This document shows, in pieces, positions 1 through 48,515 of a stretch of DNA of 48,515 bases. Origin of the DNA: a virus. The notes beneath the pieces were generated by a model. It had not been told where the DNA came from. It saw only the letters and a program-made list of their open reading frames with translations, and did not search any database. The translations under genes were made by a program, and so were the position numbers. The stretch lies in IMG/VR virus record IMGVR_UViG_3300042879_002447, positions 1-48,515 of that record; one strand, given 5' to 3'. Position 1 is the first letter of the stretch. Every line of letters starts with the position of its first letter.

Positions 1-1148
1 ATTTTTGTGCCAATAATGATGCTAGATTCTTCGCATCCTCTGAACTTAGATATAGCGTTATATCTGTCGCTGATCGAAGTACACCCCTCCAAGAATTGGA
101 CGTTTCCTCCAACCAACTTTTCCAAGGCTCTACCGTGGTCAAGTGATTTGGTAAGGATAAGGATACGAGCTTTTGAGTTTTTTGATTTGATTCCATTTAC
201 AATATCCGCAATTATTTTGTTTCTAGATTCATTATTAACAATGAAAGTTTCATAAACATCTTGGAAACTCATATCTTCATCTGCTCCACTAGCAGAATAG
301 GATCTGTTAATAATTTGTATTATAGGCTTGGTTAGAGTTCCCGCTTCAATTAAATTTGCTGTGTCTACAACTTGAATAATACTACCTAAAGCACCTTCAA
401 GATTATATCTTGGTATATTATCGCTGGGTGGCGTAGCAGTAAATCCAAAACGATAGACAGCATTTGGAAAACTTCTAATAGCTGCCAAAGTCTGTTTTCC
501 ATTAGCAAACTCATGGCACTCATCAATCATCAGAACTTCGGCAGACTCTAGGTGCGTGTCAAGTATTCTATCTATACTTTGAATAGTGCAGAGCATGATG
601 TCTCCATACACATACCCTTCTCCAAAGCATAAACCTACATCTTTAATATTGCAAGACTCGGTAAGGAACTTGTAAGTTTGAGTTAATAGTTGCTTGGCAT
701 TAAATAGAATAACCATCTTTCTGCCCCGCAGAGCCTTGATTAGACCTGCCATTATCAAGGTTTTTCCTGAACCTGTAGGAGATTTTATTATCCCACGGTG
801 CTGCTCTAGACCAGTTTTTATAAGTTTTTCCTGATAGTCGTAATATTTGAACTTATCAAAATCAAACTCTGAGTGGTCAAAATTAGTTCTTTTAGCACTA
901 TCCTCGTATATAATTTCAGGAGTGCAATTTATCTTCTTAAGATCTTCAAGTATTCTGTGCAATAGACCTGATTTAAAAAGACCTGTGTTAGAAATGAATC
1001 TGACCTTACCGTCCCAATGTCTTCGCTTATATGCCATAGAATACTCGGATCCAGGCTCCTTAAAAGCGTATAATTCACATAATGCTTTTAACAGATCAGG
1101 ATTGTCTGTGTTTATTCTAGAGTTTAAGGTATCGACATAGATTTTCAT
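1..1148 (-). CDS. uvsW: UvsW-like superfamily 2 DNA/RNA helicase (partial, 3' end outside window)
   Basis: ATP-dependent helicase of the T4 UvsW type, which remodels branched DNA and R-loops during recombination-dependent replication. Reading leftward from ATG at 1148, the N-terminal part ends in a WDGKVRF segment like the substrate-recognition domain of UvsW. Next come helicase motif I (SPTGSGKT, near 750-780), motif II (DECH, near 510-530), motif III (GFTATP) and a motif IV-like ILTKSLDHG. About 382 codons are present; the end lies beyond base 1. T4 UvsW is about 500 residues, so most of it is here. It is divergent from the gp26-like gene. No Shine-Dalgarno lies ahead of the ATG; instead the motif ACTATAATAGT ends 3 bases upstream, suggesting a leaderless mRNA. 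The helicase class is certain from the motifs; the UvsW assignment rests on the N-terminal match and phage context. Confidence 0.88.
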   Translation of the reverse strand, partial: MKIYVDTLNSRINTDNPDLLKALCELYAFKEPGSEYSMAYKRRHWDGKVRFISNTGLFKSGLLHRILEDLKKINCTPEIIYEDSAKRTNFDHSEFDFDKFKYYDYQEKLIKTGLEQHRGIIKSPTGSGKTLIMAGLIKALRGRKMVILFNAKQLLTQTYKFLTESCNIKDVGLCFGEGYVYGDIMLCTIQSIDRILDTHLESAEVLMIDECHEFANGKQTLAAIRSFPNAVYRFGFTATPPSDNIPRYNLEGALGSIIQVVDTANLIEAGTLTKPIIQIINRSYSASGADEDMSFQDVYETFIVNNESRNKIIADIVNGIKSKNSKARILILTKSLDHGRALEKLVGGNVQFLEGCTSISDRYNAISKFRGCEESSIIIGTK

Positions 1149-1162
1149 TACACTATTATAGT
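1149..1162 (-). promoter_or_regulatory. Palindromic promoter-like motif ahead of the uvsW-like gene
   Basis: Plus-strand TACACTATTATAGT. Read on the minus strand it is ACTATAATAGTGTA followed directly by ATG. The core ACTATWATAGT is self-complementary around its centre and contains a TATAAT hexamer on the minus strand. The same 14 bases (W varies) occur at 47439-47452 and 48493-48506, each time touching or nearly touching the start of a minus-strand gene. No TTGACA-like -35 box is visible upstream. Promoter function is inferred. Confidence 0.6.
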
Positions 1163-1163
1163 T

Positions 1164-1177
1164 TATGCATATGCATA
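1164..1177. repeat. 14-bp perfect palindrome in divergent intergenic region
   Basis: TATGCATATGCATA is perfectly self-complementary. It sits between the promoter-like motif at 1149-1162 and the AGGAG ribosome binding site (1177-1181) of the gp26-like gene. Its place suits an operator for a dimeric regulator acting on either divergent gene, but no binding protein can be named. Confidence 0.4.
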
Positions 1178-1190
1178 GGAGATTTTTTTA

Positions 1191-1934
1191 ATGAACATTA
1201 AACAAGGTATGGACCCTGCAAAACAGCAAATTATTGATAATATTTTAGGATCATTACCAACAAGTGTGGAAACTGAGGTAATTCTTCCTTCGGAGGCTAG
1301 ACTCTATACACTAATTGATCCAGCTCTCCCAATTACATTACGCCCAATGACATTTGAGGATGAACGAGCATTAATTAGCTCTGATAAAAATTCAGACCCA
1401 GTTAATCTTCTACTAGGTAGATGTGTTAAAAATATTAACATAGGAGATCTTCTTCCTATGGATAAACTTTACTTACTGATGAAATTAAGAGAAATTTCGT
1501 ATGGTAATGAGTACAAGACCACACTAATCTGCCAACAGTGTAAATATGAAAATATATCCACAATTAAGTTGTCCGAACTAGCTGTCACCCCTGTTCCAGA
1601 TGATTTCAAAGAACCCGTAGAAGTTACACTTCCAAAAATTGGGAAAATAGCTAAGATTAAGTTCCCTAGAGTACGGGATGAGAGATACCTAACATCTTCT
1701 GAAGATATTTTTAACAATCTTTGGAGATTTGTTACAGAAATTGATGGACATCAGGATAAGTCTATTATCTCTGCCGTTATAGATAAGCTACCTCTAGTAG
1801 ACATGAAGACAATAACAAATGCTCTAAAAGTGGAATACGGACTAGATACTAAGGTAAAGCTAGTTTGCAGCAAGTGTGAGGGAACCTCCCTATTGGAGCT
1901 ACCACTTAATGCAAATTTTTTCAACGTGAGCTAG
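1191..1934 (+). CDS. 26: gp26-like baseplate/tail assembly chaperone, frame-0 product
   Basis: A 247-residue protein resembling the T4 gp26-type baseplate hub/assembly family. It has two CxxC pairs (C114/C117 and C226/C229) that could form a split zinc ribbon. Start ATG 1191 has AGGAG nine bases upstream. It lies at the head of the tail block, where contractile-tail phages place tail assembly chaperones ahead of the tape measure. The 3' end carries a slippery T run (1916-1922), and an open -1 frame continues to 2116, so a longer 308-residue form is probable (separate entry). The family call is from overall resemblance and position; the gp26 name is moderately sure. Confidence 0.65.
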   Translation: MNIKQGMDPAKQQIIDNILGSLPTSVETEVILPSEARLYTLIDPALPITLRPMTFEDERALISSDKNSDPVNLLLGRCVKNINIGDLLPMDKLYLLMKLREISYGNEYKTTLICQQCKYENISTIKLSELAVTPVPDDFKEPVEVTLPKIGKIAKIKFPRVRDERYLTSSEDIFNNLWRFVTEIDGHQDKSIISAVIDKLPLVDMKTITNALKVEYGLDTKVKLVCSKCEGTSLLELPLNANFFNVS

Positions 1935-2116
1935 GGGAAATAATTAACTTAGATAATCTTCTCCTAGAAGCCTATATATTGGTAAATAAAGGATTTTTTA
2001 CATACTCTGACGTAAGAAGTATGACTAGATTAGAAAGATCTTTATTTATTCAATTAATAAAAGATGATATAGAAAGACAATCAGATGCAATTAAACGGAG
2101 TAGATCTGGTAGATAG
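1191..2116 (+). CDS. Probable -1 frameshift fusion of the gp26-like protein (308 aa)
   Basis: Frame 0 reads AAT TTT TTC at 1914-1922. This contains two overlapping X XXY YYZ heptamers, A AAT TTT and T TTT TTC. A -1 slip on the second continues at CAA 1922 for 64 codons to TAG 2114-2116. The extension begins QRELGEIINLDNLLLEAY and is charged, probably helical and protein-like. The -1 frame is opened by TAA at 1908-1910 and has no ATG before 2021, so independent initiation of the full segment is unlikely. It fills the 150-base gap before the next gene (start 2085) exactly. A GGAG at 1895-1898 lies upstream of the slip site and could act as a stimulatory anti-SD contact. Tail chaperone pairs of lambda (G/GT) and P2 (E/E+E') are made this way. 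In T4 the comparable role may be split between gp26 and gp51; that parallel is inference. Confidence 0.65.
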
Positions 2117-3029
2117 ACATAATAGACCAACTGTCATACAGAGAGTCGCTTTACGGGCATTTTTTATAAATGATGGTGAATATTATGATCCTTTTGATAT
2201 TAGTGCAGTAACTATTTTTGAAAAGTCTGCTAATTTTACTCCTAGCACAGTTCTAAGTGCAAATCTAATATCTACCGAAGTTCCAAGTTCAATAATAAAA
2301 ATGAACTTTGGAGCTTCCGCTAATGATAGTGGTGCTGCGTTATACCCATCTAGTTATAGTATAAACAACAATATTGCAGCAAGCTCTATTTATAGAATTA
2401 AAAAAGGTGAGTATGTCTGTGTATTAGACCTAACAAAGGAAACTTCTGGTTTATATAACCTTAACGGTTCTTCTGTAATAATTAGAAATTCAGCAAGCTC
2501 TGTAACTGATTATATTGATTGTTGGACAATCAAGTTTGCACAAGGTTCTAATTATCAAACACTTATAAATGAATTTGCATTATATAACGACACATTCTTT
2601 ACAGTTACGCAACCTTTAATATTTGCAACAAAGAACAACTTAGTAAATAAACATCTAACTCTAAGCTCAATTGAAACTTTAAAAGTACAAACAGATATAA
2701 CAGTTCAAAATAGAAATATTGATACGTCGATAAGAAATATATTCAAAGATTCAGCAATAACTGATGCTAAAGTAAAAATTGAAAAGGTTAATGAAGACTC
2801 AACCACTCTTCCAGCTACAGTAGTAGTATCTTCATTTGAAGATACAGAATCGTTAGTTGATATAACTTCAGATAATACTATATTATTAAAATTCGATACC
2901 ACAATGCTTGCTACTCACCCAAGAGTAGCTAGTTTTGGTGGACTGACTGGAACATATAGAGTAACAGTCCGATATACTTTATTAAATGATACAATTATTA
3001 GTAAACCATTCTATTTTACAATAAGTTAA
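2085..3029 (+). CDS. Putative virion structural protein, beta-rich
   Basis: A 314-residue protein of unrecognised family. It is rich in Ser/Thr/Asn/Val with alternating hydrophobic strands. The last ~100 residues, ending in a YRVTVRYTLL strand and KPFYFTIS, look like an immunoglobulin-like beta sandwich. The ATG overlaps the -1 frame extension of the preceding gene by 32 bases. The ribosome binding site is weak (AGAAAG), consistent with translational coupling to the frameshifted reading. The N-terminus (GVDLVDRHNRPTVIQ) reads as a natural protein start. It ends convergently, overlapping the primase gene by 14 bases. Position between chaperone and tape measure favours a tail or decoration role; the function is not known. 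Confidence 0.7.
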   Translation: MQLNGVDLVDRHNRPTVIQRVALRAFFINDGEYYDPFDISAVTIFEKSANFTPSTVLSANLISTEVPSSIIKMNFGASANDSGAALYPSSYSINNNIAASSIYRIKKGEYVCVLDLTKETSGLYNLNGSSVIIRNSASSVTDYIDCWTIKFAQGSNYQTLINEFALYNDTFFTVTQPLIFATKNNLVNKHLTLSSIETLKVQTDITVQNRNIDTSIRNIFKDSAITDAKVKIEKVNEDSTTLPATVVVSSFEDTESLVDITSDNTILLKFDTTMLATHPRVASFGGLTGTYRVTVRYTLLNDTIISKPFYFTIS

Positions 3030-4011
3030 TTTCACTCATAACTTTATAATCAAAATTATACAGTGAGCTTTTCTCAGTAATCCACTGAGGAAGGCTCACT
3101 CCCTTTATGTGAGCATCATTCCAATCCTTGCACTTGTTTGGAAGATCACAGACATAGAAAGGATTCATACGACGCTCCTTTCGTAGTCTTTCAAAGGCTT
3201 GGATACCTCTTTTACCCGCTGCATCATTATCAAATCCTAGAATAATCTTGCCTTGGAATGTTGATAGGATTTCTGCCTGACGAGGGCTAACGGTATTCTT
3301 CATAGTAGCCGTAGCGTTTACACCTTGTAGTTGTAAAGAGATAGCATCAAGCGGACCTTCGCAAACAACTAGATGATCCGCATCCTCGTCGTAAGGATAT
3401 AGAATTTCAGAAGGATTAGGAGCTATCTCAGTTGAAGGATTAAGATACTTGGGTCGCTGATCTCCAGTAGCACGGGCTTGGAAATAGAACACGACACCAT
3501 CCTTACTAAACGGAATGATAATTCTATCTCTGAATTTTCCATCCAAACACAAGTAGTATTCTGGTCTTGTATCATTTGATTCATTGAAAAGCTTTCTACT
3601 AAAGAGAATATTCCATGCGTTCAATATCTTAGGATCTTCGGAGAATCCAGATGCAATATTAAGGGGGATTAGGCTGTCGGTATCAAGTTCTAGCTGGCGC
3701 TCTTCCTTGACGATATCAGGAATTGTATCGTCACCAAGGAAACAGAAGTTCTTAACTAAGAGATCCTTGTAAGCCTTAAAGTAAGGAAGATTTTCGGCTT
3801 CCGCGTAGAATCTGACGAAGTTTCCTGTACGTCCAGTCTTGAAGCACTGCCATAGACCACTATCTATATTAATGCTCATGTGTCGCTTATAATCGTTTTC
3901 GATAAAAAGCGACTCCATTATAAACTCTCGGCCATTAGCAGATAGTTTACCAATATTGGAAAAATTCTTGGTAATGTAGTCTCTAATAAACTGAGGTGCT
4001 ATATTGTACAT
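3016..4011 (-). CDS. 61: gp61-like DNA primase (TOPRIM)
   Basis: A DnaG-family primase of T4 gp61 size (331 residues; T4 gp61 is about 340). It makes RNA primers for lagging-strand synthesis with the replicative helicase. The TOPRIM core is clear: CEGPLDA at 217-223 (catalytic E218) and GFDNDAAG at 259-266 (acidic pair D261/D263). The RNA-polymerase-basket segment YFQARATGDQRPKYLNP (176-192) precedes it. The N-terminal CHC2 zinc-ribbon region seems degenerate: where DnaG has CFGCGxxG, this protein has CFKTGRTG (56-63), and no upstream CPxH is seen. Its ATG at 4011 lies inside the 5' end of the divergently read nuclease gene, so the two genes overlap head to head by 8 bases. Confidence 0.85.
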   Translation of the reverse strand: MYNIAPQFIRDYITKNFSNIGKLSANGREFIMESLFIENDYKRHMSINIDSGLWQCFKTGRTGNFVRFYAEAENLPYFKAYKDLLVKNFCFLGDDTIPDIVKEERQLELDTDSLIPLNIASGFSEDPKILNAWNILFSRKLFNESNDTRPEYYLCLDGKFRDRIIIPFSKDGVVFYFQARATGDQRPKYLNPSTEIAPNPSEILYPYDEDADHLVVCEGPLDAISLQLQGVNATATMKNTVSPRQAEILSTFQGKIILGFDNDAAGKRGIQAFERLRKERRMNPFYVCDLPNKCKDWNDAHIKGVSLPQWITEKSSLYNFDYKVMSEINLL

Positions 4012-4792
4012 ACAAACTATTTCCGAATCTAAGTATCAAACCTTTAAACAGTGTAAGTTGAAGTATCGTTACCGCTACGTCGATAAGCTTCCTGAACCTG
4101 AAGAATCAAACACAGACGCGCTGCACTTTGGATCTTATGTCCACAAGATCTTTGAGAACGGAGTGAATGCAAAGACTCAGGACGAGTTGGTTCGTATCGC
4201 TGAAGAGGTAAGAGGCTCATACAGCGTATCAGAGAAGTACGATGGCAAAGATTTAAAGTGTATCGAGAATTTTGTTAAGTTCAATCAACAACTTAACGAA
4301 ACGGTAGCCACAGAGCTTACGTTTGAAGTTCAAGTAAAAGATGATATTACTCTAAATGGAGTAATTGATAGAATCGTCAAAGGTAAGGACGGTGGATATT
4401 TAATTATCGACTACAAGACTTCTAAGAAGGAAAAATCTAAAGTAGAGCTTTATCAAGACTCTCAGCTTAAGGGTTATGTATATGCTGTAAGTAAACTATA
4501 CAATGTGCCTTATTCAAATATTATTGCAGCACACTACTATCCTCTTACTGGATCTTTTGTCCATGTACAATATTCTGTGCCCCAGATAGGCTCTCATCTA
4601 AAAGCTATTGTAGATGAGGTTTGGAAGATTCGTAAGTGTAAGATGGAAGATATGAAGCCTAACCGTAATGATTTCTGTAACTGGTGCGCCTACAAGTCGG
4701 CGTGCCCTGAATTCAATTCTTTGGATGAAGTTACAAAGAAAGTTGATCAGCTAAAAGCTATCAAGGAATCTTCGGGTAAGACCCATAAATAA
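4004..4792 (+). CDS. Cas4/RecB-like PD-(D/E)XK exonuclease with Fe-S cluster
   Basis: A 262-residue nuclease of the PDDEXK_1/Cas4/AddB C-terminal type, expected to resect DNA ends in recombination or repair. Visible motifs: SxSKYQTFKQC at the N-terminus, H47 (GSYVHKIFE), D122 (GVIDRI), D136-Y-K138 (IIDYKTSK) and QLKGYVYAV near 154-162. Four cysteines C17, C225, C228 and C234 form the split C-Xn-C-X2-C-X5-C iron-sulphur signature of AddB/Cas4. The start is TTG 4004: it keeps the conserved SKYQ segment, has GAGGTG five bases upstream (3993-3998), and no ATG is available in this frame there. Overlaps the primase start divergently and the small minus gene convergently. No cas1/cas2 or repeats nearby, so this is a phage recombination nuclease rather than an adaptation gene. 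Confidence 0.87.
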   Translation: MYIQTISESKYQTFKQCKLKYRYRYVDKLPEPEESNTDALHFGSYVHKIFENGVNAKTQDELVRIAEEVRGSYSVSEKYDGKDLKCIENFVKFNQQLNETVATELTFEVQVKDDITLNGVIDRIVKGKDGGYLIIDYKTSKKEKSKVELYQDSQLKGYVYAVSKLYNVPYSNIIAAHYYPLTGSFVHVQYSVPQIGSHLKAIVDEVWKIRKCKMEDMKPNRNDFCNWCAYKSACPEFNSLDEVTKKVDQLKAIKESSGKTHK

Positions 4793-5054
4793 AGGGCTGA
4801 TATATTTCAATATCTATTGAACTAAAGAAGTTAGTTACCTGTGCAGGAGAATACTTACACTTTTTAGTTAAATAGTTATAAAGCATTTCAAGTTTTATCG
4901 GCTTTTGTTTATTTAATGAATCTAGAAGTTTTAACTGAAAATGCTTGATAAACTTTTCAGAATACTTATGTCTCCACTTATCTACAAATGAATAACTTAA
5001 GGTTTCATTAATTAAATCTATAAAATCTATAATATCTGTGTCTAGGTTGCTCAT
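4761..5054 (-). CDS. Small hypothetical protein (97 aa)
   Basis: Not recognised. An Asp/Ile/Leu-rich, likely all-helical protein beginning MSNLDTDIIDFIDLINE and ending IYGSYPKIP. It overlaps the end of the nuclease gene convergently by 32 bases and is divergent from 5094. Size and placement among replication genes would suit a small regulator or loader (a T4 gp33-like co-activator was considered), but the hydrophobic-acidic clamp-binding tail of gp33 is absent, so no function is assigned. The start ATG has no clear Shine-Dalgarno, like other minus-strand genes here. Confidence 0.6.
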   Translation of the reverse strand: MSNLDTDIIDFIDLINETLSYSFVDKWRHKYSEKFIKHFQLKLLDSLNKQKPIKLEMLYNYLTKKCKYSPAQVTNFFSSIDIEIYQPFIYGSYPKIP

Positions 5055-5075
5055 TACTTATTCTATTTAATATTA

Positions 5076-5084
5076 CTATATAAT
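5076..5084 (+). promoter_or_regulatory. TATATAAT promoter-like box ahead of gene 5094
   Basis: CTATATAAT, nine bases before ATG 5094, with no SD between. The identical nonamer occurs at 38128-38136 ahead of another plus-strand late gene. It may be a gp55-type late promoter, which in T4 needs only a -10 element (TATAAATA). Inferred from sequence and position. Confidence 0.4.
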
Positions 5085-5093
5085 ATATCTTAT

Positions 5094-5477
5094 ATGATCA
5101 ATTTTTCACCAAAAGTTAAAAAATTTTTAACTAATGTAGGTGCTGACAAGGATTATGACGTTCAGATAGTTCCTAGATCTGATTCTTGTGCAGTTCCAGG
5201 AGACTTCGTATTTTTTAGGTACAGCTTAGGCTCTGGAAAAGGTAGTAGAGATGCAAGAATTGTTATGGTAGTCTACCCTATAACTAAGGAGGCTAAAACA
5301 GGGAATTTACTTTTGACGGGTTTTAGAGTGCCTGATGTTGGAGATTATAACCCAGATTCTTTGCAAACTCTATATACCAATAAAGCGTTACCTAAAGAAA
5401 ATTATAGAACATATATTCTTCAGAAGGTATATGGGCCTATAAGAAGAATTAGAAGAAATAATTTCAGGAAACAATAA
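5094..5477 (+). CDS. Hypothetical protein preceding the tape measure (127 aa)
   Basis: Not recognised. The central part (VPGDFVFFRYSLGSG, then ARIVMVVYP and GNLLLTGFRVPDV) looks like a small beta-barrel. The C-terminus is very basic, ending in a VYGPIRRIRRNNF segment. It is followed after three bases by the tape measure gene, so the two are probably co-translated. Position suggests a tail-assembly or baseplate accessory protein. It may start from the TATATAAT box just upstream rather than from a transcript through the minus-strand gene. Confidence 0.65.
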   Translation: MINFSPKVKKFLTNVGADKDYDVQIVPRSDSCAVPGDFVFFRYSLGSGKGSRDARIVMVVYPITKEAKTGNLLLTGFRVPDVGDYNPDSLQTLYTNKALPKENYRTYILQKVYGPIRRIRRNNFRKQ

Positions 5478-5480
5478 TCC

Positions 5481-7442
5481 ATGCTTCCAGTATTAGCAGC
5501 ACAAGCCGCAGACACTTTATATCAAACCTCAATGGGGGCATTGACTGGTGCTATAAATGGTCTTAAAGAGAGATTTGATAAGGCTATACAGATTGCTGAT
5601 AATGCTCAAAGAAATACCCTAGCTTTAGGAAAAACTCTAGAAGAAGCTAGGAAAGATTTAGGCGGATCTATAAAAGGTCTTAGAGGAAGTTTAGAAGGTC
5701 AATTAGGTGTAGGGATTCAATTATTAAGAGCGGGTCTTGATAAAAATTCAGCAGGTGTAGCTAGATTAATAAATCAGCAGATGTTAACGGGGACAGCCTT
5801 TACTAATACTGCAAAAACTTTTGCTAAATTAGAAGGTGTTTTAGGTTTAACAAAAGATGCTTCTGATAACCTAGCTGATGAACTTGGTTTTTTAGGAGCT
5901 AAGTTTGGAATTAGTACAGATAAACTTGTAGAAAGTATTTATTCATTAAAAAGCACATTTGCAACACAAAAAGTCCTAAAACTGGGAGAGGAATTTCAAG
6001 CAGCGGTAGCACGGCTACAGGCAGAATTTGGTCCAGCACTCGCTGAAGAAGTGATTGGAGCAGTTCAATATATTCTAGAACCCTCATTTGAAAGAACTGC
6101 TCAATTAAACTTTGCAGGATTAGGAGGCATTAGAGAACAATTATTAGCTAATCGTAAAGATTCTAATGCTTTGTTTGAACTGTTATTAAATGCTGTAGAA
6201 CAAACAACCCGAGTATTTGAGCGAACCGCGGGGAATCGTCCTGAAATGTTGGGAGTTGTATCTCAATTAATGGGAGCAGGTGCTCAAAGTTTATACTTAT
6301 TAGGTAATGCCGTTAGACGAGATCCTAAAGATATATCGAGAGAGGAAGCCTTTAGTAAGTTTGCTAAACAACTTAATGTCATAAGAGAAGAAGCATTAGC
6401 TCCATTTGATAGTCTTATAAGTGAAAAACTGTATCCTGCGTTTTTAGAACTTAATCAAGTTGTATATGGTAGTATTAATATATTTTTTAAATCAATTAAG
6501 AATTTTGTTGATGGACTTACAAAAGATGGTGAGGATTTAGTAAAAAGTGATGTTTTTAAAAATCTAAAAATAGCACTGATTGATGTAGCTTCAGGTTTAG
6601 CCTCTCCATTATTTAAGATTTCACAGTTTATAATACAAGGGGGTATAGACCTTTTTATAGAAGCTATTAAAAGTTTAAATCAATGGCTAAAAGAGTTCAC
6701 AGCCCCTGGTGCTGGGTTAGATCAATTTAGAGCAATAATTGCAAGTATGCCTTACCATCTATTAAAGTTTTTAGATGGATTAGCTTATCTTGTTCCAAGC
6801 TACACTGGTCCAAGTAGTGAATCACTTCTAGCAGCAGAAAAAATAGCATTTGAGGAAGAGTTAAGATTACAAGTTAGACAAGGAATAAAATTACAAGGAA
6901 CTGAATATGGTCAAATTTTTGATCTTGAGGGGCGTATCCAAAATGTACAAATACTTAATGACTTAGGAAGAGCAGCACAACGACTTGGAGTTGATTTAGA
7001 GAAAATACAAAAACAAAATGAACTAGATCCTACTCAAAAAGCTACTGATGTTCTTGGTAAAGCTGGAGAACTATTTACCAATATAGAAAATAATCCATCT
7101 TATGCTCTAATGAAAGCTGCATTTGATAAAATGAGAAAAAATGCAGAAGAAGGAAAGGATATATTACTAAATGTTGCAAATATTCTAGATGGTGTAGAAA
7201 CTAATACAGCACAGACAGCACAAAATACATACAAGCCTCCACAAGCTTTAGTGGCAGCTTCTGTAGAGCAGGGAGTTTTGGATCTTATAGCAGCCAGAAA
7301 TATAATTTTTAGTTCAAAAGAACCTATAGAAATTTCTGCACCAGAAATGGAAAGACTATTAAAACGAAATATAGAGGATAAAAATATCCAAATGAAGAAT
7401 TCTTGGGGTCCTAATCCAGCTCAATCAATTAGAGATAAATAA
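5481..7442 (+). CDS. 29: Tail tape measure protein (gp29-like)
   Basis: A 653-residue, largely helical protein rich in Ala/Leu/Gly with amphipathic repeats. Examples are GALTGAINGLKERFDKAIQ at the N-terminus, LEEARKDLGGSIKGLRGSLE near 54-73, and a long helical middle. It occupies the tape measure place, directly ahead of the tube/baseplate junction, hub and spike genes. Length is close to T4 gp29 (590), so a tail of roughly T4 length (about 100 nm) would be expected; this is inference from size. No lytic transglycosylase or peptidase motif was noticed. Starts at ATG 5481, four bases after the previous stop. Confidence 0.75.
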   Translation: MLPVLAAQAADTLYQTSMGALTGAINGLKERFDKAIQIADNAQRNTLALGKTLEEARKDLGGSIKGLRGSLEGQLGVGIQLLRAGLDKNSAGVARLINQQMLTGTAFTNTAKTFAKLEGVLGLTKDASDNLADELGFLGAKFGISTDKLVESIYSLKSTFATQKVLKLGEEFQAAVARLQAEFGPALAEEVIGAVQYILEPSFERTAQLNFAGLGGIREQLLANRKDSNALFELLLNAVEQTTRVFERTAGNRPEMLGVVSQLMGAGAQSLYLLGNAVRRDPKDISREEAFSKFAKQLNVIREEALAPFDSLISEKLYPAFLELNQVVYGSINIFFKSIKNFVDGLTKDGEDLVKSDVFKNLKIALIDVASGLASPLFKISQFIIQGGIDLFIEAIKSLNQWLKEFTAPGAGLDQFRAIIASMPYHLLKFLDGLAYLVPSYTGPSSESLLAAEKIAFEEELRLQVRQGIKLQGTEYGQIFDLEGRIQNVQILNDLGRAAQRLGVDLEKIQKQNELDPTQKATDVLGKAGELFTNIENNPSYALMKAAFDKMRKNAEEGKDILLNVANILDGVETNTAQTAQNTYKPPQALVAASVEQGVLDLIAARNIIFSSKEPIEISAPEMERLLKRNIEDKNIQMKNSWGPNPAQSIRDK

Positions 7443-7445
7443 ATA

Positions 7446-8612
7446 ATGGCAAAACATTTTGAAAGTCTTATAATAGATAGAAAACTTCCTGAGAGAAGTA
7501 ATCTAGTTTTTTACTTTAACAAACCAGATAATCCCTCTGATTATTTTAAAGTTACATTACCATTTTTTGAAAATGTTAGTGTAAAAGAATCTAAGAGAGC
7601 AAGATACAATAAGTATAGTCTAATTGGTAGATCTTCAAATCTCTACAGCTATGGTGGTGCTGATTCTAGACTTTTATCTTTAACATTTAATATAACCCTT
7701 CCTCATATTTTATCTATAATAAAAGATACTTCATTTCAAAAATATCAAAATTATTCTCAATCAGAAGATTTAGAAAAACAAAAAGAATTATTTAAAAAAC
7801 AAACAATTGATAACACACAAAGCAGAGTTACTAATCTAATAGGAAATAATTATATAAAAACCACTGAAGATGAGTATACTAGACTTGCGAAAGATCCTTC
7901 ATATACTCAAGGAAATACTTATAATGAAATATTAATATATCCTGAGTATTCTGAACCTAGAAAGACAGCTTTAGATATCGAATTTGATAGAGTTTTTGGA
8001 AGCTCTGCTGCTAAAGCAAGATATGCGATGGGAGCTAGAGAAGAAGAAGGCCAATTACCTTATCGTTCTATAGAAAAAAGACAAAAAACTCGATCTATTC
8101 CTTTTTCGGAAAGAGCCACCACTACTGATTTTAAATTTAAAGTAATTGATCTAATAATGTATTGGTTAAATATTATTAGATCAAGTAATGTTAATCATGC
8201 AAAAAATCCAACCATAGGACCTCCAATAGTTAGATTGAGTCATGGTATAATGTATCAAGATGTTCCTTGCATATGTACTGATTTTACAATAAGTAATGAA
8301 GAAATAGCTGGATATGATGTAGATACATTACTACCAAGAATTATTAAAGTTGAAATGAAATTAGAAGAAGTTAGAACTGGAGATTTTGGAACTGGTAGCA
8401 ATAACTATTATATTACAAAAGACAATTTAAAAGGTTGGGAATCTGTTCTATCTGATAAGACTCAATCTATGGATCCTGGTTATAATTATGCTATTGATGA
8501 ATTGGAAAAACCTCCTGTTGAAGAAATTACAGTACCAAATTTTATTCCTAGTCAAGTACAACGAGATCCACTAGGATCTGGTTATCTTTATACTGATAGG
8601 TATGATTTATGA
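7446..8612 (+). CDS. Baseplate/tail-tube junction protein (gp48/gp54-type, tentative)
   Basis: A 388-residue protein. N-terminal FKVTLPFFENVSVKES, YSLIGRSSNLYSYGGADSR and LSLTFNITLPHIL, and a C-terminal block (SHGIMYQDVPCICTDFTIS, PRIIKVEMKLEE), resemble tube-like initiator proteins that cap the hub and start tube polymerisation. A charged, probably flexible stretch (about 95-210) separates the two parts. Order supports it: tape measure, this gene, gp53, hub, spike. Overlaps the gp53 gene by four bases (ATGA), so it is coupled. Which of gp48 or gp54 it matches cannot be said; a single protein may do both jobs. Confidence 0.6.
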   Translation: MAKHFESLIIDRKLPERSNLVFYFNKPDNPSDYFKVTLPFFENVSVKESKRARYNKYSLIGRSSNLYSYGGADSRLLSLTFNITLPHILSIIKDTSFQKYQNYSQSEDLEKQKELFKKQTIDNTQSRVTNLIGNNYIKTTEDEYTRLAKDPSYTQGNTYNEILIYPEYSEPRKTALDIEFDRVFGSSAAKARYAMGAREEEGQLPYRSIEKRQKTRSIPFSERATTTDFKFKVIDLIMYWLNIIRSSNVNHAKNPTIGPPIVRLSHGIMYQDVPCICTDFTISNEEIAGYDVDTLLPRIIKVEMKLEEVRTGDFGTGSNNYYITKDNLKGWESVLSDKTQSMDPGYNYAIDELEKPPVEEITVPNFIPSQVQRDPLGSGYLYTDRYDL

Positions 8613-8914
8613 AAAATATAGAGACAGAATCAGGACCTTATAGTGTGGGATACCAAGACATATCTCATAGGGATGCCATTGTAAGAACTATATTTAATGA
8701 TAAAAGTTTTGATAGACTTATTCAAAATTTAGATACTACTTATGTATACGAGATTGGCTATGTTCCAGAAGGATATCAGCATAGGCCCGATCTTATCTCA
8801 AATGTATTTTATGGAACTCCTAAGTATTGGTGGTTGTTAATGCTTGTTAACAACATTACGGATCCTTTTGAAGGGTTTTACGTTGGTCAAAAAATAATGA
8901 TACCAAAGTTATGA
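8609..8914 (+). CDS. 53: Baseplate wedge protein gp53-like
   Basis: A 101-residue protein with the gp53 signature HRPDLISNVFYGTPKYWW, then LMLVNNITDPFEGFYVG and a terminal IMIPKL, the LysM-like end typical of this family. gp53 clamps the baseplate wedges to the hub. It is shorter than T4 gp53 (196 residues) and keeps mainly the conserved core. ATGA overlaps link it to both neighbours. Confidence 0.82.
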   Translation: MKNIETESGPYSVGYQDISHRDAIVRTIFNDKSFDRLIQNLDTTYVYEIGYVPEGYQHRPDLISNVFYGTPKYWWLLMLVNNITDPFEGFYVGQKIMIPKL

Positions 8915-11232
8915 AAATTGAAACACCTAACGTATTTGTAGGATTTGGAGGAGACAGTCTGGCAAAGATGCTAGAGGATGGTTTTAGCTATTCTAATTTA
9001 GTAGAAGAATTACAAAAAGATTCCAAAGCAGGTTTTTTATTTTCTACAGATAATAATGCTAACTTTATTGGATTACAACATGAAATTAATAGCGGAGGTG
9101 GTCCTGGTAATTATACCTTTACTTTAAAATTAATTGATCCATTAGGAGAATTTGAAAAAAGATTTTTGTCTTTTAATGTTTTAGATGCATTAATAAATAA
9201 AAACACTGCTGGTTTGATGGAAATTTTCGCAGATGAGAATACCTCAATTGAATCTCAAAATAAATTATTAAAATCAACACTGTATAAAAATATTCTTATA
9301 GAAGCTATTAGAAGAGATCCTCAAAGAAAACTTCATATAAGTTATGGAATTGGAAGAGATTTATCCACTTGGCAAGGTCCTTTTGAAGTTCACTTAACAA
9401 ATGGTTCTGTAGAGCTAGACCCAGTAAGAGTGCTAACTCTTACATTTGTTCCAACCACTGCTGCTCTAGATAATAATAATTATGATTCTAGAGGAAATGT
9501 CTTTTCTAATATATCTCCACGCACAGTACAAGTAAGAGGATACTCTGCCGATTTAAGAGGTGAGAGAAGTTTAGCTTATAAATTAAATGAAAATCTAAAA
9601 AATATAGATTTTCATTTAATTTTAGTAGATACATTAAAAGATTTTTGTAGAAAAGCAGCCCAGACAACTAATACATTAGTTTTGTTGCCAGATATTAATA
9701 AAGTATGTAAACCTTTAATAGATTCAATAGTTGATACTATTTCTTACGAAGTAAAAGATAGAAATATTATTAGAGCTGCTGGTATAGCTGGAAATCAAGT
9801 CTATTCTGATTTTACGGCAAGATTAGAAGTTTCTAATGAAGATGCGGCTTTTTTAAAAAAAATATATATAATAAGAAGAGTTTTTGCTGAATTTGGATTA
9901 GAGGTTGTAACTACGCCTTACACTGAAGTTTATAGATCAATAAATACAGGAGCTGTTTCAACAGAAAAAGATGAAAAATTAACAGACTCTGTGCAAGATA
10001 GTCTTAAAGCTTTAAGAGAAGAATATGGATTTTATGTTAGGGCTTCTTGTAATGATGAACAATATTCAAATTTTAAATTGTATTTAGATGAAATAATTCA
10101 AAATATAAATCAAAAATCTGGAAGTACTAAACCATTAATACTTGAAACTAAAGTTGAAGTTAATTCTAGAATTTTAAAATATTGGAGAACTTTAGGAAAA
10201 TATCAAACTTTTACTAGAGCCCTTGTTGCAGGAAATACAGATTTTTCCGATAATGAAATTCACGTTGTAGGTGATAAACATTTAATAAGCAATTATTTAT
10301 ATCCAAGAGAAGAATTAATTTCAACTGAGGCTAGTCCATTACATCCTACTGACAGTATCATTTTAAAAAATCCCAATTATATTGATACTATGATTAAAAT
10401 ACTTAAAAGTTATGCAAAACAAAAATTAGAAAGACAATATATTCCAGATGAATTTGTTTTAAAATACGGCTCTCAAGAAGCTTTAGAAAAAATAAAACGA
10501 GGTATATCTGATGCAAATTTACCTACGTTTAGATTTAACACAACAAACCCTAATATATTATCTTTAAGTATACAAAATACACAAGGATATTTTACTCAAT
10601 TAAATACTTTATCAAAAGTATTTATAACAACTAAAGCAAGAAAAAGTATTCTAGAACAAGATCTTAATGCTGCTAAGATTATTAAAATAAAAAGCGACGA
10701 ACAGTTATTAAGATATATAAAAGCTAGATTAGCCTTATCTAAAAATTCTAACATAACTGCTGAAGATATTATTGATGAGGCAATCGAACCTAATGAAACT
10801 CAAGAAAAAGATATAGATAATTTTAAAAGTTATATACAAAATTATATTGATTTATTAAAAATACATGACAACTTTGTACCAGAGATATCCCTAAGTGAGT
10901 TTGATAAATCTGATGAAAATGTAATAATGAATGAATTATTAGAGTATATACAAACATATGCTTTTCAAATAGACATAACTACATTACCTACATTTTCAAT
11001 AAGTAATATAGCAGATTTAGGAAAAAGTTGTTTTCTTTTTTGTGGTTCTGGTGACATAATTCAAACTAAAACTCCTAAAATATCTAAATTAAATGCTATG
11101 GTTACTGGTATTTATCAAATATTAGGTATTACTCATTCAATAACTTTTGATGATTGCAAATCTAGTTTTAGATTAGCAAAAGCTAATTCCGCAGAAGGAA
11201 TTAAAAATTTCCCAAATGAGCCACAAAAATAA
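8911..11232 (+). CDS. 27: Baseplate hub protein (gp27-like position), enlarged
   Basis: A 773-residue protein between gp53 and the gp5-type spike, the place of the T4 gp27/P2 gpD hub. The N-terminal half has hub-like strands: GNYTFTLKLIDPLGEFEKR (about 66-84), then KLHISYGIGRD, GPFEVHLTNGSVELDP and VRVLTLTFVP (about 145-190). The C-terminal third (PTFSISNIADLGKSCFLF, then VTGIYQILGITHSIT) looks like the end of a hub tube domain. It is about twice the length of T4 gp27, with a Lys/Glu/Ile-rich helical insertion near 440-680. Direct family recognition is moderate; gene order carries much of the call. Confidence 0.62.
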   Translation: MKIETPNVFVGFGGDSLAKMLEDGFSYSNLVEELQKDSKAGFLFSTDNNANFIGLQHEINSGGGPGNYTFTLKLIDPLGEFEKRFLSFNVLDALINKNTAGLMEIFADENTSIESQNKLLKSTLYKNILIEAIRRDPQRKLHISYGIGRDLSTWQGPFEVHLTNGSVELDPVRVLTLTFVPTTAALDNNNYDSRGNVFSNISPRTVQVRGYSADLRGERSLAYKLNENLKNIDFHLILVDTLKDFCRKAAQTTNTLVLLPDINKVCKPLIDSIVDTISYEVKDRNIIRAAGIAGNQVYSDFTARLEVSNEDAAFLKKIYIIRRVFAEFGLEVVTTPYTEVYRSINTGAVSTEKDEKLTDSVQDSLKALREEYGFYVRASCNDEQYSNFKLYLDEIIQNINQKSGSTKPLILETKVEVNSRILKYWRTLGKYQTFTRALVAGNTDFSDNEIHVVGDKHLISNYLYPREELISTEASPLHPTDSIILKNPNYIDTMIKILKSYAKQKLERQYIPDEFVLKYGSQEALEKIKRGISDANLPTFRFNTTNPNILSLSIQNTQGYFTQLNTLSKVFITTKARKSILEQDLNAAKIIKIKSDEQLLRYIKARLALSKNSNITAEDIIDEAIEPNETQEKDIDNFKSYIQNYIDLLKIHDNFVPEISLSEFDKSDENVIMNELLEYIQTYAFQIDITTLPTFSISNIADLGKSCFLFCGSGDIIQTKTPKISKLNAMVTGIYQILGITHSITFDDCKSSFRLAKANSAEGIKNFPNEPQK

Positions 11233-11240
11233 TATATAAT
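11233..11240 (+). promoter_or_regulatory. TATATAAT box ahead of the spike gene
   Basis: TATATAAT five bases upstream of ATG 11246, in the 13-base gap after the hub gene. Same octamer as at 5077-5084 and 38129-38136. In AT-rich DNA this could be chance; recorded because there is no Shine-Dalgarno in the gap. Confidence 0.25.
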
Positions 11241-11245
11241 TAATT

Positions 11246-12484
11246 ATGAGTACACGAACAATAGACACTCCCCTAATTTGTGTTGCAGAAGTTAGAGATC
11301 TGGCTGATCTTACAAGATCTGGAATATTTAAAGTAAGTATAAAAAAAAGTCCAGTAATGTCTGAGGACTTAATTGATGTAAACTATGTAAGCCCTTATGG
11401 TTCAAATGGTTATGGTGCTTTTGTAGCCATGCCCGAAAAAGGAACAGAGGTCCTTATTTGTAAACCTTATGGATCTAGTGAATGGTTTTATATGGGAACA
11501 ACATTTAGACCAGAACCTTATTCTAAAGATGGAAGAGTAACACCCGATAAAACTGTTCCTCCAATCTCCAGAGCCGAACCAAGACTATACTCAAAATATC
11601 CATTACCAGAAAGATATTTTTTCAAATCTCCAAACGGTGCTGGATTAACTATAGCTGAAAACACGGATTTAGCAGCTATGAATAAGTATGTAGAATTAAA
11701 ATCTGGAGTTTCAAAACCTAAGAGAATAAAACTAGATGATACTCCTTCAAAAGATCATATTTTGTTAGACACGGGAAACGATGCTAGTATAGAAATAACT
11801 AGTGCCCCAGAATTACCAAGTAACAAACCTTCCAGAGCCATTCTTGTAGAATCTCAAGGTCCTCAGAAGTATATAAATAATGGATCGCAAACTGATGTAG
11901 TTGTAACAACTGGAGGAAAAGAACTTCAAATAGTTAATACCGCAAATGGTATTTTAAATGGAGTTCCTAATTGGCCTATACCAGTAAGAGTTCCTGGAGG
12001 TGTTGGTGCCGTATCTCCAATAAAACCTAATGGAAATATTAATATTCAAAGCACTAACAGAGATGTTAATGTTTTTACAAAAAGCACTTCTGGTAGAATA
12101 TTTATAGAGTGTCTAAACGCTGCTGGTATAAACCAGCAAATTGTTATTGAAACAAACGGAGTAGGTGGTGGTATCGTAATTAAAACCAATGGAAAGGTTT
12201 CTGTAGAAGCTTTACAAGGTATTGATATGTGTACCGCTGGATTAATTAATATGTCTTGCACAAGTTTTAATCTAACCTGTGCAAATATGAATGTTGCAGC
12301 ATTAACCACAATGAACTTAGATGCACCACTAATTAATCTAGCACCACCGATTCCAGTAATACCTATACTCCCACAAGCGTCACTTCCACTAGTTCCTCCT
12401 TTGTGTATACCAAAACCTTCTGCTCAAAGAGATGTGCTAGAAACTAGTGATTATGGAAACATAGGAATTTTAAATTGGGAATAA
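11246..12484 (+). CDS. 5: Baseplate central spike (gp5/VgrG-like, no lysozyme domain)
   Basis: A 412-residue spike. An N-terminal OB-fold region (about 10-90) includes the characteristic YGSNGYGAFVAMPEKGTEVLI context and GSSEWFYMG. The C-terminal half is a regular beta-rich repeat region (NGNINIQSTNRDVNVFTKS, then IVIETNGVGGGIVIKTNG and MSCTSFNLTCANMNVAALT), the expected trimeric beta-helix needle. The end is proline-rich (PPIPVIPILPQ). Unlike T4 gp5, no glycoside hydrolase domain is inserted between OB fold and needle, so peptidoglycan must be cut by another protein or not at all. The PAAR-type protein at 41095 could cap the needle. Confidence 0.8.
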   Translation: MSTRTIDTPLICVAEVRDLADLTRSGIFKVSIKKSPVMSEDLIDVNYVSPYGSNGYGAFVAMPEKGTEVLICKPYGSSEWFYMGTTFRPEPYSKDGRVTPDKTVPPISRAEPRLYSKYPLPERYFFKSPNGAGLTIAENTDLAAMNKYVELKSGVSKPKRIKLDDTPSKDHILLDTGNDASIEITSAPELPSNKPSRAILVESQGPQKYINNGSQTDVVVTTGGKELQIVNTANGILNGVPNWPIPVRVPGGVGAVSPIKPNGNINIQSTNRDVNVFTKSTSGRIFIECLNAAGINQQIVIETNGVGGGIVIKTNGKVSVEALQGIDMCTAGLINMSCTSFNLTCANMNVAALTTMNLDAPLINLAPPIPVIPILPQASLPLVPPLCIPKPSAQRDVLETSDYGNIGILNWE

Positions 12485-12497
12485 TTAGAGGTTTATT

Positions 12498-15191
12498 ATG
12501 GCATCATTTGACGTAGAAGCATTTGTAACTAATAGAGGTCAGTCCGCTGCTGGAGCTTTAAATAGTGTTGGAATGGCATTTGGTATGCCAACCTGTATGT
12601 TGAATTTAGCTGCTGGGGCTTTAGCATTATTGCCAACTCCTATATTAGCTCAAATGCAACTTACAGCACAATTAGCTAAAAGTAGAGCACAAGAAGTGAT
12701 AGCAGAGATATTCAAATGGATATCTCTTAAGACAGGAATCATAGAATATATCGCAGAAGATGGCACCCTCAAATTTAAACTACTAGAATCTTGGATGGGG
12801 CTAGATGCATCAGATTTACAAGCACTTGCTGATTTAGGTGGGATTCTAGGAGCATTACAAGCTGTTCAAGATTTAGGTGCTCAATTATACGCTAACTATC
12901 AAACACTTGCTGCTGAAGTTGAAGCTATTCTTAATTGTTTAAAATCATATGAAACTATGAAGAAATTTGAAAAAGGAGTTTCTTCAGCCTACGTTTCTCC
13001 TAATAGAAGAAATCCTAATCCAGATAATCAATATTCTGGACAGTTAGCGCAGCTAAACTATGCAACAAACTTTATTGCACAATGTGATACATTCATAGAG
13101 AATATAAACAACATTATTTTAGCAAGACAGGAAAATCCAGAGCTAGAACCTCAAATTAGTGATTGTAGAGAATTTGATCAATATTTATCTGGAACAACCT
13201 TCTGTAGAGTTACTCCACAGGATCCTGGATTAGTAGAGGAAGCAGATCCTATATTTAGATTAACTTATGGACCACCTGTATCAATCACTGGTCAATATAT
13301 CTTAACTATAGATGGTTTATACTATGACTCTAGAAATGGTGGTATTGATACTGCATTAGCTTCTATTTCTGGAATAATTCCTGTTGGTGATGCTTGGAAG
13401 TATGATTATGATCCTAACCTTGGAGGAAAAGGCCAAGCAGTATCTTTAAAAACTTTAGACAAGTTTAGTGATAATCTATTTGATATCAACATAATTGATG
13501 ACAGTCGAGGAATGCAGAACTACTACGATAAAGACCACTTCTTAGCTGTCCTCAGACAAAACAGAGACAAACAAATATTTGATTTATCTAGTAACCTACA
13601 GAAGTTTATTGATAATAATGAAGGAACTTCAGTAATTCAAAATCAGAGAAATATTATAATCTCTGAAATAGAAAATCATAATTCAAAAATAAATAGAAGA
13701 AAAAAGCAAATAGAAGTTGCTGTTAAAGTTCCTCAAATTTATGGTGGAAAAACCTATCCAATATTCAAACCAGGAGAGGTTCCAATAAATGATTTCTCTT
13801 ATTTAGCAGATTACAATTTGTTTGTGGATTTAGAAAAACAGAGATCTCTAACTTTTAAGCAAGGTGATGTTATAGGTATTATTCTTCCACTAAATCCTAA
13901 GTTTGTAAAATCATCACTTAAAAATGATTCATTAGCTGTTGAGCACTTAAAAGTTCCTAATGTTGGTAAGGGTAGTATTATCTACACACCTTCAGCAACC
14001 AACGCAGGGACTGTATTGTCTTTAACAGATCAAATTGTTACAGATGGATTGTTTGCTTTATATAACTTCTTAGAAACAGATGTGGAATTACCATCATCAT
14101 TTGATTTTAATTTAACTAACTGTTCTACGAAGAATATGTATAACAATGCACAACTAGTGGCACCATCCAGAAGATCAGTATACTTCTCAGGAATGGGTAT
14201 ACCTTATTTAGAAGGTATCGTAAAGAACAAGAGCAGTGACCCTGCGGGAGCTTCAGGACTTGGATCATTTATAAGGCTTCCTGATAGCAAAGAATTTAGA
14301 GATCTAACTTATTCGCAAGATGGATTTACTATGGAATGCTGGGTCCATGTTCCTAATATTACAAATGCAGAAGTAGGTTGGCTAAGTGCAACAACCTCTT
14401 CATTAACCAAAGTTTTAATTGGATGTGAGAATGTTGGAAGTATTTCTGGGTATGAAGCTTTAGACAGAACTGGAACTCTTGCTGACTTGGATAGATTACC
14501 TAATAACAAAGGTGATCAATTCGTTAGAGGTATGTTATGTGGATTTACTAGAGATAGAAGAATTACTAGAGAAAGCACGGGATTCAGCAATAACAATGCT
14601 CAAAATGATCCAACATCATCACTAAGTTTCTTTATAGCCCCTACTATTTCTAGAAATGCATCATCTCTATCCTTTATAAATAATGATAGTTGTCAAAATT
14701 CTGATACGTTTCATAAGATGAAAGTTGATCTATCAGCCACATCATTTGGTAATGTATCTTCTCAATTTGTTTTAATTGATATAACCTGTGATCCTAGAAC
14801 AGATACTATAAAGATGTTTGCCGATGGTAATTTAATTTCTACATCTTCTATATCAAATGTATTCGGAGTCCCTGAAAAAGTTCCACCAGGAGTTCCTACT
14901 TTTAGAAAAGAGAATAGCTTTGAGTATTCTACTAGTTCAGTAGACGGACCTTCTACTGTAAAACAAGGACCTAAACTTAATAGATTTTATACACCTTGGA
15001 TAGTTGGTGGAGGTTATACTGACGGTATGTATCAGTATGGTAACTTCATGGGAGGGAATAGGGGAGGTATAGTAAGTGGATTGCGTGGACATATTGGAAG
15101 TTTAAAGTTTTACTCAAGACCTCTAGATACTTCTGAAGTTTTAACAAATTATAAAGCCCAACAAGCTTTCTTTAAGAGTATTAAACTATAA
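12498..15191 (+). CDS. Large baseplate/tail protein with C-terminal LamG-like lectin domain
   Basis: An 897-residue protein with AGAGG-type ribosome binding sequence (AGAGG before ATG 12498). The first ~60 residues are Ala/Gly/Leu/Met-rich and hydrophobic (MPTCMLNLAAGALALLPTP), followed by helices to about 180. The last ~290 residues form a concanavalin/LamG jellyroll: GFTMECWVHVP near 606-616, a strand carrying IKMFADGNLIS, and the typical end GSLKFYSRPLDTSEVLTNY. Such domains bind glycans. It lies between the spike and gp25 and is linked to gp25 by a TAATG overlap. It may be a baseplate periphery or receptor-binding protein; the exact role is unknown. Confidence 0.7.
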   Translation: MASFDVEAFVTNRGQSAAGALNSVGMAFGMPTCMLNLAAGALALLPTPILAQMQLTAQLAKSRAQEVIAEIFKWISLKTGIIEYIAEDGTLKFKLLESWMGLDASDLQALADLGGILGALQAVQDLGAQLYANYQTLAAEVEAILNCLKSYETMKKFEKGVSSAYVSPNRRNPNPDNQYSGQLAQLNYATNFIAQCDTFIENINNIILARQENPELEPQISDCREFDQYLSGTTFCRVTPQDPGLVEEADPIFRLTYGPPVSITGQYILTIDGLYYDSRNGGIDTALASISGIIPVGDAWKYDYDPNLGGKGQAVSLKTLDKFSDNLFDINIIDDSRGMQNYYDKDHFLAVLRQNRDKQIFDLSSNLQKFIDNNEGTSVIQNQRNIIISEIENHNSKINRRKKQIEVAVKVPQIYGGKTYPIFKPGEVPINDFSYLADYNLFVDLEKQRSLTFKQGDVIGIILPLNPKFVKSSLKNDSLAVEHLKVPNVGKGSIIYTPSATNAGTVLSLTDQIVTDGLFALYNFLETDVELPSSFDFNLTNCSTKNMYNNAQLVAPSRRSVYFSGMGIPYLEGIVKNKSSDPAGASGLGSFIRLPDSKEFRDLTYSQDGFTMECWVHVPNITNAEVGWLSATTSSLTKVLIGCENVGSISGYEALDRTGTLADLDRLPNNKGDQFVRGMLCGFTRDRRITRESTGFSNNNAQNDPTSSLSFFIAPTISRNASSLSFINNDSCQNSDTFHKMKVDLSATSFGNVSSQFVLIDITCDPRTDTIKMFADGNLISTSSISNVFGVPEKVPPGVPTFRKENSFEYSTSSVDGPSTVKQGPKLNRFYTPWIVGGGYTDGMYQYGNFMGGNRGGIVSGLRGHIGSLKFYSRPLDTSEVLTNYKAQQAFFKSIKL

Positions 15192-15652
15192 TGGCAGCTA
15201 ACTCAATAGTTAATGTTTACGGAACTATACCTTTCCAAGGTCTAACTAATTCGTCAAAATCTAAAGTTAATGAGGTTTACGGATTAAGTTTTCCTTTAGG
15301 TTTAAGATCTAATAACTATTTTTCAAAAAGTTCTAATATTGAAAAAATTAAACACGCAATAAAACAGTTGTTATTAACAAACAAAGGTGAAAGATTAATG
15401 CTTCCTAATTTTGGATGCAATTTAAAAAAATACTTATTTCAACCTTTAGACGAAACAACTTTTGAAGAAATAAAAAAAGAGATTGTTACTTCGTTTTATA
15501 ATTATATTGTCGGAGCAACTATAAAAAAAATTAGAGTAGTTCCTACAGATGACATTAGTGTTGCTGGAGGTAATTCTTTAAATATTACTTTAGTAGTTAG
15601 TTTAAATACTGATCAATCAAAAATGTTTGACGTTGGAGTTGTTATATCATGA
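15191..15652 (+). CDS. 25: Baseplate wedge protein gp25-like
   Basis: A 153-residue gpW/gp25 family protein that joins wedges to the sheath and hub. Diagnostic segment: KGERLMLPNFGCNLKKYLF and QPLDETTFEEIKKEI (about 71-104), equivalent to the GER..P.FG core of gp25. TAATG overlap upstream and ATGA overlap with gp6 downstream. Size is close to T4 gp25 (132). Confidence 0.92.
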   Translation: MAANSIVNVYGTIPFQGLTNSSKSKVNEVYGLSFPLGLRSNNYFSKSSNIEKIKHAIKQLLLTNKGERLMLPNFGCNLKKYLFQPLDETTFEEIKKEIVTSFYNYIVGATIKKIRVVPTDDISVAGGNSLNITLVVSLNTDQSKMFDVGVVIS

Positions 15653-17244
15653 CCTTTTCAGGAACAATCACATCAGATTTTATGAAACTGGCTGATATGC
15701 CAGTCAGTAAAAGACCTACTTTAGTTAATTTCGCAGCAACTGATTTTCTAACTTTACGAGATTCTTTATTAAAGTATGCTAGAGCTGTTTATCCTAACGA
15801 TTATCAATATTTTGTTGAATCAGATTTAGGTATGATGTTTATTGAATTAGTTGCTTATATGGGATCCGTGCTTTCTATGAAAGCTGATATGTTAGCAAAT
15901 GAAAACTTCTTAGCTACAGCTAGACAAAGATCAAGTGTTAAAAAATTATTGAATATGATTGGTGTACGAATGAAAGGACCTTTAGCTTCTGCTGCTGAAG
16001 CCAGATTAACTTTTAATACTACTTATGCAAGTTATGTGGCAGGACAACAAGTTACAATACCCGCTGATAAAAGAACAATAACAGTTAATTCTGAAGTTGA
16101 TGGGGGTCCTTTAACTTTTACTTTATACAAAGTTGTAAATGGTTTAGTAGACTTAGCTAATCAAACTGGAAATATAGTTTTAGAACCATTTAGCGAAGCT
16201 GTTGGTGCTAATAAGAATGTATTTCAAAACTTAGTATTACAAGAAGGAACTTTAGTTACTGAATCTGGATCTTTTATTGCAACTGAATCAATAAAAACAA
16301 TTAGATTAAATAGAAATTCAGTTATTGATGGTAGCGTTCAAGTATATATAACCGATCCAAATAAAGCAACCGCAACAGGATATTACGAACAAGTAGACAA
16401 TCTATATTTTGCTTCTGGATCAAATGACAAGATTTTTCAAGTAAACTATGATGATGATTATAATGCTACTGTAGTTTTTGGTGATGGAATTGTAGGAACA
16501 AATCCCTCTACAGAAGCTAGCTATTTTGTTCAATACAGAGTAGGTGGCGGAGTTAGAGGTAATATTCCAAAAAGTTTAATAAATACCTCAGTGGACATTG
16601 GAGGTATTAGTGTTACTATTACAAATACATCTCCAGCTACTGGAGGATCGAATGCAGAAACAATAGAACACGCTAAGAGATATGCTCCACTGACATTTAG
16701 AAGACAAGACAGATTAGTTACACTAGTAGATTATTCTACTTTTGCAAACGCATTTATAAGTAAGTTTGGAAGTGTTGGAAAAGCTACGGCTGTAACTAGA
16801 AAAGCTTATTCTTCAGCCAATGTTATTGATATTTATATATTAGAAAAAGTCTCAGATCTCCAATTACAAAGAGCTACTACTAACTTCAAAACTGAACTAC
16901 TAACTGCCATGAATAAAAAGAAAATGGCAACTGATGATATTGTAATTGTTGATGGATTGATCAGAACTATAGATTTAATTTTAACTGCCAGAATAGACAG
17001 AGAGTTATCGGAGTTTCAAGAAGATATTAAGACTAAAATTAGAGACAAAGTTTTAGAATATATGAATGTAGATAATAGAGATTTTGGACAAGATCTTATT
17101 ATATCAGAACTTAATAGAAAAATATTTGAAATTGATGAAGTTAGATTTTCTACTATAGATAATCTAAATCAAGATGTTAAGATTGATTTTAATGAAATTA
17201 TACAGCTTAATAATCTTACAATTAACATTGAGTTATTAGACTAA
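15649..17244 (+). CDS. 6: Baseplate wedge protein gp6-like (BaseplateJ family)
   Basis: A 531-residue wedge protein following gp25, as in nearly all contractile tails. It forms the iris that links wedges around the hub. Recognisable parts: the N-terminal helical core ESDLGMMFIELVAYMGSVLS (about 57-76) with MLANENFLATARQRSSVKK, the RVGGGVRGNIP turn (about 297-307) and the BaseplateJ-like FRRQDRLVTLVDYSTFA (about 349-365). Shorter than T4 gp6 (660). Coupled to gp7 by TAATG. Confidence 0.9.
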   Translation: MTFSGTITSDFMKLADMPVSKRPTLVNFAATDFLTLRDSLLKYARAVYPNDYQYFVESDLGMMFIELVAYMGSVLSMKADMLANENFLATARQRSSVKKLLNMIGVRMKGPLASAAEARLTFNTTYASYVAGQQVTIPADKRTITVNSEVDGGPLTFTLYKVVNGLVDLANQTGNIVLEPFSEAVGANKNVFQNLVLQEGTLVTESGSFIATESIKTIRLNRNSVIDGSVQVYITDPNKATATGYYEQVDNLYFASGSNDKIFQVNYDDDYNATVVFGDGIVGTNPSTEASYFVQYRVGGGVRGNIPKSLINTSVDIGGISVTITNTSPATGGSNAETIEHAKRYAPLTFRRQDRLVTLVDYSTFANAFISKFGSVGKATAVTRKAYSSANVIDIYILEKVSDLQLQRATTNFKTELLTAMNKKKMATDDIVIVDGLIRTIDLILTARIDRELSEFQEDIKTKIRDKVLEYMNVDNRDFGQDLIISELNRKIFEIDEVRFSTIDNLNQDVKIDFNEIIQLNNLTINIELLD

Positions 17245-20200
17245 TGACATTTAATACTTTTAATCCAAAAGAAAGAAGATACTTTAAAAGTAACTTTGCT
17301 GATCTTCTAGAAGTCCTTACACCAGGATTTTATGTAGAAGAAGACTTAGCTATAAGTGGGGTTGGATTAAATCCACTTTCTGAAGTTATTAATTGTCATA
17401 TAAAATTATGTAATAATATAAATAGAGTCTTACCAATATCAGGAGTGAATGGAACTCAAACAGAACATCTAGGAAATATTAGTGGTATATCTCAATATTT
17501 TGTAAAACAAAATGAGCTTACTGAAGTAATTCCTGGAGAATTTGAAGTTAATATTTTAAATCCTCTTAATTATTCTTTAAAGAATTTTGATACTAGTGCA
17601 GATTTTAAATTATTTTTATCATCAACTTTACTGCCAAAAATAATCCCTGCTAATAATACCAATGCAGGAAGTATACAAGCAAACATATCAGTATTATCAG
17701 CATTAACAGATAATGCTAATGCAAGCAGTGTTCATAATTTCTTAGTAGATGCCTTAGGGTGGTTTTATTTCCTAAATACTTCAGCTAATGGAGGTTTAAG
17801 TTATTCTCCATCGAGCTATGTTTTAGAATCATTAGCTTCTCTTTATAGAGGTAAGACTTTAAAAACGGTTGATGGTATAAAAGGACTTACTGAATATTTA
17901 TGGAGAAATAATTCCGTTTGTTCTTTTGATACTTTTATTCCAACATCATTTATTTCAGGAACCGTAGACGCTATACTTACAACATCTGCTGGTATAGCTC
18001 CTACATATACAAGTGGAACTCAAAAACTAGAAGCATTAAAAACTTTAATTGATATAGTTTATTCTCCTTTAGATATAGATAAAAAAGATTTTAAAGTAAA
18101 GGATGCTTTCGATAGTTTCCTAGATTCAGGTTTATATCTTGATGACGAAAAATCTAAAGGACCTTATCGAAAGTTCCTATCTTTACTAGGTTATAGTTTT
18201 GCAGATGTTAGTGATAAAATAGAAAAAATTGGATTAATATACGACATAGAAAATGTTGAGGATAATCAACTGCAACATATTGCAGATCTAATTGGTTTTA
18301 AACTACGAGGAAACCTTCCGTCTAAATGGAGACATCAACTGTCTCAAGCTATAGAATTATACAAATCATCAGGAACTTTAGAATGCTTGCAAAAAGCATT
18401 AAATATTCTCTTGATGGATTCTACTTTAGAAGTATCTTCTACTGTTCAAGAACTTTGGGAATCATATATTCCACATCTAATTTGGTATGCGTTAGCTACG
18501 GAATCACCTTTATTCAAAGACTTAAATACTTGGACTTTAGATTTAGCTCAACAATCTAGAGTAAATGCTTATAGCAATAAAAGCTTAGAAGACAATTTAA
18601 AACTTGTAACTGACTCAATTATTTTAGATGTTTATAAATATTTCCCAGAAGCGTTTGTATTTAATGGTCAAAACTTTGATCCTCCAAGATTTTATACTGT
18701 AGATAAGTATGGAAATGAAACAGGATTATATACAATAGTCGGTGAAGCTGATATGAAACCTTTTAGCGTAGCTCTAAAAGGAACGGGTGAATACGCTGGA
18801 GGTAAAACGAGGGCAGCACTTAGAGATGAAAACAAAATGTTTGAAGCTGCTACAGGATTTAATGTTTTAGGTGAAGGTGTATACATCGCAGGAGAATTAG
18901 GAATTAATGATACCACTGATATTGTTTATCTAAAACCAAAAGGTGATATTAGGTTTTTATTTAATTACAGAGATAGAGTAAATTACCCACTACCTCCTTT
19001 TGAGGAATTTAAATACTATAAAGATTGTTCAATAACTTATGAAATAGTAGATTTTATAGTTGAAAGACTAAAGTGTTTTAAAGTAAAAGAATCTTTTGCT
19101 GATTCTTTAGGTTCTTATATAAAGAATAGCATAGACAGCACTTCTGATCTTGGAGCTTTGAATGAGTGGTTATTCTTTTTTAGTTCTTTGCAAACACCTC
19201 CTAACTTTGACGATGTAATCTATGATATAACTGATTACGATCATAATATATTAAGTTTATGGAACGGGAAATCTTCTCATTTATTTATAAATTTTCAAGA
19301 TACAGATCTTGATTTTAGTGTAAAGAATTTACAAGCTGATGGAGCTTACGCCTTATATGAGACTGCTAGGTTAGCTAATGAATTTACTCCTGCACATACT
19401 ATTAATAGAGTTAATATGTCTGGCAGTGCGGTTGATTCTTTTATAGCAGCTCATACAGAATATGATTATATAGGATTTGATGATACTGATACTTTAGCAG
19501 GGTATACTTCAGGATCTGTTCTAGCTGGATTTGCAACAAGCGGAGCAGCTATGTCTTTCGCTACTGGTGGAGGTGATAATGGAGTTGGATCTGATGGAGG
19601 TAGAGGGGGTTTAAATACTTTTAAAAGAGAGGCAGCAAATAATATTCTTGATTCTATACTCTCATCAACAACTGCGATAATTACAACACCTAGAAGATCA
19701 CATAGAAGAAGAAATTTAAAATATCTATTACCTAGAGAAGGTTATTTTGATAGAACTGGATTTAATGGTCCAACATCTTTTGATCCTTCAGTCCTAGAAA
19801 GGTCAATGGCTTCTTCTTTAGGAGAATTAACTTTAGGATATATTGCATCAGCAGCTAAATTCCATCCTGTAGTTGATACTTTTAATCTTTCTGGAGTATG
19901 GCATCCTTGTGAAAATCTAAGTTCCACAAGACGTTATTTCGGAGTTGATACTAGTAATACATTCCCATATAGAGGATTATATCCATTAAGTTCAAATAAT
20001 AAAATGCCTGAAGTAGGCTCTGGTGTCTCTAGGTATGTCGATAGAGGACAAACTCCAGGAATATATTATACCATGCACAAACTATTTTCTGAAAAAGCTA
20101 GATCTCTAGCTTCAAAAATTATAGAAGCAACTCCAAGTGATTATCTTTCTACTAATTATTGGAAAAATAATATAGAAAGTTTAGCAAACTCTGCAATAGC

Positions 20201-21641
20201 TAGTGGATTTGTTTTAACTTCTTTTGATGATTATGAAAACTTTAGTTTTGGAAATGGATTACATAAGCTTTATGCTGACTATTGTAAGTATTTTAATCGG
20301 CATGATATTTCACTAAATCAGATAGAAAAAACTGGTGGAAATATTTTTGCACATACCTTTGGAAGAGGGTTATTTAATTGTAATTTCTCAGTAGATGGTT
20401 CTGCAATAACCGATTATCTTGCAAAATCTGTAGGATCAGTTAGTAGTATAAATAATACAAACATATGGAAATCCACAACAACAGGAACGTATATTGCTAG
20501 TAGTGTGGGTCAAACAGTAATTCCTCTTATTGGATCATTTGTTTCAGGAGATCCTTTTAACGCTGAATTTAGAAATCCTCATATTCTAAGTGGTATAGAG
20601 TTTTGCGACATATCTGGATCACCAAGTAACAATCAATTTATGATTTTTGAATTGGATCCATCAAATGCAATTCCAAGAGCAGAAAACTATTACGTTGGCA
20701 ATAGACTTATTAAATGTAAATCTGTAGGAGGATTACCTAGATTAAGATTTGATTTATCTGCTTATGGAGATAGAAGAAATTATTTATCACAAGATCATAA
20801 ATTTAATCTAAAAATTAATGCTCTAGTAGCAGACGAATATAATCCAATCCTAGGAGGTGGTCAAATAGGAGTTTGGATACATACTCAACCAGTTAGTGGA
20901 TTCCTTTGGACTTGGACTCCTAACAATATGTGGGAAGTTATAAGTGAAAATAGAATCTCTATTGATACTGTTAGAAGTTTATCTCATATTTATACATTTA
21001 ATATAAATGAACCTCCTTTAGGATCTCAGCTACCTTGTATAGGTAGATATAGTGATACAGCTACTATTGTTAATAATGCTTCGATAACAGGACTATCTAA
21101 ATCATATTTAGAAACTGTTTCAATAAATTTTGATACTAGAAACTATACAACGGAAAATAATTTCGAGTATCTTAAAGTAATTCCTAAAGATGTTAATATT
21201 TCTAAGCTTAAGGAACTAGTTCATACAATAGATACTAATTATATTATTGAAATATTCTTTGTTCCTAATAATGATATCAATAAATATTTATTAATTGATT
21301 CAATAGAATTACAAGACCTAACTTTAAGAGACTACGCTGGAATAGGTACTGGATATGGTATAGAGACAAGCGGAGTGCCCCTTAAGAGGTTTGTAAAAGA
21401 AGATAAAATTTATTTAAATGAAGAAGAGCTTTTTGATGTTATTAAATTCTTTAATGGATTAATTGGACAAGGGACAGGACAATATGCTACTAACCTAGCT
21501 TCTAGAAATGCTATGATAACTTCAGGAACCTTGGAGGTTAGTGGTGGAAGTAGATTAAATTATAGAACTAATCCTGATTGGGTGCCTAATGTTAAAGCAG
21601 CCACCTATAATAACTATACAAGTGTGGAGTTTGATAACTAA
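17244..21641 (+). CDS. 7: Baseplate wedge protein gp7-like (tail protein I module)
   Basis: A 1465-residue protein, the largest in the window, directly after gp6. A tail-protein-I/gp7 core lies near residues 280-430: IENVEDNQLQHIADLIGFKL, LPSKWRHQLSQAIELYKSSG, TLECLQKALNIL and IPHLIWYALATES. In contractile tails this protein joins two gp6 copies to complete the wedge. It is longer than T4 gp7 (1032). The remainder is beta-rich with a Gly/Ser-rich flexible stretch near 755-795, likely added peripheral domains that receive fibres. Coupled to both neighbours by TAATG overlaps. Confidence 0.82.
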   Translation: MTFNTFNPKERRYFKSNFADLLEVLTPGFYVEEDLAISGVGLNPLSEVINCHIKLCNNINRVLPISGVNGTQTEHLGNISGISQYFVKQNELTEVIPGEFEVNILNPLNYSLKNFDTSADFKLFLSSTLLPKIIPANNTNAGSIQANISVLSALTDNANASSVHNFLVDALGWFYFLNTSANGGLSYSPSSYVLESLASLYRGKTLKTVDGIKGLTEYLWRNNSVCSFDTFIPTSFISGTVDAILTTSAGIAPTYTSGTQKLEALKTLIDIVYSPLDIDKKDFKVKDAFDSFLDSGLYLDDEKSKGPYRKFLSLLGYSFADVSDKIEKIGLIYDIENVEDNQLQHIADLIGFKLRGNLPSKWRHQLSQAIELYKSSGTLECLQKALNILLMDSTLEVSSTVQELWESYIPHLIWYALATESPLFKDLNTWTLDLAQQSRVNAYSNKSLEDNLKLVTDSIILDVYKYFPEAFVFNGQNFDPPRFYTVDKYGNETGLYTIVGEADMKPFSVALKGTGEYAGGKTRAALRDENKMFEAATGFNVLGEGVYIAGELGINDTTDIVYLKPKGDIRFLFNYRDRVNYPLPPFEEFKYYKDCSITYEIVDFIVERLKCFKVKESFADSLGSYIKNSIDSTSDLGALNEWLFFFSSLQTPPNFDDVIYDITDYDHNILSLWNGKSSHLFINFQDTDLDFSVKNLQADGAYALYETARLANEFTPAHTINRVNMSGSAVDSFIAAHTEYDYIGFDDTDTLAGYTSGSVLAGFATSGAAMSFATGGGDNGVGSDGGRGGLNTFKREAANNILDSILSSTTAIITTPRRSHRRRNLKYLLPREGYFDRTGFNGPTSFDPSVLERSMASSLGELTLGYIASAAKFHPVVDTFNLSGVWHPCENLSSTRRYFGVDTSNTFPYRGLYPLSSNNKMPEVGSGVSRYVDRGQTPGIYYTMHKLFSEKARSLASKIIEATPSDYLSTNYWKNNIESLANSAIASGFVLTSFDDYENFSFGNGLHKLYADYCKYFNRHDISLNQIEKTGGNIFAHTFGRGLFNCNFSVDGSAITDYLAKSVGSVSSINNTNIWKSTTTGTYIASSVGQTVIPLIGSFVSGDPFNAEFRNPHILSGIEFCDISGSPSNNQFMIFELDPSNAIPRAENYYVGNRLIKCKSVGGLPRLRFDLSAYGDRRNYLSQDHKFNLKINALVADEYNPILGGGQIGVWIHTQPVSGFLWTWTPNNMWEVISENRISIDTVRSLSHIYTFNINEPPLGSQLPCIGRYSDTATIVNNASITGLSKSYLETVSINFDTRNYTTENNFEYLKVIPKDVNISKLKELVHTIDTNYIIEIFFVPNNDINKYLLIDSIELQDLTLRDYAGIGTGYGIETSGVPLKRFVKEDKIYLNEEELFDVIKFFNGLIGQGTGQYATNLASRNAMITSGTLEVSGGSRLNYRTNPDWVPNVKAATYNNYTSVEFDN

Positions 21642-22765
21642 TGAGAGGCGAAGTAGAAATTTGGTCTGGAGAAGAGTTAGTTCTTAATGAACCCAACATG
21701 ATTGTTGATGGTGCTGGTGAGCTATTGGCGGACATTATGACCGTCTCTAGATCATTGTCAGGTATTAATAATACAGCAACTTCAGCTATACTTGATGCAT
21801 CTAACTATAGAATTCAGGCAATATCTTTTGGAACTGGTAAAGATGCATATAATGCAAATGCTCATGCTATGGATGCAACCAAGGATTCTTTAATTACTTC
21901 ATTCTATTCTACAAAAATAGCTACTAGTGGAACAGTTCCTATAATTACTTTTGTATCATCTATAGAAAATTATTCTAATACTGATTTTACTTTAGTAATT
22001 CCTCCTAAAGTTGGATTACCAGTATATCCAGATCCAGTTTTAACTGTTCTTGAACCAAATATACAAATGAGTGCTACTGTAGGAGGTATTGCAGTTAGCT
22101 CTGTGTTTCCTCCTAATGGACAATTAACTAATTTTATGCCTTCAGCTATTTTTAGTAGCATGATGCAAAATACAGTATTTAGTTCAACAGTATCTGCTGT
22201 GGCCGTTGCATCATTACTTGGATGTTTTCCTGATGGTAGTGGATCAATCCCTGCGGCTTCTAGATATTCTAAAGAATATATTAGAAGAGGTAGTCTTACT
22301 GAAGTAAATCCTCAAATTAGAGCAGCGGGTATTGAAGTAATAGGTGGTTTTTTTAATGCTGCTAGTTCAATGGATGTATCTGGTTTTGTTAATATGATTA
22401 TGTCTAGCGTCCCTATAGTAGGTTATCCTATGAGTAGTGTGGCTAGTGGATTATGTCTTTCTGCTAATTCTAACTTTTCTTCAAATGGTATTGTTGAATA
22501 TTCCGTAGCTTTAGCTTCAGGAGATGTTGGATTTGCAAATATGTACGGTGGTATTTATCATTTAGGATTATGGACTATTGATATGCAAAAAACTCTACAG
22601 TCTGGAAATACTCCACCTTTTGCATTTAGACAACTAAATAATCCAAGGAAGTATAAACTATTCTGTAGGAAAGGTCTAAGCAAAAATTTAGGATTCATAG
22701 AAGGCTCTAATGCAGATTATTTGAATAGAAATCTAACTATTAAGTGGAGATTAAGATTCTTATGA
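21641..22765 (+). CDS. Tail fibre/adaptor-type structural protein A
   Basis: A 374-residue protein right after gp7. Opens GEVEIWSGEELVLNEPNMIV then DGAGELLADI, and has IQAISFGTG near 65-73. It ends with NLTIKWRLRFL. The 199-residue protein encoded next has the same plan (LTIIKLNKDG, PNIIVSGMG, FQIGVSG, ending SLIFRWTLNF), so the two appear to be paralogues with a variable middle. Ser/Ala/Met-rich stretches lie at 150-290. Position suggests a fibre attachment or gp9/gp10-like role; inferred. Confidence 0.65.
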   Translation: MRGEVEIWSGEELVLNEPNMIVDGAGELLADIMTVSRSLSGINNTATSAILDASNYRIQAISFGTGKDAYNANAHAMDATKDSLITSFYSTKIATSGTVPIITFVSSIENYSNTDFTLVIPPKVGLPVYPDPVLTVLEPNIQMSATVGGIAVSSVFPPNGQLTNFMPSAIFSSMMQNTVFSSTVSAVAVASLLGCFPDGSGSIPAASRYSKEYIRRGSLTEVNPQIRAAGIEVIGGFFNAASSMDVSGFVNMIMSSVPIVGYPMSSVASGLCLSANSNFSSNGIVEYSVALASGDVGFANMYGGIYHLGLWTIDMQKTLQSGNTPPFAFRQLNNPRKYKLFCRKGLSKNLGFIEGSNADYLNRNLTIKWRLRFL

Positions 22766-23361
22766 AAAATTTTGTAGACGATTTAGGAATTAATGGACAT
22801 CTAACCATCATTAAATTAAATAAGGATGGTTCTCAAGAGGTGTTATTAGACGATCCTAATATAATTGTATCAGGTATGGGTGTTGGACTCTCATATCTAT
22901 TCACAGGATCTGGTTCCAATAGTATCCTAGATTATCAAATAGATAGATTTCAAATAGGTGTTTCTGGTCCTCCTGCTGGGGGTGTTACTAGTTCAATTTA
23001 TCAATTGTCAGGACCTTTAACTGCTAATGAATATGGTGCTGGTAGCAATTTATATATTGATGTAAGAAATCAATTAACTAATACAACAACTACATCCTTG
23101 GCTGCTGCTTTAATTCCTAAAAGTAAAATAACTAGAATAGGAGACTCTTCAGTAAGATATACTTTAGTTGTTGATGAAGAGGCTTGTAATAACTTAACTA
23201 GAAATGGTAATGCAGCAAATATAAATGAGATAGGGATGCTAATGAAAAATCCAACAGGAAATACTTCTATTAGACCTATATTAGTTTGTTATAGAACTTT
23301 TAGTAATATACGAAAGACTAGTGATTTTAGTCTCATCTTCAGATGGACCTTGAACTTCTAA
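22762..23361 (+). CDS. Tail fibre/adaptor-type structural protein B (paralogue of A)
   Basis: A 199-residue protein starting at ATG 22762, which overlaps the previous stop as ATGA; an in-frame GTG at 22744 is less likely because it lies within the previous gene without an SD. Shares its opening (DPNIIVSGMGVGLSYLF) and closing (FSLIFRWTLNF) blocks with the preceding 374-residue protein but lacks most of the middle. Likely a shorter version of the same fold, sitting at a neighbouring baseplate site. Confidence 0.65.
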   Translation: MKNFVDDLGINGHLTIIKLNKDGSQEVLLDDPNIIVSGMGVGLSYLFTGSGSNSILDYQIDRFQIGVSGPPAGGVTSSIYQLSGPLTANEYGAGSNLYIDVRNQLTNTTTTSLAAALIPKSKITRIGDSSVRYTLVVDEEACNNLTRNGNAANINEIGMLMKNPTGNTSIRPILVCYRTFSNIRKTSDFSLIFRWTLNF

Positions 23362-23362
23362 A

Positions 23363-26300
23363 ATGCCTTTTAATCCAAACGATATTTATACGAGTAGTGG
23401 AAGCGTAAAGCTTTATAATTCTTGGACTCCATATGTATCCAAGTATGATACTAGTTCTTTTTATAACTGGGAGCAGGATAATCTTCCATTATATGATTTA
23501 GAAGAAAGAACATATGAACTTTGGGAGCAAGGAGGTTTTGCTACATCCTCGGTTAATGGACTAGCTCTTACAGTTTCTGCTGACGCACCCGATGCCACTT
23601 TAGCCGCTAATAGAAATATATTTACCTCTGTTAGTGCTTGTATTGCTGCTATTCCTAAAGTTGTAAGATTCCCCGTACTAATCGAAGTTGCTAACTTTGG
23701 TAATATGGGTAACCTAGAATTAAATAACTTCAGAATAGAAGAAGGTGGATCTATTGAGATTATTAATAGATCCTATGGTAGATTTTATTCTGCATCATCT
23801 GTTCTTCATACTGTTCTTGCTGGAACGTATAGCACGGGTATTTCATTTGCAAGAGCTGTTAGCTCTTTAGATTTAAGTTCATCATTAATAAATACTTCAT
23901 GTATAAATATTCAAACTCCTGTTCTTAGTTCTACTAATCCTGTAGATGCAAGATGTAGAGCGGCTATAGGAAATCACATAGTTTATCCTATAAACAATCT
24001 AAGAAGAGGTAATTTAACCTGCTCATTATCTAAAAATCAATTTAATTTTGCAACTACTGATCTTAATGCTTTTGGTGGAATTGTTTTTGAAAATGAGACA
24101 GTAGATGAGACAATAGCCTCTTTGGATATTAGTTCTACAAATACATTTACTGGAGAAAGATTAAATCGTGAAAATTTAAATACAGCTATTTTTACACAAA
24201 TGACTGGTAATTTATATTTAAATAGATTAACTAAACTATCAGTTAGGAATTGCACAGGCCCAATCTATATTAGAAACTTCTTAGTAAATTCTACTAATGC
24301 AGAAAATTATGGAATAGAAATTGAAAATTCAGAAGTTGTACTAGAAAATTGTGCTTCAGTAAGAAACAAACTTGCTGGATTTAAATTTAATAATTCTAAG
24401 GTCACTATTTCTAGATCTGCTTTTGCTTATAGAAATTATAATTTATTAACAACTACCACTAGAGAAGAAGGAACTGGTATAGGCTTTGATATTATTAATA
24501 GTGAAGTTTTAGTTAGTTCACTGCCTATAGCTGGAACAGCAACTACAGTAGGAGACACAGGAGCCTCCGCTTGTGACTGCGTGGTTGTCGCTTCTAGAAA
24601 TGCAATAGGATTTAATTTAGAAAACTCCAAACTAGTTGGAGGTATTGCTAGAACAAGTTTAGCAGAACCTAGAACAGAGAGTATTATTGCTTCAGAATCT
24701 AATACATCTAGAGGCATAACTTGTATTAACTCTAATATAAACTTAGGGGGATTAATAGATATTTATGGTAACGATGTTGGAATTGAATTAGATAATTCTT
24801 ATTTCCAATTTGAACATCTTTGTGTAGAATCAAATCAATCTGAAGGGATTTTAGCTAATAACTCTAAGATTTTATATGATTCTGATGCAAAGTATACTTC
24901 TCAATCTGTTAGAAAACAATTAGATATGCTTAAGAATGGTCAGCATATAGTATTAAATAATAATAGTATTTTTGATTTTACTATAGAAGATCATACTCCA
25001 GAATTATACGGTAACTCCTTATTTGTTAGCTCTCATGGTGTAAACTTCTTTGACGATTCAAATAGATTTGCATATCCTGCAATAGAAGTTAACCAAAATT
25101 CTACATTAAATTTAATTAATCCTGCAATCTATGTAAATTCATTACCCTTAAACATAGCTAATATTCCTAGTTATGGAAGAGCAATAAAAGTTACAAACAA
25201 TTCAAAAGTTAGTCTATTCGGAACTAAGACAGGATGCAGTCTAGTTTTAGGCCCACCAGAATACACGATGCAACAAAAGATGTGTGGAGTTTACGCTAAT
25301 AATAACTCTATCGTAAATTTACATGGACCTACTGCAATAGGTCAGTTTGGAGTAGACGTATTAGTTGAAGATAATTCAACTTTAAATATAGAACCTTATA
25401 AAAAGAATGATTGTATTTCTTTAGAAGTTAGTGCTTTTGACCTAAGCTCTGGAGAAAATCATACCGCTGTAGAGCTTCATGCTACTAGAGCGTGTCTAGT
25501 TGCAAACAAAAATTCAAATATAAATTTAAGAGATTTAGGATCATTTGTATCTAACTGGGATAGAAGTATAACAGGACAAACTTATGTAGACTCAACTGAT
25601 TATGATACTATTACATATGGCACTTCTGGATTTACTTCGTTCGGATGTTTACAATTCTATCCAAATCCTCAAGAATCTACCATAGTTACTACTAATTCTT
25701 TAGATGATATTACAGCGGCTTTAACAGTCAATCCATTTGTAGATAATCCTACATTTAGTGAACAAACAGGAATGTTAAATTTCTTTGTAAAAGACGATCC
25801 TTTAGGTGGGGCTCCAGATTACACCGAACGGGCAAAGATTACGCAAGGAGGGGTTTGTGTAAGAGCTACTCAGGATAGTATAGTAAATGTTACTAATGTA
25901 CACTTCCCACTTGGAAGTAATAATAGTCCACTAGATGCTTTCTATTATAATGCTAGTGGAAATGATTGTTCTAAATTAATGATTTGGAATATTGCAGATA
26001 CTTCAAAGCTCAATGCAGCTTTACTTTCTGTAAGTGGTATGCACCCTGCTGATACCCAATATCACGGCCCTAGTGCTTTCTGGACTTCATCAATTAATGG
26101 TACAAGCGTAACATATGTCCCAGCCTCTGGCGCTCCTTCTAGAACACCTGACACAGGTTCTTTAAGCATATTTGATATGTTTGGTGCTGGTAGTGCTATT
26201 TGGGTTGTGCCTTCTGGAGTTTCTGTAAACAGTCCATTTAATTCATTCTATCCTATTTCTGGTGTTGTTAATTCTCAAACAATGCAAGCTTTAGCTGGTA

Positions 26301-26890
26301 GACAAGTTAATGTTGACGGTAGAACAGCATATGTAATAGGATCCGCTCCTGGAACTAGCAAAAATCAAGGTGTATTCAGAATTTACTGGAGTCCTAAGGC
26401 TAGTGCAAGGGTATTACAGATTGATGATGGAGGATACTTTAAGGGATCATATCCTCACTCTGGTCCTGTATTCTCTGGAGTAGTTGGTCCTGCATATCAA
26501 ATATTTGCACAAGGCTATAATTGCTCTGCACCATTATCTGCTGTTCCAGTTACAGGACAGACTAATGCAAGTTCAGTTTATCCTGATCTGTTAAAACTAA
26601 GTTTTGATTCCAATGGAGACGGAGTACCTGATAGATTATGGACTTCTGGATTCTATTATTGTTCAGAAATGCTTGAAGAAAATCCCACTCAATGTATACT
26701 AGATGATTCTGCTGGTAAAACCTTTGCTAATGCTCAGAATGCTAGTGTTGGATTAGCTGGAAGACCTAAAAAGGTTACACTATATCAATCTCAGAATTCT
26801 AATAGTATAGATAGTGAATCTTATGTTGGAAACACTTCTTCATTAGGCTTTAAGTCCGCTTTAATTTTTGATCTTTCGAGAGATAACTAA
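23363..26890 (+). CDS. Large right-handed beta-helix tail protein
   Basis: A 1175-residue protein. An N-terminal attachment module (about 1-55: FYNWEQDNLPLYDLEERTYE) is similar to that of the next protein. From about 230 to 720 there are rungs of the pattern G-hydrophobic-x-NS-x-hydrophobic (GFKFNNSKVTIS, GFDIINSEVLVS, GFNLENSKLVGG, GIELDNSYFQFE, GILANNSKILYD), a right-handed parallel beta-helix as in tailspikes. The C-terminal ~450 residues are Ser/Gly/Pro-rich beta. No catalytic pair can be assigned, so it may be a fibre or a polysaccharide depolymerase. Coupled to the next gene by TAATG. Confidence 0.72.
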   Translation: MPFNPNDIYTSSGSVKLYNSWTPYVSKYDTSSFYNWEQDNLPLYDLEERTYELWEQGGFATSSVNGLALTVSADAPDATLAANRNIFTSVSACIAAIPKVVRFPVLIEVANFGNMGNLELNNFRIEEGGSIEIINRSYGRFYSASSVLHTVLAGTYSTGISFARAVSSLDLSSSLINTSCINIQTPVLSSTNPVDARCRAAIGNHIVYPINNLRRGNLTCSLSKNQFNFATTDLNAFGGIVFENETVDETIASLDISSTNTFTGERLNRENLNTAIFTQMTGNLYLNRLTKLSVRNCTGPIYIRNFLVNSTNAENYGIEIENSEVVLENCASVRNKLAGFKFNNSKVTISRSAFAYRNYNLLTTTTREEGTGIGFDIINSEVLVSSLPIAGTATTVGDTGASACDCVVVASRNAIGFNLENSKLVGGIARTSLAEPRTESIIASESNTSRGITCINSNINLGGLIDIYGNDVGIELDNSYFQFEHLCVESNQSEGILANNSKILYDSDAKYTSQSVRKQLDMLKNGQHIVLNNNSIFDFTIEDHTPELYGNSLFVSSHGVNFFDDSNRFAYPAIEVNQNSTLNLINPAIYVNSLPLNIANIPSYGRAIKVTNNSKVSLFGTKTGCSLVLGPPEYTMQQKMCGVYANNNSIVNLHGPTAIGQFGVDVLVEDNSTLNIEPYKKNDCISLEVSAFDLSSGENHTAVELHATRACLVANKNSNINLRDLGSFVSNWDRSITGQTYVDSTDYDTITYGTSGFTSFGCLQFYPNPQESTIVTTNSLDDITAALTVNPFVDNPTFSEQTGMLNFFVKDDPLGGAPDYTERAKITQGGVCVRATQDSIVNVTNVHFPLGSNNSPLDAFYYNASGNDCSKLMIWNIADTSKLNAALLSVSGMHPADTQYHGPSAFWTSSINGTSVTYVPASGAPSRTPDTGSLSIFDMFGAGSAIWVVPSGVSVNSPFNSFYPISGVVNSQTMQALAGRQVNVDGRTAYVIGSAPGTSKNQGVFRIYWSPKASARVLQIDDGGYFKGSYPHSGPVFSGVVGPAYQIFAQGYNCSAPLSAVPVTGQTNASSVYPDLLKLSFDSNGDGVPDRLWTSGFYYCSEMLEENPTQCILDDSAGKTFANAQNASVGLAGRPKKVTLYQSQNSNSIDSESYVGNTSSLGFKSALIFDLSRDN

Positions 26891-29412
26891 TGGTTGAAAT
26901 AACTTACGAAAATAGTCCTTATAGATTTACAGATCCTATTCGCTTATTTAAAGCGAATGATCCTTATTATTTTGAAATTGATAATATACCAATTAAACAA
27001 CTTCAAGAAAATTGTTTATGGTTAAAAGATCAAATCAGAACATTATCTCAACCAACTCTATCAGCAGTAAAACGTGCTGATTTAGATGAGTTACGTCCAT
27101 TTGCAAATGGAGGCGACCGAACGATAAGAGTAAACCCTGGAAGATACACAGCTAGAATTAACGATGCTTCTCTAAGAACTCCATTAGCTTATCTTAGAAA
27201 AGTAATGGGTGAAGCTGTGGGTGATGTAGATGCTTGGGAAACCGCACTCCCTAATGCAGGAACTTTTGATGAAGATAAAGATTTAAATGGAGCCTTAGAA
27301 ACTTCTTTAAATAAATTTAAAACAATTATTTCTCAAAATGCTTTAGGAATGAATGGTTTAGTAGAAAGAGCTTTTACTTGGCCTTTAATAAATTCAGACA
27401 AACCAATTAATAATACAGGAGCTGTTTCTACTAGCACCACTAATTTATCTTATGGTGGTTCTGATGATAATGATTTAGGTGGTAATGCTAGTTATGCTCC
27501 ATTCATAGTGGCTCAAGCACTTTTATGGGCAAAGTCTAAAGGTAGTGGAGACGATAGAATTTTACTGTCTACTTATGATACTACTGATGACACCAATGGC
27601 TGGGCTAAACTTCCAAAGACTGAAAATTATTTTATAAAAGCTTGGAGAGGTGTTGCTAGACTAGCAATAGTAGACGTTGATCAAGAAATTCAAGTAGAGG
27701 TTCCTGTATTTGATCCTAAAGATTTTTCTTATGTAGATGAGGACGGCAACGAGACTGCGGTTAATGGAGTAAAACAAAGAATAGATTTAGTATTTATTTA
27801 TAGCAAACCAATTGATTTAAGTGCTGTGAATATATTAAATAAAAATGGAAAACAAACAATAACAAAACCTACTTTAGGAATTGTTAAAGGTGCAGGAATA
27901 AAAGTTAGATATCAAGAATCAAATGATATAAATAAAGATTACATAGTTCCAACACAAGATTCGATTTTGGCTAATCCAGCAGATCAATTCAATGAAAATA
28001 TGGGATTTACATCAACATCTTCTAATGATATTGCTGCTGATGTAAGAGGAAGTTTTCCTGCTCCTGATGATATTTTAAATATTGCTCCACTATTATCTGA
28101 AAAACTAGAGAATACTGCGTATGAATTGGTAGGTCAATCAATTCTTCCAGTTGCTTATGTTTTTGTTCAAGAAGATTCACAATTAATTCTTCCTTCTGAT
28201 GTTATAGACATAAGACCTTTCTTTAGAACCGCAGAATTAGCTTATAATGAAAGAGCAGGTATTGCAGCAGCATTTCCCCAACTATCATTAGCTAACCCCG
28301 CTGTAGGTAAGGCTCAATTAGATTTGGAAGTAAAGAAATTAAAAGATAGTATTAACTTTAGAATAGATGCTAGTTTATTAGAAGCTGCTCAAGCACAGAG
28401 AAGACCTACAGTCGCTGCTGTTGGTTATGTCTTTGGTGGATGGAACTTCGGTCCTGAAGGTGCTTTATATGATTATTATTCCAGAGTTTTAGGAGCACAA
28501 AATTTAGATACTACATCCGAAGATATTAAAGACTACATTGTTAAACAATATGGGTATGGAGGATTAAACACTAATATACCAGTTCCAGTATATCCTGACT
28601 GGGATAAAGCTCAGTGGTGTGTTGAAGAAGATTTGGACTATAAAGGTTTATATCCAAATGATTATATAAATGTATTCTTAGGAGTAAACACGGGGGATTC
28701 TCCATTAGTTGCTGCGAGCTACAAAGATGGAGTCTCTCAAACGGGTGCAAAAATTGAAGGAGGAACTCCTGAAAGAATAGCTAAACTATTAAATGATCCA
28801 AAAGCTACTAGACCATTTATATTCTATTATGTTTCTAAGAGAATTAAATTCCAAAGACCTACTTGGTTAGCTGATTATAAAATAGATGTAAATTATGTTA
28901 ACTGTTTACCCAAGAGTGCTCAAGGAAATGATGAATATAATGGAACTTACTTTGGTCACTGGGTTGAAAAGGGTGACGATTCTTTTACGATATATGTTGC
29001 CTTCTATGCTTCTCAACAAAAAGAACCATTTAACGTAGCACCAGGATATGGTATAGATAGTCTTCCTTTCCCAGGACCTTACTTTGCAACAACTTATAAA
29101 TCAGTAAAAAAGAAAAAAGCTAATAATTTAAAGAAAAAGAAGAGTTTCGTTCCAACTGGAGAACTACAAGTAATTCAAAGAGATGGAGCTAGATTCTCTT
29201 CATTCTTAGTTCCAGTATCAGAATTAATGTATTCCAATACAGATCCCATAGGAGATGAACCTTTCTATGGATTCCAAGGTAATCCAAGAGCAGCAATCTG
29301 CACATATCCAACTGTGATGTGGTCATTTACAGCAATACCTGTAGGCTCCACTGAATATCTTTATGGAAATTTAAATGCGACTGCACCTGTAATAACTCTA
29401 AAGGGAGATTAA
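26890..29412 (+). CDS. Tail structural protein with shared attachment module
   Basis: An 840-residue protein. The N-terminus (PYYFEIDNIPIKQLQENCLW, about 26-45) aligns with the start of the preceding beta-helix protein (NWEQDNLPLYDLEER), giving F-x-x-[DE]-x-DN-[LI]-P-[LI]-x-x-L. This suggests two proteins that dock to the same kind of baseplate site. The rest is mixed: a mid-region of strands (RIDLVFIYSKPIDL), a helical stretch near 475-500 (KAQLDLEVKKLKDSI), and a KKKKANNLKKKKS basic patch near 738-750. No enzyme motif was seen. Exact role unknown. Confidence 0.65.
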   Translation: MVEITYENSPYRFTDPIRLFKANDPYYFEIDNIPIKQLQENCLWLKDQIRTLSQPTLSAVKRADLDELRPFANGGDRTIRVNPGRYTARINDASLRTPLAYLRKVMGEAVGDVDAWETALPNAGTFDEDKDLNGALETSLNKFKTIISQNALGMNGLVERAFTWPLINSDKPINNTGAVSTSTTNLSYGGSDDNDLGGNASYAPFIVAQALLWAKSKGSGDDRILLSTYDTTDDTNGWAKLPKTENYFIKAWRGVARLAIVDVDQEIQVEVPVFDPKDFSYVDEDGNETAVNGVKQRIDLVFIYSKPIDLSAVNILNKNGKQTITKPTLGIVKGAGIKVRYQESNDINKDYIVPTQDSILANPADQFNENMGFTSTSSNDIAADVRGSFPAPDDILNIAPLLSEKLENTAYELVGQSILPVAYVFVQEDSQLILPSDVIDIRPFFRTAELAYNERAGIAAAFPQLSLANPAVGKAQLDLEVKKLKDSINFRIDASLLEAAQAQRRPTVAAVGYVFGGWNFGPEGALYDYYSRVLGAQNLDTTSEDIKDYIVKQYGYGGLNTNIPVPVYPDWDKAQWCVEEDLDYKGLYPNDYINVFLGVNTGDSPLVAASYKDGVSQTGAKIEGGTPERIAKLLNDPKATRPFIFYYVSKRIKFQRPTWLADYKIDVNYVNCLPKSAQGNDEYNGTYFGHWVEKGDDSFTIYVAFYASQQKEPFNVAPGYGIDSLPFPGPYFATTYKSVKKKKANNLKKKKSFVPTGELQVIQRDGARFSSFLVPVSELMYSNTDPIGDEPFYGFQGNPRAAICTYPTVMWSFTAIPVGSTEYLYGNLNATAPVITLKGD

Positions 29413-29413
29413 T

Positions 29414-32400
29414 TTGGCAGCGGAAAATCCCACATTTGGTTGCGGGGCTTTCCTTCCAGGATATGGTCCCTTCAGCTTTGAAGATTTTGATGATGGATTC
29501 TCTGTAGATATTCCAGATGATCCTCCAAATAATGGAGGTCCTTCTACACCTATAGAACCTGATATAGATACAGATTTAGGTACAACAGTTCCAGGTGTAC
29601 CAAATCCATCTACTCCAGGACTTGGAGACACAACTCCAACACCTCCAACAGGTAGCGGACCTTTAACTGGTGGAACATTTGTGTGTCGATGTAGAGTTGA
29701 TGGACCTCCTACAATTTCTTACACTTATGTTGGTGGAGATGGTTCTTTAGGGAGTGCAGGAACTATTTACACATATAGATGGAAACAAAAATGTAAATCA
29801 GTTAATGTTTCTGATACAAATACGTCAACTAATCAAGTAAACACCTATGTAAATAATATTTTACAAAGTAGACCTCAGTCTAGAGTATTATCTACTCAGG
29901 GTGTGGGTGATAAAAACTGTACTCAAAATGGAGCTTGTGGTGGTCCTTGTGAGGATTTAGTAGTAAATATATTTGTTCCAAGAGTTAGAATAATTACTCC
30001 TGATGCGCCCATTGGAACTGCGACTGTTACACCCCCTTCTGTCATTCCTGATGGGGGAGGAGGTGGTGGAGGTGGAGGTGGTGGACCTAATATATTCATT
30101 GATCAAGTTCCTACACGACCTGCTGGTACTGGATTATCAAATGTTGATACTGGTGGTGGAGGAGGAGGTGGAGGTGGAGGTGGAGGTGATGGTGGAGGTG
30201 GGGGTAATGGACCAATAATTATAATTGACCAAGTTACCACGCGACCTGCTGGTGGAGGAGTTACTGGAATTGATACTGGTGGCGGTGGAGGAGGTGGTGG
30301 TGGAGGTGGTGGTGGACCTTCTATATTCATTGATCAAGTTCCTACACGACCTGCTGGTGGTGGAGTTACTGGAATTGATACTGGTGGCGGTGGGGGTGGC
30401 GGCGGTGGAGGTGGTGGTGGACCTTCTATATTCATTGATCAAGTTCCTACACGACCTGCTGGTGGTGGATTATCGAATGTTGATACTGGTGGTGGTGGAG
30501 GTGGTGGACCAACCATTATCATCAATCAAACACCTGTGCGTCCAATTGGTCCTTCAGTTATTGGCGTAAACTCTCCAGCAGAACCTCCTTCTGTGGGAGA
30601 AGTAGATACTGAAATTTTAACTAATCAAATAGAATCTGCGGAAGCTGAATCTTCAATTGAGTTTTTCAATGGATTAAATGCAAATTTAATGGATTTAACA
30701 AATTCAAAAGTTGTTAATTATTTAATTTCAAATAATCCCACAGGGCTTCAGCCTTTAGGTGCTGCCATAATAACAGATTATAGAAAACCAAGATATGTTA
30801 AAAATGATGTAGGATTTTCCGATATTTTTGCAGATGTAATTGATTCCAATGTTTATTATGTTTTAAAAAATTACACAAATGCATTTGAAAAGTGGGATAG
30901 TAGTTATACCGCAGGAGTAACACCTATAGCAGTATACAATAGTTTAAATCCTGAAACTAGAAATATATTATCTCAAATAAAGAATTTTGATGGGACAAAA
31001 CTAAGTATAAATCAAATATTTGAAATAGTAGGAACAAGAGTTTTAGATGGTACTATAAGAACCTTAACTAAGTCTATCCTTCGTAAATTTTTAGAATATT
31101 CACAATCTACTACAATTTTAGAAATAAAAAGAAATGAATCAAATCTTATTAATGAGATATTTGCATCATTCCTAATAGATAAATTTAAATTTCCATTAGA
31201 TAGATCTAAAGTTAATGGTGTCATGAAACAGCTATTACCTAATTGGAAAACTTTATCATCTGATATTGATAGATATATTGAATTAAATGTTGATGGAGAA
31301 TTAAAAAGATATTATGTAAATGATGATGATACTTTTGTAGATAGAAGCACTTTATCCCTAAAGGATGGTGAATATTTTGATGTAAGAGTATCTGGAAAAG
31401 TTCAAAGACTCTATGCTAAATCAGAAAAGGATCATGCTTATTTAATTCCTGAGAATGTTAGACATAGTATTATTTCTTTATTAGGTGGAGATTCATCAAG
31501 AACTCTACAAGTTAGTGCCAGCCTATCTTCTACCATTGAATTTAATTATTCACTATCAGCACCTAGACAAAACTTTTATTTCCTTAGTTGCGTTTTAAGT
31601 TCAATTAACTCTTCTCCAGTTGAAGGTGTCTTATTACAAAAAACCTCTGCCGTATACAAACTAGCTGAAGCGTCATCTGTAGAAGGACTTAGTGCTATTA
31701 ATGCTTATATTAAATACAAAGCTAATCATAGAGTTTTTGTTCTAGATGATGAAGATATTATGTTGGATTACATAGAACAAACATCTTCAGTTACATTATC
31801 TCAAATGGATGTTATTTCTGATTCTCCAAAAGAAAATAAAGCAGTACCAATACTTACTAGACAAATACCTTGGTACATAATCATATATCCTACCAATAGA
31901 CCTGATTTTAATATATTTAACTCTATATCAAAAATTGATTCCATGCAAACGTCAGGAGCAGTATCAAGATCTTTAAAGTTTAAAACAGCGTTATCTCCAC
32001 AGTTAAATACAACAAATGGAAGTTTATTTGTAAAAAAAGAACTTGAAGGTATAAATTCACAAAATGTTTATCAAGAGACTGGTAATCAATTTAGATTCTA
32101 TAAAATTGATCCAGAAGCAGATATTTATAAAAAAGGATATGAGGACTCTGACGGAAATAAGTTAGAAGCTAAACAAGCTGTTAGAACTAGGCAAAAGTCT
32201 GGGTTTAGAATAGTTAAAGAAATTATTACAGAATTAGATAACAACTATTTACTAGATTTAAATGGATTGGGAAAAAACATAACAGAATTTGATGCGTTTA
32301 GTAGATTAAAGTTTACTGAGTTTAATAGATTGTTAGGACAAGAAAACTTTAGGTTAATTCGCAGTCAATTAAGAAAAGGTATCATAAATGACGTAAAGGT

Positions 32401-32518
32401 AATCCCAGTTATTAATAGAACTAGTAAAAATGTTACATTTAATAATACTCAAATTATTCAGAAAAAGACTGTAGCTCCCGCTGATGAGTTTGAAATAATC
32501 AAAGAATCTGGAATTTAG
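29414..32518 (+). CDS. Tail/adhesin-type protein with polyglycine repeat region
   Basis: A 1034-residue protein. TTG start 29414 is supported by AAGGGAG eight bases upstream and by its place two bases after the previous stop. Residues 1-85 are acidic and Pro/Gly-rich (IPDDPPNNGGP, TPTPPTGSGP). Residues 86-185 have several cysteines (CRCR, CGGPC). Residues 214-387 hold five units of (Gly)7-20-P-x-[IF]x[IF]-[DN]Q-x-P-x-RPxG (own entry). From about 390 to the end it is a helix-rich, charged structural domain. Polyglycine helices are the fold of the T4-group gp38 adhesin tip, but there they lie at the C-terminus; here they look like a spacer or arm. It closes the fibre block. Confidence 0.65.
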   Translation: MAAENPTFGCGAFLPGYGPFSFEDFDDGFSVDIPDDPPNNGGPSTPIEPDIDTDLGTTVPGVPNPSTPGLGDTTPTPPTGSGPLTGGTFVCRCRVDGPPTISYTYVGGDGSLGSAGTIYTYRWKQKCKSVNVSDTNTSTNQVNTYVNNILQSRPQSRVLSTQGVGDKNCTQNGACGGPCEDLVVNIFVPRVRIITPDAPIGTATVTPPSVIPDGGGGGGGGGGGPNIFIDQVPTRPAGTGLSNVDTGGGGGGGGGGGGDGGGGGNGPIIIIDQVTTRPAGGGVTGIDTGGGGGGGGGGGGGPSIFIDQVPTRPAGGGVTGIDTGGGGGGGGGGGGGPSIFIDQVPTRPAGGGLSNVDTGGGGGGGPTIIINQTPVRPIGPSVIGVNSPAEPPSVGEVDTEILTNQIESAEAESSIEFFNGLNANLMDLTNSKVVNYLISNNPTGLQPLGAAIITDYRKPRYVKNDVGFSDIFADVIDSNVYYVLKNYTNAFEKWDSSYTAGVTPIAVYNSLNPETRNILSQIKNFDGTKLSINQIFEIVGTRVLDGTIRTLTKSILRKFLEYSQSTTILEIKRNESNLINEIFASFLIDKFKFPLDRSKVNGVMKQLLPNWKTLSSDIDRYIELNVDGELKRYYVNDDDTFVDRSTLSLKDGEYFDVRVSGKVQRLYAKSEKDHAYLIPENVRHSIISLLGGDSSRTLQVSASLSSTIEFNYSLSAPRQNFYFLSCVLSSINSSPVEGVLLQKTSAVYKLAEASSVEGLSAINAYIKYKANHRVFVLDDEDIMLDYIEQTSSVTLSQMDVISDSPKENKAVPILTRQIPWYIIIYPTNRPDFNIFNSISKIDSMQTSGAVSRSLKFKTALSPQLNTTNGSLFVKKELEGINSQNVYQETGNQFRFYKIDPEADIYKKGYEDSDGNKLEAKQAVRTRQKSGFRIVKEIITELDNNYLLDLNGLGKNITEFDAFSRLKFTEFNRLLGQENFRLIRSQLRKGIINDVKVIPVINRTSKNVTFNNTQIIQKKTVAPADEFEIIKESGI
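30053..30574 (+). repeat. Five-unit polyglycine/PxIFIDQ tandem repeat
   Basis: Units start (proline codon) at 30086, 30212, 30317, 30422 and 30509; spacings are 126, 105, 105 and 87 bases, all multiples of three. Each has a GGT/GGA run coding 7-20 glycines (one run broken by Asp and Asn), then a module like PSIFIDQVPTRPAGGG and a [VI]DTG tail. Units 3 and 4 are nearly identical at the DNA level, pointing to recent unequal exchange. The reverse strand gives long polyproline open frames that are artefacts of the same repeat. Confidence 0.9.
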
Positions 32519-32610
32519 CAACATTTTTAAAATAAAAATACATATTTTTTATAAGATCACTAGATAAAGTAAGAGATGTAAATCTTTATTTAATAAAAAA
32601 GGAAAGTATT
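32519..32610 (+). other. Intergenic region before the prohead block, with AT inverted repeat
   Basis: A 92-base AT-rich gap between the fibre and head blocks. It holds an A/T-only inverted repeat (ATTTTTA, three bases, TAAAAAT, 32523-32539), which would be too weak to terminate on its own, then a possible promoter (TTTTTTATAAGAT near 32545-32557). AAAGGAAAG serves as ribosome binding site for 32611. This is the likely start of the head transcription unit. Confidence 0.35.
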
Positions 32611-33123
32611 ATGGATCACGTTAGACTTAGCGACGAACTTCGTCAAAAACTTATTGAATCAGCCGCTTGGGGCAAGGTTGGTGTTGATACTCGGTTAGAC
32701 GAGTCAGCCTCAAAAAAGGTCATAGAAGAAAAGAAACATTCTGATGAAGCTGAAGATACAAAGCTTATAAAGAAGGTAATGAAGAAAGAAGAAAAGAAAG
32801 AGCACAAGAAGGGTAAGGGTAAAGCCGACAAGGATTGTGCTGTAATGGATTCTACAGAGGCGCAGGACGGCGATGACGCTGAAGGACTCGAAGAGAATGT
32901 TCACGTTTGCCCCTTATGCACTTCACAGCTAGAAGAAGCTCTAGAGGAGGAGCGTCTCCTTGAGCACCTCGATGTAATCATGGGTCTAGTTGAGCGTCTA
33001 AGCCAACTAAACGAAGGTGAAGAGGATGTCGAAGCTGTAATTGATCAAACGATCAAAGAGATTCTTCTCCAAGATGATACCGAAACTCTAGACGAAGACG
33101 AAGAAGTAGTCGAAGAAGAGTGA
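32611..33123 (+). CDS. Small acidic/Lys-rich prohead core protein (putative)
   Basis: A 170-residue, extremely charged protein: a Lys/Glu-rich segment at about 39-75 (KEEKKEHKKGKGK), a CPLC pair near 99-103, a helical Glu/Leu-rich part and a poly-acidic C-terminus (DEDEEVVEEE). It opens the prohead block, where T4 has gp67/gp68 core proteins. The N-terminus contains LIE/S (LRQKLIESAAW), a match to the T4 gp21 cleavage consensus [LI]-x-E, so it may be processed in the prohead. The start has an excellent SD. Role inferred from composition and position. Confidence 0.6.
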   Translation: MDHVRLSDELRQKLIESAAWGKVGVDTRLDESASKKVIEEKKHSDEAEDTKLIKKVMKKEEKKEHKKGKGKADKDCAVMDSTEAQDGDDAEGLEENVHVCPLCTSQLEEALEEERLLEHLDVIMGLVERLSQLNEGEEDVEAVIDQTIKEILLQDDTETLDEDEEVVEEE

Positions 33124-33142
33124 GGAAAGGGAGTATCTGCTC

Positions 33143-33652
33143 ATGAAGGGAAGTATAGGAGACTTCGCAGAAAGACTCATACAAGAAAGTGTGAGTAATA
33201 TAAAGAGTGGTAAGGAGCTACCTCAAACCACTTCTAAAAAACAGGACGCTATTCCAGCAGGTATAGACGTTTCTAAAGTAAAAGTTCCTGATTCTTTCAT
33301 GAAGCAAATATTAGGGGAGCAGTTTACTCCTCAAGATGCAAAACCTGTTGATATGATACCCGAGCTTGTTTGGGCTGAAAATAAACCCGAAGAGGAGCCT
33401 ATGAAAAACCCACAGTTAATGACTGAGGAAACAGCACAAGAATTAGTTCCTCTTTTACAGCAAGTTATAGGGCTTTTACAAGAGATGACTACAACTGGTA
33501 GTGTTGGAATTAATTTAGCTGGCCCTACTAAACAAAAGAATATTCCTTTTGAAAAAATAGAAGCCAATTATGGTTATAAAAAATCTACACCAGCACCTAA
33601 GACTCGTTCTCAAATTTTAAAAGCATCAATAAAATCTAGACTAAAGAAATGA
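33143..33652 (+). CDS. Putative internal prohead protein (169 aa)
   Basis: Not recognised by family. N-terminus SIGDFAERLIQESVS resembles the capsid-targeting/cleavage peptide seen in other head genes here: I-G, then L-I-x-E followed by a small residue. A conserved-looking ELVWAENK and a helical LVPLLQQVIGLLQEM stretch (about 101-115) follow. The C-terminus is basic (SQILKASIKSRLKK). Its stop overlaps the next ATG (ATGA at 33649). Likely a core or internal head protein cut by the prohead protease. Confidence 0.6.
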   Translation: MKGSIGDFAERLIQESVSNIKSGKELPQTTSKKQDAIPAGIDVSKVKVPDSFMKQILGEQFTPQDAKPVDMIPELVWAENKPEEEPMKNPQLMTEETAQELVPLLQQVIGLLQEMTTTGSVGINLAGPTKQKNIPFEKIEANYGYKKSTPAPKTRSQILKASIKSRLKK

Positions 33653-34068
33653 AAATAACAGAAGCCATTGATAATATTAACGAAGCGCGAGGCTCTAAAT
33701 CTGGTAGAGAAGTCTACGGATCTAAAGAAGGAACCAAGCGTAATGTTAAGAAAGCATTCAAAGGCAGAGTTGTAACATTTGATAGTATTAGAGACGCTTT
33801 GAATGATGGTAAATATGGACAAATATTTACTACAAAAGCAGCAGGTCGTTTATATGTAATCTCAAAAGGAAAATGGGGAGCTAAGAGCGGACGAGGTAAA
33901 ATCGCAAAAGGATTTACACCAGGAAGCTCAACACCTTCTTCTGGTTGGGATAGCATAAAGAAACACGCTGCAAGAACAACTCTACGTTATGGTGGAGGCT
34001 CCGATAAATTAGCTCAAAAATATGGAAGTAGATCTATCAAGAAAGAGCGAGGTCTAAAGTATAAATAA
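33649..34068 (+). CDS. Basic internal head protein (putative, 139 aa)
   Basis: A strongly basic protein (many Lys/Arg, Gly/Ser-rich C-terminal half) starting MKITEAIDNINEARGSKSG. Two [LI]-x-E sites (ITE5 and INE12) lie at the very start, the arrangement of T4 internal proteins, whose short N-terminal capsid-targeting peptide is removed by gp21. The middle (GRVVTFDSIRDAL, YGQIFTTKAAGRLYVISKG) could be a small folded domain. Its end shares a base with the ATG of the protease gene. Inferred to be packaged with, or to bind, the genome. Confidence 0.6.
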   Translation: MKITEAIDNINEARGSKSGREVYGSKEGTKRNVKKAFKGRVVTFDSIRDALNDGKYGQIFTTKAAGRLYVISKGKWGAKSGRGKIAKGFTPGSSTPSSGWDSIKKHAARTTLRYGGGSDKLAQKYGSRSIKKERGLKYK

Positions 34069-35363
34069 TGCAGTTACTACAAGATGTATTCATAATAGAA
34101 AAACTTCAAGTTCTTAACGAGGGAGCAGCTAAAGACACCATGAGAATTCGTGGCGTATTTGGTCGCTGTAACGAAAAGAATAATAATGGACGTATATATC
34201 CTACGTCTGTTTTAGAAAGCCAACTAAAGAAAGTTCAACCTTTAATTCAAGAGCGTAGACTTTGTGGTGAATTAGATCACCCATCAAATGATACCGTAAA
34301 ACTTTCCAATGCTTCACACTTAATTACGAAGCTTGAAATAAAAGGTAATGAACTCATAGGTGAAGCAGAGATCCTCAAGACTCCTGCTGGTTTAACTGCA
34401 AAGGCTTTAATAGATGGCGGCGTTCGTATTGGTATTTCTTCCCGTGGTATGGGTACACTCTCTGAAGATGCCCAAGGTAATAAAATCGTTAATGAAGATT
34501 TCAGATTAGTTACGTTTGATCTTGTAGCTGATCCATCTACAAGGGGAGCGTTCCCATCATTAGCTGAGTCTACTCAATCACGTTTTGTAAGAGAGTCTCA
34601 AACCAAGTTACAAAAAGAAAGTAACTTTGTAACTTTGCTTAGATCAAAGTTGAGAGAAGAATATGCTTTAGTATTAACTGAGAAAGGTCCTCGACCCCCA
34701 CCTCCACCTCCATCTCCATCTCCATCTCCACTTCCACCACAACAACCATCACCTTCTGGACCACCTTCTGGACCAGATGATGCTGATCCAGAAGAAGAAC
34801 AATTCCAGAAATATATGAGTAGATATCAAGCTATGGCTATGGCTCAACCACAACCTTCTACTGGAAATATATTTAAAGATTACATAGCAAGATATCATCA
34901 GCAAAAAAGTATTGAGAATTTAGCTCAAGCTAGAGCTAGAGGAGAAGGGCAAGCTCAGAAAATTAAACTACAAAATGCTGAAAGAGCCAAGCGAAGAGCG
35001 GCTGCTGGTGCTGCTGGTGCTCCAACTTTAGCCCGTGACTGGCTTAATTGGAGAAAAGCTAAAGTAGGAATAGGAAGAGGAATAGCTCACCTTACTGGAA
35101 AACCTCTTACAACATCAACAGAATATGCTCGTATAGGTAAGATATTAGCAGAAGCTTTGTTTACCAAGATAGGTAAAGGTAAATTTGGTATGGTGTCAAC
35201 TCCAAAAAAAGCAGGAGGTAAGGCATCAGTATTCCGTAGTCCAACAGGAAAAGAAGGCGAAGAAAAGGTATTAACAACGAGTGCTAGAGTAGTTAAAACT
35301 TCTACAAAGCGTGCTGATCAATGGGAGAAAGCTGCTAAGAAAAGAGAAGGCGAAAAAGACTAA
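34068..35363 (+). CDS. 21: Prohead protease (gp21-like) with long C-terminal extension
   Basis: Residues 1-205 are a T4 gp21-type (S80/U9) serine protease that matures the prohead: GRCNEKNNNGRIYP (32-45), GELDHP with catalytic H71, SH at 83-84, GISSRGMG with S124/S125, and FDLVADPSTRG (150-160). [LI]-x-E sites at IIE11 and LNE18 could be autocleavage sites. T4 gp21 is only about 212 residues; here a Pro/Ser-rich linker (about 205-235, PPPPPPSPSPSP) joins ~195 further residues that are basic and Ala/Lys-rich. That extension contains YARIGKILAEALF (about 353-365), nearly the same peptide as starts two small head proteins nearby. Cutting after E362 would release a 69-residue basic peptide. Confidence 0.88.
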   Translation: MQLLQDVFIIEKLQVLNEGAAKDTMRIRGVFGRCNEKNNNGRIYPTSVLESQLKKVQPLIQERRLCGELDHPSNDTVKLSNASHLITKLEIKGNELIGEAEILKTPAGLTAKALIDGGVRIGISSRGMGTLSEDAQGNKIVNEDFRLVTFDLVADPSTRGAFPSLAESTQSRFVRESQTKLQKESNFVTLLRSKLREEYALVLTEKGPRPPPPPPSPSPSPLPPQQPSPSGPPSGPDDADPEEEQFQKYMSRYQAMAMAQPQPSTGNIFKDYIARYHQQKSIENLAQARARGEGQAQKIKLQNAERAKRRAAAGAAGAPTLARDWLNWRKAKVGIGRGIAHLTGKPLTTSTEYARIGKILAEALFTKIGKGKFGMVSTPKKAGGKASVFRSPTGKEGEEKVLTTSARVVKTSTKRADQWEKAAKKREGEKD

Positions 35364-35365
35364 TT

Positions 35366-35671
35366 ATGAACAATACTTATAAAAATATAGGCTTAATTAT
35401 AGCCGAGGCTTTAAATTTAGTTGAAAAAAATTACTCAGTAGATCCTGATGATAAATATAAGGAACAACAAAATGTTCATGGACGCTCCAGAAAATCTAGA
35501 TTTGAGACTCGCGGGGGAAAAGAATATGCTATGGACTACGATGAAGATCCAAATGCTCCTAAAGGAACTATTAAAATTCGCAGACGTACAATAACGGCAC
35601 ATAGACCTACTGGATCTAAAGAACCTTTTACCCCAGTAAAACCTAAATCAGAACGCAAAAAGTCCACATAA
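35366..35671 (+). CDS. Small basic head protein with capsid-targeting-like peptide
   Basis: A 101-residue protein beginning MNNTYKNIGLIIAEALNLVE. The segment TYKNIGLIIAEAL (4-16) matches the motif in the protease extension and in the protein at 39204. A gp21-type cut after E14 would leave an 87-residue basic protein (RSRKSRFETRGG, KIRRRTITAHRP, KSERKKST). It follows the protease gene by two bases. By analogy with T4 internal proteins it is probably packed into the prohead and may enter the cell with the DNA. Confidence 0.62.
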   Translation: MNNTYKNIGLIIAEALNLVEKNYSVDPDDKYKEQQNVHGRSRKSRFETRGGKEYAMDYDEDPNAPKGTIKIRRRTITAHRPTGSKEPFTPVKPKSERKKST

Positions 35672-35685
35672 CAACGCATACATTT

Positions 35686-35709
35686 TTTAAAAAAACTTAT
35701 TTTTTTAAA
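35686..35709 (+). terminator. A/T-only 10-bp inverted repeat before the scaffold gene
   Basis: TTTAAAAAAA, loop CTTA, TTTTTTTAAA in the 76-base gap between the small head protein and the scaffold gene. As a weak hairpin with long T runs it could slow polymerase, or it may be curved DNA upstream of a promoter. The gap also holds AATAGATATATTTA (35717-35730) and the AGGAG site for 35748. Function uncertain. Confidence 0.3.
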
Positions 35710-35747
35710 GAATCATTAATAGATATATTTAACCTAGGAGATTATTC

Positions 35748-36395
35748 ATGAATAAATTAAAGAATATTGCTGATATTCTTCCCGAAGGACTTGATCAGTC
35801 TACTGTTGAAGCTATTTTCCGATTAGTAGACAATACAATAAATGATCAGGTTAATGAGAAGATTGGTTTACTTGAGGCAAAAGTTAGTGCCTATCTAAGA
35901 ACCAAAGTTGATCAGCTAAAAGAACAAGCTCTTACTGAGCTAAGTGAAGAGAACGAAGTATTCCGTAATGCTCGCCTCTTTGAATCGGTAAGAACTTTAA
36001 TGGCTCTAGAACTTAGTGATGCTGATGAAACAAATGCTCTTTCTGAGATGACCGAACAACACGGAGAACTTCAGGAAGAGTTTGACGTTTTAACTGAACA
36101 AGTTAATAAACTTGTCATTGAAAACGAAAAGCTTCAAGGCACTATTAAGGTTCTCAAGGATAAAGTTTCCCTAACGGAGGGTACTGTTGAGAAACTCAAG
36201 GGTCAAAAAGCACAACTTCTCGAAGAAGTTGAGAATCTTGTGGCTGCTAAGGATGAGGCTTTTAAGTCCTCTGAACAAGCAGTGGTGGTATCCAAAGCGG
36301 ATAAAGTTATCACCGAAGAAAAGGTAAATTTAAGAAATAATACCTTTTTAACTGATGAGGTCATGAAGTTCATGCCCTTCTCCCCAAAAAATTAA
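35748..36395 (+). CDS. 22: Prohead core scaffold protein (gp22-like)
   Basis: A 215-residue, acidic, almost entirely coiled-coil protein (EQHGELQEEFDVLTEQVNKL, then VIENEKLQGTIKVLKDKV and LKGQKAQLLEEVENLVAAK). It sits directly between the protease and the major capsid protein, the fixed place of T4 gp22. Several [LI]-x-E sites (ILPE13, LLE near 43-45) fit its expected digestion by the protease. Good AGGAG ribosome binding site. Shorter than T4 gp22 (269). Confidence 0.85.
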   Translation: MNKLKNIADILPEGLDQSTVEAIFRLVDNTINDQVNEKIGLLEAKVSAYLRTKVDQLKEQALTELSEENEVFRNARLFESVRTLMALELSDADETNALSEMTEQHGELQEEFDVLTEQVNKLVIENEKLQGTIKVLKDKVSLTEGTVEKLKGQKAQLLEEVENLVAAKDEAFKSSEQAVVVSKADKVITEEKVNLRNNTFLTDEVMKFMPFSPKN

Positions 36396-36408
36396 GGGAT
36401 TATAGATT

Positions 36409-38064
36409 ATGGATATAATGCATCGTACTGATGATACGTTGGTCCAGAAGTGGGAGCCTGTCCTTGAGGGCATCGGCAACGAGTACACTCGTCGTGTAAC
36501 GGCTCAACTTCTTGAGAACCAAGCAAGAGCAATTGTTCAAGAGCGAATTAACGAAGATATTACAACAAACACCACCACAACTGGTCAACTTGGCGTCTTC
36601 CAAAAGTTTGCTTTCCCTCTAGTTCGTAGAGTTTACCCCGAGCTAATCGCTAACAAGATCGTTGGTGTTCAGCCTATGCAGGGACCTGTTTCGCAAGTCT
36701 TCTACTTAGGTAACACCCGCGCTATTGGTGGCTCTCGTCAAACGGTTTACAGCAAGTTTAACCTAACTTATAAGGGTGGTGCTGCATATCCAATAGGATC
36801 ACTTCAGCATAATGCTATTGGAGCAGCCCTTAGTCAAGGTACATATAGAACTGCGGCAGGAGCATTAGCTCTTTCTGGTCCAGGTCTAGACGGTGATTTT
36901 GCTTCCAACGGGTTTGACGTATCAAACGTCCTAAACACTCTAAGCGGTTCTACGCAACTAGTAGGTGCGGGCGCTCCTTCGGGTACATTTGGTGGTCAAA
37001 TTGCTGCTTGGCCTAACGTAAGCGCAATTTATGGATACTCATTATCAGCAGGTGAGCGTCTAACTGGAACAGGCATCCCTGAGATGACATTCCACATCGA
37101 GCAAGAGGCAGTTGTGGCAAATACTCGTAAGATGCGTGCATTGTGGACTCTTGAAGCTTCGCAAGATCTCAAGGCTTATCACAATCTCGATCTAGAGCGT
37201 GAACTAACTGAACTTCTCTCAAAGGAACTTCAACTTGAAATAGACCGAGAACTCATAGAAGATCTTCGCATGATCGCTTATGGGTTCCGTAACCGTACTT
37301 TAGGTGGTGTAAACCAAAACCTAATGGATAACGATTATGTTTCACTAGGAGGATTCCCTGGTGTTAAGTCTAACCATGTTGTAGAGGATTTTGTTCCACA
37401 ACAGTTTACCTACGACTTTAACGGTGGGGAAGGTACTGGAACAGCTAAAGAATATGGTGGAGTTCTTACCTCATCAGGATCAAACGTCTTTATTATAGAC
37501 TTTGGTCAACAATCATTAAGTATGTATCCTCGCCACGTTGGTGAAGTTTATGCAAACCTCCTAGCACTAATCAACTTAGCTGCTCAGGACATTCACCGTA
37601 CCACAATGCGGGGTCCTGGTAACTGGCTACTAACCTCACCACTAGTTGCATCGCTCCTCGAAAGTGCTGCCAAGCTAGAAGGTGGTATCGCCCGCGAAGA
37701 TGGTCCAACAAACATGGGTGCCAACAGCATTCAGTTCAAGGGCAAGTTCATGGGTCGCTACGATCTCTATGTTGATCCCATGTTCCCACAAGACGAAATT
37801 CTTGTAGGCTATAAGGGTTCAAATGCTATGGACTCTGGATTCATCTACGCTCCATACATCCCACTACAACAGTTACCAACAATCACTGATCCTGAATCTT
37901 TCCAACCAAGAAAGGGTATTCTCACCCGCTATGGTAAGGTTCAGATTCAGCCCTACAACAGATTCTATAGAATGATCAGAATCGTTGGCCCAACGGCTAA
38001 CTACCTCTTCACACCATTTGCTAGAAATACTCAGACACTAAATAACACTAACTTCGGTTACTAG
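36409..38064 (+). CDS. 23: Major capsid protein (gp23-like)
   Basis: A 551-residue HK97-fold capsid protein of gp23 type; T4 gp23 is 521. Typical segments: FPLVRRVYPELIANKIVGVQ and QPMQGPVSQVFYLG in the N-arm region, FHIEQEAVVANTRKMRALWT, LDLERELTELLSKELQLEID, and a C-terminal RMIRIVGPTANYLF. A propeptide is likely: INE49/D50 (also VLE20/G and LLE36/N) fits the [LI]-x-E cleavage rule, near T4's E65. Codons differ from the tail genes (more C-ending codons such as CTC, AAC and CGC), as expected of the most highly expressed gene. AAGGGA precedes ATG 36409. A strong hairpin follows. Confidence 0.93.
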   Translation: MDIMHRTDDTLVQKWEPVLEGIGNEYTRRVTAQLLENQARAIVQERINEDITTNTTTTGQLGVFQKFAFPLVRRVYPELIANKIVGVQPMQGPVSQVFYLGNTRAIGGSRQTVYSKFNLTYKGGAAYPIGSLQHNAIGAALSQGTYRTAAGALALSGPGLDGDFASNGFDVSNVLNTLSGSTQLVGAGAPSGTFGGQIAAWPNVSAIYGYSLSAGERLTGTGIPEMTFHIEQEAVVANTRKMRALWTLEASQDLKAYHNLDLERELTELLSKELQLEIDRELIEDLRMIAYGFRNRTLGGVNQNLMDNDYVSLGGFPGVKSNHVVEDFVPQQFTYDFNGGEGTGTAKEYGGVLTSSGSNVFIIDFGQQSLSMYPRHVGEVYANLLALINLAAQDIHRTTMRGPGNWLLTSPLVASLLESAAKLEGGIAREDGPTNMGANSIQFKGKFMGRYDLYVDPMFPQDEILVGYKGSNAMDSGFIYAPYIPLQQLPTITDPESFQPRKGILTRYGKVQIQPYNRFYRMIRIVGPTANYLFTPFARNTQTLNNTNFGY

Positions 38065-38087
38065 TAACTGAATAGGTATTAATTAAA

Positions 38088-38118
38088 AGGGTCGGAGGAT
38101 TTTTTATCCTCCGACCCT
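38088..38118 (+). terminator. Perfect 13-bp hairpin after the major capsid gene
   Basis: AGGGTCGGAGGAT, loop TTTTT, ATCCTCCGACCCT, 24 bases after the capsid stop. It is the most GC-rich and stable hairpin noticed in the window. A downstream T-run is missing (CTATCGTTCC follows), so it is not a classic intrinsic terminator; it may block 3' exonucleases to protect the abundant capsid mRNA, or end it with help. A promoter-like box follows at 38128. Confidence 0.75.
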
Positions 38119-38127
38119 CTATCGTTC

Positions 38128-38136
38128 CTATATAAT
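38128..38136 (+). promoter_or_regulatory. CTATATAAT promoter-like box after the capsid hairpin
   Basis: Identical nonamer to 5076-5084, ten bases before ATG 38147, with a GAGAGG ribosome binding site between (38138-38143). Hairpin then promoter then a new gene array is a natural transcription-unit border. Candidate late promoter; inferred. Confidence 0.45.
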
Positions 38137-38146
38137 TGAGAGGCTT

Positions 38147-38320
38147 ATGTATAAGTATATAAGTAAATGCAGATGTAATATGCTGCTTTATGTGGATGGG
38201 AATATAATAGAAATACGCCCTTCTGAATTATTTGAGTCTAAAGCTCTAATGGATTCTAGATACTTAGAGCTAATCGAAGAGCCTAAACAAGAAGAACCTG
38301 AAATAAAGAAGAAGAAATAA
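38147..38320 (+). CDS. Small protein opening the neck gene array (57 aa)
   Basis: A 57-residue protein, MYKYISKCRCNMLLYVDGNI at the start and a KQEEPEIKKKK tail. GAGAGG lies three bases upstream of the ATG and the next gene follows after one base. Its plan (short strand N-x-L/V-x-hydrophobic, turn, I-x-P/G, helix, L-x-x-R-x-hydrophobic) resembles the 58-residue protein at 41476, which likewise opens an array and precedes a tail gene. Function unknown; a small structural or assembly protein is possible. Confidence 0.6.
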   Translation: MYKYISKCRCNMLLYVDGNIIEIRPSELFESKALMDSRYLELIEEPKQEEPEIKKKK

Positions 38321-38321
38321 T

Positions 38322-39194
38322 ATGGTAGTAAAAGTAGATCCAATGTTACTATATTATGGAGATACATTCGGAACCTATGCTGGTAGAAACTTAGGTGATA
38401 CCGATATTTACTCCACGGCTATTGATTCTTCTAAATTAAACACAGGTACTTTTGAAGATGGTATTGAATTAAATAACTTTGAAAAGACTATAAAAGATTT
38501 TATATTAGCTCGTTTAGGTTATCCTGTTGTAAGAGTTGAGTTAACAGACTTCCAAATTAAGACCGCTATAGATGAAGCCATAACAAATCTAGACTATCAT
38601 GCTCCATTCTGGACTACTCAAATGGCTGCATTTGATACAATAGCGGATGTTAATATGTATATGCTTCCAACCCATATTGCTTATAATTTAAGCTACTGTG
38701 TATACAAAAAATCATTATTAAGTTTCCAAAATATGGCTGGGACACTTGAGTTTGATTTCTTCATTAAATATTTCCAAGATAACTTTTTAATGTCTAATTT
38801 TAATGTTTCTGATTTCTATTTAATGCAAATGAATTTAGAAATGATCAGAAAGGTATTGAGTCAAGAAGGTTCTTGGGATATAATAAATGGTAATATTCTA
38901 CAACTATACCCTGCTCCAGCAGTGAATGGTGAGACAGTTATCGTAGTTTATAGAGGGTTAGATACAGCTACGATGCATCCTTACTATAAAAACTGGATTC
39001 AAAGATTCGCTCTTGCTGTTGCTAAGGGTATCCTTGGCGAAATAAGAGGAAAGTATTCTTCACTCCCATCTCCTGGGGGTGGAGCTACATTAAACGGTAA
39101 AGACTTGCTTTCAGCAAGCCAGCAGGAGAAAGAAAAACTTAAAGAGGAGCTACTATATGAAATAGAAGAGCCTCCAGTATTTACATTATTCTAA
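38322..39194 (+). CDS. 13: Neck protein gp13-like
   Basis: A 290-residue protein resembling T4 gp13 (309), which completes the head and receives the tail. Recognisable: FILARLGYPVVRVELTDFQI (about 65-84), a following helical EAITNLDYHA, WIQRFALAVAKGILGEIRGK (about 226-245), the glycine turn LPSPGGGATLNGKDLL, and a charged helix QQEKEKLKEELLYEIEEPP near the end. Lies after the capsid gene and upstream of gp14/gp15-like genes. Confidence 0.75.
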   Translation: MVVKVDPMLLYYGDTFGTYAGRNLGDTDIYSTAIDSSKLNTGTFEDGIELNNFEKTIKDFILARLGYPVVRVELTDFQIKTAIDEAITNLDYHAPFWTTQMAAFDTIADVNMYMLPTHIAYNLSYCVYKKSLLSFQNMAGTLEFDFFIKYFQDNFLMSNFNVSDFYLMQMNLEMIRKVLSQEGSWDIINGNILQLYPAPAVNGETVIVVYRGLDTATMHPYYKNWIQRFALAVAKGILGEIRGKYSSLPSPGGGATLNGKDLLSASQQEKEKLKEELLYEIEEPPVFTLF

Positions 39195-39203
39195 AGGACT
39201 ATT

Positions 39204-39548
39204 ATGAAAAATCAAAAAGGAAAAAAGGATTTAGCAGGATTATACCCACCATACGATAAGATTACCAGAGGTGATGTTATTGCTGGAAGAATTGGGAAAA
39301 AGAAAAAGATGCAGGATTGGACAGTTTATCATCAACTAGGTATTCACTTAGCGGAAGCTTTGGGGGTGGTTGCAGAACAGAAGGAACACCCTGATAAAGA
39401 AGAAGCTGAACGCTTTTCAAAAATGAGCGATAAGCAACTAAAGGAGCGTCCTGGAAAAGTTGATAATATGTCAGGAATAAAAGCTGCTGCAAAAAGAGCA
39501 GCAGCAAGAGGAGCTAAAAATGTTCCTCAATCAAAAAGACCTTACTAA
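39204..39548 (+). CDS. Basic head protein with internal targeting-like peptide (114 aa)
   Basis: A 114-residue, very basic protein. VYHQLGIHLAEAL (41-53) matches the peptide in the protease extension and in the protein at 35366; a gp21-type cut would fall after E51. The ~40 residues before it are also basic (GRIGKKKKMQD), and the C-terminus is a basic Ala/Lys/Arg helix (GIKAAAKRAAARGAKNVP). Unlike T4 internal proteins the site is not N-terminal, so both halves might be released. AAAGGACT precedes the ATG. Likely a DNA-binding internal protein. Confidence 0.6.
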   Translation: MKNQKGKKDLAGLYPPYDKITRGDVIAGRIGKKKKMQDWTVYHQLGIHLAEALGVVAEQKEHPDKEEAERFSKMSDKQLKERPGKVDNMSGIKAAAKRAAARGAKNVPQSKRPY

Positions 39549-39551
39549 GGT

Positions 39552-39779
39552 ATGAGTTTATTTATAAATAAAATAAAACAAATTCTTGTAGAAACAAGAT
39601 CAAAAGCATTAAAAAGATCTTTATCTAAAAGAATGCAGAGATTTACGGGACCTTCTGGACAAACTGAAAAACACACAGTTGTTCAAGGTTCTAAAGGTAG
39701 CCACGAAGAAAGACGCAAGCGTAGAGAGAAAACCAATCCTACAATTAGTAATCCCAAGTCTACAGTAGAAGTTGATTGA
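39552..39779 (+). CDS. Small basic head protein (75 aa)
   Basis: A 75-residue, strongly basic protein. Starts MSLFINKIKQILVETRSKAL, with ILVE14 or the shorter L-V-E as a possible gp21-type cut. The rest is Arg/Lys/Ser-rich (KRSLSKRMQRF, EERRKRREKT). It belongs with the other small basic proteins of the head block and overlaps the gp14-like gene (TGATG). Its match to the targeting motif is weaker than at 35366 and 39204. Confidence 0.58.
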   Translation: MSLFINKIKQILVETRSKALKRSLSKRMQRFTGPSGQTEKHTVVQGSKGSHEERRKRREKTNPTISNPKSTVEVD

Positions 39780-40357
39780 TGACAAAAAAGAACTTTAAAG
39801 TAACTACTAAGTTACCCCAGCTACCTGACGTATCAGAAGGTGAAAGCCTTTTGAATATGTTTGATCAGGAAAATCCTGATATTAACTTATTCAATCTTGT
39901 AGATGATGAATTAATAAGATTGGCTGGTAGCAAGTTCTATTTTTATAAATACCATCAGACAGATGATTATGATCCTGTATACATGGAGTCTAGAAACAAA
40001 CCAGTATCTAAAACTCCAATAGTAGTTCATGGTCACTATGATCCTGTTTCTATGGCAGAAGAATTATCTCAATTTGGATTAGAACTTACTAATGATCAAT
40101 TGTTTACTTTCAATAAAAGTTACATTGAAAAAAAGCTTGGTCGTTCAGTAATTCCAGGTGATGTTATCAAACCATTTTTTCAAAATCAAAAGTATGAAAT
40201 ATACCAAGTTGTGGAAGATGGTTTTGAGTCATATGGAGTTTACCATTTAGTATGCTCTGCTAAACTACTAAGAGATAACTCTGATGTTCAAGATACCCCA
40301 CTCACTCAAACTAGAGACACTGTAGGTGGAGTTGTATTTAAATTAAACAATGACTAA
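39779..40357 (+). CDS. 14: Neck protein gp14-like (tentative)
   Basis: A 192-residue protein starting at ATG 39779, which overlaps the previous stop (TGATG); a TTG one codon earlier is less likely. Features: DINLFNLVDDELIRLAGSKF, the VVHGHYDPVSMAEELSQFGL segment, a RSVIPGDVIKPFFQNQKYEI block and VEDGFESYGVYHLVCSAKLL. The fold looks like a small beta-sandwich head-tail connector. Placement between gp13-like and gp15-like genes matches T4 order 13-14-15. Direct resemblance to T4 gp14 (256) is weak. Confidence 0.62.
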   Translation: MTKKNFKVTTKLPQLPDVSEGESLLNMFDQENPDINLFNLVDDELIRLAGSKFYFYKYHQTDDYDPVYMESRNKPVSKTPIVVHGHYDPVSMAEELSQFGLELTNDQLFTFNKSYIEKKLGRSVIPGDVIKPFFQNQKYEIYQVVEDGFESYGVYHLVCSAKLLRDNSDVQDTPLTQTRDTVGGVVFKLNND

Positions 40358-41093
40358 TTATCCAATAAATACAACGATTGAAATTGTCAAGGATTGGCAA
40401 ACCTCTTCGTATTCAAATAACTCTAGGTATGCTACTCTTGAAGATACTATTAAAAAACGTCTTCAAGAAATGACAAGAGAGAAGCATAATATATCCTTTT
40501 TATACAAGGAATGCTTAAGAGCTATGCTTCACTGCTTTAGTGATATTGGATATTACGATTCTGAAGATAAGTTTATAGAAGTTAAATGTATTCATGCTAA
40601 CGCTGAACGAGCTATAGCAAAAATAACTCAAGAAGAAAATATAATTCTTCCAATAGTTTCTGTAGCACAAACAGTATCAGAAAATGATAATAACAGACAA
40701 AAGTATGAAAGTGTGTTGGTACATGAAAAAAAGTGGGATGAACAAAAAAATAGAGCTACAAGGATAGTCAGTTTATCCCCAAGAGCTATTAATATAAAAT
40801 ACCAAGTTAATCTTTGGTGTAAATACTTAGCAGATATGGATCAAATTTTAGAACAAATAAGACTAAAATTTAATCCAGAATTAGTTGTTCCAACTACATT
40901 CTCAACCGTAGCTAAGGCTTCATTAGATACAGAAGAAATTATAGGTGGATCTACAGCTAGGGATAAGGAGGATAGAATTTTACAAAAAACTTTAAACATA
41001 GTATTAAGAACATATATTCCAAGTCCTAAGTTTTTAATTACATCTACGGGTATGATTCAAGAAATAAAATCAGAAATTCAAATAGGAAGCTAG
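40350..41093 (+). CDS. 15: Tail sheath stabiliser/terminator gp15-like
   Basis: A 247-residue protein, near T4 gp15 (272), which caps the sheath and joins the tail to the neck. Supporting segments: HANAERAIAKITQEENIILP and IVSVAQTVSENDNNRQKYES, then the family-like SLSPRAINIKYQVNLWCKYL and ADMDQILEQIRLKFNPEL. Ends KFLITSTGMIQEIKSEI. Overlaps the gp14-like gene by eight bases and is followed after one base by the PAAR-like gene. Confidence 0.75.
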   Translation: MTNYPINTTIEIVKDWQTSSYSNNSRYATLEDTIKKRLQEMTREKHNISFLYKECLRAMLHCFSDIGYYDSEDKFIEVKCIHANAERAIAKITQEENIILPIVSVAQTVSENDNNRQKYESVLVHEKKWDEQKNRATRIVSLSPRAINIKYQVNLWCKYLADMDQILEQIRLKFNPELVVPTTFSTVAKASLDTEEIIGGSTARDKEDRILQKTLNIVLRTYIPSPKFLITSTGMIQEIKSEIQIGS

Positions 41094-41094
41094 T

Positions 41095-41421
41095 ATGCCT
41101 TTTGCGTCACAGGGAGCGCCAGTCACGGCACAGTGTGGGGATATTTTAACTCCTGGAAGTTTGAGAGTTAGGGTGGGAGGTCTTGGGTTATGTAGATTGT
41201 ATATAGATGGAGTTCCCATAGCTCTTCCTCCAGTACCTATTATTACTTCTCCAGAAACTACGCTAGTAAGAAGAGTGTTAGTAGAAGGAGTTCCATCTGC
41301 TGTGGTAGGTGATGAAGTAGCATTTCACCTTCTTAGCCCAACGGGACTTGGGCATGGTCCTGTACCTTCACCCATCCCTACAAAAATATTACCAACACAA
41401 ACTAGAGTTAATATTGGATAA
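41095..41421 (+). CDS. PAAR-like spike tip protein
   Basis: A 108-residue PAAR-type protein expected to cap the gp5 needle with a sharp, metal-stabilised tip. It shows repeating short strands and PAAR-like phrases: GAPVTAQCGDILTPGS, RLYIDGVPIALPPVPI, RVLVEGVPSAVVGDEVAFHL, and GLGHGPVPSPIPTKIL ending TRVNIG. It is encoded 28 kb from the spike itself, in the neck/sheath array; T4 likewise encodes gp5.4 apart from gene 5's baseplate neighbours. Candidate metal ligands are C14 and the two late histidines. Confidence 0.72.
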   Translation: MPFASQGAPVTAQCGDILTPGSLRVRVGGLGLCRLYIDGVPIALPPVPIITSPETTLVRRVLVEGVPSAVVGDEVAFHLLSPTGLGHGPVPSPIPTKILPTQTRVNIG

Positions 41422-41475
41422 AATATTATCAAAAAAAGTTAGTACCTTTAGTACATACATTTAGAGGATTAAGTT

Positions 41476-41652
41476 ATGAAGACCGTTAAAAATGATAGTT
41501 TACAAACATTCAATGTGTTTTTTAATACAGAAAAAGGATGTTTGGAGAAAAGTTTAAAACCAGGTGAGAGTATAGTTGTTCCAGATACATATATCACAGA
41601 ACAAATTAAAATACTACATAGACGTAAAATTTTTAAGATATCAAAGGCTTAG
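41476..41652 (+). CDS. Small protein preceding the sheath gene (58 aa)
   Basis: A 58-residue protein, MKTVKNDSLQTFNVFFNTEK at the start, with VVPDTYITEQIKILHRRKIF near the end. TTAGAGGA precedes the ATG (41476) and the sheath ATG lies ten bases after the stop. Similar size and plan to the 57-residue protein at 38147, suggesting paralogy. It opens the sheath-tube array after a 54-base AT-rich gap. Possible assembly factor; unknown. Confidence 0.6.
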   Translation: MKTVKNDSLQTFNVFFNTEKGCLEKSLKPGESIVVPDTYITEQIKILHRRKIFKISKA

Positions 41653-41662
41653 GAGATAAAGT

Positions 41663-43849
41663 ATGCCAAATTATGTAAGTCCAGGTGTATACACCATAGA
41701 GAAAGATATATCCGATTACACACCTTCTATCAATACTTCGGTAGTTGGAATTGTAGGTTTTGCATCTAAAGGACCTACTAACAAAGCTACTTTAATTACT
41801 AGTCAGAATCAACTAGTTAATACATTCGGACCTCCATCTGAAAATATTACAGGACAAGGTTTAGAGGGTGCTTTAGAAATTCTAGAGCAAACTAATAGCC
41901 TTTACTTTGTTAGAGCAGCAGACGAAGCTACGGCTAATGAAGCTTCTGCGGTATTAGCAATAGGAACTTGCCCCGCAATCATAGTTTCTGGATCTCAAAA
42001 TATGGCAGGAATGGTTAATGGATTTGGTGTTGGTAGATCTTTAACTTTAAGAATTCAAGTTTATAATAACTTAGGAGTCGCTCAATTTACTCAAAATGGT
42101 GGAGCAGGAAAAGACTTCGTAATACCTGCTGGAACTTCAACATTCCAATCAGAAGCTTTAAGAAAAATAATTGGTGGATCTTTAGATTATGATAAAGTAG
42201 GAGTTTTTGCCGAAGGAGATGATGATCCTGAAAACCTAAGCACCTTAGCGTTATCTGGTTATATTGTTGGATCATTTGCAGGTTCTGGTGCTTATATACA
42301 AGCTAGTGCCTGTACTGGAACTACCTTTGATCCTGTAAATGGTATTAATGCTTTAAGAGCAGTATGGACACCTAGTGCTGGAGTTGGAAATACTTATGGA
42401 GCTTCAGGTGTTTATTTATCAGCAGTCACTGCTTATGGTTTAACATTCGTAACAACAGGAACAAACTCTGTAGGATATGTTGTTGAGAGTTTATATCCAG
42501 GAACAGGGTATAATGGAGGTGCTACCACTTTCGGAACCACTAGTGGTAACTCAGTAACTCTAGAATCTTTAGGATCTAAGAACTTCTCATTAATAGTTAA
42601 TCAAGATGGAACTGCGGCTGAGACTTATAAAGTTAGCTTTGTTGGTTCTGGAAACTTCATAGAGAATATAATAAACACAGGTAGCACTGATCCTGTTTCT
42701 GATGTTATTAAAGGTAATATTTATGTTGGTGGTGCCGATGCTGCTGTAAATCCATTATCTAACTTTATTGGATCTCAACAAACCATGTTGGGAGGTACTG
42801 GAATTACTTATATATCAATAGGACAAGATGATGTAACATACACTGCTACAACTAACAGAGCTAGACTACTAAAGCTAGTAGAAACTACTGCTACAAATTT
42901 AGCAAATGGAACTGATGGCATGGGAGCAACCACAAATGCTGCTGCTGATGCCTTAATTGGAGATGCCGCTGCTGAACCAAAGACTGGTATGCAAGCTCTA
43001 GATGATAGAACTTTAAATATTGGTATAGCATTAGTTCCTGGAGTTCATACTCAATCAGTTCAGAATGCTCTAATAACTTTGGCTGAACAGACTCAAGACT
43101 TCCTAGCAGTTTTATCTCCTCCATATGCAGTAGGTACAACTCAAGATGCGATAGATTGGACAAATGGTAAGTCCTCTACAACATCAAACTCAAGAACCGC
43201 TGCTATAAATAGCTCCTATGCTGCTGTATACTGGCCTTGGGTTAAGGTTTTCTCAACCTTTGACGGTATAGATCGTTGGTATGATCCAGCTATCTTTGCT
43301 GCTCGTCAAATGGCTTATACTGATGCAGTAGACGATAGCTGGTTTGCACCCGCAGGATTCCGCAGAGGTCGTTTAACGAAGCCAACTGATGTTGAAGTTA
43401 AACTTAATCAAGGTGATAGAGATAGCCTTTACAGTGGTGGTAATATAGTTAACCCCATAGTATCATTCCCACAACAAGGCATAACAATCTTCGGTCAAAG
43501 AACTACTCAAAGAAGCCCAACTGCTCTTGATAGAGTTAATGTTCGTAGACTAATGATTTACATCAGAAAGATTATTCTACTATCTACTCAAAGATTTGTA
43601 TTTGAACCAAACGATATCTTTACTTGGAGACAAGTTGAGGGGGTTCTCAATCCACTTCTAGACGATATTCGTAGAAGAAGAGGTATAACAGAGTTCCGAG
43701 TTGTTTGTGATGAAACCACTAACACTCCATTAAGAGTTGATCGTAACGAAATGTGGACAAAGGTTTTAATTAAACCCACAAAGACTGCTGAAGTCCTCAT
43801 CTTTGAAATTAACCTAACTAATCAGTCTGCTCAGTTAGGCACTCTATAA
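41663..43849 (+). CDS. 18: Tail sheath protein (gp18-like)
   Basis: A 728-residue contractile sheath protein (T4 gp18 is 659). N-terminus MPNYVSPGVYTIEKDISDYT with TSVVGIVGFASKGPTNKATL is diagnostic. The C-terminal conserved core includes RAVWPWVK-like YAAVYWPWVKVFSTFDG, FAPAGFRRGRL, the handle-forming RRLMIYIRKIILLSTQRFVF, WRQVEGVLNPLLDDIRRRRG and KPTKTAEVLIFEINL. The variable middle (about 120-360), Gly/Ala/Thr-rich, forms the surface domains. AGGAGATAAAG precedes the ATG. Confidence 0.95.
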   Translation: MPNYVSPGVYTIEKDISDYTPSINTSVVGIVGFASKGPTNKATLITSQNQLVNTFGPPSENITGQGLEGALEILEQTNSLYFVRAADEATANEASAVLAIGTCPAIIVSGSQNMAGMVNGFGVGRSLTLRIQVYNNLGVAQFTQNGGAGKDFVIPAGTSTFQSEALRKIIGGSLDYDKVGVFAEGDDDPENLSTLALSGYIVGSFAGSGAYIQASACTGTTFDPVNGINALRAVWTPSAGVGNTYGASGVYLSAVTAYGLTFVTTGTNSVGYVVESLYPGTGYNGGATTFGTTSGNSVTLESLGSKNFSLIVNQDGTAAETYKVSFVGSGNFIENIINTGSTDPVSDVIKGNIYVGGADAAVNPLSNFIGSQQTMLGGTGITYISIGQDDVTYTATTNRARLLKLVETTATNLANGTDGMGATTNAAADALIGDAAAEPKTGMQALDDRTLNIGIALVPGVHTQSVQNALITLAEQTQDFLAVLSPPYAVGTTQDAIDWTNGKSSTTSNSRTAAINSSYAAVYWPWVKVFSTFDGIDRWYDPAIFAARQMAYTDAVDDSWFAPAGFRRGRLTKPTDVEVKLNQGDRDSLYSGGNIVNPIVSFPQQGITIFGQRTTQRSPTALDRVNVRRLMIYIRKIILLSTQRFVFEPNDIFTWRQVEGVLNPLLDDIRRRRGITEFRVVCDETTNTPLRVDRNEMWTKVLIKPTKTAEVLIFEINLTNQSAQLGTL

Positions 43850-43861
43850 GGAATAAATTAA

Positions 43862-44461
43862 ATGCCACTACAAGAAAGCTTTTATAAAGAACGATATGAT
43901 AGAACATTCTCTCCAGGAAGAGAATTACCAACAATCTCAACTGATCTTGATTCAGTAAGAGCTTATCAATTCGAGATCAGATTTAGAGGTCTTCCAGCAG
44001 CGGTAGGTAACTCGGATGAACTTACTCTTGCGGCTAAAAAGATCAGTGGTCTTGAAATTGCTAATGAAGCTATAGTAGTTGATAGAGTTAATGATAAGGT
44101 ACACTATCCAGGAAAATCTACTCCAAAAGATCTTGTAGTAGAATTTGACAACTTATATTTACACGAAACTGCTTCTACTTTATGGAGATATTTTAAAACT
44201 GTTTATGATCCAATAACAGGAGAGATGACTCCAAACGCTGGTCCTAATGGTCCTGCTAATGGTTTCTTTAAAGCTAACGTAGCAGAAATAGTTATGTTAG
44301 ATAATAAAATGAAACCAATTTCTGTTATAGAACTTTATGGAGTTTACCCTACAAGTTGGGGGGCTTCTGAATTTAACTATTCAACAAATATGTTCCATAC
44401 GCTTACTGTAAACTTCAAGTTCGATTTCATGAATGTTTACAACTATAGCAATCCAACATAA
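43862..44461 (+). CDS. 19: Tail tube protein (gp19-like)
   Basis: A 199-residue tube protein (T4 gp19 is 163) following the sheath by 12 bases. Typical phage-tube features: YQFEIRFRGLP near 39-49, AAKKISGLEIANEAIVVDRV, VHYPGKSTPKDLVVEFDNLY, and the closing ELYGVYPTSWGASEFNYSTN with LTVNFKFDFMNV. This is the classic gp19/Hcp-like fold. An intrinsic terminator follows. Confidence 0.93.
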   Translation: MPLQESFYKERYDRTFSPGRELPTISTDLDSVRAYQFEIRFRGLPAAVGNSDELTLAAKKISGLEIANEAIVVDRVNDKVHYPGKSTPKDLVVEFDNLYLHETASTLWRYFKTVYDPITGEMTPNAGPNGPANGFFKANVAEIVMLDNKMKPISVIELYGVYPTSWGASEFNYSTNMFHTLTVNFKFDFMNVYNYSNPT

Positions 44462-44483
44462 TTAAATTTGTAATGTGAACTAA

Positions 44484-44520
44484 AGCCCAGCCTGTATTAA
44501 CTGCGGGTTGGGCTATTCTT
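44484..44520 (+). terminator. Intrinsic-type terminator after the tail tube gene
   Basis: AGCCCAGCC (44484-44492), 13-base loop, GGTTGGGCT (44506-44514), one G-U pair, followed by ATTCTTCTTAT, a T-rich tail. It closes the sheath-tube unit, 22 bases after the tube stop. The best intrinsic-terminator candidate in the window. Confidence 0.7.
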
Positions 44521-44525
44521 CTTAT

Positions 44526-44532
44526 CTATAAT
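44526..44532 (+). promoter_or_regulatory. CTATAAT promoter-like box ahead of gene 44538
   Basis: CTATAAT five bases before ATG 44538, directly after the terminator. No Shine-Dalgarno lies between it and the start, so a transcript from here would be nearly leaderless, as proposed for the TACACTATWATAGT sites. Inferred. Confidence 0.4.
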
Positions 44533-44537
44533 GTATC

Positions 44538-46940
44538 ATGGATTACTTCTCAGAATTACTAGACAGTTATAAGAAGCTAAAAAAGCGCACATTTAAAATT
44601 ACTTTTATTAATGAACAAGCATTTGATAGCGACCCAAACTTTACTCAATTAAAACAAGTATTACTACAGGCTCCAGTTGGTGGTGGTTATGTAAATATAA
44701 ATTATCCTGGTCTAGAAAAATATACATATAGAAAAAATAAAGATAATAGTGTAAGTATTCAAATTGGACCAAAAACTTTTACAATATTTGATGGTCAAGG
44801 AAATATTGCTACTCTTAATGCAAAAAAAGAACCATTAGATAAGAATGCACAAGATAAAGCAATTCAGACTTTGCTTGATGCTATGAGTGGTAAGGGTGTT
44901 GAAGAAAAGCCTGAGGATACAAAACAAGAAGAACAGCCACAAACTCCCGAGGAACAAATGGCTGCTCAAGCTGCTGCTATACAAGCACAGACTCCAGGAA
45001 ATGGATTAACTATGATTGGAGCCAGTCCTGGATCTTTAGAAAATATAAGTAACTCAGCTAGGTATATTGAGGGGATGGCTGCGACTGAGTGGTACAAAGC
45101 TGAAGTTGCTACATCTATTGGTGGTAGAGGTGGCGTAGAAAGATTAGCTAGAAATGCACAAGCATTCACTAACCCATTAAGCACCAGAAGTTTTGAATAT
45201 AAATTAACCAGAGGAGCTTCTATATCCTTAAACGATCAAGGAGACTTCTCTGAACAGCCTATGAGTCCAGCGTTAATTTATGAAGCAACTAGATCCAATG
45301 ATTTATTAATGTCTTTCTTAGAAGATAATATATCTGAAGAAAAATGTAAATCAATAAAATATAGAGTTGGTATGTATGATAAATCAGACTCTAACAAATT
45401 AGTTTTTTTTGGTGGAAATACAAACGAGGGTGTTGTTGTTGCTGCAAACCCTATACAAAAAATTGCAATACAAAGAATGCAACAAAACTGTGAAGGTGCT
45501 TCTTTAGAAATTGTAAAAGTAGGACAAGTTAAGGAAAAATTCTTAAATGATTTAAGAGGTAAATTAGCAGAACATATATTAATGTTTATCTCAGAGATGA
45601 GAAATCCTGAAACTAAAGAGGCTGGTCGTAAAAAATTCTTAGACTATTTATTTACTAGAAGAAGACAGTATTTAAAAGCGGCTCAATTCTTTGCTGAACG
45701 AATTGAGACGGGGGCACTTGATTTAGATTCGGCGGGATTTGGTGAAGCCTCTAAAGAACTATCTGAGGTTTTTGGTAATGGAACAGCAATAAAAGGTTTA
45801 TTATCAGTCATTGGTAAATCAATGATTAGAATTTATAACGAAGCAAAACCTGATGGGGTTCGTCACATCGGCAAACAAATATCAACTGGTGGAGAAGATA
45901 CAGATACTGGAACTAAAGGTGATGTTGTATTTCAATACTCAGATCAAGCTAAAGCAAATGCTTTTGCACAAAGGACTGGTGCTATCCCAGTACTTAATCC
46001 AGAGACTGGGCGATACGAGGTTTCAATCAGCCAAAAGTTTTTACAAAAGATAGATGATAGTAATGTTGGTGAAATTAAAGGTTCACATAGAATGCTCGGT
46101 CACTTTACTGGACAAATTCAGGGATCATTAAATTTATTACCAAAGATTGATAGTAAACTTTTCAGTGATAAAACAGAGTCTGATGCAAGTAAAAAACTAT
46201 TTATAGATGTTGAAAGTTCCATCCAAAAAACAATAGAAAGTTTACAAAATGATCAGATGTTTAAGGATGCTACTGGTAAACTAAGAATTCAAACTGCTGA
46301 AAGAGTATGCAAAGATATTGTAAAGCTTTTAAAAGAAAAATTACCATTTGAAATAGATGATTCAGAACTAGCTGGAACAATAGATGCTAAGTATGAGCAC
46401 GAAGAAAACAGACAAAGGATTGCTGAATATCTTTCTAGAAGATTAAGAATTCAAAAATACTCTGAATTAACTAATGGATCAGATAAAGCTACGGCTTTAT
46501 TAGCCTCTAAAACATTAATAAGAATGTCAGCAATAACTGGATATTCCAAAGATGATGCAGTTACATTCTTAGCAACCGAGCGTGGTGATTTAATATCATT
46601 TAAAACTAATGATGTTTATAATGAATTATTTGAATCAATGAGAGATGGAACTTTTGATCCTACAAGTATAGAGTATACTAAAGCAGGTATAAAATTTAGC
46701 ACACCATCAAAAGCTGGTGAGACTCCTAGACAATTAAATTTAAAAACTGAAGGTTTAGATGATTCTGAAGTAGGAAGAACTACTAAATTTGTTACTAAGA
46801 TTTCTAAGGCCACTATGCTTTCCATGAATAGATTAACTCAAAGAGAAGATGTTCCTCAAGAAGTTAATGCTGAAACTTTATACAAGTTTATGCGTGGTCA
46901 GATGGATTTACTAGAAACACTTCTTAAAGTAACCAGATAG
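44538..46940 (+). CDS. Large unknown protein (800 aa) after the tail tube gene
   Basis: Not recognised. Residues 1-95 include FKITFINEQAF and a strand-rich YVNINYPGLEKYTYRKN. Residues 110-160 are a low-complexity Glu/Gln/Ala linker (KPEDTKQEEQPQTPEEQ). Residues 170-800 are mostly helical and highly charged (RRRQYLKAAQFFAERIE, ERVCKDIVKLLKEKLPFE, REDVPQEVNAETLYKFMRGQ). It lies where T4 has the portal gene 20, but it has neither the portal's length nor a visible clip/stem pattern. A FINE/Q match to the gp21 site at its start would allow processing, so it could be a large internal or ejected protein. It has its own terminator-promoter border and overlaps the resolvase gene convergently by 17 bases. 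Confidence 0.6.
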   Translation: MDYFSELLDSYKKLKKRTFKITFINEQAFDSDPNFTQLKQVLLQAPVGGGYVNINYPGLEKYTYRKNKDNSVSIQIGPKTFTIFDGQGNIATLNAKKEPLDKNAQDKAIQTLLDAMSGKGVEEKPEDTKQEEQPQTPEEQMAAQAAAIQAQTPGNGLTMIGASPGSLENISNSARYIEGMAATEWYKAEVATSIGGRGGVERLARNAQAFTNPLSTRSFEYKLTRGASISLNDQGDFSEQPMSPALIYEATRSNDLLMSFLEDNISEEKCKSIKYRVGMYDKSDSNKLVFFGGNTNEGVVVAANPIQKIAIQRMQQNCEGASLEIVKVGQVKEKFLNDLRGKLAEHILMFISEMRNPETKEAGRKKFLDYLFTRRRQYLKAAQFFAERIETGALDLDSAGFGEASKELSEVFGNGTAIKGLLSVIGKSMIRIYNEAKPDGVRHIGKQISTGGEDTDTGTKGDVVFQYSDQAKANAFAQRTGAIPVLNPETGRYEVSISQKFLQKIDDSNVGEIKGSHRMLGHFTGQIQGSLNLLPKIDSKLFSDKTESDASKKLFIDVESSIQKTIESLQNDQMFKDATGKLRIQTAERVCKDIVKLLKEKLPFEIDDSELAGTIDAKYEHEENRQRIAEYLSRRLRIQKYSELTNGSDKATALLASKTLIRMSAITGYSKDDAVTFLATERGDLISFKTNDVYNELFESMRDGTFDPTSIEYTKAGIKFSTPSKAGETPRQLNLKTEGLDDSEVGRTTKFVTKISKATMLSMNRLTQREDVPQEVNAETLYKFMRGQMDLLETLLKVTR

Positions 46941-47436
46941 AATCTGATTCAGCTAAGATCTCATCAAATAAATACATTCTATAATACTTTTCTTCTTTAT
47001 GTAGTTCAACGTAGTTATTAGATTTATACCCTACATCATAGGGGACTACAGCTAAAGTTGGTTGTCTATCTTGTTTGAAAATTATTAATGGTAACTTGTG
47101 AGCTTTATCAGAATCTTTTTGACATTGTTCAATAAAATTCCAAAGCTCAGAGCTATTATTTAATAAGCTATTTAAACTTTCTTTATTATATCCTTTTTTA
47201 CATTCGATACAATATTTAAAGTTTCTAGGTGTGATCAAATCTCCATGAATCTTTAAGTGATCTGGAAGTTTATGGGTGCTTGCGAAGGCACCCGATCCAG
47301 GAGTTCTTGAAAATTCTGTAGTTTTGAATCTATCATTTAGTTGAGCCGCGATGGTTCGTTCAAAAGATGACCCCTTTGTACGGCTGTTAATTTTCTTTTT
47401 CTTTTTAAGATTAGAAATATCGTAATTATCTTCCAT
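46924..47436 (-). CDS. PD-(D/E)XK nuclease, probable Holliday junction resolvase
   Basis: A 170-residue protein with the archaeal-Hjc-like/RecU-like arrangement. A basic N-terminus (NLKKKKKINSRTKG) is followed by GSSFERTIAAQLN (catalytic-type E26), FSRTPGSGAFAS, then HGDLITP (D66) and YCIECKKG (E78-C-K80). E-D-ExK is the PD-(D/E)XK active site of structure-specific nucleases, expected to resolve recombination junctions before packaging, the role of unrelated gp49 in T4. Minus strand; its ATG lies two bases after the TACACTATWATAGT motif in its own direction, with no SD. Confidence 0.8.
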   Translation of the reverse strand: MEDNYDISNLKKKKKINSRTKGSSFERTIAAQLNDRFKTTEFSRTPGSGAFASTHKLPDHLKIHGDLITPRNFKYCIECKKGYNKESLNSLLNNSSELWNFIEQCQKDSDKAHKLPLIIFKQDRQPTLAVVPYDVGYKSNNYVELHKEEKYYRMYLFDEILAESDSIWLL

Positions 47437-47438
47437 AG

Positions 47439-47452
47439 TACACTATAATAGT
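47439..47452 (-). promoter_or_regulatory. Palindromic promoter-like motif between resolvase and 47456 genes
   Basis: TACACTATAATAGT on the plus strand. Minus reading: ACTATTATAGTGTA, then CT, then ATG of the resolvase gene. Plus reading: the motif ends four bases before ATG 47456, so it could serve both genes. It has the same 14 bases as at 48493-48506, and as at 1149-1162 apart from the central W. Confidence 0.6.
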
Positions 47453-47455
47453 CCA

Positions 47456-47812
47456 ATGGATTCTAAACAAACCAATAATATTAAGTTAGACATAAACCAA
47501 TGGAAAGTTCGTATTGACGAACGGAGTAGAGATAGAATGAAACTTCAAGTTAAACTTTCAAAAGACGAAGCGACTGCATTTAAGAACTTTGCGGATGTGT
47601 GTAAGCCTCTAGAGGTGAGCATGGATGATTTCGTAAAGACTATTTTCCTCACAGGAGTTGAGGCTCTTAACAAGCAACTTGCGGAACTCGTTCGTAAGTA
47701 TGCTGTTGAGAATAAGGAAGAACTTGCCTCTTCGGGTATTACCGTTATCGAAGATGAGCAAGGTGGCATTCGTTTGGAAGACGGTGAGGGCATTCTTAAT
47801 AAGCCACTCTGA
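47456..47812 (+). CDS. Small protein, possible ribbon-helix-helix regulator (118 aa)
   Basis: Not firmly recognised. RMKLQVKLSKDEATAFKNFA then SMDDFVKTIFLTGVEALNKQ (about 24-75) has the strand-helix-helix outline of ribbon-helix-helix DNA-binding proteins, with a longer loop than usual. The C-terminus is acidic (EDEQGGIRLEDGEG). More GC at third positions than its neighbours. ATG lies four bases after the palindromic motif, with no SD, so leaderless translation is possible. Its stop shares a TGATG overlap with the next ATG. A role as regulator of the palindromic sites is a guess. Confidence 0.5.
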   Translation: MDSKQTNNIKLDINQWKVRIDERSRDRMKLQVKLSKDEATAFKNFADVCKPLEVSMDDFVKTIFLTGVEALNKQLAELVRKYAVENKEELASSGITVIEDEQGGIRLEDGEGILNKPL

Positions 47813-48156
47813 TGTATAAATTAAATTTTCTTTCAAAAGAAAACGATTTAAATAAGATAATCAAAAACCATAAGCGGGAGCAGTCAGACTTCAATATCCT
47901 ATTTATATCTTTATGGGATGATTACTGCTCTAGCTTAGTGGATAAGCTCAAGGAGACTTATTCTACTGTAGAGAATGGAAAGCCCCTCTACATAGTGGAC
48001 AGCTTCTATATGCCCCACAGCTTTGTTATTTATAATACTAACAAGGTTCCGCACTTAGTTAGCTTAAGTGCTAAAGGTGTATACTCTGAAGATTATCTTC
48101 CAATGATAATGAAAACTTTGCTTCCTGAAAAGCAAAAGAAGCGCAAGACTAAGTAA
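47812..48156 (+). CDS. Small protein with possible thioredoxin-like fold (114 aa)
   Basis: A 114-residue protein. FNILFISLWDDYCSSLVDKL (about 27-46) followed by LYIVDSFYMPHSFVIYNTNK and VPHLVSL, with a proline at the cis-Pro place, suggests a thioredoxin fold. The CxxC redox pair is not present (DDYC instead), so oxidoreductase activity is doubtful. The C-terminus is basic (EKQKKRKTK). Coupled to the previous gene by TGATG and overlapping the sigma gene convergently by eight bases. Confidence 0.5.
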   Translation: MYKLNFLSKENDLNKIIKNHKREQSDFNILFISLWDDYCSSLVDKLKETYSTVENGKPLYIVDSFYMPHSFVIYNTNKVPHLVSLSAKGVYSEDYLPMIMKTLLPEKQKKRKTK

Positions 48157-48493
48157 TTAAGTCTTTGTTATTCTCAATATAGTTTTCAATCTTCTTAGCG
48201 TATTTCTTTTCCCTAGTGTATAGTAGCTTTAAATTATTTACGATTATGGTCGTAAAATAATTAAATGCTGTACCTTTCTTCGGCTTAAAATTTCTCAAAG
48301 TTTTAAGCACTAAAGTAAAACACTCTTGCTTGGCATCGTCGGGATCTACATTAAATTTGAAGCTCTCGACGATGTTAGTTATTAGTACGTCAAATAAAGA
48401 AATTAATTCTTCCTCGTACTTTTTGGGATCCTTCTTGTATAATAGGATGACCTCCTCGAACCGTTTGTTGTCTATGTAATGTTTCTTTTTCAT
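48149..48493 (-). CDS. 55: gp55-like late sigma factor (compact)
   Basis: A 114-residue sigma-70 family protein containing region 2 only: DPDDAKQECFTLVLKTLRNF (50-69), then KPKKGTAFNYFTTIIVNNLK (70-89) and LLYTREKKY (90-98). These match the regions 2.1-2.4 pattern, in which D..Q...L precedes F.P.KG..F..Y and a helix ending N....R. T4 gp55 (185 residues) directs host RNA polymerase to late promoters that have only a -10 element; this protein is even shorter and lacks region 4. Minus strand; its ATG follows ACTATTATAGTGT directly. Confidence 0.8.
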   Translation of the reverse strand: MKKKHYIDNKRFEEVILLYKKDPKKYEEELISLFDVLITNIVESFKFNVDPDDAKQECFTLVLKTLRNFKPKKGTAFNYFTTIIVNNLKLLYTREKKYAKKIENYIENNKDLIT

Positions 48494-48506
48494 ACACTAT
48501 AATAGT
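48493..48506 (-). promoter_or_regulatory. Palindromic promoter-like motif ahead of the sigma gene
   Basis: TACACTATAATAGT on the plus strand; its first base is also the last base of the sigma start codon complement. Minus reading gives ACTATTATAGTGT followed directly by ATG. On the plus strand an ATG (48507) follows immediately. Same motif as at 1149-1162 and 47439-47452. Confidence 0.6.
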
Positions 48507-48515
48507 ATGTTTGAT
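48507..48515 (+). CDS. Possible start of a further plus-strand gene (three codons)
   Basis: ATG TTT GAT directly abuts the TAATAGT of the palindromic motif and runs out of the window. The pattern at 47439-47456 (motif, then ATG) suggests a real divergent gene, but three codons cannot show it. Confidence 0.25.

Follow-up and report, generated by a model that had tools for sequence, protein, structure and literature searches.

A conserved peptide in the head proteins of a T4-like virus family, probably a tag for prohead targeting and cleavage

Three head genes of a virus in the IMG/VR collection (record IMGVR_UViG_3300042879_002447) encode the same short peptide, once in the gene of a prohead protease and once in each of two small basic proteins. 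What is such a peptide for? An earlier note, made from the DNA alone, proposed that it directs small basic proteins into the prohead, where it is cut. We examined the full 48,515-nucleotide stretch (hereafter the window) together with about 85 relatives from IMG/VR. The likely answer is that a T4-like virus family uses it as a combined tag, for prohead targeting and for cleavage, to load mostly basic cargo.

The peptide and its carriers in the window

All three copies are in frame in the window ORF translations, each where the earlier note had placed it (Table 1). One is N-terminal, one internal and one near a C-terminus, which bears out the claim that the placement is unlike that in T4. When each of the 37 window proteins was shuffled 2000 times, the pattern first proposed was expected 0.0 times and a relaxed version 0.013 times, against three observed; the remaining window proteins contain no further match. 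Helix is predicted at residues 350–363 around copy 1, with low confidence, and at residues 41–52 around copy 3, the most confident stretch of that protein, and AlphaFold confidence over the peptide is low to moderate. Copy 3 receives the highest family-profile score of the window copies. A start at Met36 (position 39309) would make copy 3 N-terminal, but is not favoured because the upstream residues DLAxLYPPYDKxTRGDVIAGR are kept in relatives L002 and L005, and because all three share one leader sequence at the upstream start.

Table 1. Head-gene features and peptide copies in the window (↓, predicted cut)
Feature	Position	Strand	Description
gp67-like acidic core protein	32611..33123	+	N-terminal AAWGKVGVDTRLDE↓S, resembling the W-form of the peptide
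Very basic protein	33649..34068	+	charge +22; short N-terminal leader MKITEAIDNINE↓A
S77 prohead protease, T4 gp21 type	34068..35363	+	431 aa; catalytic domain at ~residues 1–199
Protease extension, fused part of slot A	34668..35363	+	proline-rich linker, basic region, peptide, basic tail
Peptide copy 1, YARIGKILAEAL	35124..35159	+	residues 353–364 of 431, in protease extension; predicted cut after LAE
Small basic protein, slot A, separate ORF	35366..35671	+	101 aa; charge +8
Peptide copy 2, YKNIGLIIAEAL	35378..35413	+	N-terminal, residues 5–16 of 101; followed by NLVE
Scaffold/core protein, gp22-like	35748..36395	+	between protease and capsid genes; charge −15; many conserved LxE sites
Major capsid protein, gp23 type	36409..38064	+	Pfam PF07068 (E 4e-80); predicted maturation site RINE49↓D
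Small basic protein, slot B	39204..39548	+	114 aa; charge +12; relatives in L002 and L005
Peptide copy 3, YHQLGIHLAEAL	39327..39362	+	internal, residues 42–53 of 114

The protease matches Pfam PF03420 (E 1.7e-24), PHROG 207 and PDB 5jbl (E 4e-16 by sequence, about 1e-12 by fold). It shares with T4 gp21 (MEROPS S77, PDB 5JBL) a catalytic domain in which the GELxHP and GxSSRG blocks and a following Asp can be aligned; these elements are invariant in 18 relatives from the window family, and we take them to be the active-site blocks that hold the catalytic residues. The copy assigned earlier to the protease is present in the gene but outside the catalytic domain: it belongs to the C-terminal extension, which is basic and variable and resembles a cargo module fused to the enzyme. 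The extension differs between relatives, most of which align over residues 1–199 only, and in L076 the tail from copy 1 onward forms a separate ORF of 85 aa. In T4 gp21 ~30 residues follow the catalytic domain, whereas in most relatives the prohead protease continues into a basic extension of 100–640 aa that contains at least one peptide copy.

Three weaker relatives of the peptide had also been suggested, with mixed outcome. The protein beginning at 33649 has a conserved N-terminal [LIM]xE↓A element, with [LIM]xE at residue 12 in 95% of 38 relatives. The protein at 33143 instead carries a conserved N-terminal block of its own (SIGDFAExLI) in another register, with no conserved Glu at the proposed cut, and for the protein at 39552 no relatives were found outside the window.

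Conservation of the peptide and diversity of its carriers

The window copies belong to a consensus of ~20 residues that recurs in the relatives, T-x-Y-x-x-[IML]-G-x-x-[LIM]-A-E-[AS]-[LFM]-G-L, with the rest of each protein variable. The consensus marks two hypervariable slots. Slot A lies behind the S77 prohead-protease domain and is usually fused to it, and slot B is flanked by the Ad2/gp13-like and neck genes. Some relatives also carry the peptide in small basic ORFs elsewhere, at unlinked sites. A motif search of this kind had been advised in the earlier note, and the motif proves to be conserved: 96 non-redundant slot proteins contain 62 matches to the relaxed pattern, with 0.013 expected. 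This pattern is found in two of 477 proteins of conserved genes (126,586 aa), both of them gp67-like core proteins; the gp67-like proteins of L050 and L051 match the pattern exactly. No copy is present in 29 of the 96 slot ORFs, several of which are fragments. Of the 62 copies, nine begin no more than 12 residues from the start of the sequence used, and the others are internal or C-terminal.

Conservation holds when one pattern position is freed at a time. Glu is then retained in 61 of 66 copies, Tyr or Trp at the aromatic position in 61 of 64, and I, M, L, F or V at the hydrophobic position in 61 of 62. Asp replaces Glu in three copies, and several W-form copies adjoining the protease lack the LAE site (e.g. 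WHRIAEVVRGR). The ~20 conserved positions, including those not used in finding the peptide, stand amid sequence at background level. The same slot proteins contain a second peptide of T4 length, [YF][VI]xxL[MT]E (12 observed, 0.24 expected). The pN/pS ratio over the peptide is 0.06 (23 codons), and for copy 2 pS is 0.54 and pN 0.09 (20 codons, four relatives). The peptide is thus under purifying selection, and chance similarity is ruled out by this selection together with the shuffles.

The carriers are variable outside the peptide and mostly basic. Net charge per 100 aa has a median of +10 among slot proteins and exceeds +5 in 93% of them, compared with −13 for the scaffold and −20 for gp67-like proteins; the peptide itself is not basic. 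Relatives of the 35366 protein in L002, L005 and L076 keep the N-terminal peptide and differ in the remainder. In the pair L033 and L034, 99.7% identity extends over 919 bp and ends inside the peptide, and the cargo beyond is unrelated. Searches of Pfam and PHROGs were uninformative for the small proteins of the window; the relatives' cargo yielded weak dockerin/EF-hand signals and, in one slot-B protein, a DUF6321 domain.

Scanned across the whole of IMG/VR, peptide-encoding DNA gave matches only at head slots of this virus family. A tblastn search of the phage collection with two slot proteins as queries revealed no isolate carrying the peptide, and no copies are present in T4, a cyanophage, a Vibrio phage or two uncultured records. 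A host search for relatives of the capsid protein in genome contigs found none. The literature searched on capsid targeting, prohead proteases and polyproteins yielded no report of the peptide, and the text of the far-T4 paper does not mention the protease, the prohead or internal proteins (PMC4360716).

Comparison with T4 and alternative explanations

Targeting in T4 depends on residues 4 and 7 and processing on residues 8 and 10, with the cut following the rule L/I-x-E (PMC9026906). The T4 internal proteins are diverse, and the targeting sequence is their only conserved part (PMC3012670); IPII and IPIII both begin MKTYQEFIAE↓A. Our peptide shares with the T4 targeting sequences (IPI, IPII, IPIII and Alt) an aromatic and a hydrophobic residue at i and i+3, followed directly by [LI]xE↓A (here [LIM]AE, with the cut predicted). 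Both are conserved tags on diverse, mostly basic proteins and go together with a gp21-type protease. In contrast to the N-terminal T4 sequences, this peptide is often internal or C-terminal, is conserved further on both sides, is fused to the protease and can occur several times in one protein. The distance from Tyr to Glu is nine residues, compared with six in T4, owing to an extra G-x-x turn; this three-residue difference refines the T4 comparison made earlier. The peptide is best read as a capsid-targeting sequence of T4 type that is longer by one helical turn. The C-terminal end of T4 gp21, AYMALAEAMKKAL, is related to the peptide, and C-terminal processing of gp21 is known (PMC9026906). 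Phages phiKZ and SPN3US also mature many internal head proteins after x-x-E, at multiple sites, with a gp21-related protease, but their propeptides are long (>100 residues) and the papers on them describe no single shared peptide of ~20 residues (PMC5694885).

The conserved tag, variable cargo, T4 layout and adjoining S77 protease make a targeting and cleavage peptide that loads basic proteins into the prohead the best-supported explanation, as had been proposed. The first half, [YW]xx[IML], would dock as an amphipathic helix on the acidic scaffold or core during prohead assembly. The second half, [LIM]-A-E↓[AS], would be the cut site of the neighbouring gp21-type protease, and cutting would release the cargo upon head maturation. 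The gp22-like scaffold is the proposed docking partner, a role inferred from T4 (PMC9026906). Loading would extend to any small, mostly basic protein bearing the tag, so that the cargo could be swapped freely with the tag retained. Where cargo and protease form one chain, as is usual in slot A, both would enter the core together, and the fusion would permit the protease to free itself. We infer scaffold docking, cleavage at Glu, presence in virions and delivery to the host; a role of the cargo as injected effectors is only an analogy with the T4 internal proteins.

The most credible alternative, itself unlikely, is that the peptide acts solely as a helix by which proteins dock on the core or scaffold, with the conserved Ala-Glu forming part of the binding face and remaining uncut. 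The copies at extreme C-termini of proteases, the W-forms without LAE and the copies with Asp for Glu need docking but no cut. Indeed, four protease fusions end 5–7 residues past the Glu, so that a cut there would release nothing. The helical moment of the peptide is also higher than that of shuffled peptides (0.31 versus 0.21). However, the near-invariant Glu faces away from the Tyr-Ile-Leu stripe, and [LIM]-x-E↓[AS] is a T4-type site. Moreover, its P3 choices are those of the capsid-protein maturation site, where [LIVM]xE occurs in 94% of 63 relatives and P3 is Leu, Ile or Met in 59 of the 63.

It is quite improbable that the peptide serves solely as a protease-cleaved linker between parts of head polyproteins and plays no part in targeting. 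Internal positions in fused ORFs and the matching protease specificity fit a linker, but a 3-residue site would be enough for cutting and ~20 positions are conserved. The peptide also stands at the N-terminus of separate small ORFs, and some protease fusions stop just beyond it.

Recent duplication or recombination of one DNA module, with conservation by descent rather than function, is largely refuted. Close relatives do share a DNA block around the peptide at the cargo breakpoint. Synonymous sites nevertheless vary freely while amino acids are kept, the peptides of L033 and L034 differing at eight synonymous sites and one nonsynonymous site over 23 codons. There are 68 distinct DNA versions of the peptide, the invariant Glu is encoded by both GAG (35) and GAA (33), and copies in the same genome diverge strongly away from the key positions. 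A role outside head assembly, as a self-association or DNA-binding motif of nucleoid-like proteins, would suit the basic cargo but is scarcely credible for a peptide that is not basic, that most relatives carry on the prohead protease and that occurs in two gp67-like core proteins.

Implications for head loading

The T4-type targeting tag is already known, and by sequence comparison the version described here is longer and more widely placed. We lean slightly towards an open loading system in which the tag can be used at an N-terminus, at a C-terminus or internally, the basic cargo is exchangeable, and a protease–cargo polyprotein ties assembly, dosage and release to the protease. If the combined targeting and cleavage tag is correct, the peptide would be a readable marker that predicts head-packed proteins in uncultured viruses, including those encoded far from the head operon, and anonymous, unconserved ORFs would become testable as internal or injected proteins. 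The peptide could also be put to use directly as a tag with which to load proteins into phage heads. A prohead protease could then be made fused to its own cargo, and the T4 targeting tag would belong to an ancient, flexible system that extends beyond N-termini.

Distribution of the peptide

The window, a 48.5-kb IMG/VR fragment of a T4-like virus, lacks a close isolate: among 50,697 phage records none reaches 60% identity to its gp23-type capsid protein, the best match being at ~28–37%. The three peptides described in the earlier note all lie at the positions it gives. Its pattern matches three times in the 37 window proteins versus 0.0 expected from per-protein shuffles (2000 rounds), and shuffling predicts 0.013 matches to a relaxed pattern. 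Conservation in related phages, on which that note had made its reading depend, is also observed: the motif recurs in most of about 85 distinct relatives identified in IMG/VR scans with the capsid protein and protease as queries.

In the relatives, the peptide is almost always confined to two places. Slot A extends from the protease catalytic domain to the scaffold, and here the peptide usually lies in a C-terminal extension of the protease. Slot B lies between the Ad2 and neck genes. The 96 non-redundant slot proteins (21,904 aa) contain 62 copies, in 53 proteins, versus 0.013 expected. The 477 conserved proteins (126,586 aa) contain two, both in gp67-like core proteins. Searching with a profile of these copies recovers 67 of the 96 slot proteins, and several of those undetected are broken or partial ORFs. 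In the window gp67-like protein, an N-terminal block (AAWGKxG...LDE/S, residues ~15–32) resembles the W-form, where W replaces Y; the corresponding block in two relatives (L050 and L051) matches the pattern exactly.

Two DNA patterns encoding the peptide found 2 and 28 stretches in all 2.9 million viral contigs, every one in the head slots of this virus family; these patterns are narrow and taken from the family itself, and show specificity rather than full range. Among 22 longer relatives, window included, a profile search also places the peptide on small basic ORFs at unlinked sites. These comprise two adjacent ORFs in L156, one in L159, two in L157 and, in L158, a 330-aa ORF carrying the peptide twice. 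In L157 and L158 the tagged ORFs lie between pieces of the DNA polymerase gene, on the opposite strand; this A-type gene is split into several ORFs. The T4 internal-protein genes likewise lie away from the T4 head genes.

Features of the window and compared loci (names marked a are from position and character, not a profile match)
Locus	Position	Feature
Window	29414–32518	1034-aa ORF; long poly-glycine stretches, repeated FIDQVPTRPAG units
Window	32611–33123	gp67-like acidic core protein (a)
Window	33143	gp68-like protein (a)
Window	33649	Very basic protein
Window	34068	S77 prohead protease
Window	35366	Small protein (slot A)
Window	35748	Scaffold (a)
Window	36409	Capsid protein, gp23-type
Window	38322	Ad2/gp13-like gene
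Window	39204, 39552	Small proteins
Window	39776	Neck-like gene
L007	3834–5258	Protease ORF with EF-hand/dockerin-like loop (also in other relatives)
L071	3464–5260	Protease ORF with EF-hand/dockerin-like loop
L157	164–3358	Split A-type DNA polymerase gene
L158	87–3667	Split A-type DNA polymerase gene
L143 (T4)	3949–4587	Gene 21 (gp21)

Shape and selection

The consensus of 57 non-redundant copies is T-x-Y-[HKQ]-[QRD]-[IML]-G-x-x-[LIM]-A-E-[AS]-[LFM]-G-L-x-x-E, and information content drops to background a few residues beyond the peptide on both sides. The signal was not created by the search pattern, because positions +1, +2 and +11 to +16, which lie outside it, are also conserved. When each fixed position is freed in turn the same residues return (at the E position, E in 61 of 66, D in 3 and V in 2). 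There are 68 distinct DNA versions, with synonymous sites free to vary (GAG 35 and GAA 33 for the E), and for one set of N-terminal copies pN/pS is 0.06 across 23 codons. Modeled as a helix the peptide is amphipathic (mean moment 0.31 versus 0.21 shuffled), and AlphaFold predicts it to be helical in the two window proteins tested, with low to moderate confidence.

Slot-B proteins, including those of L022, L028, L042, L044 and L074, also carry a second, targeting-like peptide of T4 length, [NSA]-[YF]-[VI]-[KRQN]-[KA]-L-[MTA]-E (12 copies versus 0.24 expected), several copies of which directly follow an internal Met. T4 spacing is also seen in AYQPWIEEA, the sequence with which the protease domain ends in many relatives.

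Cargo exchange and apparent protease fusion

The variable, mostly basic sequences carrying the peptide (cargo) differ between close relatives. Over 919 bp spanning the Ad2 gene and extending into the peptide, L033 and L034 share 99.7% identity; past the peptide their slot-B proteins are unrelated, and identity returns to 97% at the neck gene. In L030, whose Ad2 region is 97.7% identical to that of both, the same peptide sits further inside a third, different protein. An assembly chimera could account for a single pair of this kind, but not for its recurrence over L019, L026, L029, L030, L033, L034 and L038.

A cargo gene appears to have been fused onto the window protease, since L076 has a homologue of the protease tail, from the peptide on, as a separate ORF of 85 aa (MSLFNAYKLIGSLLAEAVFTQIGKGKFGM...) that begins directly after the stop of the preceding ORF. 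This comparison involves a single imperfect contig (IMGVR_UViG_3300045125_000023), in which the protease gene is broken and identity to the window is mosaic, at 96% for the protease and 61% for the capsid protein; it is either recombinant or error-rich.

Slot-B proteins of L006, L012, L014, L027, L042 and L069 share an N-terminal module, MPLTSKGKKIMxxMxKxYGxxxGxxVFYASKNKGTIxGV, that recurs in unrelated pelagiphages, indicating that cargo modules move between virus families. Those of L012, L017, L022 and L096 contain GxRVDEIAPLxxxxAxxA, a glycine/alanine-rich hydrophobic stretch, often downstream of the peptide, that may be membrane-active. In many relatives an EF-hand/dockerin-like loop (FPDLNKDGEITKADVLVGRG; DTDGDGKIEASDLAAL; weak Pfam match) separates the protease domain from the W-form, and the N-terminal part of the window protein at 39204 (YPPYDKITRGDVIAGRI) resembles a decayed form of this loop.

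Comparison with T4

The T4 internal proteins start MKTYQEFIAE/A. They are a diverse set with only the targeting sequence in common (PMC3012670). Residues 4 and 7 of that sequence steer it to the core and residues 8 and 10 steer cutting; Asp at residue 10 blocks the cut and keeps targeting, and gp21, the prohead protease, cuts after L/I-x-E (PMC9026906). Both parts recur in the peptide, as Y..[IML] and [LIM]-A-E/A, with G-x-x between them adding about one helical turn. The peptide's P3 residue, L, I or M, is that of the capsid protein, where 94% of 63 relatives keep [LIM]xE at a single N-terminal site despite nearby insertions.

As judged from the sequences, the two proposed functions, docking and cutting, are separable. 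The W-form found next to the protease ('ADGHWHRIAE...') is often without an LAE site, and in four proteases the chain stops within 5–7 residues past the peptide E, suggesting a need for docking even where there is no cargo to release. The copy at the protease C-terminus is probably an elaboration of an old feature, because gp21 of T4 and of a Vibrio T4-like phage end in AYMALAEAMKKAL and EFAKLAETLKTLL, the former similar to the C-terminal copies on the relatives' proteases. The gp21 C-terminus is known to be trimmed (PMC9026906).

The peptide is not a strict member of the T4 class, since most copies have neither T4 spacing nor an N-terminal position. The earlier reading of a common targeting and cleavage peptide is nevertheless supported, for a peptide longer than that of T4, often fused to the protease and also present at unlinked sites. 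By analogy, it would work like the T4 capsid-targeting sequence, and we infer that the tagged proteins are packaged, cleaved and injected.

Follow-up and report, generated by a model that had tools for sequence, protein, structure and literature searches.

A prohead protease of a T4-like virus with a basic tail built from modules shared with separate cargo-like genes

In a 48,515-base virus record from an uncultivated T4-like virus of bacteria, hereafter the window, we find that the gene for the gp21-type prohead protease continues in frame into a long basic tail, and that this tail carries a short peptide that also marks separate cargo-like genes of the same virus. The open reading frame (34068-35363, + strand) encodes 431 aa in a single frame with no internal stop, compared with 212 aa in the T4 gp21 record, a difference in length that the earlier note on this DNA had given correctly. 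From the in-frame fusion and the motif shared with other genes, from modules that alternate between fused and separate genes, from the constraint on one of them and from the candidate cleavage site at the tail junction we infer, with a probability of about 0.6, that the tail docks both the protease and basic cargo at the prohead core and that self-cleavage removes the tail afterwards. The fusion is firm; the mechanism is our interpretation of it.

The window enzyme belongs to the gp21 family on all counts examined, namely Pfam, catalytic residues, fold and position. Residues 20-171 match Peptidase_S77 (E 1.7e-24; 86.9 bits against a cut-off of 27), and the open reading frame matches phrog_207 (E 8.9e-51). 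Residues 1-156 of the predicted structure superpose on T4 gp21 (5jbl) with Z 19.4 and an rmsd of 2.3 over 151 residues, and Foldseek relates the protease model to the same structure (E 3.9e-13). In an alignment of 19 gp21 sequences from the clade and from named phages, H71, S124, D151 and E167 are invariant; we take the first three, from their alignment with T4, to be the catalytic triad, and the catalytic domain closes at E167 in LAE followed by S. Downstream lie a gp22-like gene, whose match to the Pfam phi29 scaffold model falls just under the cut-off of that model, and then gp23, which is the T4 order (table 1). Upstream, within a 1034-aa open reading frame (29414-32518), positions 30056-30507 hold repeat units of 105-126 bases in tandem, which code for Gly-rich stretches that alternate with IFIDQVPTRPAGG-like units.

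Table 1. Positions of the protease parts and neighboring head genes in the window; a slash marks a candidate cut and L numbers are loci from our scans
Feature	Position	Strand	Basis or remark
gp21-type catalytic domain, residues 1-167	34068..34568	+	Peptidase_S77, phrog_207, alignment, model
Juxta-catalytic helix, residues 177-205, closing with LTE205/K	34596..34682	+	model; [LI]xE in 26/29 tails
Variable basic middle, residues 206-352	34683..35123	+	includes Pro/Ser linker; aligns poorly to L004
Pro/Ser microsatellite linker	34689-34775	+	CCTCCA repeat
Docking/cleavage-like motif YARIGKILAE, residues 353-362	35124..35153	+	regex, leave-out HMM; candidate cut after E362
C-terminal cargo module, residues 363-431, 69 aa	35154..35360	+	free-standing gene in L034
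Separate basic cargo-like gene between gp21 and gp22, motif at residues 5-14	35366..35671	+	motif HMM i-E 2e-8; regex
gp22-like scaffold	35748..36395	+	synteny, between gp21 and gp23
gp23 major capsid protein	36409..38064	+	Pfam PF07068 E 4.2e-80
Head-tail adaptor gene	38322-39194		phrog_211 E 2.4e-22
Second separate cargo-like gene directly 3' of adaptor gene, motif at residues 42-51	39204..39548	+	motif HMM i-E 7.9e-8

The tail that follows E167 comprises 264 aa with a pI of 10.2 and a net charge of +22, and it is composed of successive modules, not of a single domain. The earlier note had described a Pro/Ser linker leading into a basic domain; the linker is present and the tail is basic, but the linker is a CCTCCA microsatellite, a run of at least four Pro being found in only two of the 29 different tails that we collected (window and L002), and the single domain gives way to modules. 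Next to the catalytic domain lies a conserved helix, FVTLLRSKLREEY, which spans residues 177-206 in the model and by eye resembles the last helix of short-tailed relatives (YLTALRRLLNEN) and of T4 (AYMALAEAMKKAL); because of this likeness the long tail appears to be an addition onto the ancestral C-terminus. The helix ends in LTE205 (residues 203-205; codon 205 has its first base at 34680, and the sequence after E205 is KGPRPPPPPPSPSPSPLPP). An [LI]xE sequence occurs at this junction in 26 of the 29 tails, although single sites of this kind are weak evidence because the motif is so short. LTE205 and not LAE362 is thus the most conserved candidate cut site; the earlier note had pointed to the latter, which is indeed present (I359-L360-A361-E362, then A363), and had missed the former. 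The motif around E362 is predicted as a helix at low confidence, with a mean pLDDT of 59 and 47 in its two blocks.

A first scan of viral contigs yielded 34 loci. Leaving out L034, in which frames are broken throughout, and adding the window gave 34 tails, 29 of which are different; the tails of L022 and L023, near-identical but for one unresolved residue, are counted as two of the 29, and that of L010, which runs to the end of its contig, is counted at its visible length. A comparison with gp21 homologs had been proposed as a check on the window, and in it the extension recurs: the 29 tails follow the same catalytic domain, are 86-669 residues long and are all net positive (+2 to +76), with A, K, G and R making up about 47% of their residues. 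Every close relative carries a tail. In six of the 29 (L006, L007, L009, L012, L015 and L026) the variable tail opens with strings of the EF-hand-like DxDxDGxI type. A sequencing frameshift that joined two genes, the artefact that the earlier note had named as a possible explanation, is rejected because the tail is in frame, L004 has the same module in frame and under purifying selection (pN/pS 0.13), and all close relatives are tailed.

A second scan with the clade alignment picked out 599 stretches with the pattern; 495 of them code for relatives. Among the best 80 of these 495, which were kept, are 17 distant sequences (L119-L135, 44-50% identity) with tails of only 33-35 residues, none of which (0/17) has the motif described below, and 30 further sequences that are long-tailed or, in one case, open-ended. 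In a tree of 73 sequences, built without L034 (broken frames), L062 (open end), T4 and ValKK3 (L045 and L047), the 54 long-tailed sequences form one group (support 87/82, not starred), long being defined by a threshold of 60 residues that alone places S-SSM7 in this class. Beside this group stand 14 sequences with tails of 33-35 residues, the root of the tree being arbitrary.

The earlier note was not aware of this layout from any member of the classical T4 group, and named phages fit this statement: in 15 of 18 loci from named phages the protease is 210-244 aa long, and in a 16th it measures 184 aa from the first Met, the start being uncertain. The two longer ones differ in kind. In Prevotella phage Lak-A1 (L050 2863-4650) the gp21-like protease measures 584 aa and ends in a long tail that is acidic and rich in Asp and Glu. 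Desulfovibrio phage 7757 (L052 1678-3429) has a gp21-like open reading frame of 583 aa with an insert inside the catalytic domain; the insert follows GELNHPS, starts with Cys and ends in LTGN before Ser, and its sequence suggests that the prohead protease here contains an intein. Inspection by eye led us to reject both as extensions of the same type. The tails of the window and of L016 had no match in 50,697 phage records, and none of 2514 records from named phages has a protease at least 60% identical to that of the window. We recognized no paper describing such a tail among titles and abstract openings, a survey that lay outside subscription papers and preprints.

The peptide that links the tail to other genes can be written as Y..IG..LAEA. 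This regular expression matches 33 times in 23 of the 29 tails; 1000 shuffles gave 0.05 matches on average and never more than two. This test is post hoc because the expression was written after the tails had been inspected. A leave-out HMM is fairer. It was built from 21 copies in the protease tails of other contigs, with the window and its near relative L004 excluded; 20 of these copies have L or I at P3 and E at P1, and one has M at P3. Among 145 window open reading frames of at least 40 aa, exactly three matched at an i-E below 1, namely those at 35366-35671 (2e-8) and 39204-39548 (7.9e-8) and the protease tail (2.7e-5), while the best score among the reversed window frames was 0.65. The claim that ILAE362 followed by A belongs to a motif common to neighboring genes is thereby borne out. 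Among 1797 non-protease open reading frames of the relatives there were 30 matches at E of 1 or less and 22 below 0.01, with a single match at 1.5 in the reversed control. Many of these motif-bearing frames sit between gp21 and gp22 or just 3' of the adaptor gene. The latter place is used in many loci and corresponds to 39204-39779 in the window, a second cargo site after the adaptor gene; the cargo frames there are motif-bearing, basic and of very different lengths. Six Synechococcus phage records contain a stretch similar to part of residues 4-32 of the frame at 39204-39548.

Each of the 23 motif tails has one or two copies. The residues that follow the motif number 50-76 in most and more in others, and in six of the 23, two of which are L022 and L023, only 3-7 residues remain. 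The motif was not found by the regular expression in six of the 29 tails; among the 30 further long-tailed or open-ended sequences it occurs in ten (several of them copies of one another) and is lacking in 20, and for these reasons we regard it as largely a subclade feature. In the window protease it ends in a gp21-type L/I-X-E site and lies at residues 353-362 of 431; in other cargo frames it is often internal and not N-terminal. The HMM scored at most 0.2 bits against T4 IPIII (-2.9 bits) and the T4 gp21 C-terminus, a comparison in which a 10-residue peptide has little power, and the likeness to both is by eye alone.

Parts of the tail also exist as separate genes. The last module of the window is a gene of its own in L034 (10932-11189), where it begins directly after a stop codon and is 87% identical over 78 residues that include the motif (E 4.9e-34); this agrees with the description of the fused part as cargo-like in the earlier note. 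Because L034 is error-prone, its gp23 frames being broken as well, the free gene in this case rests on one contig. In the independent contig L004 the module is fused and 91.6% identical over 83 residues, and the homology between window and L004 begins four residues before the motif, upstream of which the sequences differ. The end of the L028 tail has a counterpart in a free 290-aa gene that is present in L030, L031 and L032 (46%, E 1.7e-7), and a segment of the L005 tail matches a free gene of L004 (64% over 33 residues, E 3e-5) that corresponds in position to window 35366-35671. Because pieces of three tails match free genes, cargo genes alternate between fused and separate forms. Between window and L004 the pN/pS is 0.13 for the module and 0.11 for the catalytic domain, and for the window module against the free L034 gene it is 0.26.

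Among the 53 loci in which we tabulated the interval between gp21 and gp22, a gp22-type motif was not found in 17 (14 long-tailed, 3 short-tailed). The interval is about 90-132 nt in 27 of the 34 long-tailed loci that have this motif, and it is longer, with small open reading frames, in the window, L004, L022, L029, L030, L061 and L103. Free genes occupy it in the window and five relatives, of which L029, L030 and L061 are short-tailed. In three of five split forms examined, 7-10 consecutive A residues are found no more than about 32 nt from the stop codon of the protease (L029 near 8750-8762, L030 near 2512-2525, L096 near 4718-4750), and a downstream cargo frame is open in another frame across or just after this run; L061 and L094 have no such run near the protease stop. 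Because these are frame changes at poly-A, some splits could be sequence errors, although the L030 junction is identical in L031 and L032 and that case thus agrees in three contigs; an indel, a sequence error or slippage are all possible. One tentative extension of these observations, which we put forward at low confidence, is that the gp21-gp22 slot is a hypervariable cargo site where modules are recombined at the motif into a self-processing polyprotein, with the docking peptide as a common, position-independent address, and that in some viruses poly-A slippage or indels may limit cargo to a fraction of the protease molecules.

Our reading of the tail draws on T4. In T4, cleavage follows L/I-X-E, and the internal proteins reach the core by means of a targeting peptide at their N-terminus, which is removed afterwards. 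The propeptides of gp21 are suggested to work in the same way, and the reason for autocleavage at the gp21 termini, together with the question whether the propeptides recruit the enzyme to the prohead core, is counted among the major gaps (PMC9026906, accessible parts). The window protease and T4 gp21 share the catalytic domain, its catalytic residues and fold, the gp22/gp23 gene order and candidate [LI]xE sites, and C-terminal processing is to be expected; T4 gp21, however, has 25 residues after ITE187, whereas here up to 669 residues in basic modules lie past the equivalent site. Like the IPIII targeting sequence, the motif is a short I/L-A-E peptide followed by A that marks basic head proteins, is N-terminal in the gene at 35366-35671 and has the L/I-X-E end of T4 capsid targeting sequences. 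Unlike that sequence it is longer, often internal or C-terminal and carried on the protease, where it lacks the N-terminal position, and it has no significant sequence match to T4.

We propose that the extension came about when one or several head-cargo modules were joined to the prohead protease by translational fusion, and that each of them carries a helix-like peptide Y-x-x-I-G-x-x-L-A-E-A that is also the mark of separate basic cargo genes in these viruses. By analogy with the T4 targeting sequence this peptide would bind the prohead core, so that protease and basic cargo enter the head. The active protease would then cut itself after [LI]-x-E, at LTE205 in the junction and at LAE362 in the docking peptide; this would free the catalytic domain from the core and leave two basic pieces, of about 157 and 69 residues, within the head. 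The earlier note had envisaged the freeing of a 69-residue C-terminal peptide. The 69 residues behind E362 are there, but release of such a peptide cannot be the general purpose of the tail because several relatives end right after the motif, and the same tails favor docking as the role that tails would share, with cargo as an extra.

The tail could instead be a core tether or assembly part, like the scaffold half of herpesvirus pUL26, that is destroyed at maturation and delivers no cargo. The two proteins have in common an N-terminal protease, a release site, candidate here, and a second site near the end, so that the layout of protease, linker, tail and second candidate site resembles the R- and M-sites of pUL26 (PMC4498786, as far as that source was available), and the six tails with the motif at the extreme C-terminus have no cargo behind it. 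In pUL26, however, the tail is the scaffold and has a nested start, whereas here a separate gp22-like gene is present whose size is constant (212-220 aa in the listed loci), so that the tail does not replace the scaffold and we rejected it as a gp22 substitute; its modules match free basic genes and not gp22. Of 31 motif instances, two (L005 and, weakly, L007) have a start with a Shine-Dalgarno-like signal in the 25 codons that precede the motif, and a nested internal start as a general device was rejected. In L005, an AGGA-type ribosome-binding sequence with an ATG at about codons 440-442, two codons before the motif, looks as if the start of a cargo gene had been retained. We consider a tether without cargo unlikely, yet a serious competitor.

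It is improbable that the tail serves mainly as a basic polypeptide that binds DNA in the manner of histones or IPs and helps to condense the packaged DNA, the fusion only securing its copy number. All tails are basic and rich in A, K, G and R, and T4 internal proteins, themselves basic, bound DNA at low salt (PMC9026906, accessible parts); on the other hand, tail charge varies from +2 to +76, and a family search with the tail alone returned a single weak PHROG match (E 0.069) and no DNA-binding family. This reading is compatible with docking and cargo delivery, and the two do not exclude each other. We give very little credence to the view that the extension is disordered, for the most part neutral and simply tolerated while it drifts in length and sequence. 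The tail middle has a pN/pS of 0.87 against L004 (28% identity, poor alignment) and 0.91 against L002, values that come from alignments of 28-37% identity, and low pLDDT and the microsatellite linker point the same way; but the module with its motif is under purifying selection, the L006 and L009 tails compare at a pN/pS of 0.36, and the motif is far above chance.

A prohead protease with a C-terminal propeptide is already known. SPN3US gp245 of the phiKZ group (Peptidase S80) cleaves off its own C-terminal propeptide of 64 residues in vivo, in particles (PMC10052503; earlier work, PMC5694885; both in their accessible parts), and such cleavage is a candidate event here; the phiKZ-group proteases differ in their A-X-E specificity, and the accessible parts of PMC10052503 make no mention of a modular cargo tail. 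By analogy, the window tail would act like a C-terminal propeptide and, if it docks as we propose, also like a targeting peptide, the cargo-module tail being the new form. In this virus the protease seems to be naturally fused to just that peptide by which the cargo-like genes are marked. This natural fusion makes the idea that gp21 propeptides serve in targeting directly testable and, if the idea is true, would provide address tags, natural and swappable, with which proteins could be loaded into phage heads.
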